Position numbers and translations under genes: made by a program. Below the pieces are notes generated by a model. The model saw nothing but the letters and a program-made list of their open reading frames with translations, did no database searches and was not told where the DNA came from. Source: Halobacteriovorax sp. (GTDB lineage: Bacteria; Bdellovibrionota; Bacteriovoracia; Bacteriovoracales; Bacteriovoracaceae). From it: a DNA stretch of 64,000 bases. Positions 1 through 64,000 of the stretch are shown in pieces; position 1 is the stretch's first letter, and each line of letters opens with the position of its first letter. The DNA is taken from NCBI GenBank assembly GCA_002720865.1, contig PBIO01000014.1:372001-436000 (forward strand). The letters are read 5' to 3'.

Positions 1-282
1 GCCGGAGACGATAAGAATATAACACCAGACAATTTGAGCCCAAGAATTCTTGATCATGGGGAGACTGCAACTTCAGCTACTTCTAGAGGTATTAATACTA
101 ATGGTGGATTAAAAGCTGCCCTTGAAGAATTAGAATCTCTTATGATTAGAGAGGGACTTAAGCGTTGTAACTTCAATAAATCTAAGCTTTCTAAGGAACT
201 CGGCATTAGTCGTGCGTCACTAATAATGAAAGTTGAGAAATATGGCCTAGACAAGCGTAAAAAGGCTGCTGGAGAAGAATAA
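1..282 (+). CDS. C-terminal end of a sigma-54-type (NtrC-like) transcriptional regulator, partial
   Basis: The reading frame is open from base 1, so only the last 93 codons are present and the start lies upstream of the window. The last ~55 residues form a Fis-type (HTH_8) DNA-binding domain: a leucine-rich helix (ALEELESLMIREGL), then a helix-turn-helix with KLSKELGISRASL. In NtrC-family activators this domain follows an AAA+ domain, and the ITPDNLSP segment before it resembles the usual end of that linker. The AAA+ part itself is not visible, so the sigma-54 assignment is inferred from the tail only. A hairpin that could act as its terminator follows at 310-362. Confidence 0.75.
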   Translation, partial: AGDDKNITPDNLSPRILDHGETATSATSRGINTNGGLKAALEELESLMIREGLKRCNFNKSKLSKELGISRASLIMKVEKYGLDKRKKAAGEE

Positions 283-309
283 CACAGAGTATAAAAAACC
301 TAAAATAAT

Positions 310-362
310 AGCCTCCTAGAGACCAAAAAAGTAGAATACACAGGTTTTTAGGAGGCTTTTTT
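310..362 (+). promoter_or_regulatory. Terminator-like hairpin that includes the pccB ribosome binding site
   Basis: A perfect 9-bp inverted repeat, agcctccta (310-318) and taggaggct (349-357), is followed by a run of T to 362, one base before the ATG at 363. The right arm contains the only good Shine-Dalgarno sequence (ggagg, 351-355) for the carboxylase gene. The structure could therefore end transcription of the upstream regulator, hide the ribosome site of pccB, or both. A second pairing, aaaaacct (294-301) with aggttttt (342-349), can form next to it in a crossed arrangement. Confidence 0.6.
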
Positions 363-1925
363 ATGTCTGATATTTTAGAGCAGAAAAGAAATCTGCTGGT
401 TGAATTACGAACCCAAGCAGAACAAGGTGGCGGACCCGCCAGAATCGAAAAGCAACATGCCCAAGGCAAGTTCACGGCCAGAGAAAGAATAAATCGTCTT
501 ATTGATCCAGGAACTTTTATAGAGTTTGATCGCTTTGTTACTCATCGTTGTACCGATTTTGGTATGGAGAAAACAAAATATTTAGGCGACGGAGTTATCA
601 CAGGTATCGGCGAAATTAGTGGTCAGAAGATTGCTATTTTCTCACAAGACTTTACTTGCTGGGGAGGGGCTCTTGGTGCCGCTCATGCAAAAAAGATCTG
701 TAAGATCATGGACTTCGCTTTAGAAAATAGAATTCCTATTATTGGGATCAACGACTCAGGTGGAGCTAGAATTCAAGAAGGTGTTGATGCCCTTGGTGGA
801 TATGCCGAAATCTTCTACCGAAATGTAAAAGCTTCTGGAGTTATCCCTCAGATTTCTTTGATCATGGGACCCTGTGCTGGTGGAGCTGTATATTCACCTG
901 CAATTACAGACTTTATTTTCATGGTAGATAAAACATCTTACATGTTTGTAACTGGTCCAGATGTTATTAAGACCGTTACACATGAAGAAGTAACAAAAGA
1001 AGAACTAGGTGGGGCAACAACTCACTCTGAAACTTCTGGAGTGGCAAATTTTAAATGCCGTGACGAAGATGATTGTTTTGAAAGAGTAAGAGAACTCTTA
1101 GCATATATTCCAGCTTCTAATTATAGAGCACAAACTCCAAAATTCACTTCTGATCCTATTTATAGAGATAATACGAAATTAAAAACGGTTGTGCCGGCAA
1201 ACCCTAAAAAACCATACGACATGAAAGAGATAATTCTTGATATTGTCGATGACTCTCATTTTTTAGAAGTACATCAAGATTATGCTAAAAATATAATTGT
1301 TGGTTTCGCTAGTATTGGTGGGATTAAAATCGGTGTTATTGCCAATCAGCCAGCAATATTGGCCGGAGTCTTAGATATTGATGCTTCTGTAAAAGCAGCA
1401 CGTTTTATTAGATTTTGTGACGCTTTTGATATTCCAATTGTTACTTTAGTTGATGTTCCGGGATTCTTGCCTGGTACTGTTCAAGAGTACGGGGGGATTA
1501 TTAAGCATGGTTCAAAATTACTATACGCATACGCGGAAGCGACTGTTCCAACGATTACATTAATTACAAGAAAGTCTTACGGTGGAGCTTACGACGTCAT
1601 GGCGTCTAAGCATATTAGAGCGGATGTTAACTTAGCTTACCCAACTGCAGAGATTGCAGTTATGGGAGCTGATGGAGCCGTTAATATTATTTTTAGAAAC
1701 GAACTTAAGGGTCTAGAAGGTAAAGCTTACGACGAAAAGAAAGCTGAACTAGTAGCGAATTATGAAGAACGTTTTAATAATCCTTATAGAGCCGCGGAAC
1801 TTGGATATATTGATGCTGTCATTTTACCGGAAGAAACAAGACAAAGGCTTTTTGAATACTTGAAAGTTCTTAAAGACAAAAAAGTCGAACTTCCTAAACG
1901 TAAACATGGGAATATTCAGCTATGA
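363..1925 (+). CDS. pccB: Propionyl-CoA carboxylase, carboxyltransferase (beta) subunit
   Basis: It transfers the carboxyl group from carboxybiotin to an acyl-CoA, most likely propionyl-CoA, giving methylmalonyl-CoA. The 520-residue length matches the PccB/AccD5 family, and both crotonase-like halves are present. The N-terminal half has the typical opening GKFTARERINRLIDPGTF and the oxyanion-type GPCAGGAVYSPA; the C-terminal half has DVPGFLPG and KSYGGAYDVMASKH. It overlaps the next gene by 4 bp (ATGA), so translation is probably coupled. Methylmalonyl-CoA mutase and MeaB nearby support propionyl-CoA over acetyl-CoA or methylcrotonyl-CoA as substrate. That choice is context-based; sequence reading alone does not fix it. 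Start: ATG six bases after GGAGGC. Confidence 0.9.
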   Translation: MSDILEQKRNLLVELRTQAEQGGGPARIEKQHAQGKFTARERINRLIDPGTFIEFDRFVTHRCTDFGMEKTKYLGDGVITGIGEISGQKIAIFSQDFTCWGGALGAAHAKKICKIMDFALENRIPIIGINDSGGARIQEGVDALGGYAEIFYRNVKASGVIPQISLIMGPCAGGAVYSPAITDFIFMVDKTSYMFVTGPDVIKTVTHEEVTKEELGGATTHSETSGVANFKCRDEDDCFERVRELLAYIPASNYRAQTPKFTSDPIYRDNTKLKTVVPANPKKPYDMKEIILDIVDDSHFLEVHQDYAKNIIVGFASIGGIKIGVIANQPAILAGVLDIDASVKAARFIRFCDAFDIPIVTLVDVPGFLPGTVQEYGGIIKHGSKLLYAYAEATVPTITLITRKSYGGAYDVMASKHIRADVNLAYPTAEIAVMGADGAVNIIFRNELKGLEGKAYDEKKAELVANYEERFNNPYRAAELGYIDAVILPEETRQRLFEYLKVLKDKKVELPKRKHGNIQL

Positions 1926-3379
1926 CAAATGAACTAGTAGGGAAGACAACTTCTCCTAAAAGAATTTTAATTGCGAATAGGGGTGAAATTGCTAGTCGTG
2001 TAGCAAAAGCTTGCCGTGAGTTAGGACATACCGCTATCGGAATTTGGACTGATAATGAAATACATGCTCGTCACTTAGAATTTTGTGACGAGTGGGTTCA
2101 CTTACAGGGAATGACTAACGCTGAAACTTATTTAAATATTCCTAATATTTTAAAAGTTATTAAAGAAAATAAAGTTGATGCTGTTCATCCTGGTTATGGT
2201 TTCTTGTCTGAAAATGCAGATTTTGCAGATGCATTAAAAGAAGCTGGTGTTGTTTTTATTGCACCTCACGCAGAGGCCATAAGGGTTATGGGTGATAAGG
2301 CAACTTCTAAAACTTTGGCAAAAGAGGCCGGAGTTCCAGTAGTACCAGGAAGTAGTGCCGCAGTTGAAACAGTTGCTGAGGCGACAAAAATTGCTGATCA
2401 GATTGGTTATCCGGTTCTATTGAAAGCAGTTGCCGGCGGCGGTGGCCGTGGAATGCGTGCTTGTCATAATGAAAGTGAAATAAAATCTAATTTTGAAGCT
2501 GTACAAAGAGAATCTGAGTCTGCATTTGGTAATGGCGACTTATTAGTTGAAAAATTAATTGTTAATCCTCGTCATATTGAAGTTCAAATCATGGCAGACA
2601 AGAAAGGCAATGTTTTTCACTTCTTTGAAAGAGAATGTTCAATTCAAAGAAGAAATCAGAAAGTTATTGAAGAAGCACCTTCTCCATTTATTGGGGATGA
2701 TGAAGATGTAAGACAAAAAGTTTGTCAGACCGCGGTTAAGTTAGCCGAAGCTGTAAAATATGACTCGGCTGGAACCGTTGAATTTATCATGGCCGAAGAT
2801 AAGAGTTTTTATTTCTTAGAGATGAACACAAGAATTCAGGTTGAACATCCGATTACAGAAGAGATAACTGGAATTGACCTGCTTGTTTGTATGATTCAGT
2901 CAGCCTTTGGGGAAGATTTAGGAATACCTAATCAAGAATTTATTAAGAGGTCTGGTCATGCAATAGAGTGCCGAATCTGTGCGGAAGATCCTATTACTAT
3001 GCTTCCAGCTCCTGGAAAGGTAACTGGATTTGAAACAAATTTCCCGCAAGGAACTCGTTTTGATAATTGTATCTTTAAAGATTTAGAGGTTACTCCGGAC
3101 TTTGATCCTATGATTGGAAAGCTGGTCACAAAAGGGATAAACAGAACAATTGCGATTAGAAAAATGATGTGTGCACTTGATGGGCTTCATATTGAAGGTC
3201 TGAAGACAAATATTCCGTTACATAAGGTCATTCTGCGTGAAGAAAACTTTATTAAAGGGAATTATTCAACGGCCTATATTGCAACAATAAAACCCCAGGA
3301 AAAAGTCACGACACAATTTGATTATCTAAGAATTTTTAATAAGCTTGCAGGAATTGAAGCTAATAGGATGGGACTATGA
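1922..3379 (+). CDS. accC: Biotin carboxylase subunit of the acyl-CoA carboxylase
   Basis: This ATP-grasp enzyme carboxylates biotin on the carrier protein using ATP and bicarbonate. The start of the domain (RILIANRGEIASRV, about residues 14-27), the glycine-rich ATP loop AGGGGRGMR (about 171-179) and the EMNTRIQVEHPITE catalytic segment are all present. At 485 residues it is the length of a stand-alone AccC, not of a full PccA alpha chain (~660). The biotin domain is encoded by the next gene, which overlaps by 4 bp. Between pccB and the carrier gene, its job is almost surely in the same carboxylase. The symbol follows the AccC-type length; pccA would be an equally fair name by function. Confidence 0.88.
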   Translation: MTNELVGKTTSPKRILIANRGEIASRVAKACRELGHTAIGIWTDNEIHARHLEFCDEWVHLQGMTNAETYLNIPNILKVIKENKVDAVHPGYGFLSENADFADALKEAGVVFIAPHAEAIRVMGDKATSKTLAKEAGVPVVPGSSAAVETVAEATKIADQIGYPVLLKAVAGGGGRGMRACHNESEIKSNFEAVQRESESAFGNGDLLVEKLIVNPRHIEVQIMADKKGNVFHFFERECSIQRRNQKVIEEAPSPFIGDDEDVRQKVCQTAVKLAEAVKYDSAGTVEFIMAEDKSFYFLEMNTRIQVEHPITEEITGIDLLVCMIQSAFGEDLGIPNQEFIKRSGHAIECRICAEDPITMLPAPGKVTGFETNFPQGTRFDNCIFKDLEVTPDFDPMIGKLVTKGINRTIAIRKMMCALDGLHIEGLKTNIPLHKVILREENFIKGNYSTAYIATIKPQEKVTTQFDYLRIFNKLAGIEANRMGL

Positions 3380-3888
3380 GAACCTACCTAATTGATAATG
3401 ATAAAAATGAAATCATAATTGATCTTACGAGAACGACTGTTCATTCTCATGAATTAGTTGAATTTGAATACAGCGCAGTAAGAGATAATGAGATTGTTCA
3501 AAAGGAAAATATCTTTGTTAGAAAATTAGCAGGTAGATACTTTTCTTCCACCGATAATAAAAGATGGACACGCTTAGCAAAGCAAAATCTTCCAACACAT
3601 ATACTTAATGTAGATACTATCTATAAGGTATTTCGTGGTTATAAACCCTCTGGACTTTCAGGTGGAAATGATGGGGAGCTTTTAACTCAAATGCCAGGTA
3701 AAGTTGTTAAGATTCAGGTTGAAAAAAATCAAGAAGTAAAAGCTGGGGACACTGTTCTTATTTTGGAAGCCATGAAGATGGAAAACGAAATTAAGTCCGC
3801 TGTTGATGGAATTGTTAAAGAAGTACATGTCAAAGAAGGGGATGCCTTAGATCAAGGTGTTTTAATGCTCGAGATAGAACCTAAATAG
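3376..3888 (+). CDS. Biotin carboxyl carrier protein of the acyl-CoA carboxylase
   Basis: A 170-residue protein whose last ~70 residues are a biotinyl domain with the EAMKMEN motif; Lys134 is the expected biotin attachment site. Residues 1 to about 90 have no signal peptide and look like the beta-rich BT linker found between the biotin carboxylase and carrier parts of PccA alpha chains. With the preceding gene it therefore resembles a PccA chain split in two. It overlaps accC by 4 bp. BirA, which would biotinylate it, is encoded at 38660-39364 on the other strand. The BT-linker reading is an inference from position and length. Confidence 0.87.
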   Translation: MRTYLIDNDKNEIIIDLTRTTVHSHELVEFEYSAVRDNEIVQKENIFVRKLAGRYFSSTDNKRWTRLAKQNLPTHILNVDTIYKVFRGYKPSGLSGGNDGELLTQMPGKVVKIQVEKNQEVKAGDTVLILEAMKMENEIKSAVDGIVKEVHVKEGDALDQGVLMLEIEPK

Positions 3889-3897
3889 GGAAAAATT

Positions 3898-4878
3898 ATG
3901 AATGATGCAGAAAAAGCTTTAAGAGAGCTTTTAAAAAATATCAAGGGTGTTGGCTTAGTTGTCGGTATTCTCGTGTTGTTGGTCGTTGGGAAGTCTACTT
4001 TTTATACTGTAGAACCTGACGAAGAAGCGGTTGTGATTAGATTTGGAAAGTTTGTTGGAACAAATCCTCCAGGTCTTCACTTTAAATTACCAATTGGGAT
4101 TGATGAGGTTTTCTTCGTTAAGACCAAAAGAGTTTTACAAGAAGAATTTGGATTTAGAACTAAGAATGTAAAATCTAGGAGAACTGAATATTCTAGAGGA
4201 AATTATGACAATGAATCACTCATGTTAACAGGTGACCTAAATGTTGCTGATGTTGAATGGGTTGTTCAGTTTCAAATTTCAGACCCTTTTAAGTTTCTTT
4301 TTCAAACGAGTCGCCCAAAGGCAAATATTCGAGACGTCTCAGAGTCCATCATGAGAAGGGTTGTTGGCGATCGTTCAGTAACAGAAGTGCTTACGACAGG
4401 AAGGGTTGAGATTGCCAATGAGGCCCAAGTTCTTATGCAAGATGTGCTAGATAAGTATGATATGGGTATCAAAATTGTTACAGTAAAACTTCAGGACGTT
4501 AACCCTCCTAATGCTGTAAAGCCTAGTTTTAACGAAGTAAACGAGGCTAAACAGGAGCAGGAAAAGGTAATTAACCAAGCTGAAGAGGCTTATAACAAAG
4601 TTATACCTGAGGCGAAAGGGAAGGCTGAAAAAGTAATTAGTGAAGCAGAAGGTTATGCCGAGGCTTTAATCAATGAGTCGTTGGGTGATGCTGAAAAGTT
4701 TGCAGCTATTCTAAAAGAATATAAACGCGCACCTCTAATTACGAGAAAAAGAATTTATCTTGAAACTATGGAAGATATTTATAAAAGAATGAGTAACCTC
4801 ACTATTGTAGATCCAAAAATTCAAGGTCTGCTCCCAGTGTTTGGGAAAATGTTGGAAGACGACAAGGCGGCTAAATAA
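3898..4878 (+). CDS. hflK: HflK-like SPFH/band 7 membrane protease modulator
   Basis: HflK and HflC form a large membrane complex that restrains the FtsH protease in other bacteria. This 326-residue protein has one N-terminal membrane segment (about residues 18-36), then an SPFH/band 7 domain beginning EPDEEAVVIRFGKFVG, and a long alanine/glutamate-rich helix (about 215-265). The repeated EAKGKAEKVISEAEGYAEA pattern in that helix is typical of HflK. It is shorter than E. coli HflK (~420) because the glycine-rich N-terminal stretch is missing. The next gene is its HflC partner, overlapping by one base. Why the pair sits behind the carboxylase is not evident; the 9-bp gap suggests one transcript. 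Confidence 0.85.
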   Translation: MNDAEKALRELLKNIKGVGLVVGILVLLVVGKSTFYTVEPDEEAVVIRFGKFVGTNPPGLHFKLPIGIDEVFFVKTKRVLQEEFGFRTKNVKSRRTEYSRGNYDNESLMLTGDLNVADVEWVVQFQISDPFKFLFQTSRPKANIRDVSESIMRRVVGDRSVTEVLTTGRVEIANEAQVLMQDVLDKYDMGIKIVTVKLQDVNPPNAVKPSFNEVNEAKQEQEKVINQAEEAYNKVIPEAKGKAEKVISEAEGYAEALINESLGDAEKFAAILKEYKRAPLITRKRIYLETMEDIYKRMSNLTIVDPKIQGLLPVFGKMLEDDKAAK

Positions 4879-5846
4879 TGAAAGGTATATTATTAGTATT
4901 AGTTTTACTCGGGGTCATTCTCGGAAAAAGCTCTTTCTTTGTTCTTAAGGAAGGAAGGCAGGCAATTATCACGAGATTTGGGAAGCCCATCGGCAATCCA
5001 ATTACTAAAGCAGGCTTACATTTTAAGAAGCCTTTTTTGGAAGAAGCTCGATTTGTAGACAAAAGAATTTTGAGCTGGGATGGCTTTCCTAATCAGATCC
5101 CTACAAAGGATAAAAAATATATTAAAGTCGATACGACAGCTAGGTGGAGAGTTGTTGATGCTCTAAAATTTATTCAGACTGTTAGAAATGAAGATGGTGC
5201 AAAAGCTAGATTAGATACGATTCTAGATTCGATTACTCGTGATGTGATTTCTAATGAAAATCTTGTTGAGGCCGTTAGAAATTCTAATTCAATTATCAAA
5301 AAAACAGAAGAAAAAAGAGAAGAGATACGCCGAAGAAAAGAAAAAGGTGAACCAGTTTTAGAAGATGAAGTAACGGTAGATATCGAGCCAATTCAAACAG
5401 GTCGTGAGGAGTTAAGTTCTAAGATTGCCGTTTTAGCCGATAAAGAGCTTTTAAACTTTGGGATAAAACTTATCGATGTTCAGCTAAGAAGAATTTCATA
5501 TGAAAAATCTGTTGAATCTAAAGTATATGAAAGGATGATTTCTGAGAGAACGAGGATTGCTCAAAAAATCAGATCTATTGGCCAGGGTGAGAAGGCCAAA
5601 ATTGAAGGTAGAAGAGTAAAAGAGCTTCGCAGAATAGTTTCTGAGGCATATCGTACTTCCCAAGTAATCAGAGGTAAGGCGGAAGCTAAATCGACTGCGA
5701 TTTATGCTAAGTCTCTTGGGCAGGACCCGAAGTTTTATAGCTTTATTAGATCTATGGAGGCCTATAAGCGCTCCCTTAGAAGTAATTCACGTTATTTATT
5801 AAGTAGTGATAGTGAATTCTTAAGATTCCTAAAAGAGAATAATTAA
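4878..5846 (+). CDS. hflC: HflC-like SPFH/band 7 membrane protease modulator
   Basis: Partner of the preceding HflK-like protein. An N-terminal membrane segment (residues ~2-22) leads into an SPFH domain starting FVLKEGRQAIITRFGKPIG, followed by a charged coiled coil of about 100 residues. The segment KIRSIGQGEKAKIEGRR and the later GKAEAKSTAIYAKS match the HflC pattern of small residues spaced along a helix. Length, 322 residues, is normal for HflC. An insertion rich in Arg, Lys and Glu (about 140-180) precedes LLNFGIKLIDVQLRRISY. The TAA stop of hflK shares one base with this ATG, so the two are translationally coupled. A strong terminator follows at 5853-5883. Confidence 0.85.
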   Translation: MKGILLVLVLLGVILGKSSFFVLKEGRQAIITRFGKPIGNPITKAGLHFKKPFLEEARFVDKRILSWDGFPNQIPTKDKKYIKVDTTARWRVVDALKFIQTVRNEDGAKARLDTILDSITRDVISNENLVEAVRNSNSIIKKTEEKREEIRRRKEKGEPVLEDEVTVDIEPIQTGREELSSKIAVLADKELLNFGIKLIDVQLRRISYEKSVESKVYERMISERTRIAQKIRSIGQGEKAKIEGRRVKELRRIVSEAYRTSQVIRGKAEAKSTAIYAKSLGQDPKFYSFIRSMEAYKRSLRSNSRYLLSSDSEFLRFLKENN

Positions 5847-5852
5847 GTTATT

Positions 5853-5883
5853 GAAATTACAGGGGCAATTTCCCTGTAATTTC
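5853..5883 (+). terminator. Rho-independent-type terminator after hflC
   Basis: A perfect 12-bp inverted repeat, gaaattacaggg and ccctgtaatttc, encloses a 7-base loop. The 3' flank is T-rich (ttctaact) but has no long T run. It lies 7 bp after the hflC stop and marks the end of the carboxylase-hflKC transcript. Confidence 0.75.
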
Positions 5884-5950
5884 TTCTAACTCCCTAGAAA
5901 ACTTTCCTTATTATGGTAATGTTGCAGCGCATTATAAATAAGGAAACCCT

Positions 5951-7945
5951 TTGGAACGAGTAATTATATTACTTTTATTAGGCTTAACGGTTTTAGGTCT
6001 TACATCTTTTTCGGCAAAAGCTAGCTCGGAATTTGATCTATTCGAAGAGTTCACTGAAGACTTTCAAGACAAGGTTGATATTGAAATAGACTCACTTGAT
6101 TTTGTAAGGCCAGAAAACGGTATAGGTAATTCCGGTACATTTAAGTTTAGAAAATTTCATGTTCAGAACCCCAAATTCAGTATTTTTGTTGGAAACGAAA
6201 ATAGTCTCTTTGATTCAAATATTTTTATAAAGGGCAGTTTAGTTGGTATTAAAGGTCCCCAAACTAGATTCGCTTACGACTTAGATGAAATAAATGCAGA
6301 TTATTTGCATTCATTTAAATATGCCAAAGTTAGGAATACAAAACTTTTAATGGATAAAGAGGGTATTAATTTTAGTGGTGAATACTACAAAATTAGAAAA
6401 CCCGAATCAATTCTTGAGCTACAAAACTTTATCTGGAACTGTGATAGAAATAGCGAACACCTGTTTAACGATAGTGTTGGCTTTCTATCGGGTTGCCTAA
6501 ATTCAGCAGAAATTATCCCTCACAATGAAGAGACGCCTATTAAAGTTAGCTTTAACTTTTTGGGAAAAGAAGAGTCTCCTTCGGATAGGGTAGATTTTGA
6601 GTCTGATATTAGATTAGTTAACTTTACTGATGATAGAGTTCAAGGAAAAGCCAGTATTTCAAATATAACATTTGGTAGCGGTGTTCACTTGGTAACATCA
6701 AATGTAAAGGTTGATTGTTTTAAAGAAAAAAATCTTATTGATATAAATACAGAAACAATGTTAATTCCCTGTTTAAATGACCTTAAGTTAGAATCTGATT
6801 TGTTTGGAATCTACTTTAAAGATACTGACAAAGAATTTTACAACTTCGAAGCCCCAAGGTTTCAAATTACCGATAGGGAAATCAAACTTGAAAATAAAAT
6901 GTTTAAGTTTGTTGGGGAAAATTCAAAGGTTGTAATAAGAGATGTTAAAATGGCAGCTCAGAAATTTGAAGACTTTGATCCATTGGTTTTTGATAGCTTT
7001 TTAAAGAGTCTTTATAATAAGAATAAATTCACTCCTTCTATTGGTAAAAATGTGGCAAGTTTAGACTTTTCTTTTACGGATCCAGAAGCGCGATCAGATC
7101 AAACTAAAGAGATTCGAATTGAAACCAGGGTAAAAGAGTTTTCTACTTCTCAAACTAAAATCCTCGTCGACACCGATGTTACAAAGCTGAGTATGGATGA
7201 TGATTACGATTTTTATATGAACAAAGTACAGATTGAATGTGAAAAGGAATCAAATATAATCGAGTTTGAAGGTTCGAAATTCCTAGCTGATTGTAAGCAC
7301 TCTGGAAGATATCTTTTTCGAGATATTGTGATCGATAATAAAAAAGATATTAAAAAACCTAAATACTTTATAAAGCCAGAGTACTTAAAAGTCGAAGACG
7401 GTTACATGTCGATACTTGCTCCCGGTTTTCAGTTGGTCGACGAAAAGGAAAATATTACCCTTTTAAACTCTAGTGTTAAATGCTTGAAAAGGTACGAAAA
7501 GGACTTGTTTAATATATTAGACGTTCTTGAGGGCTGCCTAAAAGAATCTAAAATATACATTAGTAGAATTGTAAGTGAAAAAAATAAAAAAAGAGATGCG
7601 ACGAAGGGAATCTATGAATTATATAAAGAAATAATTCATGGTAAAGTGTTCAACCCAATTTCCCTTGTTAATTCTAAGGATGCCTTTGTTCGAGATGTAA
7701 AAGTACAGATTAATAATAATTGGATGAAATTAGATCTCGATATTAAGTTTTTAAAGGCTGATTTGAAGGTCAAGGCAGAAGGGCGTATTTCATTAGATAG
7801 GGAAACAGAAGAACTTGTTATCGATATCAAGCAGGCAAAGCTTCCACTGTCTAAGTCTAAAAAGATTTTGATGTATTTTCTCAAGAAAAATCTAGCCAAC
7901 GATACAATCACTTTTGAAAATGGTCTTATAAGGATTAAGCTTTAA
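5951..7945 (+). CDS. Unrecognised secreted protein with four C-x17-C repeats
   Basis: I do not recognise this 664-residue protein. It starts with TTG six bases after AAGGA and has a signal peptide (hydrophobic residues ~4-18, likely cut after SAKA), so it should be exported. It has exactly eight cysteines, in four pairs at C164/C182, C256/C274, C430/C448 and C511/C529. Each pair is separated by exactly 17 residues, with hydrophobic alternation just before the first Cys and often Leu just after the second. The composition suggests mostly beta structure, and the pairs look like disulfides in a repeated unit. The C-terminal ~80 residues have alternating LDLDIKFLKADLKVKAEG strands, loosely like AsmA-type or lipid-transfer beta proteins; that likeness is weak. 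It overlaps the convergent meaB by 11 bp. Confidence 0.8.
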   Translation: MERVIILLLLGLTVLGLTSFSAKASSEFDLFEEFTEDFQDKVDIEIDSLDFVRPENGIGNSGTFKFRKFHVQNPKFSIFVGNENSLFDSNIFIKGSLVGIKGPQTRFAYDLDEINADYLHSFKYAKVRNTKLLMDKEGINFSGEYYKIRKPESILELQNFIWNCDRNSEHLFNDSVGFLSGCLNSAEIIPHNEETPIKVSFNFLGKEESPSDRVDFESDIRLVNFTDDRVQGKASISNITFGSGVHLVTSNVKVDCFKEKNLIDINTETMLIPCLNDLKLESDLFGIYFKDTDKEFYNFEAPRFQITDREIKLENKMFKFVGENSKVVIRDVKMAAQKFEDFDPLVFDSFLKSLYNKNKFTPSIGKNVASLDFSFTDPEARSDQTKEIRIETRVKEFSTSQTKILVDTDVTKLSMDDDYDFYMNKVQIECEKESNIIEFEGSKFLADCKHSGRYLFRDIVIDNKKDIKKPKYFIKPEYLKVEDGYMSILAPGFQLVDEKENITLLNSSVKCLKRYEKDLFNILDVLEGCLKESKIYISRIVSEKNKKRDATKGIYELYKEIIHGKVFNPISLVNSKDAFVRDVKVQINNNWMKLDLDIKFLKADLKVKAEGRISLDRETEELVIDIKQAKLPLSKSKKILMYFLKKNLANDTITFENGLIRIKL

Positions 7946-8897
7946 AAATCATTTTTAGAATTTCTTCCGCTGCCGCTGTGGGGGATTTTTTTGACGCTCC
8001 AATTTTAGATTCAAATTGTGCATATTGTTTTTGATAATCACTATTCTCTTGAATTTTCCTCTTGATACCAAATTCTATCGATGACTTAAACCAATTGATA
8101 AGTTGGTCTTTTCTCTTTTGATCCCACTGGTTGTTTTTAATAGAGAGCTCTTTAAACTCTTCTAAGAGGGACTCTACTTTCTCCAGTCCTTTATTTTCAA
8201 TGGAAGAAATTGTTAAAACCTTTGTCATCCAAAAACTTTTTTGATGGAAAAGTGAAATCGCCGATTCATATTGGGATTTAGCTAGTTCAGCCAATTCTTT
8301 AGTTTTTCCGTCTGCTTTGTTAATTACAATACTATCTGCTATTTCCAAAATTCCCTTTTTGATTCCTTGGAGCTCATCGCCGGCGTTAGGTAAGAGGAGA
8401 ACCATAAAAAAATCAACCATTTCAGAAACTTGAAATTCACTCTGACCAACACCAACAGTTTCTACCAATATTGTGTCGAATCCAGCGGCTTCACAAAGGA
8501 TCATTGTTTCTTTTGTATGCTGTGCTACGCCGCCCAGGTTACCACCACTAGGACTTGGACGAATATATGCATTGGGATTATTGGCAAGTTTTTCCATCCT
8601 GGTTTTGTCACCAAGGATAGAACCACCGGTCTTAGGTGAAGTCGGGTCTACAGCAAGAACAGCAACTTTTTTTCCTTTAGAGATTAGATACTCACCAAAG
8701 GACTCTATAAAAGTTGATTTTCCAACACCGGGAGTTCCTGTTATTCCAATTCGATAGCTTTTACCGGAATGAGGTAAGAGTTCATCCAAGAGTTTATTAG
8801 CCTCTTCTCGGTGCTCGGTTTTCGAAGATTCAATTAAGGTGATGGCCTTGGCCAAGCTTCTTCTATCACCGTCTAATATTTCTTTTGCTGTTGGCAC
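7935..8897 (-). CDS. meaB: MeaB-type GTPase chaperone of methylmalonyl-CoA mutase
   Basis: MeaB proteins gate cofactor loading and protect methylmalonyl-CoA mutase from inactivation. The 320-residue protein has a P-loop GITGTPGVGKSTF (about residues 51-63), the metal-binding DPTSP stretch with GGSILGDKTRM, the DTILVETVGVGQSE segment and the NKADG guanine-specificity motif (about 192-196), all typical of the ArgK/MeaB family. It lies directly after the mutase gene on the same strand, sharing one base, which is the usual gene pair. No unusual residues were noticed. Confidence 0.93.
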   Translation of the reverse strand: MPTAKEILDGDRRSLAKAITLIESSKTEHREEANKLLDELLPHSGKSYRIGITGTPGVGKSTFIESFGEYLISKGKKVAVLAVDPTSPKTGGSILGDKTRMEKLANNPNAYIRPSPSGGNLGGVAQHTKETMILCEAAGFDTILVETVGVGQSEFQVSEMVDFFMVLLLPNAGDELQGIKKGILEIADSIVINKADGKTKELAELAKSQYESAISLFHQKSFWMTKVLTISSIENKGLEKVESLLEEFKELSIKNNQWDQKRKDQLINWFKSSIEFGIKRKIQENSDYQKQYAQFESKIGASKKSPTAAAEEILKMIFKA

Positions 8898-11065
8898 TAT
8901 TTTTTACTCTCGATTGCATTTAAAACTTTTTCTACGCAGTCTGGAATCGGAGTCCCAGGTCCAAAAATGGCGCTAACACCTTTTTCTTCTAAGAATTTGT
9001 AATCTTGTTTAGGAATTACTCCGCCCACAATAATGCAAATATCTTCAGCTTTTTGCTTTTTTAATTCATCAATTAGATCAGGAACTAAAGTCTTGTGTCC
9101 TGCTGCTAGACTTGAGACACCAACAACATGCACGTCATTTTCGATTGCTTGTCTGGCAACTTCCTCAGGTGTTGAAAAGAGGGGGGCTAGATCTACGTCA
9201 AAACCGGCATCAGCAAAGGCAGTCGCAACAACTTTTGCTCCACGATCATGTCCATCCTGGCCCATTTTTGCGACTAGAATTCTTGGACGCCTTCCATTTT
9301 CTTTTTCAAAATTATTTATACGCTCTTTTAACATTTTCCAGTTCTCATCAGAATCAAAAGTGCTTCCATACACGCCGCTGACTGTTTGGGAATTGGCTTT
9401 GTATCTTCCCCATTCTGATTCTAGTGCACTAGTTATTTCACCAACTGTACACCTAGCTCTAGCGGCCTTTATTGAAAGGTCGAGTCCGTTACCTTCACCT
9501 GTTTTTGCATAATGAACTAAATCAGCAAGGCACTTCTCAACAGCCTTATTATCTCTATTCTTTTTTAATTCGGCTAATCTTTTGAGCTGTGAATCTCTAA
9601 CGGCTTTATTGTCAATCTCAAGTATATCAATCTCATCTTCATTTTCTAAGGTGTATTTGTTAACTCCAACGATGGTATCAGTTCCATTGTCTATGCGAGC
9701 CTGTTTTGCAGCAGCTGCAGCTTCAATTTTGAGTTTTGGGACTCCAGACTCAATTGCTTTTGCCATTCCACCGAGTTCATCAATTTCGCTAATAATTTCT
9801 TTTGCTTTTTTAGCGATATCGGCAGTTAGGCTCTCCATCATATAGCTGCCTCCCCACGGATCAACAGTATTAGTAATTCCTGTTTCCTCTTGAATTACGA
9901 TTTGTGTATTCCGGGCAATTCTAGCTGAAAACTCAGTAGGTAGTGCAACCGCTTCGTCTAGTGCATTGGTATGGAGTGATTGAGTACCGCCAAATACAGC
10001 GGCCATGGCTTCAATGGTAGTTCGAATGACATTATTATAAGGATCTTGCTCAGTCAGTGACCATCCTGAAGTTTGGCAATGAGTTCTAAGCATTTTGGAT
10101 TTAATATTGGTCGGATTATACTTAGATACGATCTCCGTCCATAACATTCTGGCCGCTCTTAACTTTGCAATTTCCATATAGAAGTTCATTCCGATTCCAA
10201 AGAAAAAAGAAAGCCGTGGGGCAAAATCATCAATCTTCATGCCACTAGCTATAGCTGTTTCAATATATTCTTTTCCATCCGCTAAAGTATAAGCCAATTC
10301 TAGTGCCGCATCTGCACCTGCTTCTTGAATATGATAGCCACTTATTGAGATTGAATTATATTTAGGCATATTTTTAGAAGTAAAACTAAAAATATCTGCA
10401 ATTGATCTCATGCTTGGTTTTGGAGGAAAGATATAAGTATTTCTAACCATAAACTCTTTTAGAATATCATTTTGTATTGTTCCCTTTAAATCCTTAAGGT
10501 CAACTCCTTGCTCTTCAGCTGCGACAATATAATTTGCTAGAATAGGTAACACAGCACCATTCATGGTCATTGATACTGAAACCTTATCAAGAGGAATCTG
10601 ATCAAAAAGAATTTTCATATCCTCAATCGAGTCGATGGCGACTCCGGCTTTTCCTACGTCACCCTTTACTCTAGGATGATCCGAGTCGTAGCCTCTGTGA
10701 GTTGCGAGATCAAATGCAACTGAAATTCCTTGGCCACCACCTTTTAAGGTTTTTTTATAAAAGGCGTTAGACTCTTCAGCCGTAGAAAATCCAGCGTATT
10801 GTCTTATGGTCCAGGGTCTACCTGTGTACATTGTGGCCCTAGGTCCACGAATAAAAGGCTCGAGTCCTGGCATGGAATTTTTATGACTTAATTCTGCAAT
10901 ATCTTCTTCAGTGTAGAGCGGTTTGAGATCAATTCCTTCAGCCGTTTTTTTGATCAATTCTTCAGGTTTTCGACCTTTGGTTTCTTTTTCAACCAGCTCT
11001 TCCCAGTCCTTTCTCGTATATGGCCCCATGGAGTCCTCATCTTTATAGCTTATATTTTTCGCCAC
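8897..11065 (-). CDS. mcm: Methylmalonyl-CoA mutase, single-chain
   Basis: It isomerises methylmalonyl-CoA to succinyl-CoA using adenosylcobalamin, the last step after the carboxylase encoded at 363-3888. At 722 residues it is a full-length catalytic chain: an N-terminal TIM barrel with [18 protein letters not shown] and the [21 protein letters not shown] substrate region split across residues ~90-130, and a C-terminal B12-binding domain (about 590-720) with [10 protein letters not shown], whose His is the lower cobalt ligand. The listed start is a GTG with AAGG touching it; an internal ATG at 11029 has a better-spaced GAGGA, so the true N-terminus may be 12 residues shorter. The epimerase usually needed with this pathway is not in the window. 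No cobalamin riboswitch is visible upstream. Confidence 0.94.
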
Positions 11066-11181
11066 CTTATCAAATGGAAAATGGGATAGCCAATTATCTC
11101 GGCATAAGTACCTGAAAATACGAAAGAAAATTGATGAGATTTACCTAAAATTAAGATATTGGGGCAGGTTTTTCGTGGAAA

Positions 11182-11209
11182 TTGAGCAATTTTCCGGCCG
11201 TAGTATAAT
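11182..11209 (+). promoter_or_regulatory. Sigma-70-type promoter before the 185-residue protein
   Basis: TTGAGC (11182-11187) and TATAAT (11204-11209) are spaced by 16 bp. The -10 box is perfect and the -35 box matches four of six. Transcription would begin near 11216, very close to the ATG at 11226, which argues against the longer GTG reading from 11175. Confidence 0.55.
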
Positions 11210-11225
11210 AGAGAGAAGAGACTTT

Positions 11226-11783
11226 ATGAAAGATAGAGAAACTGACATAAACAAATTAATCATAGAAAACAGTCTTCAAAGCTTCTTCTTTGACAAGCTT
11301 CAGGAAGTTAATAAAAAAGCGTCTAGACCAGTATCAAATGAATCCATTTATTACTTAAGCATGGTTCTTGATCAGTTTGGAGAATCCGCAAGACTCTTTG
11401 AAGAAGAAGAGGGAAAACTTAGAGAAAAAGTTTTAGGCATAAAACTTCTTGAAGCCTCGAACCTACCAGACTCTCAGAAAAAAAGATGCTTAAAAGAAAT
11501 CGGTGATACCGCACTATTTGTAAGTGGCTACTTTCATGAATCATTAAACTCAAAAATTATAGACGTCGGATACTACGAAAACTTAGGGCAAATAGCTTAT
11601 AAAAACTTGGATGGTTTTTTTCCAAAGGCTTACGAAGTTCCTTCTTTTTATAAAAATCTTTCTAAACGATTTAGCTGTCTTACAAATCTAGTCAGTATAA
11701 TCTCCCAAGATTTTTTTTCTAATAACTTAGGAGAGATGGCTTACCTCATTGTCTCTGATAAAAATAAAGTCAAAGTATCTTAG
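11226..11783 (+). CDS. Unrecognised 185-residue cytoplasmic protein
   Basis: I do not recognise the family. The protein has no signal peptide or membrane segment. It is charged and probably helical, with segments such as EEEEGKLREKVLGIKLLEA and DSQKKRCLKEIGD. The frame extends upstream to a GTG at 11175, but a consensus -10 box lies inside that extension and the ATG at 11226 follows GAGAAGAG, so 11226 is preferred. The divergent neighbour is methylmalonyl-CoA mutase, and the convergent M16 peptidase overlaps its last 4 bp. Neither suggests a role. Confidence 0.7.
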   Translation: MKDRETDINKLIIENSLQSFFFDKLQEVNKKASRPVSNESIYYLSMVLDQFGESARLFEEEEGKLREKVLGIKLLEASNLPDSQKKRCLKEIGDTALFVSGYFHESLNSKIIDVGYYENLGQIAYKNLDGFFPKAYEVPSFYKNLSKRFSCLTNLVSIISQDFFSNNLGEMAYLIVSDKNKVKVS

Positions 11784-14335
11784 CTTCTACCTACAATTAT
11801 CGTACTAAACTTTTTAGAGAGCGCCTTTTTTATACCTTTGGTAAAATCCTCATACTTTAATTTCCTTATTTCATCATTTCTTTGATGAGGGTAATCAAGA
11901 CCCAGTTTTTGAAAAACCGGAACAGAGTATAAATTGGCGTAATCATCATTAGTTTGAATATTTAGTAGCGTTTGTCCTTCAATCATTTTTTTAATTCTTT
12001 CAAAATCTTCTCTAGAGAGACCATTGACTCTAATTTTTTCAATAATGTCTTGGATTGCTTTTAAAGCGGCATCAACTTTGTCGTGGCCAGCGGCAATATA
12101 AATTCCCCAATAACCTCCTTCGAGAGCTTTGAAGTGTACGGGCTGGGTAGCATAGCAAAGACCTTGTCTATCTCTTACTTCAACAAATAGTTCTGAGCTT
12201 TGGCCTGATAAGAAAGTGGAAATCATTTTAAGATATAGATTCTCTTTCGAGTTGAGTTTGTCAGTGGTGATTCCAGTAAAAATCTGAGTCTGTTCGCGAT
12301 CAAAATCAATTCGTGTATTTTTTGGTTTATACTTAATGACCTTGTTTTTATTCGCTTTTTCTTTGCGAGGTTTTAGATCTTTTATTTTCTCAAGTATCAT
12401 TTCTTGAACTTCTTCTAACTCTAGATTTCCGCAGTAGGTAATTAAAATGTCGGAAGTCCTAGTCTTTTTTTCATGCAGAGAAACGAGATCTTTACGCGTC
12501 GTTGACTTCACGCTTTCAGAAGAACCCAAAATTGGCCTAGAGTAAGGGTGAGATCCAAAAAAAGTTTTTGAAACCTCTTGAAAACATATTTTAACAGGAT
12601 CTTTTTCTTGGTTACCTAACACCCTTTGAGTAACCTTTTTTTCATGACTAACAAATTTTGCTGGAAATTGAGGTCTTAATAAAGTTCCAAAAAAATGACT
12701 TAGAAGAGTCGTGTAATGATCGGTAAGCCCATGCATACTCAATCCATAAGCATTTTTACCAGCGAAACCATTAATGGAAGCAGATTTATCTTCAAGGTCT
12801 AGTTTTAAATCATCGTAGCTAACACCTTTATAGCCTTTGGTTAAAGTGCCTGAAAGAAGGTGATAAATCCCATTATTTTTTTTGGTTTCCTCTGTTAAAC
12901 CACCTCGCATATAAGCCTGCATAACGAAGGTCGGGTTCATATCGTTTTTTCTGTAAAGGAGTTTGATTCCTTCCTTTAGAGTAACCACTTGAACTTGTGG
13001 ATCGTATTTCGAAAGTAGTGTGTTTTTAGATTTTGCTTTAATAGTTTTAGAAACTTTTAATTTAGAGTAGTTTTTCAAAAAACTTTCTAGCTCTTTCTCT
13101 GCTAAAGCTTCATTCTCATTTTCTGGAAGCTGCAAGCTTAGATGGATGGGTTGATCAAGAATTTCTTTGAGGGCCTGATTAACTTCTCCAACGGTAGTTC
13201 TCTTAAGATTATTTAAAAACTTTTCGTCAAACTCCAAATCGTTTGTCTGGGCAAAGTTATGCCCGAGAGAAAATGCGAAGGATTCAACAGTTTCCATCTC
13301 GTAAACCTTGGAAGCTATATACTGATTTTTAATCTTATTAACTTCTTTGGAGTTCATTCCCAGCTCTTTGGCTTCTTTTAATGTTTGATTTAGTTGCTTA
13401 AGAATAGGTTTAATATTTTCAAATGGGAAAGTTATCCTCGCTATATGGAGACCTCCGTCATTCATAAACATCGTTGAACCACCACTAGAGTTAGCTAATG
13501 TTTTTTTGATGACTAAGTCTTTGTAGAATCGGGAGGTCTCTCCATGACCTAGACAGTTAATGGCTAAGTCTTCTGCTGGAGACTTACCGTCTCTTATATT
13601 TGGTGCTTGAATCGAAAGGTATAGTTGGCATAAATGAACATCTTTTTTATGAATAGCATATGAACTTTTATTTTTAAGTTCAAATTTAGGAAATTCACTT
13701 TTTGGGCCAGAGGGCAATTTAAATTTATTAATAGTTTTTTCTAGATCATTACGATTTTTTAAATCACCTGCTACGACGAGGAAGCTATTTGAAGTATTAT
13801 AGAAGTTTTCTCTAAAGCCTTTAAGCTGTTCCCTAGAGAAGTTCTTAATGGTCTGTTCATTTCCTAGGATTGGATGATCATATCCATTTTTAAAGCAAAG
13901 TCTTTGTAGTTTTTGAAAACTTAATTGTCCCGGGTTGTCTTGTGAGCGGCGATACTCTTCAAAAACAACTTCTCTTTCTGGCTCGAGATCCTCTTGTTTG
14001 AACATTGGGTTTGAAACCATATCCATTAATATTTCAACAGTTTCATTTATATGATTCACAGGGGTGTTGATGTAGTAGCAAGTATAATCAAATGATGTAA
14101 AAGCGTTTAGCTCTCCACCAAATGATTCCACACTGTGAGCAATATCTGCGCCTGGTCTTTTTGGTGTTCCTTTAAAAAACATATGCTCTAAGAAATGAGC
14201 TATTCCAAAATCTTTTTCTTTTTCCAATGCGCTTCCGGCGCGAAACCAAATTTGAACGGATGCTGAAGTTGATCCCGGGGAATCAACAAATACAGTATTT
14301 AATTTATTATCTAGTACGACTTGTTCTTTGTTCAT
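11780..14335 (-). CDS. M16 family zinc peptidase, two-lobed
   Basis: A pitrilysin-like metallopeptidase of 851 residues. The N-terminal lobe carries the inverted zinc motif HFLEH (residues 47-51, HxxEH) and the downstream glutamates in EREVVFEEYRRSQ that complete the site. The C-terminal lobe (from about residue 435) repeats the fold but lacks HxxEH, as in the inactive half of two-part M16 enzymes. A run RDRQGLCYATQPVHF near the end matches the conserved R...GLaY segment of the second lobe. There is no signal peptide, so it should act in the cytoplasm unless exported otherwise. It is divergent from hemW with a 67-bp shared upstream region. Its substrate cannot be read from the sequence. Confidence 0.9.
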   Translation of the reverse strand: MNKEQVVLDNKLNTVFVDSPGSTSASVQIWFRAGSALEKEKDFGIAHFLEHMFFKGTPKRPGADIAHSVESFGGELNAFTSFDYTCYYINTPVNHINETVEILMDMVSNPMFKQEDLEPEREVVFEEYRRSQDNPGQLSFQKLQRLCFKNGYDHPILGNEQTIKNFSREQLKGFRENFYNTSNSFLVVAGDLKNRNDLEKTINKFKLPSGPKSEFPKFELKNKSSYAIHKKDVHLCQLYLSIQAPNIRDGKSPAEDLAINCLGHGETSRFYKDLVIKKTLANSSGGSTMFMNDGGLHIARITFPFENIKPILKQLNQTLKEAKELGMNSKEVNKIKNQYIASKVYEMETVESFAFSLGHNFAQTNDLEFDEKFLNNLKRTTVGEVNQALKEILDQPIHLSLQLPENENEALAEKELESFLKNYSKLKVSKTIKAKSKNTLLSKYDPQVQVVTLKEGIKLLYRKNDMNPTFVMQAYMRGGLTEETKKNNGIYHLLSGTLTKGYKGVSYDDLKLDLEDKSASINGFAGKNAYGLSMHGLTDHYTTLLSHFFGTLLRPQFPAKFVSHEKKVTQRVLGNQEKDPVKICFQEVSKTFFGSHPYSRPILGSSESVKSTTRKDLVSLHEKKTRTSDILITYCGNLELEEVQEMILEKIKDLKPRKEKANKNKVIKYKPKNTRIDFDREQTQIFTGITTDKLNSKENLYLKMISTFLSGQSSELFVEVRDRQGLCYATQPVHFKALEGGYWGIYIAAGHDKVDAALKAIQDIIEKIRVNGLSREDFERIKKMIEGQTLLNIQTNDDYANLYSVPVFQKLGLDYPHQRNDEIRKLKYEDFTKGIKKALSKKFSTIIVGRS

Positions 14336-14402
14336 AGGTTCCTCTGATTTGTCACAATGAAGATATAATTATAGAAGATAGCACTCAGAAAAACAGGATA
14401 TT

Positions 14403-15533
14403 TTGTTGGATAAAGTAGAGTCTCTATATATTCATTTTCCACTTTGTCGTCACTTATGTAATTACTGTGACTTTTATAAAACTGCGCCTAGCGTAAACGA
14501 TAGAACGGCAAAGCTAAACGAATTTCAATCACTATTATCCCAGTCTATTACTCGGCTAAACCATTTTTTTATAGAGTCCAATGCAGAGTGGGGTGAATTA
14601 GAAACTTTGTATATTGGCGGAGGAACACCTTCTCTTTGGGGCGAATCAGGAGCAAATTTTTTAGAAAACTTTTTAGAAAAAAATAAAATAAATCTGTCCG
14701 ACACTTGTGAGGCAACTCTCGAAGTAAACCCTGGAACTTGGACGAGCGAAGGATTAAAAGCTTTTCAAAAAATGGGTTTCAATAGATTTTCATTAGGCGT
14801 TCAGTCGACTGAAAATAACTTTTTAGAAAAAATCGATCGAGTTCATAGAAAAAATGAAGTTCTTTTAACATTAAAAAAATTTAAAGAGTTGGGAGTGAAT
14901 TTTTCGGTCGACTTTATGCTAGGTCTGCCTTTTTCGAAGGAGTTGAATAGAAACATCATAGGAGAACTGGAAGAAATTACTTCATATGAGCCCGACCATA
15001 TAAGCTTATATATTTTAACAGTTAAAGAAAACTACCCATTCTATAAGAATCTTCCTGATGAAGATTGGATAGAGAATGAGTACTTAAGCGTTTCAGAATT
15101 TCTTAGGGATAAAGGCTATGAACACTACGAGGTTTCAAACTTCTGCAAGCCAAATAAAAAGTCGATTCATAACTCTAAGTATTGGCAAGGAGATAGCATT
15201 GCCGCCTTGGGACCTTCGGCAACAGGCTATTTTAGCGAAGCCAAGAAGCGATACAAATGGAAAACTTTGTCTGCAGATTTTGAAATAGAGCAGCTAAGTG
15301 AAAGTTCAGCGAGAATGGAGAAGTTTTACTTAGGGTTAAGAACTTTAGAGGGAGTGGATTTAGTTACTTTTTTTGAGGGGACAGATCTAAAAATTATGCT
15401 TGATTTAAGTAGAGAGTGGAGTAAAAAAGGGCTCTGTGAAATTAATAAAAATCGATTGTTTTTGACGCCACGTGGCTATCTAATTATGGACAGCCTTATG
15501 GATGAAGTCTTTATCAGGGTTAAATCCCTTTAA
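14403..15533 (+). CDS. hemW: HemW-like radical SAM protein (heme chaperone family)
   Basis: The radical SAM motif is CRHLCNYCDF (Cys15, Cys19, Cys22 with Phe24). The CxxxCxYCxF form distinguishes HemW from true coproporphyrinogen dehydrogenase HemN, where a fourth Cys replaces the Phe. Other family marks are YIGGGTPSLW and the later SVDFMLGLPF. HemW binds heme and is thought to deliver it to respiratory enzymes; older databases label it coproporphyrinogen III oxidase. The length, 376 residues, is normal. The start is TTG at 14403 (a second TTG follows at 14406), with AGGA about six bases upstream. The heat-shock operon begins 100 bp downstream. Confidence 0.88.
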   Translation: MLDKVESLYIHFPLCRHLCNYCDFYKTAPSVNDRTAKLNEFQSLLSQSITRLNHFFIESNAEWGELETLYIGGGTPSLWGESGANFLENFLEKNKINLSDTCEATLEVNPGTWTSEGLKAFQKMGFNRFSLGVQSTENNFLEKIDRVHRKNEVLLTLKKFKELGVNFSVDFMLGLPFSKELNRNIIGELEEITSYEPDHISLYILTVKENYPFYKNLPDEDWIENEYLSVSEFLRDKGYEHYEVSNFCKPNKKSIHNSKYWQGDSIAALGPSATGYFSEAKKRYKWKTLSADFEIEQLSESSARMEKFYLGLRTLEGVDLVTFFEGTDLKIMLDLSREWSKKGLCEINKNRLFLTPRGYLIMDSLMDEVFIRVKSL

Positions 15534-15577
15534 AAACAGCACTTTAGGTATAGCTAAAAAAAGTTTTTTTCTCAGCG

Positions 15578-15604
15578 TTGACACTGGGCCCTGAGACCCC
15601 ATCT
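15578..15604 (+). promoter_or_regulatory. Sigma-32 (RpoH)-type heat-shock promoter of grpE-dnaK-dnaJ
   Basis: A -35 element gTTGACA (TTGACA at 15578-15583) is followed 13 bp later by CCCCATCT (15597-15604). This closely fits the E. coli RpoH consensus CTTGAAA, 11-16 bp, CCCCATnT, and it stands right before grpE. No CIRCE element (TTAGCACTC, 9 bp, GAGTGCTAA) is present, so HrcA control is not indicated here. The TTGACA would also serve as a sigma-70 -35 box, but no good TATAAT lies 16-18 bp after it. Confidence 0.75.
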
Positions 15605-15633
15605 TGTAGCTAAGTAAAGAGAGGTTAAATCAA

Positions 15634-16218
15634 ATGAGAGAAACGGAAGAAAAAGTTGAAGTTGAAGTTGAAGTCGAGGCCAGCGCTGAGGGTGATATTT
15701 CCGTTGAGGATTCTGTAGTTGAAGAATCTGAAGGCGAACAAGTCGCTAATGAGGAAGATAACGTAGAAGTCTTAGAACCCAAAAAAGAAGAAGAGGACTT
15801 TAAAGCGAAATATCTTTATCTTGCTGCTGAAATGGAGAATATGCGCCGCCGGTATGAGCGAGAAAAGGAAGGTTTAATAAAGTATGGTAACGAAAAAGTC
15901 TTATCTGGACTTTTAGATGTCGTAGATAATTTGGACCGTACTTTAGAAGCGATTTCGAGCGATGAAGACGAGAAAATTAAAAATATTGTGACAGGAATTG
16001 AGATGGTTAGAAATCAGTTCCTTGAAGTATTAAAAAATAATGGATTAGAAGAAGTTAAAGCGTTAGGTGAAGAATTCGATCCGAATTTTCACGAGGCCTT
16101 AGCTCAGCAACCGGCCGAAGGCAAAAATGATCAAGAGATCCTTTCTGTCTTTCAAAAAGGTTATGTCTTAAATGGAAGACTACTTAGGGCGGCAAAAGTA
16201 ATTGTAGTAAAAAATTAA
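15634..16218 (+). CDS. grpE: GrpE nucleotide exchange factor
   Basis: GrpE releases ADP from DnaK. The 194-residue protein has a very acidic, probably disordered N-terminus (residues 1-55, rich in Glu and Val), a long helix with EMENMRRRYEREKE, and the C-terminal head with GEEFDPNFHEALAQQP, the family signature. The gene lies first in the heat-shock group, behind the RpoH-type promoter, and dnaK follows after 24 bp with AAGGAGA before its ATG. The order grpE-dnaK-dnaJ is common. The N-terminal acidic stretch is longer than in E. coli GrpE. Confidence 0.96.
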   Translation: MRETEEKVEVEVEVEASAEGDISVEDSVVEESEGEQVANEEDNVEVLEPKKEEEDFKAKYLYLAAEMENMRRRYEREKEGLIKYGNEKVLSGLLDVVDNLDRTLEAISSDEDEKIKNIVTGIEMVRNQFLEVLKNNGLEEVKALGEEFDPNFHEALAQQPAEGKNDQEILSVFQKGYVLNGRLLRAAKVIVVKN

Positions 16219-16242
16219 TTATAGATTTGTAAGGAGAAGATC

Positions 16243-18171
16243 ATGGGTAAAATTATTGGAATTGACTTAGGAACGACAAACTCTTGTGTGTCTGTTTTAG
16301 AGAATGGAAAGTATAAAATTATCGCTAACGAAGAAGGACATAATACGACTCCTTCAGTTATCGGTTTTGGTAAAGATGATGAAAAGATGGTTGGTCAGGT
16401 TGCCAAAAGACAAGCGGTAACGAACCCGGCCAAAACACTATATGGTATCAAAAGACTTATCGGTCGTAAGGCTGATGCTCCTCAAGTAGCAAAATTTAAA
16501 GAAGTTGCTCCTTTTGATATATTTGCCAACAAGAATGGAGATGCCTGGGTAAAAGTTGACGGGAAAGAGTATTCACCTCAAGAGCTTTCAGCAATCGTTT
16601 TAGAAAAACTAAAGAAAGCAGCTGAAGACTACCTAGGTGAAACTGTTTCAGAAGCAGTTATCACTGTTCCTGCATATTTTAACGATGCTCAAAGACAAGC
16701 AACAAAAGACGCTGGTCGTATTGCTGGTTTAGACGTGAAAAGAATTATTAACGAGCCGACAGCTGCAGCTCTTGCTTACGGATTAGATTCTAAGCAAGAC
16801 AAGAATATCGCTGTGTTTGACCTTGGTGGTGGTACTTTTGATATTTCTGTTCTTGAGATTACAGGCGATGGAGTATTTGAAGTTAAGGCTACTAACGGAG
16901 ATACATTCCTTGGTGGTGAAGACTTTGATGAGTCTATCATTAACTGGCTAGCTGATGAGTTTAAAAAAGATAACAGTGTTGATCTAAGAAAAGATCAAAT
17001 GGCTCTTCAAAGACTTAAAGAAGCTGCTGAAAAAGCAAAGCACGAACTTTCAAATGTAACGAGTACTGATATTAATCTTCCGTTTATTACAGCGGATGCT
17101 TCTGGACCAAAACATTTAAACTTAAATCTTTCTAGAGCAAAGTTTGAATCATTGATTGGTGACCTTTTAGATAGAGTTATCGCTCCTTGTGAGACGGCAA
17201 TTGCTGACTCTGGATTATCAAAAGATGAAATTCATGAAGTTGTCCTTGTAGGTGGTTCTACTCGTATTCCTCTTGTTCAGGAAAAAGTTAAAGCAATCTT
17301 TGGAAAAGAGCCTTCTAAGGGTGTTAACCCTGATGAGGTTGTTGCCGCTGGTGCCGCTATTCAAGGTGGTGTTTTAGCTGGAGACGTTAAAGACGTTCTT
17401 CTTCTTGATGTTACTCCTCTCTCTCTAGGGATTGAGACTCTTGGTGGCGTAATGACTAAGATTATTGAGAAAAATACGACGATTCCTACAAAGAAATCAC
17501 AGGTTTTCTCAACTGCTCAAGATAACCAACCGGCCGTTAGTATTCACGTGCTTCAAGGTGAAAGAGAGTTTTCAAATGATAACAAAACTCTTGGTAAATT
17601 TGATCTAACTGGAATTAATCCAGCACCTAGAGGCGTTCCTCAAATTGAAGTTCAATTTGATATTGACGCCAACGGGATTGTAAATGTTTCAGCTACTGAT
17701 AAGGCCACTGGTAAAGCGCAGGAAATCAAAATTACTGCCGGATCTGGTCTTTCTGATGAAGAAATCGAAAAGATGGTTAGAGATGCTGAAGAAAACAGAG
17801 ATGCCGATACTAAAAGAAGAGAAGTTGTCGATACAAGAAATCAACTTGATGCTTTAATTCTTGCTGCTGAAAAAATGATTAAAGAAGGTGAAGGTAAAAT
17901 CTCTGATGATCAGAAAAAGGAACTTGAAGACGCAATTGCTGAAGGAAAAACTAAACTTGAGAGTGAAGTTTTAGATGAATTAAAGGCAGCGATGGAAACG
18001 GTTCAAAATGTTTCCCATAAAATAGCTACTGATATGTACCAAGCCGCTGGTGGACAGCCAGGTCCAGAGGGTGCTGCTGGTCCTGAAGGGGCAGCAGGTG
18101 GTCCAGGTCCTGAGGCGGGAGATAAGAAAGACGACGATGATGTCGTTGATGCTGACTTTAAAGAAGTTTAA
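16243..18171 (+). CDS. dnaK: Hsp70 chaperone DnaK
   Basis: The main Hsp70 chaperone. The ATPase domain starts [13 protein letters not shown] (about residues 5-17) and contains [13 protein letters not shown] and [11 protein letters not shown]; the substrate domain starts after the [18 protein letters not shown] linker (about 386-403). The C-terminus has a Gly/Pro/Ala-rich tail ending in an acidic [13 protein letters not shown], the usual EEVD-like bacterial end. Length, 642 residues, is typical. A hairpin between dnaK and dnaJ (18187-18211) probably lowers dnaJ output relative to dnaK. Confidence 0.98.
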
Positions 18172-18186
18172 TTTAAATAAATTTTT

Positions 18187-18211
18187 ATCCCCCTCTGTGA
18201 ACGAGGGGGAT
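18187..18211 (+). terminator. Attenuator or RNA-stability hairpin between dnaK and dnaJ
   Basis: A perfect 9-bp GC-rich stem, atccccctc and gagggggat, surrounds a 7-base loop. The following ttgtctattt is only moderately T-rich, which fits partial termination or 3'-end stabilisation of the grpE-dnaK message better than a full stop. Confidence 0.7.
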
Positions 18212-18231
18212 TTGTCTATTTAGGGACGTTC

Positions 18232-19356
18232 ATGAGTAAAAGAGATTATTACGATATTTTAGGAATACAAAAAGGCGCTGGTAAAGACGAAATAAAAAAG
18301 GCTTATAGAAAACTGGCCCTAAAATATCATCCCGATAGAAATCCAGACAATGCCGAAGCAGAAGCAAAATTTAAAGAAGCTTCCGAGGCAGCAGAAATTT
18401 TGCTCAATGACGAAAAACGTGGACGTTACGATCAGTTTGGACATGCTGGGGTAGATGGTCAAAGTGGTTTCGGCGCTGGAGGCTTTGGTGGCGGAGGAGA
18501 CTTCGGTGACTTAGGGGATATCTTTGGAGATATCTTTGGTGACATACTAGGCGGCGGAAGAAGACGTGGTCCTAGGTCTAGAGGAAGAGCTGGGAACGAT
18601 CTTCAGATGGCGCTCAATGTAAGCTTTACTGATGCTGCTTTTGGAGTAGAAAAAACAATCTCGATTAATAGAAGTGTTGAATGTGATGACTGCGACGGAT
18701 CTGGTGGGAAGAATGGCGCTAAGCCAATAACCTGCGATATGTGTAGTGGTATGGGAGAAGTTAGAAGGCAACAAGGTTTTTTCACTGTTGCCTCAACATG
18801 TCCTAAATGTCAGGGAACAGGGCAGATGGTTTCAGATCCTTGTGGTACTTGCCGCGGAGAAGGTTCGAAACGCAAAAAAGTAGATATTGCGGTAAAAGTA
18901 CCTGCAGGAATTGATACTGGTCAAAGATTAAAACTTTCTAACGAAGGCGACACTGGAACAATGGGTGGTCCTTCGGGAGATCTTTATGTCGTTATTCAAG
19001 TTGAAGATCACGACATCTTTGATAGGGAAGGATTTAATATTTACTGTACAGTTCCGATTAGTTTTAGCCAGGCAGCACTTGGTGACGATATAGAAGTTCC
19101 TACTCTAGATGGAAAAGTTGCTGTATCAATTCCTGAAGGAACTCAGTCTGGTCGAAAAATGAGACTTAAAGGCAAGGGTATTCAAAAACTAGGTGGATAT
19201 GGGCAGGGAGATCAGATTATTGAAATCCATGTAGAAACACCTACTCATATCAATGCTGAGCAAAAAGAAATTTTTCAAAAGTTAGCGGAACTTGAGGGTA
19301 AGAGTAACCCTATGAGTCGTGGCTTCTTTGAAAAGGTAAAAGACCTATTTCATTAA
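18232..19356 (+). CDS. dnaJ: DnaJ co-chaperone
   Basis: DnaJ delivers substrates to DnaK and stimulates its ATPase. All canonical parts are present: a J domain (residues 1-70) with YHPDRNPDN containing the HPD motif; a Gly/Phe-rich stretch (about 75-115); four zinc-binding repeats CDDCDGSG, CDMCSGMG, CPKCQGTG and CGTCRGEG (about 145-210); and the two C-terminal beta domains. Length, 374 residues, is normal. It lies 61 bp after dnaK with the hairpin between them. No separate promoter was recognised in that gap. Confidence 0.97.
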   Translation: MSKRDYYDILGIQKGAGKDEIKKAYRKLALKYHPDRNPDNAEAEAKFKEASEAAEILLNDEKRGRYDQFGHAGVDGQSGFGAGGFGGGGDFGDLGDIFGDIFGDILGGGRRRGPRSRGRAGNDLQMALNVSFTDAAFGVEKTISINRSVECDDCDGSGGKNGAKPITCDMCSGMGEVRRQQGFFTVASTCPKCQGTGQMVSDPCGTCRGEGSKRKKVDIAVKVPAGIDTGQRLKLSNEGDTGTMGGPSGDLYVVIQVEDHDIFDREGFNIYCTVPISFSQAALGDDIEVPTLDGKVAVSIPEGTQSGRKMRLKGKGIQKLGGYGQGDQIIEIHVETPTHINAEQKEIFQKLAELEGKSNPMSRGFFEKVKDLFH

Positions 19357-19430
19357 TTTAAAGTATTCATTCCTTTACCGACCCGAGGGCAGCTAGTAAA
19401 ATATTGTCACGATAGGTCAAAGGAATGATT

Positions 19431-21443
19431 ATGTCTTTAAATTACTTCGTAAGAAAAGTACTAGCGGTTATATTTTTATTGTTTGTTGTAGGTTGTTCAG
19501 GGATCTCAATGATTAAAAGCGGAAGTCGCTCAGACTTATACCGCGAAGATTTTCTAAAAAAAATTACAAGTATTAAAACTCAATATAAACAAGGTCATAG
19601 TAGTTCGGCATTACAAGTGCTTAAACAAATGCCCGAGGAAACATTATTACCAGCTGAACGTGCTCTTAGAAGAAACCTTATGGGAGTAATTCACTTTTCT
19701 GAAAGTAATTTTGAGCAAGCTATTTTTAATTTCGATTTAGGCCTTACGACCTCTCGCTTAGACCCTTCCCTAACTTCACAAATTCAACTTAATTTAGCGA
19801 GTAGTTATTATAAGTTAGGCTTTATGGACAAGTCCTATGCTGTTTTAAGCCAAGGGGATCCTAAAGTCCTTAAGGAAGCTGAGAAAAAAACTTTTTATAA
19901 ACTAAAATATAAACTTTCTAAAGAACTAGGAAAAGATCAGGAAGAGTTAAGTTCATTGATAATGTTCTTGTCTGATAAGAAAAGTTTAAGTGACTTAAAG
20001 TCAGAGCCACTATTTGAAAAGTTAATCTCGAGCTTTTTCTCGTTAAATAAAAGAGAAAAAATTAGTGTTTTAGAGAATCATGTGGAGGGACAACCCTTAA
20101 GTGTTGGGTATCTCGCTTATCTTGAAGCAGAAAAACTTTACTATAAGGGTGAGAAAGAAGAGGCTACAGAATTATTGGAATGGGTAGAAAAGAAGTTTGC
20201 TGGAAACAGTGAAGTTGATAGCTTGGTAAAGGGATTCTTCTTTAGGCTTGAAAATTACGCAAAGATTGATCCGACCTCTATTGGTGTCGTCTTACCAATG
20301 TCTGGTAGCAAGCAGGGCTTTGGGAAAAGAGCAATGCTTGGGATTGACCATGCTCTTCGTAATCAAATGGCCAGGCCTACAGTGGAGGGACAATCTCCTT
20401 ATCAAATACACTTAAAGGACTCAGGTGGTAGTGGTGCTGTAGGTAGTTATAGAGTTAAAGAATTGATTGATAAGCATCATGTTGCAGTAATTATTGGAGG
20501 TCTTTTTCCTCAAGAGGCCGTTAGAGAATATCAGGAAGCAAAGAAGTATGGCGTTTTCTTTATTAGCTTAAGCCAGGTTTACCTACCAAAAGAAGAGAAG
20601 GATCATCTACTTTTGGAGATTCCAGGTTCTGTTGAATCACATCTTAAAGAGATCTTTTCTACTGATGTAATCACGAATTTTGGAAAAAGAGCGGCAATTC
20701 TCTATCCATCAACCTCTCGTGGCAAAGCTTATGTTAATGAGTTTTGGAGAAGAGCTAAACTTGGAAATGTAGAGCTAGGTGGAGTAATCTCATATGATAA
20801 GAAAAAGTCTGACTATAGAGAACCTGTTAAAAATCTTTTAGGATTAAAATTTAAAAGAGAAAGACAGGAAGAGCTTGATCTAATTACTGAAATTCATTCA
20901 TTGGAAAAGAAAAAATCTTCAAGAAGGATTCAAACCTTAAAGCCTCAAGTTGATTTTGATTGGATATTTGTACCATCACTACCTAGAGAGACTTTACAGA
21001 TTGTACCGAGCTTTACTTATTTCGATGCGTTTAGGTTAAATATCATTGGAGGGCCTAGCTGGAGAAGTAAGGCCATTTTTGATGAAAGCTATAAGCTAGG
21101 TAGCCTATTTTTTGTCGGTGATAAGGTAGGTGAAGCCGCAGACCAATTCTCTCAAAACTTTATTAACCGTTATGGGCAAAAACCTAGAATTATTGAAATG
21201 AGATCTAATGATGCTTTAGGTATCGCTATCTCTGTCTTGCAAGCCACACCCTTTCAAAGTAGAGATGAATTAGATATTCATATTAGAGGCAGAGAATTAC
21301 TTTCTGGAGTAACTGGAGAGTGGAAAATGAACGAAGGTGTATGGATAAAAGATATGGCCTTTTTAAAATTACATAGAGGGAAAGTGGCTAATGCATTTGT
21401 AAAAGCGGAAGTCTCAAGTCCCTCTAGCGAAACCTCACCTTAG
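19431..21443 (+). CDS. LpoA-like lipoprotein with a periplasmic-binding-protein fold
   Basis: A 670-residue lipoprotein. The signal peptide ends in a lipobox-like VVGCSG, so Cys should be lipidated. The middle (residues ~30-250) is helical and TPR-like. From about residue 282 a type I periplasmic-binding fold begins with TSIGVVLPMSGSKQGFGKRA, typical of the Leu/Ile/Val-binding family (Peripla_BP_6). This two-part build is that of LpoA, the outer-membrane activator of penicillin-binding protein 1A, but I cannot show orthology. The ATG at 19425 touches its AGGA; the in-frame ATG at 19431 is spaced by six bases and is the likelier start. Its 3' end overlaps the convergent glycosyltransferase by 20 bp. 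Confidence 0.78.
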   Translation: MSLNYFVRKVLAVIFLLFVVGCSGISMIKSGSRSDLYREDFLKKITSIKTQYKQGHSSSALQVLKQMPEETLLPAERALRRNLMGVIHFSESNFEQAIFNFDLGLTTSRLDPSLTSQIQLNLASSYYKLGFMDKSYAVLSQGDPKVLKEAEKKTFYKLKYKLSKELGKDQEELSSLIMFLSDKKSLSDLKSEPLFEKLISSFFSLNKREKISVLENHVEGQPLSVGYLAYLEAEKLYYKGEKEEATELLEWVEKKFAGNSEVDSLVKGFFFRLENYAKIDPTSIGVVLPMSGSKQGFGKRAMLGIDHALRNQMARPTVEGQSPYQIHLKDSGGSGAVGSYRVKELIDKHHVAVIIGGLFPQEAVREYQEAKKYGVFFISLSQVYLPKEEKDHLLLEIPGSVESHLKEIFSTDVITNFGKRAAILYPSTSRGKAYVNEFWRRAKLGNVELGGVISYDKKKSDYREPVKNLLGLKFKRERQEELDLITEIHSLEKKKSSRRIQTLKPQVDFDWIFVPSLPRETLQIVPSFTYFDAFRLNIIGGPSWRSKAIFDESYKLGSLFFVGDKVGEAADQFSQNFINRYGQKPRIIEMRSNDALGIAISVLQATPFQSRDELDIHIRGRELLSGVTGEWKMNEGVWIKDMAFLKLHRGKVANAFVKAEVSSPSSETSP

Positions 21444-22416
21444 AAGTCAGTCGGTTTATTAGCTCTAAATAAAATCCGAAGCCGTAGGCAAAATTAATTA
21501 TAAATTGAATATAAGACACTCTCAGCATAAAGAGAGTGTTTCTTTTATTCTTACTAAGGTTCCATGAAAAAAAGAGATTTAGGGCTAAGTAAGCAAGTAA
21601 AGGGAGTTTTAAAAGAAAACTGGTCTCGAATGCCATTAATAAAAATATATAAGTCGTAAATAGAAATGGAACAAAATAAATGGGGTCGAAGCTAGAAGGA
21701 TAAAAGAAAAAACTTCTAAGTCTTCCTGAACCACTTAGCATAACTGCTCTAAAGAGCTGCCAAGTAGACGCTCTTCTCTTGTGGTAGACAAAGAGCCTTG
21801 GGAAATAGTGGGTTTTAATGCCCTGTTTTTTAGCTTGATGAATAAGAACATTTTCTTCATTTCTAAAAAAGCGATGATCAAACTTTAATCCATTTTTTAA
21901 CAAAGAGTTTTTTATCCACATATTACAAAGAATAAGTTTCTTTTCACTAGATGTGTTTGGCTCTAAATCTGTTCTATGCCTATATCTAGTATTTGCTGTA
22001 GCTAGTGGGCTTTTGAGAGCTATTGAAAGAGCTTTTTCCCAGTTATTTGAATTAGGGTAATTGGCATCGGGGCCACCAAAAATTTCTAAGTTTTCGTTTT
22101 CTTCAAAAATTTTCTTTATTTGATCAAAATAATCAAATGGCAGTATAGTGTCGTCGTCTAAAAAAAAGAGATACTCAGATTCAATATCAACGGCCCCCAG
22201 GTTCCTAGCTTCTCCAGGGTTTGTTTTTTTTATGGTTTTCGACTTAATTTTTGGAAAGGAATTCTTCAATAGTAGACTAGTTTCTGAATCATCTCCATTA
22301 ACTATAACGTGGATATCAAAACCCATTTTTTCTTGGTGCGGTAACAAGCTTTGCAAGCATCTTTGCAGTAGCTTGCTCCTATTTGCAGTTATGATTAAGA
22401 TTGAAAAACTATTCAT
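21424..22416 (-). CDS. Family 2 glycosyltransferase, membrane-associated
   Basis: A GT-A fold sugar transferase of 330 residues. The N-terminus has the GT2 opening FSILIITANRSKLLQRCLQS, then GEARNLGAVD and the metal- and nucleotide-binding FLDDDTILP (about residues 84-92). The C-terminal third has two hydrophobic segments (about 245-285 and 305-325), so it likely sits on the inner face of the cytoplasmic membrane. The product is not predictable: lipopolysaccharide, capsule and glycoprotein are all possible. It is divergent from the HPr-kinase-like gene with only 35 bp between start codons, which suggests the two may share regulation and a role in surface glycans. Confidence 0.87.
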   Translation of the reverse strand: MNSFSILIITANRSKLLQRCLQSLLPHQEKMGFDIHVIVNGDDSETSLLLKNSFPKIKSKTIKKTNPGEARNLGAVDIESEYLFFLDDDTILPFDYFDQIKKIFEENENLEIFGGPDANYPNSNNWEKALSIALKSPLATANTRYRHRTDLEPNTSSEKKLILCNMWIKNSLLKNGLKFDHRFFRNEENVLIHQAKKQGIKTHYFPRLFVYHKRRASTWQLFRAVMLSGSGRLRSFFFYPSSFDPIYFVPFLFTTYIFLLMAFETSFLLKLPLLAYLALNLFFSWNLSKNKRNTLFMLRVSYIQFIINFAYGFGFYLELINRLTSKVRFR

Positions 22417-22451
22417 TCATGCAAGTTTATAGTTTGTGATAGTATTTTACT

Positions 22452-23462
22452 ATGACGCAATTCGAGAAAACATTGAGTATAGAATTCAGGGGCACGGGCC
22501 TAAGCTTAAAAACGAATTCTGTCGAACTGTATGAGCGTATTAGCAAGGATTTTAGCCACTTTCTGGTCCCTGAACTTAAGAACCCACCGATCTTTAATAT
22601 TACATCCTTAAAAGAAGACAGGCCTTCAATCACAATCCCAACTAGCATTAGCCTTTCTAGAGAATCTAAAAACTCAAAAACCTACGACGATGAAAAAATT
22701 AGGTATAACGATTATGGAGATCTCATCTCTAAATATGATTATGATAAAGAGTCCGGATTAATAAGCTCAGGCTCGATCGAGCGACTTCATGAAATTACCT
22801 ATTTGTTGATTTTAAGTAGGGTAGGTAAGTATCAAGACTTGCTTGGGATTCATAAAGTTCATGCCCTTGGGTTTATTTATAAGGGAGTTTGTTGCGTAGG
22901 TATGATGAATATGGGCGTGGGGAAAAGTACTTTATTGATGGAGCTTCTTAAGGACCCAGAAGTTGAGTTACTAAGCGATGATTCTCCTTTGATTGATGGG
23001 CGCGGTGAAGTCTTAAGTTTTCCTATTCGAATTGGAGCCTCGGAACTTCCAGAGGGCCTTGAAATTGAGGACCCTAAAGAAAATATTTATAGATTGATAA
23101 GAAAAGAATATGGAGAAAAAAATCTTATTTGCCTGCAAGGTATTAAGAATAAGATTGGAACTCAGTATAAAAAAATAGTGGTATTTGAAGGTAAGAGGGG
23201 TAATAGAAGGCTTACAAGAGCCTCTTCTATAAGCCTATGGCTTTCACTTCAAAAGCATATGGTTATTGGAATAGGGCTTCCTATAATTTTTGAGTATTTT
23301 TGGGAGAGTGGAATATCTGACTTCATAAGAAAAACGAAGATCTTCTTTTTAAGACAAAGAGCAGCAATAAACTTCTCGAGAAACTGCGAATTTTATAAGT
23401 TTTCACTGGGGAAGAGCTCCGAAGAAAATGCCAAAGCCCTTAAAGAATTATTAGAAAATTAA
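22452..23462 (+). CDS. HPr-kinase-like P-loop protein
   Basis: A 336-residue protein whose C-terminal half resembles the HPr kinase/phosphorylase fold. It has HALGFIYKGVCCVG, then a P-loop GMMNMGVGKST (residues 150-160), then LLSDDSP (about 173-179), which parallels the acidic metal-binding pair of HprK. The N-terminal half (1-135) is not like the HprK N-terminal domain and I do not recognise it. Proteins of this sort, called HprK-related kinases, occur in polysaccharide and peptide-modification clusters, and here the divergent neighbour is a glycosyltransferase. No HPr or other PTS gene is in the window. Kinase activity and substrate are unproven. Confidence 0.68.
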   Translation: MTQFEKTLSIEFRGTGLSLKTNSVELYERISKDFSHFLVPELKNPPIFNITSLKEDRPSITIPTSISLSRESKNSKTYDDEKIRYNDYGDLISKYDYDKESGLISSGSIERLHEITYLLILSRVGKYQDLLGIHKVHALGFIYKGVCCVGMMNMGVGKSTLLMELLKDPEVELLSDDSPLIDGRGEVLSFPIRIGASELPEGLEIEDPKENIYRLIRKEYGEKNLICLQGIKNKIGTQYKKIVVFEGKRGNRRLTRASSISLWLSLQKHMVIGIGLPIIFEYFWESGISDFIRKTKIFFLRQRAAINFSRNCEFYKFSLGKSSEENAKALKELLEN

Positions 23463-23468
23463 TCACAG

Positions 23469-23491
23469 CAAGTAGCTAACTACTTGTTTTT
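23469..23491 (+). terminator. Terminator of the HPr-kinase-like gene
   Basis: Stem caagtag / ctacttg (7 bp) with a 4-base loop ctaa, followed by five T (23487-23491). It starts six bases after the stop codon at 23460-23462. The right arm also contains the stop codon of the small gene on the opposite strand. Confidence 0.7.
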
Positions 23492-23587
23492 ACCTGCTGC
23501 AATTCTTTTTAAAAGACGCGCTTTCTTTTGAGCTTGCCCTTTTCTTCTTCTCATTTTTGTAACTGTTCTCTTACGTCCTGAACCCAT
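23480..23587 (-). CDS. 35-residue very basic microprotein, possibly ribosome-associated
   Basis: A short gene. On the minus strand an ATG (23585-23587) follows AAAGGA with 8 bases of spacing. It encodes 35 residues beginning MGSGRKRTVTKMRRRKGQ and ending in RIAAGKNK. About 40% of the residues are Lys or Arg and there are no acidic residues. Such composition is seen in tiny ribosomal or ribosome-associated proteins (for example the Thx and COX24/mS38-like groups), and KMRRRK resembles them, but I cannot name a family. It is convergent with the HPr-kinase-like gene. Confidence 0.65.
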   Translation of the reverse strand: MGSGRKRTVTKMRRRKGQAQKKARLLKRIAAGKNK

Positions 23588-23777
23588 GTCCGATATCCTT
23601 TGTGCTTCGAATTAATCAATAACTTAGAGAATGGATACTAGAAAAAAATTTGGCCTCTGACAAGCTTCCGTTGGCTAATTAAAGGCATTAGAAGGTCACT
23701 ATAAAGATATTCTTTTGTTGATAGTTTTGGTCCGTAAGTGGTAAATTTTACGAGTTCATTTGCTTCATGGAGGAGAA

Positions 23778-24731
23778 TTGACAAAAAGCGTCAAAGGAAA
23801 GACGTCTAAGAAAAAAACTTCTAAGAAAAAGAAGTTGGCTTCTAAGGCTAAGAAACCTAATACAAAAGATTTTCAAAAAATAATTGAAGCTGACCCTGGC
23901 TTCTATTCAATGCATCCTCATAAGGCAGCGTTAGCCTCAAGACGAATTCATGGAAATGAAGAAAAGAAAAAAATCGCGATCGATATGCTTGAAAGGTATA
24001 CAGGTCACGACTTCAAAGATTTTCAAAAACAAATTATTCTAACAAATTTTCATTACTATACAGAAAGATTCAATGCCATTTTAGAAGACAGCAAACATAC
24101 GAGAGGTTCTGCCTTTCAGGCTTCTAGTTCTAAGAAAGCAAAAGTTACAATTATTGAGTTTGGTGTTGGAGCTGCGATGGCCGCTCTTATTGGGGAACTT
24201 CTAGCTGTAGTTGAACCTAAGGCCGTTTTGTTTCTAGGTCTTGCCGGGGCAGTTCACAAGTCGCTTAAAGTTGGAGACTTTGTTTTACCAATCGCTTCTA
24301 TTAGAGCTGAGGGAGTTTCAAGGCACTTTTTGCCAAGACAAGTTCCAGCTCTTCCAACCTTTAAGATTCAAAAATTTATTTCTCAAATCTTAGTAGAGCA
24401 TGGGCTTGAATATAGAACGGGTACGATACATTCTACAGATTATAGGTTTTGGGAATTTGACGATAAATTTAAAAAGAATTTAATCGAAGAACGTGTGCTT
24501 GCAGTAGAAATGGAGACAGCTGCTTTATTTACATCTGCATTTGTAAGTAAAGTGAATATGGGGGCACTACTCTTAATCAGTGACTGCCCTATGAAAAGAG
24601 GTGGAATTAAAACAAAGAAATCTGCTTCTGGAGTTTTTAAAAAATATACAGATATCCATATTGAATTGGGAATTGAGGCAATGGCCGATATCGCCGATCG
24701 TGGAGAAAAAATTAGACACTATACTTGGTAA
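23778..24731 (+). CDS. amn: AMP nucleosidase (MTA/SAH nucleosidase-type fold)
   Basis: It probably splits AMP into adenine and ribose 5-phosphate, regulating the adenylate pool. The core (about residues 85-310) has ERYTGHDFKDFQKQIILTNF, which is typical of AMP nucleosidases, plus the phosphorylase-fold motifs FLGLAGAVHKSLKVGDFVLP, AVEMETAALFTS and LLISDCPM; the Glu of VEMET and the Asp of SDCP are the expected ribose- and base-contact residues. Residues 1-35 are a lysine-rich, probably disordered tail. The frame opens at 23760, but a TTG at 23778 follows GGAGGA at good spacing and is preferred. The gene is 21 bp before mreB, probably one transcript. Other purine nucleosidase activity is not excluded. 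Confidence 0.8.
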   Translation: MTKSVKGKTSKKKTSKKKKLASKAKKPNTKDFQKIIEADPGFYSMHPHKAALASRRIHGNEEKKKIAIDMLERYTGHDFKDFQKQIILTNFHYYTERFNAILEDSKHTRGSAFQASSSKKAKVTIIEFGVGAAMAALIGELLAVVEPKAVLFLGLAGAVHKSLKVGDFVLPIASIRAEGVSRHFLPRQVPALPTFKIQKFISQILVEHGLEYRTGTIHSTDYRFWEFDDKFKKNLIEERVLAVEMETAALFTSAFVSKVNMGALLLISDCPMKRGGIKTKKSASGVFKKYTDIHIELGIEAMADIADRGEKIRHYTW

Positions 24732-24752
24732 TATAAGAGAAAGGATAAACTT

Positions 24753-25790
24753 ATGTTTAAGAAAATGCTTGATTGGTTTTCAAATGACCTCGCCATCGAC
24801 TTAGGAACAGCAAACTGTTTAGTTTACGCAAAAGATAGAGGAATTATTGTTAATGAACCTTCGGTTGTTGCCGTTCATCAAGGGATGAAAGGAGTGAATA
24901 AAGTATTAGCTGTTGGTAAAGAAGCAAAACAAATGCTTGGTAGAACTCCAGGATCGATTAAAGCAATTAGGCCAATGAAAGATGGTGTTATTGCTGATTT
25001 TGAAGTTACACAGGCCATGCTCAGATATTTTATTCAGAAGTCCATGGCTGGCTCCAAACTTATTAAGCCTAGAATAATTATTTGTATCCCATTTGGTATT
25101 ACTCAAGTTGAAAAGAGAGCTGTTAAAGAATCAGCTGAACAAGCTGGCGCAAGAGAAGTGTATCTGATTGAAGAGCCAATGGCTGCTGCGATTGGTGCTG
25201 GTCTTCCAATTACAGAACCTTCCGGAAATATGATTGTTGATATTGGAGGGGGAACAACTGAGGTAGCAGTTATCTCTCTTGGTGGAATTGTTTTCTCTAA
25301 GTCGGTTAGAGTTGCGGGAGATAAATTCGACGAAGCTATTACTCAATATATTAAAAAGAAATATTCACTTCTTATCGGTGAGCGTACTGCTGAAGCAATT
25401 AAAATTAGTATCGGTAACGCATATCCATTTGACGATGAAGTTAAGAGCTTTGAAGTGAAAGGACGTGACCTTATTGCTGGAGCTCCGAAAATTATCGAAG
25501 TAACTTCTGATGAGATTAGAGATGCTCTTTCTGATCCAATCGGAGAAGTTGTTGAGGCGATTAAAATATCTCTTGAAAAGACACCGCCAGAATTGGCTGC
25601 TGATATTGTCGACAACGGAATTATTTTGGCAGGAGGTGGGTCACTGCTTGCGAATTTGGACGTTCTTATAAAAGAAAAAACTGGTCTGCCAGTCTCACTT
25701 GCTGAGGATCCACTTACAAGTGTCGTTAGAGGTTGTGGTAAAGCTCTTGAAGAAATTCATCTGCTTAGACAGGTAACAACTCTCTCTTAG
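24753..25790 (+). CDS. mreB: MreB, actin-like rod-shape protein
   Basis: MreB forms membrane-bound filaments that guide lateral cell-wall synthesis. Its 345-residue sequence has the actin-type phosphate motifs [20 protein letters not shown] (phosphate 1), [19 protein letters not shown] (phosphate 2) and [10 protein letters not shown] (adenosine), plus [13 protein letters not shown]. Its start ([19 protein letters not shown]) includes an amphipathic membrane-binding helix. MreC and MreD do not follow; instead a PilZ-like protein starts 3 bp downstream. The gene is otherwise ordinary. Confidence 0.97.
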
Positions 25791-25793
25791 GCT

Positions 25794-26666
25794 ATGGAAG
25801 GACTAGGAACAAATTTTATAAAGATTGATACCAATGACATGGTAACAAAGATTGCTCGTCTCTCAAGTGATAAGGGGGATGTTAGCGTTTGGAATAAGGG
25901 GCAAGACTCCGTTGACTACCGTGCTAATGAATCTAAGTTAATTGATGATGAAACAGGTAAATATGTATTGATAAAGCTTTTTGCAGAAAAAGAAGATGCA
26001 AACTTTATCGGAAAAGATATTTTATTAAGTTTTACAGTAATGAATGTTGATTACTTTGGAGAAGGTAAATTTGCCGTTGATGAAAACCCAGAGTTTATAA
26101 CGATAAAATTAGCTTCAAAGATATATAGGTCAGAAAAAAGAGGTAGTGAAAGGTTACTAACTTTCCCGCATCACCAAGTATATTCATATTTTAAAATTAC
26201 TGAAACAGGTGATGAATTAGACAATGTCATTAGCCTCGCTGATTTAAAAACAAAGTCCAAAAAAGAAAAAAAGGGCTTTGATAAAATGAGTGAAACCGGA
26301 ACTATTCAGGCAGCGGAGTTAGAAGCTGGAGAAAATGAAGAGGTTGTAGGTTTTAGAGTTTTAGACCTTGCGAATAATGGAATTTCTTTTTTAGCAAATG
26401 AATCACAAAAGAAATTTTTTGTTTCAGAAAGAATTTTCGATACTTTATTATTGATGTTTGACGGTGATTCTTACACCTTAAAAAATGGTCTTTTGATTTA
26501 TAATGTCGACTATGTTGGAGGAAAAACGGGTGAGGCTCCAATATACAAACTTGGTATTAAGTTTGATAGCCACGCAGAACTAAGCGATAGGCTCAAGGCT
26601 GCCCTAGATAAAACTTCCGTTCTTCAGACCATTAGACATGACTTTGAAGAGTTCGTAGATGAGTAA
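25794..26666 (+). CDS. PilZ-like protein, possible cyclic di-GMP receptor
   Basis: A 290-residue cytoplasmic protein. The second half carries the two PilZ landmarks: RSEKR (residues 112-116, RxxxR) and DLANNG (191-196, D/NxSxxG with Ala for Ser), followed by ISFLA and a final strand YKLGIKF. The distance between the motifs (~75 residues) is much longer than the usual ~30 because of a charged insert (about 140-185). The N-terminal ~105 residues may be a YcgR-N-like beta domain, but I cannot confirm it. It starts 3 bp after mreB and overlaps the next gene by 8 bp, so it is expressed with them. Binding of cyclic di-GMP is an inference. Confidence 0.62.
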   Translation: MEGLGTNFIKIDTNDMVTKIARLSSDKGDVSVWNKGQDSVDYRANESKLIDDETGKYVLIKLFAEKEDANFIGKDILLSFTVMNVDYFGEGKFAVDENPEFITIKLASKIYRSEKRGSERLLTFPHHQVYSYFKITETGDELDNVISLADLKTKSKKEKKGFDKMSETGTIQAAELEAGENEEVVGFRVLDLANNGISFLANESQKKFFVSERIFDTLLLMFDGDSYTLKNGLLIYNVDYVGGKTGEAPIYKLGIKFDSHAELSDRLKAALDKTSVLQTIRHDFEEFVDE

Positions 26667-27444
26667 ATTCTTCATTCTTTTTTTAATCTTTTTTTTAGCC
26701 CAAAGTTGTTCTATTTTTACTCGCGGTAAAAAAAGTACGGATTCAGGTGGAAGTGTCACAGAAAACTCAAAGAGACGTTATAAGTTAACTGACAAGGCCG
26801 GGGAATTTATCGTCTATAAAGAAAATGGTCTAAAGTCCGGCGACAAGACTTATATCTCTAAAAGGGAAGTATTACCCTTTGATGATGATTCAACAAAAGT
26901 TTTAGAGCAGAGTGTGGCTATTTCTAAAGTTGGTGTATTGAGTAAAAAGATGAAAATCATGAGGCCTTATAAGTCTCAATATGCTGTTTGGTTTGACGGT
27001 AAGAAGTACACAACGAATATGACTCTCAATGAATCTAGTCGTTCTTTAGTGGTTAAAATGAAAAGCCCAGAAAAGCAGTGGAATGGACGGAAATCTTTTA
27101 ATTTTCCTGATTCCAAAGCGATTTATTGCTTTTTTACCCAAGTTTTAGAATGTACAGCAATCACAGGTTATTTCAAAAAAGCATTTGAGAAAGGAAGAGG
27201 ACAAATGAATTTCTATCTCATTTGGGATGGATTTCCTTATTTTCAAGAACAATACTTAAATATACCAGACTCTATTTTTACAAAAGCCAAATTAAATTAT
27301 GACGGCAAAAATAAAAATGGAGAAAGAAGATTTTCATTAAACTTTGCGGGGCAAGTAATTTTCTTTTTGTTTGATGAAAAATACAATTTCATCAAGAAAT
27401 TTTGGATAAGTCAGGGCCTTTCGATGGTCCTAAGTGAGAAGTAG
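26659..27444 (+). CDS. Putative lipoprotein of unknown function
   Basis: A 261-residue protein with a short hydrophobic signal (residues 3-15) ending in a lipobox-type FLAQSCS, so it should be lipidated at the Cys and held in a membrane. A charged linker follows and then a beta-rich body with many aromatic residues (YAVWFDGKKYTTNM, MNFYLIWDGFPYFQEQYL). I do not recognise a family. It overlaps the PilZ-like gene by 8 bp and lies 2 bp before the permease gene. It is not a typical solute-binding protein (too small), so it is unlikely to be the binding partner of the permeases. Confidence 0.7.
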   Translation: MSKFFILFLIFFLAQSCSIFTRGKKSTDSGGSVTENSKRRYKLTDKAGEFIVYKENGLKSGDKTYISKREVLPFDDDSTKVLEQSVAISKVGVLSKKMKIMRPYKSQYAVWFDGKKYTTNMTLNESSRSLVVKMKSPEKQWNGRKSFNFPDSKAIYCFFTQVLECTAITGYFKKAFEKGRGQMNFYLIWDGFPYFQEQYLNIPDSIFTKAKLNYDGKNKNGERRFSLNFAGQVIFFLFDEKYNFIKKFWISQGLSMVLSEK

Positions 27445-27446
27445 AG

Positions 27447-28358
27447 ATGACAAAGTTTCTCCATAGGCTTTCTTACTCTGCTTTTACAATCTTCTTGGCG
27501 GTTACGGCTCTCTTTTTTGTTATTAGAATGGCTCCAGGGGATCCTGTTGAGAAAATCTTAGGTCCAGAGGCAACCTTCGAGGAAATTACGATCTTAAGAA
27601 ATCAGCTTGGATTAGATAAGGCAATTCATATTCAATACCTTAATTTTATAAAAGATGTAGGGACAGGGAACCTTGGAGATTCGTTATATAAAAAAGAAGA
27701 AGTGACGGGACTCCTTAAAAAACATATGCCCCCAACAATTATTCTAGCTTTAGTGTCGGTTACCTTATCGGCATTTTTTGGAACTGCTCTAGGGATTTGG
27801 GCCGGATTTAAAAGAAAAAAAACGTTTGATAATGTTGGCAGACTTGTGAGCTTAATTGCATTGTCATTTCCTATTTTTTCTTTAGCCCCACTTTTAGTGA
27901 TTATCTTCTCTATAAAACTAAATATTTTGCCTGTCTCTGAATGGGGAGAAGTAAAGCATGTTTTTTTACCGATTCTAACATTGGTAATCCCACTTTCTGC
28001 TGTATTAATGAGAGTTTCAAGAAATAAGTATTTAGAAGAAATAAGTGTTCCTTGGGTTCAGGTTTTAGAATCTAAAGGATTGGCACCCTTTCAAATTCTT
28101 TTAAGAGTAACAAAGGTCTGCTTGCCCACCATTTTAAATGTGGTAGCTATTCAGCTTTCTGTAGTCTTAGCTGGAACGATGATTACTGAAACAATTTTTG
28201 ATATCCCTGGAATGGGAATGCTCTTGTTCGAAGGTATTCAGAATAGAGATTATCCCGTTGTTCAGGGAGTGATCATCTATTCTACAGTTATCTATATGTT
28301 AATTTATTTTATTGTCGATTTTTTGAATGAGAAAATTGACCCAAGGATTAACTCATAA
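27447..28358 (+). CDS. Oligopeptide-type ABC transporter permease (DppB/OppB family)
   Basis: A 303-residue inner-membrane permease with about six membrane segments. The opening LSYSAFTIFLAVTALFFVIRMAPGDPVEKILGP and the EAA-loop stretch ESKGLAPFQILLRVTKVCLP followed by ETIFDIPGMGMLL are typical of DppB-type permeases. It forms a pair with the next gene (DppC type). The ATPases (DppD/DppF) and binding protein are not here, so the complete importer must be completed by genes elsewhere. Murein peptides are a plausible cargo because NagZ follows, but that is only context. Confidence 0.88.
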   Translation: MTKFLHRLSYSAFTIFLAVTALFFVIRMAPGDPVEKILGPEATFEEITILRNQLGLDKAIHIQYLNFIKDVGTGNLGDSLYKKEEVTGLLKKHMPPTIILALVSVTLSAFFGTALGIWAGFKRKKTFDNVGRLVSLIALSFPIFSLAPLLVIIFSIKLNILPVSEWGEVKHVFLPILTLVIPLSAVLMRVSRNKYLEEISVPWVQVLESKGLAPFQILLRVTKVCLPTILNVVAIQLSVVLAGTMITETIFDIPGMGMLLFEGIQNRDYPVVQGVIIYSTVIYMLIYFIVDFLNEKIDPRINS

Positions 28359-28359
28359 A

Positions 28360-29196
28360 ATGAGTACTTCAAAAAAAATTAATAAGGAAATATTTTTTGG
28401 ATCTTCCATTTTAGGATTGTATTTGTTCTGGGCCATTGGTTGGTTCGTTTATAGTTATTTTATTGGTGGAAGTTTCGATGAGCCTTTTTTTCCAAGAAGT
28501 AATATTAGCACTGAGTTGATTTCTCCTTTTTCTGAAGGGTATTTTCTAGGGACAGATCTTTATGGTCGAAGCCTCTTTCAAGTATTAAGTGCTGGACTCT
28601 GTTATTCGCTAGGTATTGGATTAACGATTAGTTTTTTCAGTGCAGGAATAGGAATAACTATTGGTTACCTGTCTGCGGTAGGGCCTAAGTTTTTGAGGTC
28701 TTTCTGTGATTTAACGACAAATCTCATTTTTATTTTTCCTTCTATATTAATTGCAATCCTCGTCATGTCTGTATCTGGTCAATCGTTTTGGGGTCTTGTT
28801 TTTGCGTTGGTTGTCACAGGTTGGCCTGGATATGCCAGAATTTCGCGGGGAGAAACTTTACGTGTCATGAGTTTGACTTATGTTGAAAGTGCCAAGGCAG
28901 TCGGAGTGGGGCCATTTCGGCTCTTTGCAAAGATCGTTTTACCTGCAATCTTACCTTTTCTCCTCGTGCATATCGTTTTGGGCATAAGTGGTGTTATTAT
29001 TTCAGAAGCTTCTTTAGGGTTTTTAGGTCTCGGTGGATCTGAATATTCTTGGGGTGCATTATTATCAAATGCGAAAACAGTTCTTTTGGAAGCTCCATTT
29101 ATGGGAATTGTTTTGAGTCTATCAATGGCAGGTTTGATAATCGGATTAAATTTATGTGGAGACGGATTAAGAGATTATTTTGATCCAAAGAGTTGA
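28360..29196 (+). CDS. Oligopeptide-type ABC transporter permease (DppC/OppC family)
   Basis: Second half of the permease pair. About six membrane segments; FLGTDLYGRSLFQVLSAG is the DppC-type opening, and the EAA-loop motif is seen in YVESAKAVGVGPFRLFAKIVLPAILP (split across residues ~170-200). An ORF reading from 28327 is possible, but it would overlap dppB and has no ribosome site. The ATG at 28360, one base after the dppB stop, gives the standard N-terminus MSTSKKINKE and is preferred. The gene ends 15 bp before nagZ. Confidence 0.86.
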   Translation: MSTSKKINKEIFFGSSILGLYLFWAIGWFVYSYFIGGSFDEPFFPRSNISTELISPFSEGYFLGTDLYGRSLFQVLSAGLCYSLGIGLTISFFSAGIGITIGYLSAVGPKFLRSFCDLTTNLIFIFPSILIAILVMSVSGQSFWGLVFALVVTGWPGYARISRGETLRVMSLTYVESAKAVGVGPFRLFAKIVLPAILPFLLVHIVLGISGVIISEASLGFLGLGGSEYSWGALLSNAKTVLLEAPFMGIVLSLSMAGLIIGLNLCGDGLRDYFDPKS

Positions 29197-29211
29197 GAGG
29201 AATTTATTAGG

Positions 29212-30288
29212 ATGAAAGATTTAGGACAACTAATTTTTACAGGAATTAGTGGAATCACTCTTACGGAAGAAGAAAAAGAGTTTATAGAAAAAGAAAATAT
29301 TGGTGGCATAGTTTTATTTGCTGAAAATTTTGAGTCTCCTGCCCAACTTGCGGAATTAGTTAACTCCATACAAAAACTTAGAGATGAGTACCCCCTCTAT
29401 ATTTCTGTAGATCATGAAGGCGGAAGGGTCATTAGATTCAGAAAGTACTTTACTCAATTTCCTCCTATGATGGAAATAGCCTCAGTGGGTTCTCCAAAAC
29501 TATGCTTTGAAGTTTCAACTATTATGGCCCAAGAATTAAAAGCTTGTGGCATTAATTTAAATCTTGCCCCTGTCTGCGACATTTTAACTAACGAATCTAA
29601 TAAGGTCATTGGGGATCGTGCTTTTGGAAGGGACCATGAGTCGGTTTCGAAGTATGTATCAAGTGCTATTAGGGGCTTTCAAACGGAAGGTATTCAAGCT
29701 TGTGCTAAACACTTTCCTGGACATGGGTCTACAACAAAAGATTCTCATTTCGACTTACCTTATGTGACGAAAAGCCTAGAGGAATTAAAGCAAGAAGAGA
29801 TACAGCCATTTATCAAAGCCATTAAAAGTAGGGTTGAGTTTGTTATGATGGCCCATTTGGTTGTTGATGCTTTTGATAAAGAGAAACCTTGTACTCTGAG
29901 TCCGGCAGCTCACGATTATCTAAGAAATGAATTGAAGTTCAACCGTATTATTATTTCAGATGATATGGAGATGAAAGCAATAACCGATAATTATTCAATT
30001 GAAGATGCAGCCGTTATGGCCATTAATGCGGGGACAGATGTTATTGAGTATAGAACTATGGCCACAGCAAGAGTTGCTCTAGAAGGTTTAAAAGAAGCGC
30101 TCAAGACTAAGAAGTTAAAAAATGATGTGGCTAAGGACAGAATTGCTCGAGTTTTAAATAGTAAAAAAACTCACCTGGCCGACTATTCACCGGTTTATAT
30201 CCCTGAGCTTGAGAAGAAGATTAATTCCCGACAAAGCCAGTTGTTTATTGATGAGTTAAATAAACAACTTACAGAAGTTTCGCCTTAA
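29212..30288 (+). CDS. nagZ: NagZ-like beta-N-acetylhexosaminidase (glycoside hydrolase family 3)
   Basis: It removes N-acetylglucosamine from anhydro-muropeptides during cell-wall recycling. The family motif ACAKHFPGHGSTTKDSHFDL begins at about residue 163, holding the catalytic-dyad His and Asp; the nucleophile Asp is in IIISDDMEMKAI (about 244-255). The front part has GGIVLFAENFESPAQL and SVDHEGGRV, as in other NagZ enzymes. At 358 residues it is a single-domain cytoplasmic form without signal peptide. It follows the two peptide-type permeases on the same strand, a plausible link to muropeptide import. Confidence 0.92.
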   Translation: MKDLGQLIFTGISGITLTEEEKEFIEKENIGGIVLFAENFESPAQLAELVNSIQKLRDEYPLYISVDHEGGRVIRFRKYFTQFPPMMEIASVGSPKLCFEVSTIMAQELKACGINLNLAPVCDILTNESNKVIGDRAFGRDHESVSKYVSSAIRGFQTEGIQACAKHFPGHGSTTKDSHFDLPYVTKSLEELKQEEIQPFIKAIKSRVEFVMMAHLVVDAFDKEKPCTLSPAAHDYLRNELKFNRIIISDDMEMKAITDNYSIEDAAVMAINAGTDVIEYRTMATARVALEGLKEALKTKKLKNDVAKDRIARVLNSKKTHLADYSPVYIPELEKKINSRQSQLFIDELNKQLTEVSP

Positions 30289-30416
30289 TATAATGGCAAC
30301 CAGCTAATCGTATAACCACTTGAAATTACATTGGGTAAGGGGAGTTTATTGCCCCACATTAGATAAGGCTCACTCCTTTGATATCCTATAGTTACAGGAA
30401 AAAAGGGAGAATTTTT

Positions 30417-31313
30417 ATGCTCGCCGTAGCGGCCACTGTACTTATCTTTATAGCAGTCTTTCTTGTTACAAACATGATGTTTCAAGAAGAAGAAGAGTAC
30501 AAAGCTGGTGAAAAAATTGAAGAAGGGATTAACAAAGGGCAAGAAAAGCTCAATGAACAAGGCCCTATCTTAAGAATATCTCGTCCCTTTTTTAGAAGGT
30601 ATGTAACTCCAATTGTTTCGACAATGAAGAGTAAGAAAAAGATCCGAGAAAAATATAAACGTAAACTTGCGAGTTCTGGATTAACAGAAATTTTAACACC
30701 AGAAGATTTCTTTTCATTTAAGCTTTTTCTTATCATTGGGTTCCCCATTGCCTTTTTTATAATCCGTTGGTTTATGGAAGAAGATTGGCCACTTTCAGTC
30801 ATTCCAGTTGTTGCAGGTCTTGGATATGTTTATCCAGATATTTGGATAGATGGAAAAATTCAACAAAGACAAAAAGAGATTATGCAAAACATGCCGTTTG
30901 CTGTTGATATGCTTGCTCTATCAGTTGAAGCGGGTCTCGATTTTATGGCAGCAATGACAAAAGTTGTTGAGAAGGCTAAGCCAAATCCCCTTAATGAAGA
31001 ATTCGAGATACTTTTAAAAGAAGTTAAGATTGGGGCGAGCAGAGCTGAGGCGCTTCGTAATATGTCCTGGAGAGTTGATCTGGTTAGTATTGCTTCTTTC
31101 TGTGCAACTTTAATTGCTGCTGATTCCGTTGGTGCTTCCATTGGTCCGATCTTAAAAGCACTAAGTGCCGAGATAAGGCAGAAAAAATCAGCAGAAGCAG
31201 AGAAAGCGGGTGCTACAGCAGCTACAAAAATACTTTTTCCAATGATCTTCCTAATTATGCCAGCCGTTATCATTATAGTTATGGCCCCAATAGCAATGGG
31301 ATTCTTACAGTAA
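30417..31313 (+). CDS. TadC-like / type II secretion F-domain membrane protein
   Basis: A 298-residue inner-membrane protein with one N-terminal membrane segment (about residues 1-22), a cytoplasmic T2SSF domain (about 155-275) and flanking segments, ending in IFLIMPAVIIIVMAPIAMGF. The motif MPFAVDMLALSVEAGLDFMAAM and later IAADSVGASIGPILKALSAEIRQKKS are typical of TadC, the platform protein of Tad (Flp) pili. TadB, TadA and other Tad genes are not in the window. A frame opens earlier at 30378, but the ATG at 30417 has GGGAGA six bases before it. FHA-domain proteins that follow are a known companion of Tad-type loci in related predatory bacteria and myxobacteria. Confidence 0.84.
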   Translation: MLAVAATVLIFIAVFLVTNMMFQEEEEYKAGEKIEEGINKGQEKLNEQGPILRISRPFFRRYVTPIVSTMKSKKKIREKYKRKLASSGLTEILTPEDFFSFKLFLIIGFPIAFFIIRWFMEEDWPLSVIPVVAGLGYVYPDIWIDGKIQQRQKEIMQNMPFAVDMLALSVEAGLDFMAAMTKVVEKAKPNPLNEEFEILLKEVKIGASRAEALRNMSWRVDLVSIASFCATLIAADSVGASIGPILKALSAEIRQKKSAEAEKAGATAATKILFPMIFLIMPAVIIIVMAPIAMGFLQ

Positions 31314-31316
31314 TTT

Positions 31317-31673
31317 ATGAGAGAGAAAATGGAAATTAAGACGAAGGAAAATATTTATATCGCTAAAGAGGCTATTGAGGCAAAGAGCAGTTTACAGAAA
31401 ATGAAAGGGTTAATGTTTTCAAAAGGGATGGATGGGTTTGATGCAATGTTATTTAAAAGATGTAATTCGATTCACACATTTTTTATGAATTATCCCTTAG
31501 ATATTTTATTTATTAATAGAGAAATGAAAATAGTGAAAATAATTAGAAACTTGAAGCCATGGAGAATGACACGTTTGTATTTTAGTGCCTATCAAGCGCT
31601 AGAATTAAAGGGGGGAACCCTTGATGAACGAGTTCAAGAGGGTGATGTGCTAGAGGTTATATGTATAAATTAG
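31317..31673 (+). CDS. DUF192 family protein
   Basis: A 118-residue single-domain protein. The DUF192 landmarks are visible: LQKMKGLMFSKGMDGFDAML, the SIHTFFMNYPLDILFI stretch (about residues 51-66), then LKPWRM and QALELKGGTLDE. In other bacteria such proteins are usually secreted or membrane-linked, but this one has no signal peptide. The function of the family is not known. It follows the TadC-like gene by 3 bp and overlaps the next FHA gene by 13 bp. A second ATG at 31329 is a possible start. Confidence 0.85.
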   Translation: MREKMEIKTKENIYIAKEAIEAKSSLQKMKGLMFSKGMDGFDAMLFKRCNSIHTFFMNYPLDILFINREMKIVKIIRNLKPWRMTRLYFSAYQALELKGGTLDERVQEGDVLEVICIN

Positions 31674-33220
31674 TAGCAGTAGCAGGAAAATTAAGGGGCC
31701 AAGAGTTTGAACTCCATGATGGAGAGAATACTTGTGGTAGAGACTCTGGGTGTGATGTTCATTTACCGGTTCAGGGAATCTCAAAAAAGCATATGTCCGT
31801 CACGGTGACCGATGATGTTTGCTATATAAATGATTTAGGTTCATCAAATGGAACTTTTTTAAATGGAAAAATTGTAAAGAGAGCAACGGCAGAAAACGGA
31901 GATAAGGTTGCACTTCCAGATTTAATCTTACAAGTTGTCTACGTTGAAGAAAAAAAGATTATTGTTAAAAAAGCTGTAACCGATGAAGATGATGATGAAG
32001 ATGAGTTGTTTAAACCAGACCCGATGCCTGAAAATATCGCGGGCAAAATAGTATGGTCATTTAAATGGAAGTTGATGCCTGTTATTCACGGAATTAATGA
32101 AGAGTATGAATGGAGTCACTTATTTGGAATTTTACTGGCTCTTTTTTCCGTTGCAACGATCACTCTAACAATTCTACCTGTTCTTAGGGATAGTCGAGAA
32201 ATCCTATATACAGAAATTGCAAAAAGAGGAAGTCACTACGCCGAAGAAATTGCCAGAATTAATGCTCAGGCTCTTGAAGATAATAGATTGGAAAGAGTCG
32301 ATACTGCGTTCTTAGACAAAGAGGATGGAGTAAGTTCATACGAGTTGTTTGACCCAAGTCTAAGAATTGTGAGACCGATTACTCAACTAAATGAATACTC
32401 TAAAGATGCATTTTCCGCTGAAGCGAAAGATGTTTTAATGAATCCGAAGAAGAAGACTTCCTTACATGCTAGAAGACTAAATGATGGTGCCATCGGGATT
32501 GGTAAAAAAATTATGGCCTTCGATGCTAAGTTGGGAAGACAAAAACCGGTTGGGATTATTGCGATTAAATTTAATCCCGAATCACTAGTTAAAGAAGCCA
32601 AAAGAAGTACGCGTCTCTATCTGGAGTCGTTAGTGACCTCAGCTATGGTCGCCATTATATTTTTTGGAATTATTTACTATCTTACTCAAAGACCGATAGA
32701 TGAGCTTCGCTTTCAAATTGAAGAAGCTCTACGGGGAAAAAGAAAATCTTTAGAGTCAGAATATTTAATGTCTTCATTAGATCCTTTGCGAGATTCAATT
32801 AACTCAGTTCTACAAAGGATGCGAGAGTTAAATGCAGAGGAAGGCGATGGCGAATTTGTCGAAGAAGAGGATGATGAAAGTTATGTATCAACCTTGAAGG
32901 AATTTATGCGAGGTTCTTCAGGTGGGGCCATGGTACTGGATAGTCAGAAAAATGTGATCTCCATTAATATGGAAGCTGAAGACTTAACAGGTATTAGGGA
33001 GTCTGCAGCTGAAGGAATGAGTTTACTTGATGTTGCTAGGGAGCAAGGCTTTGCTGCGACGGTTTTAGACTTATGCGAAAATTCTGCATCAAATATGGGT
33101 ACGAACCAAGAAGGAGAGTATGAACTCTCTGGTATGCCACATCAAATACATGTATGTTCGCTGATGGGTAAAGATGGATTTGCAAAGGCTTTTTATGTGA
33201 CCTTTGTTAAGGATGAATAA
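31661..33220 (+). CDS. Transmembrane FHA-HAMP-PAS sensor without catalytic output
   Basis: A 519-residue protein with an unusual order. An N-terminal FHA domain (residues 5-95) has all pThr-binding residues: G26 R27, S41 and H44, and S61-S62-N63-G64-T65. An acidic linker follows, then a membrane segment (154-172), a periplasmic sensor region (~175-320) with SHYAEEIARIN, a second membrane segment (~322-343), a HAMP-like helix pair with RPIDELRFQIEEAL, and a PAS-like domain (~405-515). There is no kinase, cyclase or phosphatase at the end. The build suggests that a periplasmic signal is passed to pThr-bearing partners. It lies in the TadC-FHA-PP2C gene block. Confidence 0.78.
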   Translation: MYKLVAVAGKLRGQEFELHDGENTCGRDSGCDVHLPVQGISKKHMSVTVTDDVCYINDLGSSNGTFLNGKIVKRATAENGDKVALPDLILQVVYVEEKKIIVKKAVTDEDDDEDELFKPDPMPENIAGKIVWSFKWKLMPVIHGINEEYEWSHLFGILLALFSVATITLTILPVLRDSREILYTEIAKRGSHYAEEIARINAQALEDNRLERVDTAFLDKEDGVSSYELFDPSLRIVRPITQLNEYSKDAFSAEAKDVLMNPKKKTSLHARRLNDGAIGIGKKIMAFDAKLGRQKPVGIIAIKFNPESLVKEAKRSTRLYLESLVTSAMVAIIFFGIIYYLTQRPIDELRFQIEEALRGKRKSLESEYLMSSLDPLRDSINSVLQRMRELNAEEGDGEFVEEEDDESYVSTLKEFMRGSSGGAMVLDSQKNVISINMEAEDLTGIRESAAEGMSLLDVAREQGFAATVLDLCENSASNMGTNQEGEYELSGMPHQIHVCSLMGKDGFAKAFYVTFVKDE

Positions 33221-33224
33221 CTAA

Positions 33225-34223
33225 ATGGCTAACGGAGCGGTCAAAATTTCTAAGGAATTGACTTTGGCGAGAGCTGAAGGGGATCAGTTTCGTCTTCTCT
33301 GTTTAACAGGAAAGAATAAAGGAACCTCTTATTTCCTAAGTGGAAAACGTGCCGTCATGGGAAGAGGTGATGAGGCGGATGTTCAGGTTTTAGATGCAAA
33401 GTCTAGTCGAGCTCATGCTGAACTTAAAAAAGTAGGTAGCACCTATGTTGTTACTGATTTGGGAAGTCAGAATGGGATTGTGGTTAATGATCTAAAAGTG
33501 ACTCAACATAAATTAGTTGATAACGATAAAATTATCATCGGACAAACTGTTTTCAAATACAGCGTTATCCCAGATAAAACTAAAACGGATTTAGTTGAAG
33601 TCGATGATGAAGATGAAGAGGAAATTGAAGAAGAATTAGACAAAGGCAAAAAGAAAAAAGGTAAGGAAAAAGAAAAGAAAAGTAGAAAGAGAAATATCAT
33701 GATTATTGCCGTGCTTGGGCTAATCTATTTACTGATGCTTGATTCTGATGAACCTAAAAAGAAAGCAAAAAAGCCAGTGACAGACCCGGATGATATTACT
33801 GCTACTTTAGATTCAGTATATAGAGAACAAAAGAAAATTGAAGATAAAGATACGAGAGATAAAGTTCAAACTTTTATCCATAGAGGTCAAAGAGAATATA
33901 GAGAAGGCAATTACTTTAGAGCTATTGAGCAGTTAAATCTTTGCTTAATTTTGGCACCGGCACATGGATACTGCAGTTTCTTACTAGCAAAAAGTAAGCA
34001 ACAGTTTGATGCAATGATTAATCAGCATTTTGAAAAAGCTAAGATTGATGTTGATGCTTTAAAGTACAAAGCAGCGATGGTTGAATATTGCGCGGTCGTA
34101 AAACTTTTAGGTGAATATAAAAAAGCTGGAAAGTCAGATGTTAGACTTGAAGAAGCGGAAGCAAATATTGAATTTGTAGAAAAGAAACTAGGAATGGACC
34201 CAGGTGAACATAAGTGTTTTTAA
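33225..34223 (+). CDS. FHA-domain protein with membrane anchor and TPR-like tail
   Basis: A 332-residue protein. The FHA domain is at about residues 20-115, with G46 R47, S61/H64 and SQNG (81-84), so pThr binding is plausible. A charged Lys/Glu linker leads to one membrane segment (about 160-178, RNIMIIAVLGLIYLLML), and the C-terminal half (215-320) is TPR-like, with YREGNYFRAIEQLNLCLILA. The orientation predicts the FHA part in the cytoplasm and the TPR part in the periplasm. The last 20 bp overlap the next gene. No enzyme domain is present; it is probably a scaffold. Confidence 0.82.
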   Translation: MANGAVKISKELTLARAEGDQFRLLCLTGKNKGTSYFLSGKRAVMGRGDEADVQVLDAKSSRAHAELKKVGSTYVVTDLGSQNGIVVNDLKVTQHKLVDNDKIIIGQTVFKYSVIPDKTKTDLVEVDDEDEEEIEEELDKGKKKKGKEKEKKSRKRNIMIIAVLGLIYLLMLDSDEPKKKAKKPVTDPDDITATLDSVYREQKKIEDKDTRDKVQTFIHRGQREYREGNYFRAIEQLNLCLILAPAHGYCSFLLAKSKQQFDAMINQHFEKAKIDVDALKYKAAMVEYCAVVKLLGEYKKAGKSDVRLEEAEANIEFVEKKLGMDPGEHKCF

Positions 34224-36504
34224 GGACAATCAATCAGTCGTCGAGGTAAATCTTGGCTCTGAAGTTCTGGGGAACTTAAACTCAGATACGACCTTTTTTG
34301 TGGGACGTTCGCCGGAGTGTCATGTCCATTTAGATGATAAACAAATTTCGAGAGAACATGCCGAAATTTCTTATAATGGCTCCGCCTGGAATATAAAGCA
34401 ACTATCACCTTTTTCTAAAGTCATTGTAAATGGTACCCCATACGAGGCAAAAGAATTAGCCGCGGGCGATATTATTACAGTTGGCCCTTATGTCTTAAAT
34501 GTTGCTATTCCTCAGGTTGAAGCGACTGAGCCAGCGCCTGTTAGCGAAGAGATTGAAGAGGAAATTCCAGCTGACGATATTCCTGATGTAGAAGAAATTG
34601 ATGATGACATAGATGATTTTGACGAAGAAACCGTGGCCATGGCTTCAAATGAAGTTGACGACCTCGCGGAAGATTTAGATGAAGAGTCCTTTGATGCAGA
34701 TGGTGAAGAAGATTTTGAGGCAGCAGCTGAAGGGGATGAAGATTTTTCTTCAGATGATTTTGATTCTGACGGAGAAGATTTCGAAGCTGAAGAAATGGAA
34801 GTCAGTGAAGATGGGGACGATGATTTATTCGGAGAAGGAGACTCAGACGGTGAAGAGGCTTCGGGATTTGAAGAAACGGATGGAGATTACGCGGTAGATG
34901 CCTTTGAAGACGATGACGATGATGAAAGCACAAGAGTAATACAAACCTTCGCGAAAGTAGAGTTTGAGCTCTTTGGGGAATACGCTCCTTATGAAAAATA
35001 TGTATTAGATACTAATGAGATAACAATTGGACGTGACCCCGAGAAATGTCAGATCGTTTTAAATGATCCAGAAGTTTCGGGAACCCATGCGAAATTTAAG
35101 AAAAATAATATTACGTGTTCAGTTGAAGATTTAGATTCTGGAAATGGGACTCTTCTTAATGGGGAGAGAATAAATAAATCGATTCTTACAAATAATGATG
35201 AAGTCATCATCGGTGGAACGACTTTTACAGTGAAAATTATTTCTGACTTCCTAGAAGAAGAAGAAAATAGACTCATGCCGGTTGAAGAAAACCAGGTCGT
35301 GGAAGTAGAAGAAATAGTAGAGGTTGATGCGGATTTCGATGATGAGATGATGGAAGCTCAAGAAGGAGCTTCTGACGGTAAAACCAGTATTATCGCAGAT
35401 ATTAAAAATTTTAAGAATTTGCCTCCGGAAAGAAAAAAGAAAATTGTTATCTATGGAATAGTCGGCATTGGGCTATTGTCAGTACTTCTTTCAGAAGATG
35501 GAGAGAAAAAGGCTAATGCCAAGAAAGAAAAAGGAAGAAAGTCCCAGAGGCTTGAGGCCGAGAAACCATTAAATCCGAAAAAGAAAATGCTTAAAAAGTT
35601 AAGTAAAGAAGAGCAGGAGTTTGTTGAGTCTCGTTACCTTCTAGCTAAAGAACAAATTAACGTTGGGAAATATAGAGAGGCCATCACCGAACTCGACAAA
35701 ATTTTCGCTATTATTCCGGAGTATAAGCAATCAAAGCAGTTGTATGAGGTGGCAAAAGAAAGTTTTGCAAAGCTCGAGGAAGAAGAAAAGAAGAGAAGAG
35801 AAGAGATTGCAAGAAAGCAAAGAGAAGCGAAAGTTAAAATTCTAGTTGGTAATGCAAAAGAAGCTGTAAAAAATAATCAAACCATCAGGGCCAAATCTCT
35901 TTTTACTGAGATTATTAGTCTAGACCCAGAAAACTTTGATGTTCCACTCCTAAGGCAGCAAATTGAGGCTTACGAAAGAAAGCTTGAAAGAGAAGCCATG
36001 GAAAAGGCTCAAAAAGAAGCTGAACGGAAAAGACAGGTGGACTTATTAGCCCCTGGCAAAAACTATTTTTTAAACAAAGAATGGCATAGTGCTGTTTTAA
36101 AATTACAAGATTTCGTTAGGAAAAAAGGTATAGATGAAGACTTAATGACTGAGGGAGCAGAGATGCTATCAAAGTCTAGAGAAAACCTATCCAATATTGT
36201 GCAACCTCTACTTGGAAAAGCCAGAAGTCTAAAAGAAGGTCAGGATTTAAAGGGTGCTTATGAAAACTATCTTCAAGTACTTAAATTCGATCCCTCAAGT
36301 GCTGAAGCTTTAGATGAGAGTAATGAAATTCGAGAAAGATTAAAAAATAGAAGTAAAAAGATTTATAGAGAAGCTATTATTGCTGAGTCCTTAAGTCTTT
36401 TTGAGGATGCCAAAGAGAAATTTCAAGAAGTTCAGCAGGTATCACCTAGTGATAGTGAATATTATAAGAAAGCCACAGAAAAGCTTAAAGATTACTTAGA
36501 TTGA
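34204..36504 (+). CDS. Double-FHA protein with acidic linker, membrane anchor and TPR tail
   Basis: A 766-residue protein. FHA1 (residues 1-105) has FVGRSPECH and ISREHAE but SPFSKVIVNG where the SSNGT loop is expected, so its phosphopeptide binding may be altered. Then come ~135 residues very rich in Asp and Glu (about 110-245). FHA2 (about 245-345) is complete, with IGRDPEKC, VSGTHAKF and SGNGTLLNG. One membrane segment (about 412-430) is followed by a lysine-rich stretch and TPR repeats (475-766). The start is a GTG inside the previous gene, overlapping it by 20 bp. As with the preceding protein, FHA domains should be cytoplasmic and the TPR part periplasmic. Confidence 0.84.
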   Translation: MNISVFKDNQSVVEVNLGSEVLGNLNSDTTFFVGRSPECHVHLDDKQISREHAEISYNGSAWNIKQLSPFSKVIVNGTPYEAKELAAGDIITVGPYVLNVAIPQVEATEPAPVSEEIEEEIPADDIPDVEEIDDDIDDFDEETVAMASNEVDDLAEDLDEESFDADGEEDFEAAAEGDEDFSSDDFDSDGEDFEAEEMEVSEDGDDDLFGEGDSDGEEASGFEETDGDYAVDAFEDDDDDESTRVIQTFAKVEFELFGEYAPYEKYVLDTNEITIGRDPEKCQIVLNDPEVSGTHAKFKKNNITCSVEDLDSGNGTLLNGERINKSILTNNDEVIIGGTTFTVKIISDFLEEEENRLMPVEENQVVEVEEIVEVDADFDDEMMEAQEGASDGKTSIIADIKNFKNLPPERKKKIVIYGIVGIGLLSVLLSEDGEKKANAKKEKGRKSQRLEAEKPLNPKKKMLKKLSKEEQEFVESRYLLAKEQINVGKYREAITELDKIFAIIPEYKQSKQLYEVAKESFAKLEEEEKKRREEIARKQREAKVKILVGNAKEAVKNNQTIRAKSLFTEIISLDPENFDVPLLRQQIEAYERKLEREAMEKAQKEAERKRQVDLLAPGKNYFLNKEWHSAVLKLQDFVRKKGIDEDLMTEGAEMLSKSRENLSNIVQPLLGKARSLKEGQDLKGAYENYLQVLKFDPSSAEALDESNEIRERLKNRSKKIYREAIIAESLSLFEDAKEKFQEVQQVSPSDSEYYKKATEKLKDYLD

Positions 36505-36511
36505 GGAATTT

Positions 36512-37249
36512 ATGAAACTAAAGAGTTACTCAGCACATACTCACCAAGGGCCACATCTTCAGATCAATGAAGATGATGTCGAGATAGATTTAATTAATCA
36601 GTTGTATTTAATTTTTGATGGTTTTGGTGGGAGCGCTATTGGTGATGCTTGTGTTCAGGAGATAAAACAAACTATTAAAACTTTTTATACTAAGATCGGT
36701 GGAGATCCAGATGCAACCCTTCCGTTCTTTTTTAGCCATAAATACCTCCTCGAAGGTAATGCTTTGATTAATGCAATGGTTTACGCTCACGAGCAGCTAA
36801 AAAATAAAAATATAAAGTTAGAAATGAATGAAAGAGGCGGAGCTTCGTGTATTGCTGTTTCACAATCTGAAAATATTTTAACAGTAGTTGGAACTGGAAA
36901 TTGTGCAGGTTTTCTCTACCGAAATGGTCATATTTCCGAAGTAATGGGCCCAGATAATATGGAGCTATTAGGACAAGATGAATACTTAAAACATTTCTTG
37001 TCACTTCCAATGAGTGGTTTTGGATTGTTTGACGACTTACACTTCAAAGCTTCAGAGGTTAGGATTAAAGAAGACGATATTCTTATATTGTTAACTGATG
37101 GGGTATATTCAAGACTTAGCCCAGATGAAATTAAATTCATTCTAGATAGAAAACGTCCAAGTGACGGTCAGAAAGTCAAAGAGCTATTTAGCTTAGCAAA
37201 TAGTCGTGGAAATATGGATAATCAGTCTACCATTCTTCTCCAGTATTAA
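36512..37249 (+). CDS. PP2C-type protein phosphatase
   Basis: A 245-residue metal-dependent Ser/Thr phosphatase, cytoplasmic and single-domain. Motifs are in the right order: QINEDD near the start, LYLIFDGFGGSAIGD (about residues 31-45), GASCIAVSQ, ILILLTDGVYSRLSP (about 190-204) and NMDNQSTILLQY at the end. The metal-binding acidic residues (DG, DG, DN) all seem kept, so it is probably active. It starts 7 bp after the double-FHA gene. A PP2C next to pThr-binding FHA proteins points to reversible Thr phosphorylation, yet no Hanks-type kinase is encoded in the window. Confidence 0.82.
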   Translation: MKLKSYSAHTHQGPHLQINEDDVEIDLINQLYLIFDGFGGSAIGDACVQEIKQTIKTFYTKIGGDPDATLPFFFSHKYLLEGNALINAMVYAHEQLKNKNIKLEMNERGGASCIAVSQSENILTVVGTGNCAGFLYRNGHISEVMGPDNMELLGQDEYLKHFLSLPMSGFGLFDDLHFKASEVRIKEDDILILLTDGVYSRLSPDEIKFILDRKRPSDGQKVKELFSLANSRGNMDNQSTILLQY

Positions 37250-37319
37250 TTTGCCCCTACCAAGCTTTGGTTGCCGAAGTGACTAAAAATAGGTGAAAAT
37301 ATTCCAAAGGTTGGAATTA

Positions 37320-38657
37320 ATGGGCCATAAAATTCTGGTAGCAGACGACAGTCTTACAGTTCAAAAAGTAGTTAGTATTACTCTAGCGAGTTATGACTAT
37401 GATCTTGTTGAATGTAAGGACGAGTCACAATTAAATGAGAATCTCGTAATAGGTGGAGCAAGTCTTCTTCTTTTAGATTTAAATCTTTCTGAAGGAAAGT
37501 CAGGCTATGAAGTCGCTAAATCTGTTAGAGAAAAATCACCGAATCTTCCTATTATTTTACTACTAGGAACATTTGATACTGTTGATGAAAAGGCATTTTC
37601 TGAGGCAGGAATTAATGACCGAATTGTTAAGCCATTTGAGAGCAGCCTTTTTACTCAGAAAGTTCAGACAATTATCGAATCGGGACCAAGCTTAGATGAT
37701 AGCTCGAATAGTATTTTTGCTGGTGAGACTGAATCTAACTTTTTGAACTCTGAAGTTGAAGACATAACACCGGAAGCAGAGCTAAATATTGATAATGGAG
37801 ACGGCTGGGTTGTGGATAGTCCAGCTCCTGAAGACAAAAGTTCTGACACTTGGGATTCATTCTCACAGGAATCCTCTAGTAAAGGAGAGAATGCTTTGGA
37901 AGCTAGTTTAGAAGGCTGGGGGATGAATGTGCCCGGGCAAATTGGATCCGAATCATCCGACAATGATATGGAGCTTCCAGGAGTCATTGGTAAAACAGAA
38001 GCTGAAGTTACTGTCAGCGAGGCCGTAGAAGAACTTGATATCGTCCATGAAGAGGAAAAAAATCTTCCAGTTGAATCTGATCTTGATTATCCAGATGTTG
38101 GAGAGCCTGAAGTTAAAGAGCAATCTATCTTTAGTGAAGTGGATCATCAGCCCACTAGCGCCCTTGCTAGTACCGAAGAGTTTAATCTAGATGTTGAAGA
38201 CAACTCTGGCCCTAGTATTGAATCTGAAATTGAAATTGAAGAAGATGCAGAAGATTTTTGGGCCGCTGATGATGATTCCTCTAGTGAACAAGTCGACATC
38301 GCAATGGAAGTGGAGTCTGAAGAGGATGATCTTGAAGACTATCATGCAGAACCAGACGTAGAACAAATTCAGGAAATTACTATAGATGAGTCTGTATCAC
38401 TTGATTCTTTAGGTGATCCTAGAGGGAATGAGCCGTTTGAGATTCGTACTGACTTAAGTGTGGAAAATACTACTTCACAAGTTAATACTGCTGAAATTGT
38501 TGAAAAAATCCTAGAAGAATTAAAGCCGACGTTAAACGAGCTTGTTGAAAAGCATTGCAAAGAAACTATCGAAAGCGTTGCTTGGCAAATAATTCCAGAC
38601 TTAGCTGAAAATTTAATTAGGAATGAAATTAAAGAGATTAAATCTTCTACAACATAG
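37320..38657 (+). CDS. Response regulator with long acidic linker and conserved C-terminal helix
   Basis: A 445-residue protein. The receiver domain (residues 1-125) has the acidic pair D9-D10, phospho-acceptor D53, T84 and K104, so it should be phosphorylated by a histidine kinase. Residues ~130-375 are a low-complexity, Asp/Glu/Ser-rich linker without visible domain. The C-terminus (about 390-440) has SVAWQIIPDLAENLIRNEIK, a helical ending I recall from response regulators of delta-group bacteria; its role is unknown. No DNA-binding domain is present. A longer GTG-started frame from 37293 has no ribosome site; the ATG at 37320 follows TTGGAA and gives the standard MGHKILVADDS start. The stop is 2 bp before the convergent birA stop. 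Confidence 0.82.
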   Translation: MGHKILVADDSLTVQKVVSITLASYDYDLVECKDESQLNENLVIGGASLLLLDLNLSEGKSGYEVAKSVREKSPNLPIILLLGTFDTVDEKAFSEAGINDRIVKPFESSLFTQKVQTIIESGPSLDDSSNSIFAGETESNFLNSEVEDITPEAELNIDNGDGWVVDSPAPEDKSSDTWDSFSQESSSKGENALEASLEGWGMNVPGQIGSESSDNDMELPGVIGKTEAEVTVSEAVEELDIVHEEEKNLPVESDLDYPDVGEPEVKEQSIFSEVDHQPTSALASTEEFNLDVEDNSGPSIESEIEIEEDAEDFWAADDDSSSEQVDIAMEVESEEDDLEDYHAEPDVEQIQEITIDESVSLDSLGDPRGNEPFEIRTDLSVENTTSQVNTAEIVEKILEELKPTLNELVEKHCKETIESVAWQIIPDLAENLIRNEIKEIKSSTT

Positions 38658-38659
38658 TT

Positions 38660-39364
38660 TTAAAACCAAAGCGACCCTGAAATAATTTTTTTTAGACCAT
38701 CCTGGTTTTCAATAAGCGCTTCACCATTTTCTCCAACACCTTTAAAAACTCCACTAAGGCTTGATTGTCCGTCTATTATTTGAACCTTTTTATTTAGGTG
38801 AAAACAATTCTTAGTCCAGTTACTTCTGATATCGCAGCTAGAAAGGCGATTATTTAGAATATATTGATAAATTTCATTGGGAAGTTCGTGGCTAAAATTT
38901 TGATAGGAAGAAAGGTCAATACTTAGAGCACCTGCTGGAAATTTAGACCCTTCTATTTTAGAGGGAATATTAACCTCAAGATTTAAACCTATTCCAACGA
39001 GTAGATTTTTATTATCAAGGAAATGACAAAGTATTCCGCCAGCTTTTTTAACCTCAGATTCCTCTAGGATCAAAAGATCATTTGGCCATTTTAGTACTAA
39101 ATCAGCACCTTTATTTTTGAAAAAATTTGTTATCAAACATCCAATCTCTAATGGAGTCAGTGTTAATATTTCACAAGGCGTTAAGACGAAGGAGAAGGCG
39201 AGTGATTTACCTAGCTGATCCCACGAGTTTCCATGTCTTCCCTTCCCTGAAAGCTGTTTCGTTGTCGATACTAAGAGAGACTCCCCTAAATACTCGGAAA
39301 TATTTTCTTTAACCCACTCTTGGGTAGAAGGTAATTGCTCAAATTTTAAGTGTCTGATTTCCAT
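38660..39364 (-). CDS. birA: Biotin-protein ligase BirA, ligase domain only
   Basis: It joins biotin to the carrier lysine of carboxylases, here probably Lys134 of the protein encoded at 3376-3888. The 234-residue chain has the biotin/ATP motif SGKGRHGNSWDQ (about residues 38-49), LVLKWPNDLL (about 93-102) and the C-terminal SH3-like domain ending GLKKIISGSLWF. The N-terminal DNA-binding domain of E. coli BirA is absent, so it is not a repressor. It is transcribed toward the response regulator and divergently from RNase PH. Confidence 0.92.
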   Translation of the reverse strand: MEIRHLKFEQLPSTQEWVKENISEYLGESLLVSTTKQLSGKGRHGNSWDQLGKSLAFSFVLTPCEILTLTPLEIGCLITNFFKNKGADLVLKWPNDLLILEESEVKKAGGILCHFLDNKNLLVGIGLNLEVNIPSKIEGSKFPAGALSIDLSSYQNFSHELPNEIYQYILNNRLSSCDIRSNWTKNCFHLNKKVQIIDGQSSLSGVFKGVGENGEALIENQDGLKKIISGSLWF

Positions 39365-39415
39365 ATTTGCCTATTTATTGTATGTTCTGTGGCAAATGAC
39401 AAGTGAGGAGTCGTA

Positions 39416-40120
39416 ATGAGTCTTATTGAACGAAATACACCAAGAGAGATTAAGTTTACAACAGGAGTAAATCCTTATGCCCATGGAAGCGTTATTGCTG
39501 AATTTGGAAATACAAAAGTTTTGATTACGGCGGTTGTTGAAGCTAATGTCCCTCGCTGGATGAAAGACTCAGGAAAAGGTTGGGTAACGGCTGAATATAA
39601 TATGCTGCCCTCATCTACCCACGAACGTATGAGACGTGAGAGATCTAAAATTGGCGGGAGAACTTACGAAATTCAAAGACTGATCGGTCGAAGCTTAAGA
39701 GCTGTTGTTGATTTAGAAAAACTAGGTGAAAGAAGTATTATAGTAGATTGTGATGTTTTAGTTGCTGATGGAGGAACAAGAACGACTTCTATTAGTGGAG
39801 CCTACGTGGCCTTAAGTCTTGCTATTCAAAAATTAATTTCTGAAAAAGAACTTTCAGAAAATCCTATAACCGAAGAGTTAGGTGCCATTAGTGTGGGAAT
39901 AAACTCTAATGGAAAAGTTATAGCGGATTTGAATTATGAAGAAGATTCTAGCTGTGAAACGGATATGAATATAGTCATGACTAGGTCAGGAAAGTTCGTC
40001 GAAGTTCAAGGGACGGCTGAAGAAAAACCCTTTAGCGCGGACCAGCTACAGGCCTTACTCGATTGCTCTAAAGAATCTTTAAAGAATGTATTTGAAGCAC
40101 AAGATAAAGTCTTAAAGTGA
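39416..40120 (+). CDS. rph: Ribonuclease PH
   Basis: A phosphorolytic 3' exoribonuclease that trims tRNA precursors. The 234-residue protein matches the family along its length: GSVIAEFGNTKVLITAVVEA near the start, GWVTAEYNMLPSSTHERMRR (about 56-75) and RTYEIQRLIGRSLRAVVDL after it, and the QGTAEEKPFS segment near the end. The order rph-rdgB is common in many bacteria, and rdgB overlaps its last 4 bp. A tRNA gene, a possible client of the enzyme, follows rdgB. Nothing odd is seen. Confidence 0.96.
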   Translation: MSLIERNTPREIKFTTGVNPYAHGSVIAEFGNTKVLITAVVEANVPRWMKDSGKGWVTAEYNMLPSSTHERMRRERSKIGGRTYEIQRLIGRSLRAVVDLEKLGERSIIVDCDVLVADGGTRTTSISGAYVALSLAIQKLISEKELSENPITEELGAISVGINSNGKVIADLNYEEDSSCETDMNIVMTRSGKFVEVQGTAEEKPFSADQLQALLDCSKESLKNVFEAQDKVLK

Positions 40121-40692
40121 AAGAATTTGTACTAGCTTCAGGAAATTCTCATAAAGCAGATGAGTTCTCTGAACTCTTTGATCCAGAAATAATTTTGGTG
40201 AAAGCAGCTCCAGAAAAACTAGAAGTAGTTGAAGATGGACTTAGTTTTCAAGAGAATGCTTTCAAAAAAGCAGAGGGCTACTATAAAAAACTGAAGTGCC
40301 CAATTGTTTCGGATGATTCGGGACTAGAGGTGGAAGCACTTCCTGGTGAGCTCGGTATTCACTCAGCAAGATTTGGAGGGGAAGATCTTTCTTCTGAGGA
40401 GCAAGTTGAGCTCTTGCTAGAAAAATTAAAAGAAGAAGAAAATCGTAAAGCTTATTTTGTATGCGTTCTTTGTTTTTATATAAACCCTGAAGAGGTTTAC
40501 TTCTTTGAGGGACGTAGTCATGGACATATTAGCTCTTCAGTTCAAGGAAGCGGCGGTTTTGGCTATGACCCCGTTTTTATACCCGAAAACCTTGATGGAA
40601 AGACGAGTTTTGCTGAAAATCCTGATTGGAAGATGAAAAACTCCCATAGATCCAAGGCCTGTAAGATGGCCTCTCAATTCTTTGGCCGTTAG
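40117..40692 (+). CDS. rdgB: XTP/dITP diphosphatase (RdgB/HAM1 family)
   Basis: It clears non-canonical purine nucleotides (dITP, XTP) from the nucleotide pool. Family marks are LASGNSHKADEF near the start, VSDDSGLEVEALPGELGIHSARFGG split over residues ~65-90, GSGGFGYDPVFIP (about 146-158) and a C-terminal SHRSKACK. The length, 191 residues, is typical. It begins with GTG, sharing 4 bp (GTGA) with the rph stop, so translation is coupled. A tRNA-Pro gene lies 63 bp downstream. Confidence 0.95.
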   Translation: MKEFVLASGNSHKADEFSELFDPEIILVKAAPEKLEVVEDGLSFQENAFKKAEGYYKKLKCPIVSDDSGLEVEALPGELGIHSARFGGEDLSSEEQVELLLEKLKEEENRKAYFVCVLCFYINPEEVYFFEGRSHGHISSSVQGSGGFGYDPVFIPENLDGKTSFAENPDWKMKNSHRSKACKMASQFFGR

Positions 40693-40755
40693 GCCTAAAA
40701 TTAATTGCCAATTCTTGCTAGATTCATTAGTTTAACTCCACCAGAAATCTATAGT

Positions 40756-40832
40756 CGGAGCGTAGCGCAGCCTGGTAGCGCACCTGCTTTGGGAGCAGGG
40801 GGTCGATGGTTCGAATCCATTCGCTCCGACCA
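40756..40832 (+). tRNA. tRNA-Pro (anticodon UGG)
   Basis: A full cloverleaf of 77 nt. The acceptor arms CGGAGCG (40756-40762) and CGCTCCG (40822-40828) pair fully; the discriminator is A and CCA is encoded. The anticodon stem cctgc/gcagg holds the loop tttggga, giving anticodon TGG (40790-40792). The T arm contains ggttcgaatcc. UGG reads CCA and CCG, and by wobble often all proline codons, which fits an AT-rich genome. Confidence 0.95.
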
Positions 40833-40865
40833 TTTTAATCTCAGCAAATTTTCTCAATGATATCA

Positions 40866-40890
40866 GGTGCTTATGTAGGCACCCTTTGTT
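40866..40890 (+). terminator. Weak terminator-like hairpin after tRNA-Pro
   Basis: Stem ggtgc (40866-40870) and gcacc (40879-40883) with an 8-base loop, followed by ctttgtt. The T tract is broken, so it may be a terminator of the rph-rdgB-tRNA unit or simply an RNA structure. Confidence 0.4.
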
Positions 40891-40909
40891 GATGGGCGAT
40901 TCGGCCATT

Positions 40910-40925
40910 TTGACAATATTGTCAA
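40910..40925. promoter_or_regulatory. Perfect 16-bp palindrome, operator-like
   Basis: TTGACAATATTGTCAA is a perfect dyad with no spacer. GGCC stands on both sides (40903-40906 and 40926-40929), extending the possible structure. It is about 190 bp before smc and 80 bp after the tRNA. A dimeric DNA-binding protein could use it; the protein is unknown. Confidence 0.45.
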
Positions 40926-40967
40926 GGCCAAAAATTGTATCAATAACTCCTCAATTATCACTGTAAG

Positions 40968-40990
40968 AAAGGCCGGAAGGCCTTTTATTA
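40968..40990 (+). terminator. Rho-independent-type terminator upstream of smc
   Basis: Stem aaaggcc / ggccttt (7 bp) around a GGAA tetraloop of GNRA type, followed by tatta. Because of the A-rich 5' side it would also work on the opposite strand. It likely ends the transcript that carries tRNA-Pro or a small RNA made between 40884 and 40967. Confidence 0.6.
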
Positions 40991-40997
40991 AAGGGAC

Positions 40998-41019
40998 TTA
41001 CATCATCAAACCGATGTAA
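40998..41019. other. Inverted repeat upstream of smc
   Basis: ttacatc (40998-41004) and gatgtaa (41013-41019) can pair over an 8-base loop. There is no T tract after it on the plus strand. It may be a protein site or part of an RNA leader of smc, whose start is about 100 bp downstream. Function not known. Confidence 0.35.
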
Positions 41020-41116
41020 AAAATCTTGTACTAATTGCATCAGATATGACACGATTTTAAGGTTAGCACACACTAATAAAGACATTTAATTGCGCACACA
41101 GCAAAGGGATTAGCTC

Positions 41117-44100
41117 GTGAAGTTAAAAAGATTAATCATTCAAGGCTTTAAGTCTTTTAAAGACAGAACTGTGGTTGAGTTTGACGACGGGATTACCGGA
41201 ATTGTTGGACCAAACGGTTGTGGAAAATCAAATATCGTCGATTCGCTCTTTTGGGTTATGGGAGCGCAGTCAGCTAAGCACCTTCGTGGCAATAGCATGA
41301 AGGATGTTATTTTCTCGGGGTCGTCTAAGTATAGTCCAGCAACTTGGGCCGAGGTTTCCTTAGTATTAGAAAATACCGGCGGAAAGCATATTCATATTGG
41401 AAATAAAGTTTCTTCTCCTTCAGAGATACAGCTCACTCGAAAGCTTTACCGTAACGGGGATACTGAGTATCGAATTAATAATGAGCCAGCCAGATTAAAA
41501 GATATCCAAGAAGTCTTTATGGATACCGGTGCCGGTGCCAAGTCATATTCAATTATTGCTCAGGGTGAGATCAACAGACTTGTTCAGGCAAAACCAGTTG
41601 AAAGAAGAACTATGATTGAGGAAGTTGCCGGGATTACGAAATTTAAAATTCGTAAACGTGAGTCAATGAGAAAGATTGAAGCAACTCAGTCAAACCTAAA
41701 TAGACTGAATGATTTACAATCAGAAATTGAAAAGAACCTAAGAGCACTTCAAAAACAAGCTGAAAGAGCAGAAAGAGCAAGATCTTTAAAGGGTAAGATT
41801 CGCAGGAATGAATTAGTTGTAAACTCTCATAAAGTCTTCGATCATTTGAAAGACTTTAGAGAAGCAAGAGTCTTTATTTCAGAAAAAACTCTTGATGTTC
41901 AAAACTGGACAACTAGAAAAGAATCACTTGAGGTAAGTCTAGCAGACGAGCGATTGAAAAAAGACGATCGCACTTCTGAGCTTGATGGGCTTCAAAAAGA
42001 ATATAATGAGATTTCAAGAACATTAGCAGCTTCTGAAGAAAGGCTAAATCATTTAGCAGATACGATTACGCAAAAAGAAAAACTTGTTGAAGATAAGCAA
42101 GTAGAGCTAGAAGAAATTAAAGCTGACTTTGAAAATCGAACGAATAAAAAGACTGAGTTGATTAATGAACTTGAAGAGATTCGTAAGAGCGAAAATGAAG
42201 CCTATGATTTCGAAGCTCATGAAATTGAAGTAGAGGAATTAAAAGAAAAATACCTTTTAGCTTCCGAGGAAGTTGAGCAAGCTAGAGAAGATATTGAAGA
42301 GATGAGAAACTCTTTTCAAACACTTGATCAGCAGATGTTTCGAAATACTTCTAAACTTGAAGAGTTTGCTAAGAATATTGAAGATTGGACAGCTGAAATT
42401 GAATCAGTGGAATCTGAATATTCAGGATTATCAACAAAAATTGCAAATGAAAGAGAAGTTGTTCAAAAGGCTGAAGAGCTCGCACTTGAACTATCAACAA
42501 AAGAAAACGATTTAAAAAATGAAGTGACTTCTCTAGCTGAAGATTTTCAAAAACTAGAAAAAGAAACTCGCGAAAAATCTAAAGAATTAATTCAAACAGA
42601 ATCGAAGTTAGTTTCTCTAAAGGAAATTAACAGATCTTTAGAAGGTGTGACTGAGGGATCAACTCTATTTTTAGAAGAGTCTGGAACTGAGGCTTACCAA
42701 TTACTAGGTACATTGATTCAATGTGATGATAAATATACTGGTGGAGTACAGGCATTACTTGGTGACTTTCTTCAAACTCTAGTTTCTAAGGAAACAACAC
42801 CATCTACCTTAATTGATTGGATAAACGGCAAAGAAGAAATTGCAGGACTAGAGTTCTTGCAGCCTGGTGAAGCTCTGAGTGTTTCAGAAGAGTCACTAGA
42901 AAGACTTCGCTTAGCTGGTTGTTCAGAAATCAAAACATTAGAGTCTATTGTTAAGCTTGAAGAAGGTTATGAGCATTTAAAGGCCATCTTTAGTGGATAT
43001 TTTCTAGTCGATAATTTAGATCAAAATGTCTTTAATTCCCTAAGTACTGGAATGAACTTTAAAGCCCTTTCTAGCTTTGACGGAAAAACAGCAGTTAAAA
43101 ATGCGGGTGGAGCAAAAATTCTTACTCTAGGTTCTGAAGAAGATTCCTCTCAGGGAGTTGTAGAAAGAAATAACAGAATCACTGAGCTCGAAGTGAAGCT
43201 TGAAGAGTTAACTGAACTAACTTCAGGACTTCAAACTAAATTAGAAGAAGATGAAAATATTCTTTTAGAAAAAAGGTCGGAGCTTGAAAATCTCAGAAAT
43301 GAAGCGGCTAATGCAAAAGCCGATGCGGCAGGTAAGAAATCTGCTCTAGAGTCTAAGCTTGAAACCATGCAAACGGGAAATAAGAGGCTTGATATTCTTA
43401 AAAACCGTAAAACAGAGACAAGTAAAGAAAGACTCGAACTTTTAGAGGCTCAAGAGAAGATTAAAAAAGAACATAATGACTTTAATTCTAAAGTTGAAGA
43501 AAAGAAAAACTTCTTAGAAGAACGTGAGTCTGCTAATAGCGAACTTAAGAAAGCCTATGAAGAAAATAGAGATGAGTTTCTGGCCAAAAAGGTAGAGCGT
43601 GACTCCTTTAATGAAAGAATGAAAGGATTTACGAGTCAGCTGGATGATATTGAATCTCAGCTTGAGAGACTTACTCAAAAACAGGTAGCCACTTCAGAAG
43701 CGATTGAATCTTACTCTAAGGAAATCGAAGAAATATCGGCAGATTTAGATAAGCTTGAGCAATCGAATATGGATACGGCTGATGATCTTCAAGCTAGAGA
43801 AGAGAAACTAAATGGAATGAAAGATGACTTAGCTGTTCTACTTCAGGGAATGCAAGATAGAGAAGACGAAGTTAAAAAGCTTAATCAGGATATTAACAAA
43901 ACAGATAAAGAAATTGCTCAGAGACAAGCTAAACTTGAAAACTATATTAATGAAGAAGAGCAAATTGTTCGAGACATTTTTGAAAAGTACCATGTTGATT
44001 TAAGACAAGTTCTTGGTGAATTTTTAAGTTATGAAGCCGTTGATTATGAAGAATTAGCCGATATTAGCTCCATGTATGTTATGGAAACTGAAGAGGGCGA

Positions 44101-44797
44101 AGTTCAGATTAAAAAAGAAGAGTACGAGTTTAATAGACGTTATGGCCAAGACTTAAAAGACTGTGGCTATAAGTTTAAACAGTACAAAACGGAATACGGT
44201 AGATTAGGTGAAATAAACTGGCAGGCCATTGAAGATTATGAAAGACAAAAAATGCGTTTTGACTTTCTTAAAATTCAAGAAAATGAGCTTAGGCAATCAC
44301 TAGAAGATCTAGAAAAAGCAATCTCTCATATTGATGAGAAATCTAGAAAGAGGTTTAAAATCGCCTTTGAGGAAGTTAATACGAGATTTGAAAAAGTATT
44401 CCCGATCATCTTTGGTGGGGGAATGGCAAAACTTCAGGTAACAGGTGACTTGGATGATGCTGAATGCGGTGTTGAGATTATCGCTCAACCTCCAGGTAAA
44501 AAGATGCAGAATATTAACTTAATGTCTGGTGGTGAAAAAGCTATGACGGCCGTTAGTTTAATTTTCTCAATTTTCCTTGTTAAGCCGTCACCATTTTGTC
44601 TTCTAGATGAGGTCGATGCTCCTCTTGATGATGCAAACGTCGGTAGATTTAATGAATTATTAAGAGAAATGAGTGCTGAAAGTCAGTTCATCTTGATCAC
44701 TCATAATAAGAAAACTATGGAGCTAAACGACTCTCTTTATGGGGTAACTATGCAAGAAGCAGGTGTCTCAAAAGCGGTAAGTGTTCAGTTACACTAA
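41117..44797 (+). CDS. smc: Chromosome segregation protein SMC
   Basis: A condensin-type ATPase that compacts and separates chromosomes. The 1226-residue chain has the full plan: N-terminal ATPase half with Walker A GPNGCGKSN (residues 31-39), a coiled coil, the hinge (about 510-665) with GVTEGSTLFLEESG at its start, the second coil, and the C-terminal half with signature LMSGGEKAMTAVSL (about 1134-1147) and Walker B FCLLDEVDAPLDD (about 1158-1170). The start is a GTG after AAGGG, about nine bases away. ScpA and ScpB partners are not in the window. The last base of its stop is the first of the lolA-like ATG. Confidence 0.97.
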   Translation: MKLKRLIIQGFKSFKDRTVVEFDDGITGIVGPNGCGKSNIVDSLFWVMGAQSAKHLRGNSMKDVIFSGSSKYSPATWAEVSLVLENTGGKHIHIGNKVSSPSEIQLTRKLYRNGDTEYRINNEPARLKDIQEVFMDTGAGAKSYSIIAQGEINRLVQAKPVERRTMIEEVAGITKFKIRKRESMRKIEATQSNLNRLNDLQSEIEKNLRALQKQAERAERARSLKGKIRRNELVVNSHKVFDHLKDFREARVFISEKTLDVQNWTTRKESLEVSLADERLKKDDRTSELDGLQKEYNEISRTLAASEERLNHLADTITQKEKLVEDKQVELEEIKADFENRTNKKTELINELEEIRKSENEAYDFEAHEIEVEELKEKYLLASEEVEQAREDIEEMRNSFQTLDQQMFRNTSKLEEFAKNIEDWTAEIESVESEYSGLSTKIANEREVVQKAEELALELSTKENDLKNEVTSLAEDFQKLEKETREKSKELIQTESKLVSLKEINRSLEGVTEGSTLFLEESGTEAYQLLGTLIQCDDKYTGGVQALLGDFLQTLVSKETTPSTLIDWINGKEEIAGLEFLQPGEALSVSEESLERLRLAGCSEIKTLESIVKLEEGYEHLKAIFSGYFLVDNLDQNVFNSLSTGMNFKALSSFDGKTAVKNAGGAKILTLGSEEDSSQGVVERNNRITELEVKLEELTELTSGLQTKLEEDENILLEKRSELENLRNEAANAKADAAGKKSALESKLETMQTGNKRLDILKNRKTETSKERLELLEAQEKIKKEHNDFNSKVEEKKNFLEERESANSELKKAYEENRDEFLAKKVERDSFNERMKGFTSQLDDIESQLERLTQKQVATSEAIESYSKEIEEISADLDKLEQSNMDTADDLQAREEKLNGMKDDLAVLLQGMQDREDEVKKLNQDINKTDKEIAQRQAKLENYINEEEQIVRDIFEKYHVDLRQVLGEFLSYEAVDYEELADISSMYVMETEEGEVQIKKEEYEFNRRYGQDLKDCGYKFKQYKTEYGRLGEINWQAIEDYERQKMRFDFLKIQENELRQSLEDLEKAISHIDEKSRKRFKIAFEEVNTRFEKVFPIIFGGGMAKLQVTGDLDDAECGVEIIAQPPGKKMQNINLMSGGEKAMTAVSLIFSIFLVKPSPFCLLDEVDAPLDDANVGRFNELLREMSAESQFILITHNKKTMELNDSLYGVTMQEAGVSKAVSVQLH

Positions 44798-45405
44798 TGA
44801 GAATTTTTTTAACTATATGTTTATTTATTATTACGGGTCCTTTTGTTTGGGCCCGTTCTACTTTTTTACCTGCAAGTTTTCAGGCAGACTTTCAACAAGT
44901 TCATAAATCTTCAATTACGGGTAAAGAGAAAAAGAGTAAGGGAAGTCTTGGTTATAAGTTTCCTGGTCATATTAGGTTTGAGACAACTTATCCTGATAAT
45001 ATTGTGTTTGTGAGCAATCCTGATAAAACTTGGTATTATACGGCCCCCTTTATGGAAGGAGAGCCTGGTGAGCTAACCGTTTCAAAGTCGAATAAAAACT
45101 CTCTTGTTAAGTTCTTTGATTTATTAAAAAGAGGCTTAAAGAGTAATAAAATGTACACAGTTAAAAGTAATAAGACAGGTGTTCTACTTAGCTTTACTAA
45201 AAAGAGTAAGGTAGAGCTTGGGTTAAATTCAGCTCAGTTAAACTTTAAAGGCCCTGTCGCTTTTAAAAATATTACCGAAGTTATTCTGTCTAAAACTGAT
45301 AAAACCAAGGTTAAGCTTGAACTTAAGCAGGTAAAACCCGAAATTAATTTTAGTAAATCTCACTTTATCTTTAGTGAACCTAAGAATACGAGAGTGTCTC
45401 ATTAG
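44797..45405 (+). CDS. lolA: LolA-like outer-membrane lipoprotein carrier
   Basis: A 202-residue periplasmic protein with a signal peptide (MRIFLTICLFIITGPFVWA). The rest matches the LolA beta-half-barrel pattern: ASFQADFQQVHKSS, GSLGYKFPGHIRFETTYPD and VFVSNPDKTWYYTAPF, then VKFFDLLKRGLKS and the strands after it. LolA shuttles lipoproteins from the inner to the outer membrane, consistent with the many lipoproteins encoded nearby. The ATG shares a base with the smc stop, so they are co-transcribed. It overlaps the convergent transglycosylase by 4 bp. Confidence 0.84.
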   Translation: MRIFLTICLFIITGPFVWARSTFLPASFQADFQQVHKSSITGKEKKSKGSLGYKFPGHIRFETTYPDNIVFVSNPDKTWYYTAPFMEGEPGELTVSKSNKNSLVKFFDLLKRGLKSNKMYTVKSNKTGVLLSFTKKSKVELGLNSAQLNFKGPVAFKNITEVILSKTDKTKVKLELKQVKPEINFSKSHFIFSEPKNTRVSH

Positions 45406-47498
45406 AGATTGGTTAACATCTCTTTTTTCAGCTTAAATGATTCATCAAAAATTAATCTTCTATAAGTGATCATATTTCTTAGTACTAATTTCACATATCC
45501 TTGAGTTTCTTCATATGGGATATTCTCTATAAACTTAATTGGGTCTCCATCCCATTTTGTGGCAAACCATTTTTTTACGACTGACTCACTTGCATTGTAG
45601 CTAGCGACATATTGGATAAAGTTATTATTAAATTTTCGCTTTAACTCCCCAAGTAGGGCTGCTCCAAGACTAATATTTATATATGGATCGTATAAGTCTT
45701 CTAAAACCTTATAGGGAATTTGATGTCGAGAGGCCAGCTCCTTGGCTCTCTCTGGAATTAGTTGCATTAGCCCAAAAGCATCGGCCCAAGAGCGAATTAC
45801 GGGGTTGAAAGCAGATTCTTGCCTCGTAATAGAAAAAATTAATCCGGGAGGAACTTTATATTTTTTAGCAATCTCTAGAACAATCTCTTTGTTTGGTATC
45901 GGGAAGGCAGAGGTAAGATGCTCTTCTTGAGCGGAAAGACGGTCCTTGACGGGTATCTTGAAAAATTTAAAGATACCACCTTCGTACCAGCCAACTTTTT
46001 CATACAAAGGAAGTAGAGAAAGAATCTGTTCAGTTGATTTAAAGTTATTCTGAATAGATTTTAGGTAGGTTTGTGCAAGTTCTTTTTCTTCAAGAGCAAG
46101 TAACCACTCTAAAGTATTATCCTCATGGTAGTCACTACGTTCATCAACATCTATGGGTGAAAAAGATTTATCGAGCTCCACGTGGGAAATGATTCCGTAA
46201 TATCCATAGGGATCTTCTCTAGTAAGTTCTCTATAGATTTTTTTTGCTGGAATCGATTTACCTAATTCCATATAAGATTTTGCCGTCCAAAATCTTAATT
46301 TTAAATTAAACCCATGACTTTCATTATTTTCGTAAAACTTTTTAAAATGCTCTATTGTCTCTTCATACTTGCCTAGAAGAAAGTAGTTCCATCCAAGAGC
46401 CCATTGAATTTTTTCTTTAAGTGATTTATTAGTAGAGGGCAGTTCCGAGGCAATTTTGTATTGTTCTATTGCTTCTAGAAACTTTTTTTCTTCGGCCTTC
46501 ATTTTGCCTAAAATCCAATGAATTTCCGTTAAGAAATTGGGACTATTGACACCATAGGAGAGTAAACCCAATAATACTTTTCTCCCGGCTTCTCTTTTGT
46601 GCTGAGTCCATAGGGCCCTGGAATATTTAATTGAGGTGTCCACCCAGATTCTTTTGATTCTTCCACTTTTTGGGTAACGTTTTAATTTAGCTTTAAAAAA
46701 ATCCACCATCTTTTTAGTCTTATGGACATAAGTTGGCTTTTGTCTTTCTAGCTTATAGCTAAGGCGAAGTCTATTCCAAGCCAGTTTTTTTGTATTGATA
46801 TTGGAGTTTGGATCACGAATTATTTTTCTATAATAAACTCTGGCCTTATCAAACTGACGAATATTTTCATAATCACGGCCTACCTTAAACCTTTCTGCAC
46901 TGGAAATATTCTTTTTTAGTCTAGGAGCTAGCTTATGAAGTTTTTCGGTGACCTCATCGACTAATTCTTCATCGTCAGAGTTTTTTGCAATTGAAAGTGA
47001 TTCTAAAACTATCTTTAATTTTTCTTTTTTTATTTTTTTGTATCTAGAGCTTTTAGAGAGAAAAATAGCTTCATACTTCTTTTCTTTTAGTCTCCTCGCC
47101 ACTTCTAGAGAAGTTGATACAAACTCTTCCTGAAGCCAAGACGGGAGATCATTTTTTTTCAGATCCCAAATCTTTCTATACCTTATTAAAGGATACTCAC
47201 AGGCTCCTAAACTTCTCACCCAGGCCAGCTGCCTTAGGGGAAAACTTGTATCAGAAGCTAGATACTCGAATCTTTTGCAAGAGTGATGAAGTTTTTTTTC
47301 TTTTAGAAATAAGTTGGCTCTTAGGAACTCCTCGGCCTGTCTTTCATTGCTGGCCTTTATGGGTTGAATAAATTCCTGCTTATCAGAGATCAGGTTCTTC
47401 TTAAGATCTAGGATATCCTCCCTATCTGGAGGAGAGGTAAAAGGAGAAGAGCTACATCCCCAAAGAGATAATAAAGTCACAAAAAATAATATCTTCAC
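45402..47498 (-). CDS. Soluble-type lytic transglycosylase, lipoprotein form
   Basis: It cuts peptidoglycan between MurNAc and GlcNAc, leaving anhydro-muropeptides, the material that NagZ recycles. The signal ends in LLSLWGCSS, a lipobox, so the 698-residue protein should be membrane-anchored. The long middle is helical and TPR-like, as in the Slt70 ring. The C-terminal SLT domain (about residues 535-690) has IFSITRQESAFNPVIRSWA with the catalytic Glu in RQES, then AFGLMQLIPERAKELA and YVASYNAS. Slt70 is soluble in E. coli; the lipid anchor here is a difference. Confidence 0.9.
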   Translation of the reverse strand: MKILFFVTLLSLWGCSSSPFTSPPDREDILDLKKNLISDKQEFIQPIKASNERQAEEFLRANLFLKEKKLHHSCKRFEYLASDTSFPLRQLAWVRSLGACEYPLIRYRKIWDLKKNDLPSWLQEEFVSTSLEVARRLKEKKYEAIFLSKSSRYKKIKKEKLKIVLESLSIAKNSDDEELVDEVTEKLHKLAPRLKKNISSAERFKVGRDYENIRQFDKARVYYRKIIRDPNSNINTKKLAWNRLRLSYKLERQKPTYVHKTKKMVDFFKAKLKRYPKSGRIKRIWVDTSIKYSRALWTQHKREAGRKVLLGLLSYGVNSPNFLTEIHWILGKMKAEEKKFLEAIEQYKIASELPSTNKSLKEKIQWALGWNYFLLGKYEETIEHFKKFYENNESHGFNLKLRFWTAKSYMELGKSIPAKKIYRELTREDPYGYYGIISHVELDKSFSPIDVDERSDYHEDNTLEWLLALEEKELAQTYLKSIQNNFKSTEQILSLLPLYEKVGWYEGGIFKFFKIPVKDRLSAQEEHLTSAFPIPNKEIVLEIAKKYKVPPGLIFSITRQESAFNPVIRSWADAFGLMQLIPERAKELASRHQIPYKVLEDLYDPYINISLGAALLGELKRKFNNNFIQYVASYNASESVVKKWFATKWDGDPIKFIENIPYEETQGYVKLVLRNMITYRRLIFDESFKLKKEMLTNL

Positions 47499-47628
47499 AG
47501 TTTTAGTTTATAGGAATAGTTAACTTATTGAAATTATGCGACTTTATTGCCCTTTTGGGGGGCTCGAATCTGGTAAAAACTTCAAGAAGGGTGTCAAAGC
47601 ATCTTTTACGTAATAAATAGCTAGGATT

Positions 47629-49023
47629 ATGGAAATTCAAGAAATTACAAAAACAAGTACACCACTCCTTTTTCAGAGAAAAAGTCTTCATTTTACTTCC
47701 CTAGGTTGTAGTAAAAACCTTGTAGATAGCCAGGTTATGCTCGGTTATATGGGACTAGATGGATTTACTATCTCTGAAGATCCTTCAGAAGCGGAAGTAA
47801 TCGTTGTAAATACGTGCTCCTTTATTGAAGCAGCAAAAAAAGAATCTATTGATATGATTCTGGATTTAGCTGAATTCAAAGATGAAGAAAAAGGACAATG
47901 TAAGGCCCTAGTTGTATCTGGCTGTATGGCCCAAAGATATGCTAACGATTTAGAGGCTGAACTTCCTGAAGTAGATCTGATTATTGGAACAGGTGAATAT
48001 CATAAAATAGTAAAGCTTTTAAAAGCATTTGAAGATGGAAAATTAGAAGCAAAAAGCCATGTTGAAATTCCTAAGTTTATTCATACGGAATTTGATCCAA
48101 GATTAAATACATCTCCCTTCTATACTGCCTGGCTAAAGGTTAGTGAGGGCTGCAATCGAAACTGCACATTTTGCATTATTCCGACGATTCGCGGAAGGCT
48201 AAGGTCAAGATCAGTTGACTCTTTGATAACAGAGTCAAAAACTTTAGCCAAAAATGGAGTTAGAGAATTAAATATTATTTCCCAAGACTTGTCCGACTAT
48301 GGAGTTGATCTTGATGAAAATAATAATTTACCAGAACTTTTAAAGGGGCTTGATTCAGTAGAAGAAATTGACTGGGTTCGGCTATTCTATTTTTATCCCG
48401 ATGAACTTACTGAAGAAGTAATGGACATTTTGGCTAATTCTAAAAAGATAACCAAATATTTAGATTCTCCAGTACAACATTTTAGTACTAATGTTCTTAA
48501 AAGAATGAATAGGAAGATAGAAGGGGAAGAAATACTTAGAAGAATCCAGAGACTTAGAGAAAAAGTACCTGGAATAGTTCTTAGAACCTCTATCATCGTA
48601 GGGTTTCCTGGGGAGACTGAAGAAGATTTTGACCTTCTTCTCGAGGGCATTACAAAAGCTAGGTTTAATCACCTTGGTATCTTTAGATATTCAGATGAAG
48701 AGGGAACACCTGCCTTTAGGTTAAAAGATAAGGTTGAACAAGAAGTCATCGATGAAAGATTTGACAGACTTTTTGAAGCTCAAAGAGAAATTGCTAGGGA
48801 ATTAAATCAAGAATTCGTAGGTCAGACCTTAGATGTCTTAATTGAAGGGGAGCATGAGGAAACAGAACTTCTTATTCAAGGTCGTCACCAAGGGCAAGCA
48901 CCAGATATTGATGGAAAGGTTATAATCAATGATACTAATGGGGTTGTCTTAAATGTTGGTGATCTCGTAAAAGTTGAGATCACCGAAAGCTTAGATTTTG
49001 ATTTGATTGGTAAGATCGTTTAA
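47629..49023 (+). CDS. rimO: Ribosomal protein S12 methylthiotransferase RimO
   Basis: It adds a methylthio group to an aspartate of ribosomal protein S12. The 464-residue protein has the three MTTase parts: an N-terminal iron-sulphur domain with SLGCSKNLVDSQ (C27), NTCSFI (C63) and SGCMAQRYA; a radical SAM domain with SEGCNRNCTFCIIP (about residues 170-183) followed by IRGRLRSR; and a C-terminal TRAM domain (about 400-464). The wording SLGCSKNLVDS is RimO-specific; MiaB has a different form. The front ~20 residues (MEIQEITKTSTPLLFQRKSL) are longer than usual, so a later start cannot be excluded, though no better start codon was seen. Confidence 0.94.
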   Translation: MEIQEITKTSTPLLFQRKSLHFTSLGCSKNLVDSQVMLGYMGLDGFTISEDPSEAEVIVVNTCSFIEAAKKESIDMILDLAEFKDEEKGQCKALVVSGCMAQRYANDLEAELPEVDLIIGTGEYHKIVKLLKAFEDGKLEAKSHVEIPKFIHTEFDPRLNTSPFYTAWLKVSEGCNRNCTFCIIPTIRGRLRSRSVDSLITESKTLAKNGVRELNIISQDLSDYGVDLDENNNLPELLKGLDSVEEIDWVRLFYFYPDELTEEVMDILANSKKITKYLDSPVQHFSTNVLKRMNRKIEGEEILRRIQRLREKVPGIVLRTSIIVGFPGETEEDFDLLLEGITKARFNHLGIFRYSDEEGTPAFRLKDKVEQEVIDERFDRLFEAQREIARELNQEFVGQTLDVLIEGEHEETELLIQGRHQGQAPDIDGKVIINDTNGVVLNVGDLVKVEITESLDFDLIGKIV

Positions 49024-49025
49024 TA

Positions 49026-52000
49026 CTAATCTTTTTCTTTTGGATATGCAGTTTGAAAAGCACCACTAAGATTTGTAAAATCAAAAGTTAGGTCGGCGTT
49101 ACCACATGATGTGTTAGACGAGAAGTAATCATCCCAGTCACCTCTATTATTACAAGAAGGAAAAGCACATCTAGTTGAAGCTGTATCGTTATCATCCATT
49201 AGGTTACCTGGACCAGCTCCACCTGCCCAAGCTCCAATAGTAAGAGCTTCAAGACCAGAGGTTACATCAAAATTATTATCCCACTCTCTAACAAGTAATC
49301 TAATTCGAGCAACTGGACCTGAACCGCCATCACAAGAATAGCTATAAAGATTTCTACCACCGGCAAATGGGTTACTTGCCCCTGAAGGTGAGTCAGCGGC
49401 ATAGTCTAGCCAATCATTGTCAGCACCAGCTGTTTCCCAGTTAAAGTCATAGGTCGCTGTATTACAGGCCGTTCTATTCATATAGTTAGCAATGAATAAG
49501 TTTGAAGACATACCCTTATCAAATGGAGCGGCATAATTATAAGTAGCTGCTACTTCACCTACGGCCGGAACTTGAGCAAGTGTAGCTCTGTTCACTAGAT
49601 CAGTCGGAGAAAGGTTTTGATCTTCTGATCCAGCTCCTCCAATACATAAACCTTGAGTACCGCCACAATCAACATCTGCCTCTACAGCAGCTTCAACAGT
49701 ACATCCCATGGCCGGAGTATCTGCTCCACCAGCTCCGACATCATTATGAGAGCCAGTTGAGTTCCAAGTCCAGTCACTAGCACCAGCGGTACATGTGGCA
49801 TTTGTCGGACAAGCAGTACAATCGGCATTACAGGAAGCATCACAGGTACCGGCAGTACCACCTGTACAGGTTCCATTATTATTTTGGCAGTCAGCAATTG
49901 TTGTATCAGATGTTTGAGAGCCATTACTTGTACAAACAAATGCTTGAGCACTCCAAGTTTGAGTACTGAAAAGTACAGTACCGTCGTCACAATTTGGACC
50001 AGGAGTTGCTCTATCAGAAAAGTCCCCACCACCGTTAGCTGATAAACATTGGTCAGCTGGTGGAGTTGTTTGCCCCGAACCTGCTTGTGTTGCAGGAGTT
50101 GCAGCAGAACTATAAAAACTTGCACCTGTAGGCGTTTCTACAAATTCAGGTTGAGAACCACAAAGAGGGTCACTGAAAGAACCTTCATTCTGATAAAGTC
50201 TAGTTACATTATCAGTTTGAATATATGGCCAATCATAGTAATAAAATGGCGTATGGTTTAAAACCGTACACATATCATCACCAGTTTTTGCTGTTAGTTT
50301 AAGACCTTTGTAAAAGAGGTCAGATTCACCGCCATCCATTACACAAGTTAAATCAATGACGTCTGAGGCGTTAGCGTGTCCAGCTGTTGCCGTGTCCATT
50401 GCTTCTTGAGTAACTCGGCAAGGAACATTTGCCATACCATAACCAATTTGATGCATTTTATAGCTATCAGGCTTTGGATCTTGGGCAGTGTCAGTTGGTG
50501 TTATTAAGAAATGATCGTATACCTTAAGCTCAAATTCGTGAGAAACAGAACCATAAGGATTACTAACTTTTACGATGAACTTTTCTTTATCAGCGTTAAT
50601 TGTTGGAGTACCACTAATACGACCAGTAGTTGAATCAAAAGTAAGACCTGCTGGAGGACTAGCTGGCTCAGTTGCAACCCATCTAATATCATCTAGCTGA
50701 CCATTAAAACTTGCATCATTCTCACAAGCCGTTCTTGTCGTATGAGAAGAACAATCTGTAGCTCCAGTACCACAAGTTGAATTTCCTGGAGAGCAAAATC
50801 CTTGGCCATCATAAGTTAAAAATTCAATTTTAGTATCAGAAGGAAGGTTTCCTGAACCATCTTTTCCAATCCCAAGCTCAAACTCAATAGAGGCAGCTTC
50901 ATATCTATAAAGATAAAAAGTATGGTCTAAAGTTACACCTGTAATCGTAGCTTCAGTTGCCGCAAATGGATTAATATTATCAATATTTTCACCGCCACCA
51001 TCTAATAAGAACAGTCCATTGGCAGCATGGTAATACTGACCAACATAAGTATTATTCCCATTAACAGAGTGAACAACACCGGCACCTCTATCAGCACCAT
51101 CATTTGAAGTAATATTAAGACCCGCGATAAATCCAGTCCCTGCGGCAGCGCCGTGAGCTAGGATAATATCGTCAGCTAAAACCTCAGTTACCGTACCAGC
51201 AGCTAGACTTGTAAAGCTACCAGAGCTAGAGCAGTCCGCTGGCCTTAAAGTATCACCGGTTGAAAGGGTGCCTTTTTCTAGCTGAAGGTAAAGTCTGTTT
51301 GAAGCTGTAGGTCTAAGCGTACTGGAATCACCAGCAAAGTTATCCCATTGGTAGGCAACTATACCGCGCACATGAGCTGTTGTTAAATCAACGTCATTAT
51401 AAGTTGTGATAGCAGCATCACCATCTAAAAAGCGGTTATATTTTTTATTAGTCGTACATTTAAATTTATCGTCAAATCTTTGTGATTCAGCAACCGTTGC
51501 GAATTCTACGGCCGTATTATACTGAATAACACCATCACCTAAGACATAGGTTTTTTGACTATCAAATTCAGAACGATTATCTAAATCGTCATACTCTTCA
51601 AATTTACCGTGTACAACTTGAATATCTAAATAATAATATTCTGGTGAAGTAGTTTCGATCGAAGAGATAATATCTTTTACAATACCAAACCCAGGGTCAT
51701 CATTATTAGAAGAAATATATGAACCGACTTTAAATGCTGTTCCACTTGGAACATTTAATAGAAGGTTTCTATTCATTGTTAAGTTTGCTGGTGGAGCACT
51801 AACTGAGAAGTTAAAATCAGCATCAGCTGTTTCTCCCTCTAAGTCCGTAGCCGTTATAAGGAACTCTTGTCTGCCAAGAGTGCTTGTAATTTCATTGGTA
51901 ATGGCAATTTGACCGTGAGTAGTATTTGCTGCTCCACCGGATGCTGCGTCAGGGTTTATTCTATCTCCTGGCTTGAAAACAATCTGAGGAGCACCAGTAG

Positions 52001-54167
52001 AGCCCATTAAAACTAGATCTGAAGAATCACTATTTGTTCCGGCAACAGATGCAACACCTAAGTAATTATTTATTGAATAAACAATTGTATTTTGTTCTCC
52101 ATTAGAATCATCAAGTGGAGTAAGGTAAGCTGTCCTACTTACCGTACTTGTAATACCAGCACCAAAAGCCGCAGTTGTTAAACTATGAGAGCCAGGGGTT
52201 AAGGTGATCGCTGTAATTCGAGGTGATTCGATAGTGTCGGAAGTTTCATTGAGAATTGAAATTGTCCCGCCAACTCTAACTTGCTTAAGAAAGTCTTCTG
52301 AAAATTCAGTTTTTCCAAAAGGAGTAATAGTTGTTCCGGCAGCACTAACGTCTACGGTATCAGCCCCTTTGATTAGTGCTATTTGTGGTTCGAATACGGT
52401 CTCATTTAAGACTGCATCTTTACCTAACTCAAATGTATATTCGATATCTTCAATAACTGTTTCTTGAGAAAGAAAAGTTGCTGTATTGTCGACACCATCT
52501 TTTTTAACAAACGCACTTCTACCATTTGCATCTAGAGTTACAAAGAGCTGATTTCCATTAATAAAAGTAATAGTACCTTGTGTACCTCTACCATTAGAAA
52601 TCTTATTTTCATCAGGATTTGTAGAGTCATAGCGAAACTGTGAAGAGTTATCTACTGTAATAATTAGCTTAGCTAAATCAGTTGTTGAACCCACATATCT
52701 ATAGTGAAAATAATAATGCTTTTCAGGGTCATCATTGTCAGCGATTGGATTAGTAATTGGATAAGGCTGAGCAATCGTATCTTTTGCTTGAACTTTAAAG
52801 CTTGTAGTCGCTGGATTTACAGGATCTTCAAGTTGGCTACCGTAAGTAAAAACACTTACGCCAATAGTTGTTTTATTAATAGGAGTTGAAAACCTTCCGT
52901 CAAATTCACAAATCTTGTCCATTTGACCAGCAACATATTGAGAATCACCAGTTGCCGTATTTGTGATCGGGGCTCCCCAGTTATTTACATTTGTAATATC
53001 TGTGAATGAAGAGCTGGCCGTGGCTAAGTTACCATCAAGAAATCTAACACCGTAGCTTGAGATATCTGGGGAAGTGCTACATCTAACCCATTCGATTAGC
53101 TCATCGTCAGCAGGAGTTTTACCGTCACTTACTGAAGTATCAACAAAACCTGAGGTTTCTGTAAAATGAAGAGCAAAGTTATCATTCCCGGCACCTCTAA
53201 TTTCAGCATTTGTAAGAAGGGTTGCCCAAATATCAGTAATAGTTCCACCAGGTACCGGATTAGCGTAAATTGCTGCATCACCTGGTTTAATTTGAGCTAG
53301 AGCATCAGCACTTTTAAAATACCTTTGGTACTCTTGCCCAGCGGTTGTAGAAATTGTTGTATAAAGAGTGTTAGTTCCGTAATCAACAAAGTTGATCGTT
53401 GCCTGTGCCCCATTTGGATTTAATACAATATGGTTAGCAATAAAATTAGTGGCATCTGAAACTTGAATGGCATAAAGAGTGCCATTGTATTGTGTATAAA
53501 AGATGTCTGTACTTGCGATTGGTCTACTAGAAGCAATCTCAACGTTTTCAGTATAGGTAGTTCCAGTTGTTGAGTTCGTTGCAGTAATGGCATAAGCTGT
53601 TAATTCATTAAAGCCAGTTAATGTACCGGTAATATCTGATCCATTTTGAGTAAGACCAGTAGGTAGAGCAGGAAGAACAGACCAAGTAATTAAATTACCT
53701 AGTTCTTCATTATCAAATCCAGTAGGAACCTGATCATCAGCATACTCACAAATAATCCCTGTTGTTACAGTTGTACCATTTATAAGGCTGGTGATTTCAG
53801 TTGTGCTATCACCGATAACAACAAATTCATGTCTTGGGTTTACTGCCGTTCCGTCTTCAGAATAAGGCTCATCTAAAAATCCAGCATCTAGAGCAAAAGG
53901 AGTCCCAGCAAAAGAAGATGAAGGAACTAGGTTAGCTGCTGTCGCTTCTATTGTTGCACTACCATTTCCTGAGGTACAAAGAAGACCTGCAGTTGGATGA
54001 AGATCCGGAGGGATAACAGTAACGGTACCACCGCTGTTATCAGTATTAGTTGCTTTCTTCGGTGGATCCTCTTTGAACTTAGTAAGAGAATCTGGCATAC
54101 AGCTGGCCAAGGTCAGAGAGAAAGTAATCAATAGAATTTTGAAAATAAAACTTTTCATACGTTTCAT
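49026..54167 (-). CDS. Giant Ig-like lipoprotein, probable surface protein
   Basis: A 1713-residue protein. The signal peptide ends in SLTLASCMPDS, a lipobox, so it is a lipoprotein. Putative Ig-fold segments of the He_PIG type are seen near the N-terminus (about 155-212, with ALPTGLTQNGSDITGTLTG) and near 1160-1215 (AGLTFDSTTGRISGTPTIN). Most of the rest is Thr/Ser/Asp-rich and beta-like. A cysteine-rich segment (about 1395-1470) has CQNNNGTCTGGTAGTCDA and CNADCTACPTNATC. Such proteins in predatory bacteria may serve attachment, but no ligand can be named. AAAGG stands eight bases before the ATG. It is convergent with rimO, with a 2-bp gap. Base composition is slightly less AT-rich than its neighbours, as expected for Thr/Ala/Gly-rich proteins. 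Confidence 0.82.
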   Translation of the reverse strand: MKRMKSFIFKILLITFSLTLASCMPDSLTKFKEDPPKKATNTDNSGGTVTVIPPDLHPTAGLLCTSGNGSATIEATAANLVPSSSFAGTPFALDAGFLDEPYSEDGTAVNPRHEFVVIGDSTTEITSLINGTTVTTGIICEYADDQVPTGFDNEELGNLITWSVLPALPTGLTQNGSDITGTLTGFNELTAYAITATNSTTGTTYTENVEIASSRPIASTDIFYTQYNGTLYAIQVSDATNFIANHIVLNPNGAQATINFVDYGTNTLYTTISTTAGQEYQRYFKSADALAQIKPGDAAIYANPVPGGTITDIWATLLTNAEIRGAGNDNFALHFTETSGFVDTSVSDGKTPADDELIEWVRCSTSPDISSYGVRFLDGNLATASSSFTDITNVNNWGAPITNTATGDSQYVAGQMDKICEFDGRFSTPINKTTIGVSVFTYGSQLEDPVNPATTSFKVQAKDTIAQPYPITNPIADNDDPEKHYYFHYRYVGSTTDLAKLIITVDNSSQFRYDSTNPDENKISNGRGTQGTITFINGNQLFVTLDANGRSAFVKKDGVDNTATFLSQETVIEDIEYTFELGKDAVLNETVFEPQIALIKGADTVDVSAAGTTITPFGKTEFSEDFLKQVRVGGTISILNETSDTIESPRITAITLTPGSHSLTTAAFGAGITSTVSRTAYLTPLDDSNGEQNTIVYSINNYLGVASVAGTNSDSSDLVLMGSTGAPQIVFKPGDRINPDAASGGAANTTHGQIAITNEITSTLGRQEFLITATDLEGETADADFNFSVSAPPANLTMNRNLLLNVPSGTAFKVGSYISSNNDDPGFGIVKDIISSIETTSPEYYYLDIQVVHGKFEEYDDLDNRSEFDSQKTYVLGDGVIQYNTAVEFATVAESQRFDDKFKCTTNKKYNRFLDGDAAITTYNDVDLTTAHVRGIVAYQWDNFAGDSSTLRPTASNRLYLQLEKGTLSTGDTLRPADCSSSGSFTSLAAGTVTEVLADDIILAHGAAAGTGFIAGLNITSNDGADRGAGVVHSVNGNNTYVGQYYHAANGLFLLDGGGENIDNINPFAATEATITGVTLDHTFYLYRYEAASIEFELGIGKDGSGNLPSDTKIEFLTYDGQGFCSPGNSTCGTGATDCSSHTTRTACENDASFNGQLDDIRWVATEPASPPAGLTFDSTTGRISGTPTINADKEKFIVKVSNPYGSVSHEFELKVYDHFLITPTDTAQDPKPDSYKMHQIGYGMANVPCRVTQEAMDTATAGHANASDVIDLTCVMDGGESDLFYKGLKLTAKTGDDMCTVLNHTPFYYYDWPYIQTDNVTRLYQNEGSFSDPLCGSQPEFVETPTGASFYSSAATPATQAGSGQTTPPADQCLSANGGGDFSDRATPGPNCDDGTVLFSTQTWSAQAFVCTSNGSQTSDTTIADCQNNNGTCTGGTAGTCDASCNADCTACPTNATCTAGASDWTWNSTGSHNDVGAGGADTPAMGCTVEAAVEADVDCGGTQGLCIGGAGSEDQNLSPTDLVNRATLAQVPAVGEVAATYNYAAPFDKGMSSNLFIANYMNRTACNTATYDFNWETAGADNDWLDYAADSPSGASNPFAGGRNLYSYSCDGGSGPVARIRLLVREWDNNFDVTSGLEALTIGAWAGGAGPGNLMDDNDTASTRCAFPSCNNRGDWDDYFSSNTSCGNADLTFDFTNLSGAFQTAYPKEKD

Positions 54168-54402
54168 TATCGACGCCTTTTATATGAATATTTAGGAAGA
54201 TTTGTTTCCTGAGCGATTTTAGTGAGTTAGGCAAAAATTGCCCCTTAAATATCAAGATTCCTTCACACGTAATTGCCACGACTTAGAGGCGCAGAATGAC
54301 AACAAATTATTTAATTACAGGGACTTATCTGCCCATCTGCTCCAATTGTGAATAAAATGTTAAATTTAGAGGAGTTAGATAATTATGCTCCAGGAGGGAG
54401 TC

Positions 54403-55203
54403 GTGTTTAAGAAAATCACTATCATTATAGGGATTAGTTTCCTGTGTTATTCAAACCCTAGTCACGCTGGGATGGAAGATCTTAAGGAGAAGGTTCGTCC
54501 TTATATAGTGAAATTTTTAGGAACAGAAACAGCAGTAAAGCTTTTAGGACATGAGCCCAATACAGTAGAGCTGCCAGAAATTCCAAAGGTTAGTAAATCA
54601 GCTTCAAAATGTGTGAACTGTAATACTGGTGAGGATGAAAAGGAAAAAAAGATACCAAAGGATAAAAAGGCTAAGCTCGATTATGTCTTTGTGGATGAGC
54701 TTTATACCTCTACACGAAAAGTAAAAGGTAATAAGGATGAGTTAAGTCGTTGGTTTAGTATTCTTTCTCAAGGGGGAACGAGAGAAGGGGTGTATAGGGC
54801 CTTAGTTTTAGATAATACTTATCGCGGACTAGAAAACTACGATAGTCCTGTGAATGATTCCGTTATTGAATTTGCAACTTATTTCTTTCCACGGTTTTTA
54901 AATAAATCGATAAAGAAGAAAACATTAGAGAAAGTGAATTTTTATACTCTTAAAAGAATTGCGACGGAAAGAAGCCTTGAGATTGTCGACGAATATCTAG
55001 CGACAAACCGAGAAAACCTTTATAGCTGGTATGCGGTTTTGTCGGGAGAGTTAGCAGAAAAGTATCCAAGTGTTTGGAAAAACAAAATTAGAAAATCTCC
55101 TAGGATGATCAGTCATAAAAAATGGGCCTCTAAAGTGCCGGATCAGCATATTAAATCAGAGGTAATTATTAAGATTCATAAGGTTTTTAATAGCCTTAAT
55201 TAA
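54403..55203 (+). CDS. Unrecognised exported protein
   Basis: A 266-residue protein with a clean signal peptide (FKKITIIIGISFLCYSNPSHA), so it should be periplasmic. The frame opens with an ATG at 54385, but a GTG at 54403 follows AGGAGG at five bases and yields the normal signal peptide, so it is preferred. The mature part begins GMEDLKEKVRPYIVKFLGTE, then has a CVNC pair in a lysine-rich linker (KSASKCVNCNTGEDEKEKK) and an all-helical remainder. I do not recognise a family. It overlaps the convergent epmA by 8 bp. Confidence 0.72.
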   Translation: MFKKITIIIGISFLCYSNPSHAGMEDLKEKVRPYIVKFLGTETAVKLLGHEPNTVELPEIPKVSKSASKCVNCNTGEDEKEKKIPKDKKAKLDYVFVDELYTSTRKVKGNKDELSRWFSILSQGGTREGVYRALVLDNTYRGLENYDSPVNDSVIEFATYFFPRFLNKSIKKKTLEKVNFYTLKRIATERSLEIVDEYLATNRENLYSWYAVLSGELAEKYPSVWKNKIRKSPRMISHKKWASKVPDQHIKSEVIIKIHKVFNSLN

Positions 55204-56119
55204 AAAAAAGATCATCTCTATCGTGGATGGCCATCAATAAACGTTCTACTCCCATCGCAATACCCGCTGATGGGGGAAGACCTTTAGTCAGACTATTATA
55301 AAATTGAGTTGGCTTAGGAAGCTCATAGCCATAAAGAGCATTTTTCTTTTGGCTATCTTTTTCAAAGCGCTCTTTTTGTTCTTCGAGATTTATAAGTTCA
55401 TTAAAGCAATTTGCTACCTCTAATCCATTTAAATAAAGCTCAAACCTTTGGCAAACTCTTGGATCGCTTTCTTTAATTGTGGAAAGAGCACTTAAGGGAG
55501 CTGGATACTCATCAACGATAAGAGCAGGAAAGTTTTTAAACTCAACTTCGATCTTATTGAGAAAAAGCATAAAAAATAAATCTTCCCATGGAAGCTCTTT
55601 TGTTACGGAAAGTTCTTTAAAATCTGCAGTGAGCTTTTGGTAAAGATCGTCTTTGTTTAAAAACTCAAGAATATCGAAGTTACAAAATTCTAAAAATAAC
55701 TCGGAAACAGTGACTTGCTCTAGAGCCTTAAAGGGAGAGTTAGGTAATTCTAAAACTAATTCCCGGCAATCTTCTTTTATTAAATTATAATCGGCATTGG
55801 CCCGGTACCATTCAAGCATAAGAAACTGTGGCCTATGGGTTGAGCTCTCAGGCTCGTCTCTGAAGCAATAAGAAATATTATATATTTTCTCAAAGCCCTC
55901 GCTAAGAAGTTCTTTCATGGCGAATTCTGGAGAGGTCTGTAAGAAATAATCTGTGCTTGAATTGTTTTGAGCCCTATCTACTTTAAAAGGGTGGATATGG
56001 ACCTCCATCCCAGGATTTTCAACCATGGGGGGGGTGGCGACCTCCATAAAGTTTCTTTTATCAAAGAAATTTCGAAGGTCTTTTAAACCGGTGAATAGGG
56101 TCTTACGGGCATTATTCAT
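55196..56119 (-). CDS. epmA: EpmA-like lysine ligase for elongation factor P
   Basis: A class II lysyl-tRNA-synthetase paralogue of 307 residues without the anticodon-binding domain; such proteins (EpmA, PoxA, GenX) attach beta-lysine to a lysine of EF-P. Motif 2 is CFRDEPESSTHRPQFLMLEW and motif 3 GIAMGVERLLMAIHD, both intact; QTSPEFAMKELLSEGFEKIY is the substrate-pocket stretch. EpmB, the lysine 2,3-aminomutase, and EF-P are not in the window. It is convergent with the preceding exported protein and divergent from ftsY, with 93 bp between starts. Confidence 0.9.
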   Translation of the reverse strand: MNNARKTLFTGLKDLRNFFDKRNFMEVATPPMVENPGMEVHIHPFKVDRAQNNSSTDYFLQTSPEFAMKELLSEGFEKIYNISYCFRDEPESSTHRPQFLMLEWYRANADYNLIKEDCRELVLELPNSPFKALEQVTVSELFLEFCNFDILEFLNKDDLYQKLTADFKELSVTKELPWEDLFFMLFLNKIEVEFKNFPALIVDEYPAPLSALSTIKESDPRVCQRFELYLNGLEVANCFNELINLEEQKERFEKDSQKKNALYGYELPKPTQFYNSLTKGLPPSAGIAMGVERLLMAIHDRDDLFFN

Positions 56120-56212
56120 AAATGGGAAAGTATCGCATTGCAGGAAAAACTGTCAAACTTGCCAAACGCTTTCTAGAAAGTATCATCAGGCTTTTTAATA
56201 GCAGAGGAATAT

Positions 56213-57403
56213 ATGGAATTAGTTCGATCTCTTTATGAAATGTTGGGTATCTCAGGGGCCGTAAATACTGGTGACCTATGGGGTTTAATCTCATTATTTT
56301 ATTTATTAATGGCATCTGGCTCTTTGGTTTTAAAAAAATCAGATCCAAAGATTGAATACAAACCTGAGCCAACTTCGACACCTATTCCTGCTCCTACCTC
56401 TACACCTACTCCGGTAGAACCGGAAAAAGTAGAAGAGGTTGTACCTGAAAAACCCAAAGTAACCTGGGGTGAAAGATTAAGAAAAGGACTTAGCCAGTCT
56501 CGCTCAGAAGTTTGGGGAAAACTTGGAAATATATTTACAGGAAGTGCCCTAAGTGAAGATTCTATTGAAGAAATTGAAGAGCTACTTTATGGAGCTGATA
56601 TTGGGCCAGGTACCGTTGCTGAGTTGATGGACGAGCTTAATGAAAAACTAAAGAAGGAAGGTTTTGGAGAGGAGCAGTTTAAGGAATTTCTTTTTGCTTT
56701 TCTTTCTTCAAAGATGGATGGAATTCAAAAAGAAGTTTCATCCGAGCTCTATAATTTTGACCCCGCCAATAAAGGAAAGACTAAAGTCATTATGGTTGTC
56801 GGTGTGAATGGTGCTGGGAAAACGACAACTATTGGTAAACTTGCCACAAAGCTTACAAATCAAGGTGCTAAAGTAGTGGTTGGTGCTTGTGATACTTTTA
56901 GGGCCGCGGCCGTAGACCAACTTGAAGTTTGGTGTGAACGAGCAGGGGCTCAAATGGTTAGAGCAAAAGAAGGAGCAAACCCAAGCGGTGTTGGTTACGA
57001 TGCTCTTCAGCAGGCCTTAAATGAAAAAGCTGATTATTGTATTTTAGATACAGCAGGGAGACTCCATACAAAAGGTAATTTGATGGAGGAGCTTACTAAA
57101 AGTAAAAATGTTCTAAAAAAACTAGATGAATCGGCGCCTCACCATACATTACTCGTGATCGATGCCATTACGGGTCAAAATGCTCTTCGCCAAGCTGAAG
57201 AGTTTAATAAAGCACTTGAGCTTTCTGGTCTGATATTTACAAAATGTGATGGCTCATCCAAGGCCGGATCAGCAATTGGAATTGTGCAGCAATTAAAAGT
57301 ACCTATTACCTATATTGGTGTGGGTGAAAGCGTAGAGGATTTGGATATCTTTAATCTAGATGAATATCTATCGGCACTTTTAGACATGACTCAGCCAGCC
57401 TAA
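56213..57403 (+). CDS. ftsY: Signal recognition particle receptor FtsY
   Basis: It docks ribosomes that make membrane proteins to the translocon. The 396-residue chain has a hydrophobic N-terminal segment (about residues 21-39, LISLFYLLMASGSLVL), a Pro/Thr/Glu-rich linker (45-85), and the NG domain. The G domain has GVNGAGKTTTIGKLATK, DTFRAAAVDQLEVW, DTAGRLHTK and TKCDGSSKAG. The hydrophobic N-terminus in place of the E. coli acidic domain suggests stable membrane attachment. The start has AGAGGA before ATG. zapA follows 52 bp later. Confidence 0.95.
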   Translation: MELVRSLYEMLGISGAVNTGDLWGLISLFYLLMASGSLVLKKSDPKIEYKPEPTSTPIPAPTSTPTPVEPEKVEEVVPEKPKVTWGERLRKGLSQSRSEVWGKLGNIFTGSALSEDSIEEIEELLYGADIGPGTVAELMDELNEKLKKEGFGEEQFKEFLFAFLSSKMDGIQKEVSSELYNFDPANKGKTKVIMVVGVNGAGKTTTIGKLATKLTNQGAKVVVGACDTFRAAAVDQLEVWCERAGAQMVRAKEGANPSGVGYDALQQALNEKADYCILDTAGRLHTKGNLMEELTKSKNVLKKLDESAPHHTLLVIDAITGQNALRQAEEFNKALELSGLIFTKCDGSSKAGSAIGIVQQLKVPITYIGVGESVEDLDIFNLDEYLSALLDMTQPA

Positions 57404-57455
57404 TGCTTTAAGTCTAAATTGACGTGACCTCTTTATAGCACTATTCTATTTTTAG

Positions 57456-57761
57456 ATGAATAGTGAAAAAGAAAATTTGGATTTTGACGTCTTAGGTTTC
57501 AAGGTTAGGTTTAGACCTGATCAGTTTGCGAATGCGCAGATCGCTGAAGATATTGTTGAATATGTTCGAAGTGAAGCTAATAAGATTAAAGATAGAGTTC
57601 CTCAATTAGATCAAGGACAAGTGGCGATTTTAACAGCGCTACAAATTGCTTCAGAGAAGGTTTCCATGGAAGCTGAATGCAAAGATGCAATTGAAACGCT
57701 TCAGTTAACCGCTGGAGATGCCTTGAAATTTATTGAGGAAGTTTCTCCGGCAACGACTTAA
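57456..57761 (+). CDS. zapA: ZapA-like cell division protein
   Basis: ZapA bundles FtsZ filaments in the division ring. The 101-residue protein has a short beta N-terminus (VLGFKVRFRPDQF), then the ZapA-type helices ending in TALQIASEKVSMEAECKDAI. The size is right for the family. It sits between ftsY and the formyl-THF cyclo-ligase gene. In gammaproteobacteria zapA and that same ligase flank the 6S RNA gene; here the two genes are almost touching, so 6S RNA cannot lie between them. Homology is fair, based on the overall pattern. Confidence 0.75.
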   Translation: MNSEKENLDFDVLGFKVRFRPDQFANAQIAEDIVEYVRSEANKIKDRVPQLDQGQVAILTALQIASEKVSMEAECKDAIETLQLTAGDALKFIEEVSPATT

Positions 57762-57768
57762 TCCAAAA

Positions 57769-58326
57769 GTGAACTTATCAAAAAGTGAAGCTCGTAAGAG
57801 TTTGAAAGCTAAGATAGCTGAATTCACTCCTGATATACGACTAAAAAAAAGTCGGGACGTTTCTAGAAATATCCTGGGCTTTTTAAATTCCCAAAACTAT
57901 TCATCTAAAGGGATCATCGGTGGCTTTGCGCCAATGCACGATGAGGTAGAATGGCTACTTGAGCTTGATGAGTTCGCCGATAGACTTGCTTTCCCTGGCA
58001 CCGATGAGAATGGAGCAATGATATTTTTCCAGACTCGTTTTGACGATTTGATTGCGACCCGCGTTTTTGGTGTGACGATAAAAAGCCCAAAAACCGAAGC
58101 AAGCATAGTCGTGCCTGACCTTCTCTTGGTCCCCGGATTAGGCTTTAGCCGAAAAGGAGAGAGACTTGGAAGAGGAAAAGGTTTTTACGATAAGTATTTA
58201 GAGAATTTTAACGGTTTAAAAATAGGAATATGTACTAGCGAACAAATATTGAATGAGATCCCAACTGAAGATCACGATATCAAAATGGATGGGCTGATCA
58301 CGGATTCTGAAGTCACAATATTTTAA
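57769..58326 (+). CDS. fau: 5-formyltetrahydrofolate cyclo-ligase
   Basis: It returns 5-formyl-THF to the folate pool as methenyl-THF, using ATP. The 185-residue reading has the usual front SKSEARKSLKAKI, a middle with KGIIGGFAPMHDEVEW (the ligand pocket), and the strong C-terminal motif LLVPGLGFSRKGERLGRGKG (about 125-144) followed by FYDKYL. The frame opens at a TTG at 57733 within zapA, but the GTG at 57769 gives the normal family length and starts 7 bp after the zapA stop; neither has a strong ribosome site. Translational coupling with zapA is likely. Confidence 0.9.
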   Translation: MNLSKSEARKSLKAKIAEFTPDIRLKKSRDVSRNILGFLNSQNYSSKGIIGGFAPMHDEVEWLLELDEFADRLAFPGTDENGAMIFFQTRFDDLIATRVFGVTIKSPKTEASIVVPDLLLVPGLGFSRKGERLGRGKGFYDKYLENFNGLKIGICTSEQILNEIPTEDHDIKMDGLITDSEVTIF

Positions 58327-58354
58327 AGCTTGTAATCCTTTAAAGGAGATAACC

Positions 58355-59914
58355 ATGGATACGACCCTAGTTTTAGCAGCAGTTTTAGCCGCTGTAATTG
58401 GGGCGGGGATTGGTTGGTTCATTCGCCACGCAGCAGTTATGGCCGACGTAAAAAAACGTGAAGGCAAAGCTGACGAGATTATTGAAAAAGCGAAAAAAGA
58501 TGCCAACGATATCAAGTACAAGGCTCGTAAAGACGCCAAGCACGCCGCCCGAGAAGAAAAAGAACAAGTTGAAGAAGAGATTAAAAAACTTCGCAATGAT
58601 TGGAAGAGCCAAGACGGTGAACTTCAAAAACGCGAGGCTAAGTTTGAAACTAAAATTGAAGAGCATGAAAAAGATGTGGCTCGAGTTGCTGCAAAAGAAG
58701 AAGAGTTGACCGAAGCTAAAAAACGTGTAGAAGCTGAAGTTGAAAAGTTTAAGTCAAAGCAAAGCGAGCTTTCTGATCGTGTTGCCGAAGTCAGTGGTAT
58801 GTCTCGCGATGAGGCCAAGAATATTCTTCTTCAAACTATGGAAGAGGAAGCTAAAGTTGATTTCGCTAAAAAATATGGTGAGCTTGAAGAAGAAGCGAAA
58901 AATGATGCAGAAGAAAAATCAAAGAGAATTGTGGGAATCGCAATTCAAAGATTTGCTGGAGAGTATGTAGCTGAGAAATCTATTTCAGCTGTAGATCTTC
59001 CTTCTGATGATGTTAAGGGACGATTGATTGGACGCGAAGGTCGAAATATACGTGCTTTTGAACAAATCTGTGGAGTCGATTTAATTATCGACGATACTCC
59101 AGAGGTCGTTGTTATTTCTTCTTTTAACGTTGTTAGAAGAGAAATTGCCCGGCAAACAATTGCAAAACTGATTGCCGATGGTCGTATTCACCCGGCAAAA
59201 ATTGAAGAATTTCACGATAAGTCTAAAGCCGAAATGGAAAAGCAAATGCTTGCCCTCGGTGAAAAAGCTCAAATGGAAATAGGTGTTCATGGAATTCATC
59301 CAGAAATCCTAAAGCTTGTTGGAGCTCTGAACTGGAGAACGTCTTATACCCAAAATCAATATCAGCATGCTCTTGAGGCCGCATTTATCTGTGGCGCCAT
59401 GGCAGCTGAGATGGGATTAAATGTTAAGCAAGCTAGAAGAGCAGGTCTTCTTCACGATATTGGTAAAGTGATTGATGCTTCAGCGGAAGGATCTCACGCC
59501 GTTATTGGTGCTGATTTTGCAAAAAAATATGGAGAAGCTCCAGATATTGTTCACGCAATTAGAGCTCACCACGATGATGAAAAACCAGAAAGCGTACTTG
59601 CTCACTTAGTTGCAGCAGGGGACGCTTTAAGTGGTGCTCGTCCAGGTGCTCGTAAGGCCATGATGGAATCTTATGTTTCTCGTCTGACTGATATTGAGCA
59701 AATTGTTAACTCTTTTGAAGGTGTTAATAAATCTTACGCCATCAGTGGTGGTCGTGAAGTTCGTGTCTTTGTTGAAAATGACAAGGTTGATGATCAAGCA
59801 ACTGTTATGCTCTCAAGAGATATAGCAAAGAAAATTGAAGAAGAAATGTCTTACCCAGGAACAATTAAAGTAACTGTTCTTAGAGAGACAAAAGCCATTG
59901 GCGTAGCAAAATAA
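58355..59914 (+). CDS. rny: Ribonuclease Y
   Basis: A membrane-bound endoribonuclease that starts mRNA decay. The 519-residue protein has an N-terminal membrane segment (about residues 4-24), a long coiled coil to about 200, a KH domain (about 205-270) with GRLIGREGRNIRAFE, and an HD domain (about 335-430) with LLHDIGKVID carrying the HD metal pair. It starts with ATG after AAAGGAGA. RNase Y is typical of Firmicutes but also found in several delta-type lineages; no RNase E is visible here. It is 29 bp after fau and 2 bp before the SDR gene. Confidence 0.95.
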   Translation: MDTTLVLAAVLAAVIGAGIGWFIRHAAVMADVKKREGKADEIIEKAKKDANDIKYKARKDAKHAAREEKEQVEEEIKKLRNDWKSQDGELQKREAKFETKIEEHEKDVARVAAKEEELTEAKKRVEAEVEKFKSKQSELSDRVAEVSGMSRDEAKNILLQTMEEEAKVDFAKKYGELEEEAKNDAEEKSKRIVGIAIQRFAGEYVAEKSISAVDLPSDDVKGRLIGREGRNIRAFEQICGVDLIIDDTPEVVVISSFNVVRREIARQTIAKLIADGRIHPAKIEEFHDKSKAEMEKQMLALGEKAQMEIGVHGIHPEILKLVGALNWRTSYTQNQYQHALEAAFICGAMAAEMGLNVKQARRAGLLHDIGKVIDASAEGSHAVIGADFAKKYGEAPDIVHAIRAHHDDEKPESVLAHLVAAGDALSGARPGARKAMMESYVSRLTDIEQIVNSFEGVNKSYAISGGREVRVFVENDKVDDQATVMLSRDIAKKIEEEMSYPGTIKVTVLRETKAIGVAK

Positions 59915-59915
59915 G

Positions 59916-60611
59916 ATGAGTAGTTTAACGGCCCTGGTAACCGGGGCCTCATCTGGAATTGGCCTTGAAACCTGTCAGTATCTTCTTGAAGAAGAGTATA
60001 CAGTCTTTGGGGCCAGCCGTTCCGGCTCTCCCATCGATCACGATAATTTTATAGATGTTGAACTAGATATTAGAAGAGAAAGCGACGTAGAAGAGCTTTT
60101 TTCAGAGATCTCAAGCCAAGAAGATGGATTAAACCTGATCGTCCAATGTGCAGGGGTTTTTGATGCAAGTCCAATACTAGAGACCGAGTCAAAGGTCTTT
60201 AGAGATCATTTGGATACCAATATTCTTGGAGCATTTCATATTTTTAAGAACTCGACTGATTTAATTATTCCTAACGAAACTCATTTTATAACCCTCCTAT
60301 CAGTTGCGGCTCAAAAAGGTTTTCCAAATGTAGGGGCTTACTGCGCTTCTAAGTTTGGACTTAAAGGTTTGATAGAGTCTGTTAAGGAAGAATGGGAAGC
60401 TAAAAAAGTTAGATTCACCAATCTTTATCCAGGACCAATTGATACACCTATGTGGGATGAAGTCATGGATGAGTTTGATGAATATGATCGAGGATCGATG
60501 TTAAATCTTGATGATTATATCGGTGTGCTTGATATGGTCGTTAAGTCTGCCCCTCATATTCAATTTCCAGAGCTAACATTTCTTCATAGATCGGGGGGAC
60601 TAAATCCATGA
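59916..60611 (+). CDS. Short-chain dehydrogenase/reductase
   Basis: An NAD(P)-dependent SDR of 231 residues. The cofactor motif TGASSGIG is at residues 9-16, the VQCAGVF segment matches the NAG position, and the catalytic Ser-Tyr-Lys is seen in ITLLSVAAQ and GAYCASKFGL. Then comes NLYPGPIDTPMW, the usual C-terminal part of the cofactor site. Substrate is not predictable. It follows rny by 1 bp and its stop overlaps the next ATG (ATGA), so it belongs to the same transcript. Confidence 0.92.
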   Translation: MSSLTALVTGASSGIGLETCQYLLEEEYTVFGASRSGSPIDHDNFIDVELDIRRESDVEELFSEISSQEDGLNLIVQCAGVFDASPILETESKVFRDHLDTNILGAFHIFKNSTDLIIPNETHFITLLSVAAQKGFPNVGAYCASKFGLKGLIESVKEEWEAKKVRFTNLYPGPIDTPMWDEVMDEFDEYDRGSMLNLDDYIGVLDMVVKSAPHIQFPELTFLHRSGGLNP

Positions 60612-61063
60612 ATGAAATGGATCCCCTGAAAAGACATTATTTGCTAATTTTTCCAATGGCTTTTATGTTCTTATCGCTCGGTATCGTATTTAATGCCCCT
60701 GCGATTTTTGTTTCCTTTTTTATTTTAAGCTTTTTGTGGGTTTGGGGAATTTTAACTCCAGGGTTAAGAGAAAAGGTTCGTTCTCCTAAGTATAAATTTT
60801 CATTTTTTAGGTTTATGTATTGGATAGAAAGAAAAGTTGAAGAGCAGCTTATTTTTGAAACAAAGTTTAGTTTGAAATTTTTAACAAGGGATCTCGGTCC
60901 AATAGTTTTTTCTTTTATTCTTTCGTTGTTGGGTGGATTTCAAATTTTATTAGCAAGTTTTATTGGAGTTCTTGTCGGTGAGATTTGGCTCTATACTAAT
61001 AAAAAGTTTTATCTAGATACTTTTCAAAAAATTGAAGAGAGCACATCAGAAAATTCATTATAA
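60608..61063 (+). CDS. Small membrane protein of unknown function
   Basis: A 151-residue protein with about four hydrophobic segments: roughly 10-26, 28-48, 95-110 and 112-128. A charged cytoplasmic stretch with RFMYWIERKVEEQLIFETK lies between the pairs. I do not recognise a family. It starts inside the stop of the SDR gene (ATGA), so it is co-expressed with it. Its last 40 bp overlap the convergent Dus gene, an unusually long overlap. Confidence 0.7.
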   Translation: MNEMDPLKRHYLLIFPMAFMFLSLGIVFNAPAIFVSFFILSFLWVWGILTPGLREKVRSPKYKFSFFRFMYWIERKVEEQLIFETKFSLKFLTRDLGPIVFSFILSLLGGFQILLASFIGVLVGEIWLYTNKKFYLDTFQKIEESTSENSL

Positions 61064-62007
61064 CTTCTCGATCTTAAAAATTTATTCTTAAGATCCTCAC
61101 CTTCCTCTAAGTCATCAAAAATATATCGGCTTAAGGCCTTAAATCTTTTTAAGATATGATCTTCACTACGCCCTTCTCTTTTGTATTCCCGATCTAGTTC
61201 ATAAAAGTATATCTCCATGAACTTTTTTCTCTCCTGAAGTAAGAAAGCCTCATTAACTTCTTCGCCGTATTCTCTATAAAGTGTAGCAAGCCAAGGTGTT
61301 TTTAGAGCGCCTCTTGCGGCCATTACGGAATGGCATCCTGTTTCTTCAAACATTCTTTTTATATCAGCAGTGGTCCAAATATCTCCATTTCCGATTATGG
61401 GGAGATTGCTTATTTCAACAGCTCTTTTTATATAGCTCCAGTCAGCTAAACCTCGGTAGAGTTGATCCCTGGTTCGACCATGTATCGTTATGGCCTCGAC
61501 ACCTTCGTCTTCAAAAAGTTTTAAAAGATCTTCAAAATTATTTGTATCCTTATAACCAATTCGTATTTTTACGGTAAAACAATTTTTAAAATTACTTCTA
61601 ATTGTTTTTAATATTTCTTTTAATGCTGGGATATCACTTAATAGATAGGCTCCACCTTTATGGGCATTAACTTTTTTAGAAGGGCAGCCAATATTTAAAT
61701 CCAGATGATCGAAACCAATGGCATCGATAAGCTCGACGGTTTGCTGCGTATTGGCCCGTGAAGAAGTTAAGATTTGAAAAGTCGTCTTCTTCCTTAGTTT
61801 TTGATTTTGATAAGCAAGCTCTCCAAAATGACCAAGAACTTTTGAGGTTTTGTAAGTCCCTTCGGATGGAACTCGCAGAAAATCTGTTGCGAATAAATCC
61901 CACTCCGGAAAGGCCCGTGAAACGGCCAGTCTGTACGACTCTTCTGTAACTCCTTCCATGGGAGCAAACAATAGGGAGCCTTTATTAAAAGGAAGGCGAT
62001 TTTCCAT
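61024..62007 (-). CDS. tRNA-dihydrouridine synthase (Dus family)
   Basis: It reduces uridines in tRNA with FMN and NADPH. The 327-residue protein opens with SLLFAPMEGVTEESYRL, the FMN-binding start, and has LNIGCPSKKVNAHKGGAYLL (about residues 103-122) with the catalytic Cys in GCP. FTVKIRIGY, ITIHGRTRDQLYRG and the GNGDIWTTAD phosphate-binding region are also present. The ending RGALKTPWL and the length are closer to DusC-like forms than to DusA, though I leave the subtype open. It is divergent from the Nudix gene. Confidence 0.9.
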   Translation of the reverse strand: MENRLPFNKGSLLFAPMEGVTEESYRLAVSRAFPEWDLFATDFLRVPSEGTYKTSKVLGHFGELAYQNQKLRKKTTFQILTSSRANTQQTVELIDAIGFDHLDLNIGCPSKKVNAHKGGAYLLSDIPALKEILKTIRSNFKNCFTVKIRIGYKDTNNFEDLLKLFEDEGVEAITIHGRTRDQLYRGLADWSYIKRAVEISNLPIIGNGDIWTTADIKRMFEETGCHSVMAARGALKTPWLATLYREYGEEVNEAFLLQERKKFMEIYFYELDREYKREGRSEDHILKRFKALSRYIFDDLEEGEDLKNKFLRSRSYNEFSDVLSSIF

Positions 62008-62070
62008 GCCTCTATATAGACTGATTGTGTCAAATGGGCCAATTTATTTCACCCATGATAGCTCTTAGAC

Positions 62071-62532
62071 ATGATTTTACCTGTTTCTATAGTTATGTTC
62101 GTAAAAGATATTGGGCCTGATGGCCTAAGTCTTTGGATGCAGGAAAGGATTGAAGAGGATAAGTCTTCAGAACTTCATGGGATGATGGAATTTCCAGGTG
62201 GAAAAATAGAAAACGGTGAATCCAGCGAAGAGGCCGCAAGGCGAGAAGTCGAAGAAGAAGTAGGGATAACTGTTAAAGATTATTTGCCTATTTTTAAAAG
62301 ACATTCTTATACAAGAAAAGATAAAACCATATTACTTCATGTTCATTTTTCAAATGTTGAAGACTTACCCTTAGATAAGGGAGAGTGGTTTTCACTAAAA
62401 TATGAAACTAAATCCGAGCATTTGAAGGGAAAGATTCCTGCGGTAAATCATGAGTTCATAGATTTATTTTTGGGGTATATAAAAAAGCAAAGGGAAGCAG
62501 AGTTTTTGGAGAGGTTATGGCAGAGATCTTAA
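62071..62532 (+). CDS. Nudix hydrolase, MutT-like
   Basis: A pyrophosphohydrolase of 153 residues. The Nudix box (residues 44-66) has the full pattern Gx5Ex7REUxEExGU: GKIENGESSEEAARREVEEE followed by VGI. The protein starts ILPVSIVMFVKDI and lacks other domains. MutT-type enzymes clean oxidised dGTP, but the family is broad and the substrate is not shown by the sequence. It overlaps the next gene by 16 bp. Confidence 0.9.
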   Translation: MILPVSIVMFVKDIGPDGLSLWMQERIEEDKSSELHGMMEFPGGKIENGESSEEAARREVEEEVGITVKDYLPIFKRHSYTRKDKTILLHVHFSNVEDLPLDKGEWFSLKYETKSEHLKGKIPAVNHEFIDLFLGYIKKQREAEFLERLWQRS

Positions 62533-63284
62533 TGGTCACAGAGATTTTTCTTTTGTCGCTGGCATTTGGAGTAAGTCTTTTTACTCCCATTGCAAATTCA
62601 AAGTTAACCGGAAATGGCTTTGTTAAACTAATTATAACTGTTGCCTTAGTTCCACTCTTCTTATCAACACTTTTAAATCTAAGATATGCTAGTCTGACTT
62701 CATTCCCTTCTATTCTTCATTATATCCCGATGGTCTGCATGGTCCTCGTAAGATTTTTCCACGAAGATGAAAAATCAATTCTTATGTGGATTCTTTATGC
62801 CGTTCAAAATATTTGTTTGTTGGTTTTATTCTTTATTACTTTTAATCACCACTGGCCGACCTTTTTATACTTTATGTCGAGCATGGGGCTCCTTGGGATA
62901 ATTACTTATGCCATGGTCTTAGGCCATTATTATTTGGTGGTACCAAAACTTACAGTTAGACCTCTTCAAATTGCCAATATTATTCTTTGGGTAATTATCA
63001 GCATTAAGATTGCTCAAGCAGGAATCTTTGTTTTTGATAATCTTGACTTCTATGAAGCGGGAACAATGAAGGGGGCTGGCTATAGCTTTAATTGGCTTAT
63101 GCTTCTTATGAGAGCTGGCTGGGGTTATCTTGTTATTGGGGTCATGTCGATTTTTAATTGGAAGCTCTTGAAATTACGTTCAACACAAAGTGCTACAGGA
63201 ATGCTTTACGCAATGACATTTTTTGTTATTATAGGCGAGCTCTGCGCGCAATATATGTACTTTGGCTATGGGATGTTCCTATGA
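62517..63284 (+). CDS. Multi-pass membrane protein with GHYYLVVP motif, unknown function
   Basis: A 255-residue protein with about seven or eight membrane segments and very little outside the membrane. A distinctive stretch MVLGHYYLVVPKLTVRPLQI (about residues 139-158) has a conserved-looking His between helices; similar GHWYLV.P motifs occur in unknown membrane proteins of Acidobacteria and myxobacteria, as far as I recall. One might guess a heme or quinone role, but nothing proves it. GGAG five bases before the ATG supports this start over the ATG at 62532. The last bases overlap the next gene by 4 bp. Confidence 0.7.
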   Translation: MAEILMVTEIFLLSLAFGVSLFTPIANSKLTGNGFVKLIITVALVPLFLSTLLNLRYASLTSFPSILHYIPMVCMVLVRFFHEDEKSILMWILYAVQNICLLVLFFITFNHHWPTFLYFMSSMGLLGIITYAMVLGHYYLVVPKLTVRPLQIANIILWVIISIKIAQAGIFVFDNLDFYEAGTMKGAGYSFNWLMLLMRAGWGYLVIGVMSIFNWKLLKLRSTQSATGMLYAMTFFVIIGELCAQYMYFGYGMFL

Positions 63285-63736
63285 TGACTGTTGAAATTAC
63301 TTGCCCTGAATGTGGCTCCGGAATAAATATTTATCCATCTCTTGATGCAAAAGTTGCTGATTGCGATGTTTGCCAAACAAAAGTACCTACAAAATTCACA
63401 GCTGATCATATGGAATCAAATCTTTGTGATTGCCCTGTTTGTGAGAGAAAAGATTTTTATCAGCAAAAAGATTTTAGTCGTAAGATCGGCGTGGCGCTTT
63501 TTGTGATCGCGGCCTGTTTTGTGCCTTGGACGTATGGAATATCCTTAATTATTTTATGGTTAGTAGACCTCTTTCTTTTTAGGAAGATACCAAACGTTGC
63601 CATATGCTATAAATGCCATACAAATTTCAGAGGCTTGGCCAATTTAGCTGCCATTCCTCCCTATAATCATGAGATGAACGATCGAATCGTTTACTCGGAT
63701 CATGACTTTAAAGGTAAGCCTCTAGAGCACCACTAA
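63281..63736 (+). CDS. Membrane protein with zinc-ribbon cysteine pairs
   Basis: A 151-residue protein. The N-terminus has ITCPECGSG and VADCDVCQTK, a CxxC...CxxC zinc ribbon (residues ~8-31). A second pair, CPVC (about 54-57), is followed by two membrane segments (about 70-105) and then CYKCH (about 113-117). A longer frame from 63158 lies inside the previous gene; the ATG at 63281 overlaps that stop by 4 bp (ATGA) and gives a normal zinc-ribbon start. It is probably co-expressed with the multi-pass protein before it. Function not known. Confidence 0.75.
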   Translation: MMTVEITCPECGSGINIYPSLDAKVADCDVCQTKVPTKFTADHMESNLCDCPVCERKDFYQQKDFSRKIGVALFVIAACFVPWTYGISLIILWLVDLFLFRKIPNVAICYKCHTNFRGLANLAAIPPYNHEMNDRIVYSDHDFKGKPLEHH

Positions 63737-63832
63737 ACATTTGTAATTACTGCTATTTGGACTTTACTTTCGAATCGGAGTAAAATATAAGATGCATCCG
63801 CTTTAGTTTTAAACAAAAAGAACTTAGTGGTG

Positions 63833-64000
63833 ATGTTAACTATACAAGGTAGGACCGAAATAAAAGTTCCGCTATTCAAGGGCCTCTTTCAAGAGATTGT
63901 TATGCCCGCCAATAATCCCCAAAAATTCTTGGTTGCTATGAGGTTCAATTGGATCCAGTAACTAGCTATTATGAAATTGGAGCACTAGTGTTTTGCCTCT
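63833..64000 (+). pseudogene. Frameshifted start of an FkbM-like methyltransferase gene, partial
   Basis: The frame from ATG 63833 (or GTG 63830) reads MLTIQGRTEIKVPLFKGLF and then NNPQ, and stops at 63958-63960. From 63919 another frame continues to the window end with PKILGCYEVQLDPVTSYYE. Joined by adding one base in the CCCCAAAAA run (63917-63925), the product would read ANNPPKILGCYEVQLDPV, which resembles the FKG...PKLLGxYExEL pattern of FkbM-like methyltransferases. It may be a real pseudogene, a sequencing error in the homopolymer, or a chance match. Only about 55 residues are visible. Confidence 0.4.

Follow-up and report, generated by a model that had tools for sequence, protein, structure and literature searches.

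The seven genes at positions 30,417 to 38,657 of the window (the whole 64,000-nt stretch of Halobacteriovorax sp. DNA analysed here) are, judged from their sequences, one half of a divided Kil-like Tad (type IVb) pilus locus, the half that carries tadC, and we consider it likely (probability of roughly 0.7) that the block combines this half-locus with a phosphothreonine (pThr) switch on pilus assembly or firing. The block is mostly a new copy of a known operon, bd0470-bd0475 of Bdellovibrio bacteriovorus, to which our analysis adds a previously unnamed phosphatase. All open reading frames of the predicted run of seven consecutive same-strand genes were confirmed in place on the plus strand, and they are given below with the two neighbouring genes.

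29212..30288, + strand: GH3/nagZ (Pfam GH3, 2.8e-78); upstream neighbour, outside the system
30417..31313, + strand: tadC (Pfam T2SSF, 3.6e-16); Tad/T2SS-F inner-membrane platform protein, KilH-type, second half of the TadB-TadC pair
31317..31673, + strand: DUF192 protein (Pfam DUF192, 1.5e-18); no transmembrane (TM) segment seen
31661..33220, + strand: FHA1 (FHA, 8e-15); equivalent of Bd0472 by position
33225..34223, + strand: FHA2 (FHA, 6.8e-14); equivalent of Bd0473
34204..36504, + strand: FHA3 (two FHA stretches, 2.4e-31); equivalent of Bd0474
36512..37249, + strand: PP2C-family phosphatase (NCBIfam Stp1, 8.2e-15); equivalent of Bd0475
37293..38657 (or from the ATG at 37320), + strand: response regulator (Response_reg, 3.1e-13)
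38660..39364, − strand: birA-like gene (named from a reading of the sequence alone); antisense boundary of the block, outside the system

From tadC to the response regulator, the intergenic gaps are, in order, 3, −13, 4, −20, 7 and 43 nt, and a gap of 128 nt separates GH3/nagZ from tadC, which has an alternative in-frame TTG upstream at 30378. Promoter and terminator scans of the block gave results at the level of shuffled sequence. In close relatives the genes stay linked, and the seven-gene order was kept at 18 of 18 readable loci of the window's family, in which the flanking nagZ, birA, rph and rdgB genes and the antisense birA-like boundary are also conserved. In the other families of the phylum, the order tadC-DUF192-FHA1-FHA2-FHA3 was found at 37 of 38 readable loci, with a PP2C-like gene following the five-gene set in most lineages, and only in the window's family does the block include the response regulator. 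A match to tadC was present in 37 of 39 relatives, the sole match being TadB in at least one of them, and the TadC profile matched all 241 near-complete genomes of the phylum, although the matches in G050 and G141 were weak and TadB-looking.

The original prediction held that the block lacks a TadA ATPase and TadB, which is correct locally, but both are encoded on the same contig at a distance of 350 kb, in a Tad core (L084) containing TadB (9458-10351, T2SSF 3.9e-18), matches to T2SSE (TadA/CpaF ATPase, 4.9e-59), Secretin (RcpA/CpaC, 1.6e-11), RcpC (RcpC/CpaB, 5.3e-20) and A24 peptidase (prepilin peptidase, 1.4e-7), and a match to Flp1-like pilin below the cut-off (4.5e-4). This distant core also encodes a TadZ-TadA fusion and TadE-like proteins, and the window's tadC is the sole unpaired Tad-type partner for its TadB in the genome. 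In ten genomes of other families (loci L069, L071, L072, L100, L102, L103, L104, L107, L108 and L119), the block is contiguous with, and directly upstream of, the Tad core. Genome G082 (locus L096), which we take to be B. bacteriovorus HD100, has the same gene order with the block at 440 kb and TadB at 99 kb, and the locus is therefore split there too. Sequence comparison thus pairs TadC with the TadB of the distant Tad core and identifies the four genes after tadC as constant companions of the Tad machine across the phylum.

Readings that deny this connection fare poorly. The conserved nagZ, birA, rph and rdgB flanks within the family would fit housekeeping neighbours co-inherited with nagZ and birA without any functional link, but this synteny by descent is barely conceivable, given that the genes overlap and that outside the family the flanking genes, including the nagZ neighbour, are replaced or inverted around an unchanged five-gene order. 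A chance neighbourhood was likewise rejected, as the flanks vary while the block persists and the order is far beyond chance. The distance of 350 kb between tadC and tadA/tadB would suit a new secretion or signalling system that works on its own, apart from the Tad pilus, which we nevertheless regard as very unlikely; we rejected such a stand-alone system on the ground that relatives carry the block contiguous with their Tad cores, and the absence from the genome of any other unpaired Tad-type partner for TadB, together with the predation phenotypes of B. bacteriovorus tadC and FHA mutants (PMC6561027), also argues against it.

The three predicted FHA proteins correspond to three genes, but the block contains four FHA domains, because FHA3 carries two. 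FHA1 is composed of a cytoplasmic FHA domain, a TM segment (151-176), ~140 residues outside, a further TM segment (319-343), and HAMP-like and PAS-like regions (PAS 6.5e-4, below the cut-off; WalK-like match over residues 283-460), a predicted layout by which it is a sensor without a kinase domain and not a TPR protein. The AlphaFold model of FHA1, built from three sequences, was poor (pLDDT 44) and was therefore left out of the fold search. In FHA2, a TM segment (155-176) divides the cytoplasmic FHA domain from a C-terminal part outside, and in FHA3 two FHA domains flank a long acidic linker, with a TM segment at 412-431 and a TPR-like C-terminal half outside. The proposal that two FHA proteins place TPR domains across the membrane was accordingly borne out for topology, with one TM segment each in FHA2 and FHA3 and the C-terminal part outside, but not for the TPR fold, which Pfam did not detect in FHA2, whose C-terminal domain has no assigned fold, and matched weakly in FHA3 (TPR_2 5.9e-6, below the cut-off). 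A scan of genome contigs with FHA3 matched only three close relatives. The phosphopeptide-binding residues (Arg, Ser, His and Asn; GR, SxxH and NG loops) are conserved in most of the FHA domains: they are near invariant phylum-wide in FHA1, kept within the family in FHA2, and largely kept in the second FHA domain of FHA3 (FHA3b), where the His varies outside the family, while the first (FHA3a) lacks the binding Asn. The FHA domains are thus likely, as predicted from these residues, to be pThr readers; FHA domains can also bind unphosphorylated partners.

The PP2C protein matched SpoIIE in Pfam below the cut-off, its fold matched PstP and PppA at the top, and its nearest solved sequence was PppA (6jkv, 1.6e-9). 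The M1/M2 metal Asp residues are present (D36, D196 and D236), the third-metal Asp is replaced by Asn130, and the metal ligands are intact in 17 of 19 family sequences, the window's included. By contrast, Bd0475, annotated as "hypothetical", is a PP2C relative in which every metal-binding Asp is lost; its sequence profile gave no PDB match, and its kinship was seen only by profile-profile comparison with the family PP2C. The window's protein is therefore apparently an active phosphatase and Bd0475 a putative pseudophosphatase, and both the PP2C relation of Bd0475 and the loss of its metal-binding Asp residues are additions of the present analysis, as are the conservation of the FHA binding residues and the finding of Hanks kinases in the near-complete relatives. 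The PP2C relative is predicted to be catalytically dead in many relatives, B. bacteriovorus among them, and was unrecognised in the f3 and f7 genomes, so that active dephosphorylation is no universal or essential part of the machine. The response regulator comprises a receiver with the conserved Asp, an acidic linker of ~265 residues (30% D+E) and a conserved C-terminal motif, VAWEVIPDLAENLI; a DNA-binding domain was not found in it.

The block contains no kinase, as had been noted, and none was seen adjoining it at any locus examined, but two Hanks-type kinase-domain proteins are encoded elsewhere in the genome (at C11 and C32), and Hanks kinases were also found in 28 of 28 near-complete relatives; the presence of kinase and FHA genes is unspecific to Tad. 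Elsewhere in the window's genome, 3.6 kb separate an FHA-GGDEF gene from a Hanks kinase, and the 686-residue kinase of this genome is matched at 3.06 Mb in G082, a location that would suit Bd3148. A Hanks kinase adjoins a different TadB/TadC-like pair in G027, G028 and G036 and a T2SSF match in G035. A T6SS remnant was rejected, as the sheath gene VipB (PF05943) is absent from the genome.

These components would also be compatible with a structural role, in which the FHA-TM-TPR proteins are constitutive in the Tad basal body, pThr has a minor part or none, and the PP2C-like protein serves as one of the scaffold's subunits. The T3SS offers a precedent in the FHA-like SctD/YscD, and Yop-YscD_cpl matches all three FHA proteins, which moreover persist in many lineages where PP2C is dead or missing. 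FHA2 and FHA3 extend outside, Bd0474, which is expressed in attack phase, bound the TPR protein Bd0075 in a two-hybrid assay, and AlphaFold-Multimer predicts a contact between Bd0473 and Bd0475 (PMC12034629), all of which, expression aside, would suit a scaffold; the expression and the Bd0075 interaction also count for the switch. However, FHA1 and largely FHA3b keep their pThr-binding residues despite very divergent sequences, which would be needless in a pure scaffold, and the catalytic PP2C residues are retained in the window's family, making this explanation unlikely.

The suggested pThr control of a secretion or pilus machine therefore stands as the best working model, in the form of a conserved unit of a Tad platform protein, pThr readers and a phosphatase, analogous to PpkA/PppA/Fha of the T6SS, with phosphorylation steps that we infer, and with the reservation that dephosphorylation is not universal. 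Upon prey touch, a Hanks kinase encoded elsewhere may phosphorylate threonines of Tad-associated proteins, and FHA1, FHA2 and FHA3b would dock on these pThr residues where the TadB-TadC-TadA platform faces the cytoplasm. The single TM segment of FHA2 and of FHA3 could couple docking to the C-terminal domains outside (TPR-like in FHA3), which would recruit periplasmic partners and thereby license pilus assembly or firing. FHA1 would contribute a membrane sensor input, the response regulator a family-specific input, and PP2C would reset the phosphorylation state; where the phosphatase is a putative pseudophosphatase, as in Bdellovibrio, it would therefore have only a binding-subunit role. In a fuller proposal, to which we give somewhat less than even odds, a Tad pilus directed at prey is assembled or fired under the control of a complete Thr-phosphorylation switch, made up of the distant Hanks kinase, the three FHA proteins of the membrane, a PP2C eraser and the response regulator. 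It would be the first of its kind for a Tad machine, with the eraser decayed to a pseudophosphatase subunit in several lineages, as in Bd0475. The pThr switch model links unexplained predation genes with a single machine and assigns roles to them, turns the triggering of the Tad/Kil pilus by prey contact into a question about named proteins and residues, and suggests that relatives with an apparently active phosphatase are better models than B. bacteriovorus for triggering.

The original prediction had taken the block for an undescribed system, which does not hold, as the orthologous bd0470-bd0475 genes have been published with predation phenotypes (PMC6561027, PMC12034629) and FHA-based signalling was proposed for Kil-type Tad machines in 2021 (PMC8460266). 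Our literature search found no paper joining Tad pili, an FHA domain and PP2C, and nothing relevant linking DUF192 to Tad pili. In B. bacteriovorus, transposon mutants in bd0470 (tadC) and bd0474 lose predation (Duncan 2019, PMC6561027); the tadC mutant neither attaches nor kills, whereas the double-FHA bd0474 mutant attaches but shows no prey killing or rounding (PMC6561027). The operon shares with the block the genes for TadC, DUF192, FHA, FHA, a double FHA-TM-TPR protein and a PP2C-like protein in the same order, the reported architecture of Bd0474 being that of FHA3 (PMC12034629), and is likewise split from tadA/tadB, but its PP2C-like protein has lost all metal ligands, whereas the window's copy is intact and is followed by a seventh gene, the response regulator.

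The Kil system of Myxococcus xanthus, a Tad-like machine for contact-dependent killing that its authors list as present in Bdellovibrionales (PMC8460266, PMC12075869), resembles the present locus in being a Tad-derived machine encoded over two loci with several FHA proteins, for which FHA signalling was proposed after prey contact. KilF has an N-terminal FHA domain, whereas TadA here has a ParA/CbiA-type (TadZ-like) N-terminal domain, and the available descriptions of Kil mention neither PP2C nor a response regulator; since TadA lacks the N-terminal FHA domain, we class the locus as Kil-like, not Kil proper. In the T6SS, which PpkA/PppA/Fha control via threonine phosphorylation, a PP2C and an FHA protein are similarly tied to a contact weapon, and among solved structures PppA matches the window's PP2C best by sequence; the block differs in having no linked kinase, three membrane FHA proteins, and a Tad platform in place of the T6SS. 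DgcB, the pThr-gated FHA-GGDEF protein that starts prey invasion in B. bacteriovorus (PMC6733907), is a c-di-GMP enzyme encoded outside the Tad locus, but within the same lineage of predators it likewise puts prey invasion under an FHA pThr gate.

The seven-gene block claimed by the original prediction is present as proposed in the 4.9-Mb source genome of the window (G000:C14:372001-436000), with successive ORFs separated by 3, −13, 4, −20, 7 and 43 nt and domain searches recovering TadC (T2SSF), DUF192, FHA, a PP2C-family phosphatase and a receiver. The three FHA proteins were likewise confirmed, their FHA domains totalling four. FHA1 contains two TM segments flanking ~140 residues and followed by a HAMP-like and PAS-like part, while FHA2 and FHA3 each carry a single TM C-terminal to the FHA part. 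In the response regulator, a 265-aa acidic linker leads to a strongly conserved C-terminal motif, VAWEVIPDLAENLI, and the domain search found no match to any known output domain.

30417-38657, + strand: block of tadC, DUF192, FHA1, FHA2, FHA3, PP2C and response regulator
37293-38657, + strand: response regulator

TadA and TadB, reported missing, are indeed absent from the block but not from the genome, where a Tad core encodes both.

C14:49.4-56.8 kb, Tad core: TadB (T2SSF match)
L084 (Tad core locus of this genome):10351-12555: TadA with a fused N-terminal ParA/TadZ-like ATPase domain (CbiA 8.3e-11, T2SSE 4.9e-59)
C14:49.4-56.8 kb: secretin, RcpC, prepilin peptidase
C14:49.4-56.8 kb: two TadE-like ORFs, named from position, without Pfam match
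C14:49.4-56.8 kb: Flp-like pilin, match below cut-off

The genome holds six T2SSF matches: four in two double-domain proteins of ~405 aa each, a fifth in the window's TadC and the sixth in this core. In ten genomes (loci L069, L071, L072, L100, L102, L103, L104, L107, L108 and L119), the block runs on into the Tad core on the same strand, which together with the separate core shows that the family Bacteriovoracaceae has a split Tad locus, the window block being its tadC-bearing half. The locus is also split in G082, a genome of the size of B. bacteriovorus HD100, with TadB at 99 kb versus tadC at 440 kb. A ~550-aa RHS/DUF6531 protein lies at the TadB end of the core (L084:7740-9368; C14:47.7-49.4 kb) and at L071, L072, L079, L082 and L126, spanning several families; it looks like the hit-locus protein Bd0109, published as an RHS protein adjoining bd0110.

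Across the phylum Bdellovibrionota, we compared the tadC surroundings in 63 further genomes, marking genes with profile HMMs made from relatives. All seven genes occur in order at 18/18 family loci uncut by contig ends (three cut loci being outside this count), and the tadC-DUF192-FHA1-FHA2-FHA3 order is kept in 37/42 loci of other families, although the test let in some weak matches, so that single losses of DUF192 or PP2C are not to be inferred from it. Four of the remaining five loci are cut by contig ends, leaving L114 (genome G101) as the sole real exception and the one readable locus where tadC is not followed by FHA genes. The response regulator belongs to the block only in the family, its apparent counterpart at L121 being a weak, non-adjacent match. 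The flanking nagZ and birA are constant only inside the family and replaced or inverted elsewhere, arguing that block order in other families did not simply descend with the region as a whole. By contiguity and conservation, the block almost certainly belongs to the Tad machine.

Taken as a whole, we read the block as a control unit of that machine (probability about 0.7), in which kinase activity would depend on contact, phosphothreonine (pThr) may dock at the platform, FHA-TM-TPR proteins would carry the signal across the membrane and PP2C would reset the phosphorylation state. Judged from sequence, pThr reader and PP2C eraser residues are intact: FHA1 retains Arg, Ser, His and Asn phylum-wide, as does the second FHA domain of FHA3 for the most part; FHA2 does so within the family, and the first FHA domain of FHA3 has lost the Asn. 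The M1/M2 metal ligands are complete in 17/19 family PP2C sequences, the window's included, and Asn replaces the Asp of the GDSR motif in nearly all. Among solved sequences, PppA of the P. aeruginosa T6SS comes closest (6jkv, 1.6e-9), and a predicted model (pLDDT 61) best matches PstP and PppA.

The main alternative is that FHA1-3 form a constitutive scaffold, like SctD in T3SS, and it stays alive because phosphatase chemistry has been lost in many lineages. Positional equivalents in Bdellovibrionaceae and several other families lack the metal ligands, yet a ligand-less equivalent is still related to the family PP2C by profile-profile comparison (probability 97.9, E 5.6e-13), and Bd0475, the B. 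bacteriovorus equivalent, is thus best read as a pseudophosphatase. Other lineages retain the ligand set only partly, and profile HMMs recognised no PP2C in genomes of two other families of the phylum (f3 and f7), so decay probably occurred more than once. Within the control-unit reading, a complete pThr switch whose eraser is active in the family is tentative, at slightly under even odds.

The reported absence of a Hanks kinase holds for the seven genes but not beyond them; 28/28 near-complete relatives have a Pkinase-family match. The source genome's only full-length Hanks kinase (686 aa; L085:6286-8346) has one match in G082, at 3.06 Mb with 45% identity over the kinase domain. It lies 3.6 kb from an FHA-GGDEF (DgcB-like) gene (L085:1764-2672); the DgcB paper (PMC6733907) called for such a kinase, naming Bd3148, to which the 3.06-Mb match may correspond. 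At L086:6564-8068, a separate PP2C (PP2C_2 3.7e-15) is paired with a 243-aa protein that covers no more than the N-terminal half of the kinase profile; this short kinase is shared by many genomes of the family. A kinase-linked Tad-like locus separate from the block's machine occurs in three other families (four genomes, L088-L091; G027:C2, G036:C9, G028:C9 and G035:C70), where a Hanks kinase is found close to cysteine-metabolism-like genes and to a second, divergent platform gene, or pair of genes, of Tad type.

The original prediction of an undescribed system does not stand, as an orthologous predation-linked Tad operon is in print. Duncan et al. 2019 (PMC6561027) placed the predation genes bd0470 (tadC) and bd0474 (FHA) in one operon; the bd0470 mutant fails to attach to prey, and the bd0474 mutant attaches but neither kills nor rounds prey. 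Bd0470-Bd0475 were assigned to a single operon, with Bd0474 combining two cytoplasmic FHA domains and an extracytoplasmic TPR domain and binding Bd0075 by two-hybrid (PMC12034629), and Avidan 2017 (PMC5430801) listed tadB bd0110 and tadA bd0111 apart from it. In the Kil paper (PMC8460266), many FHA proteins are described and a contact-triggered cascade as in T6SS is suggested. Given this work, a predation-linked Tad operon is in itself nothing new; the novel points would be that the sixth gene apparently encodes a PP2C, with active-looking and dead-looking forms, and that the response regulator is a family-specific member. Myxococcus KilF differs in having an FHA domain where the L084 TadA has its N-terminal ParA/TadZ-like ATPase domain. 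The block is a further example of a known but poorly understood kind, the Tad operon with FHA proteins in predatory Bdellovibrionota.
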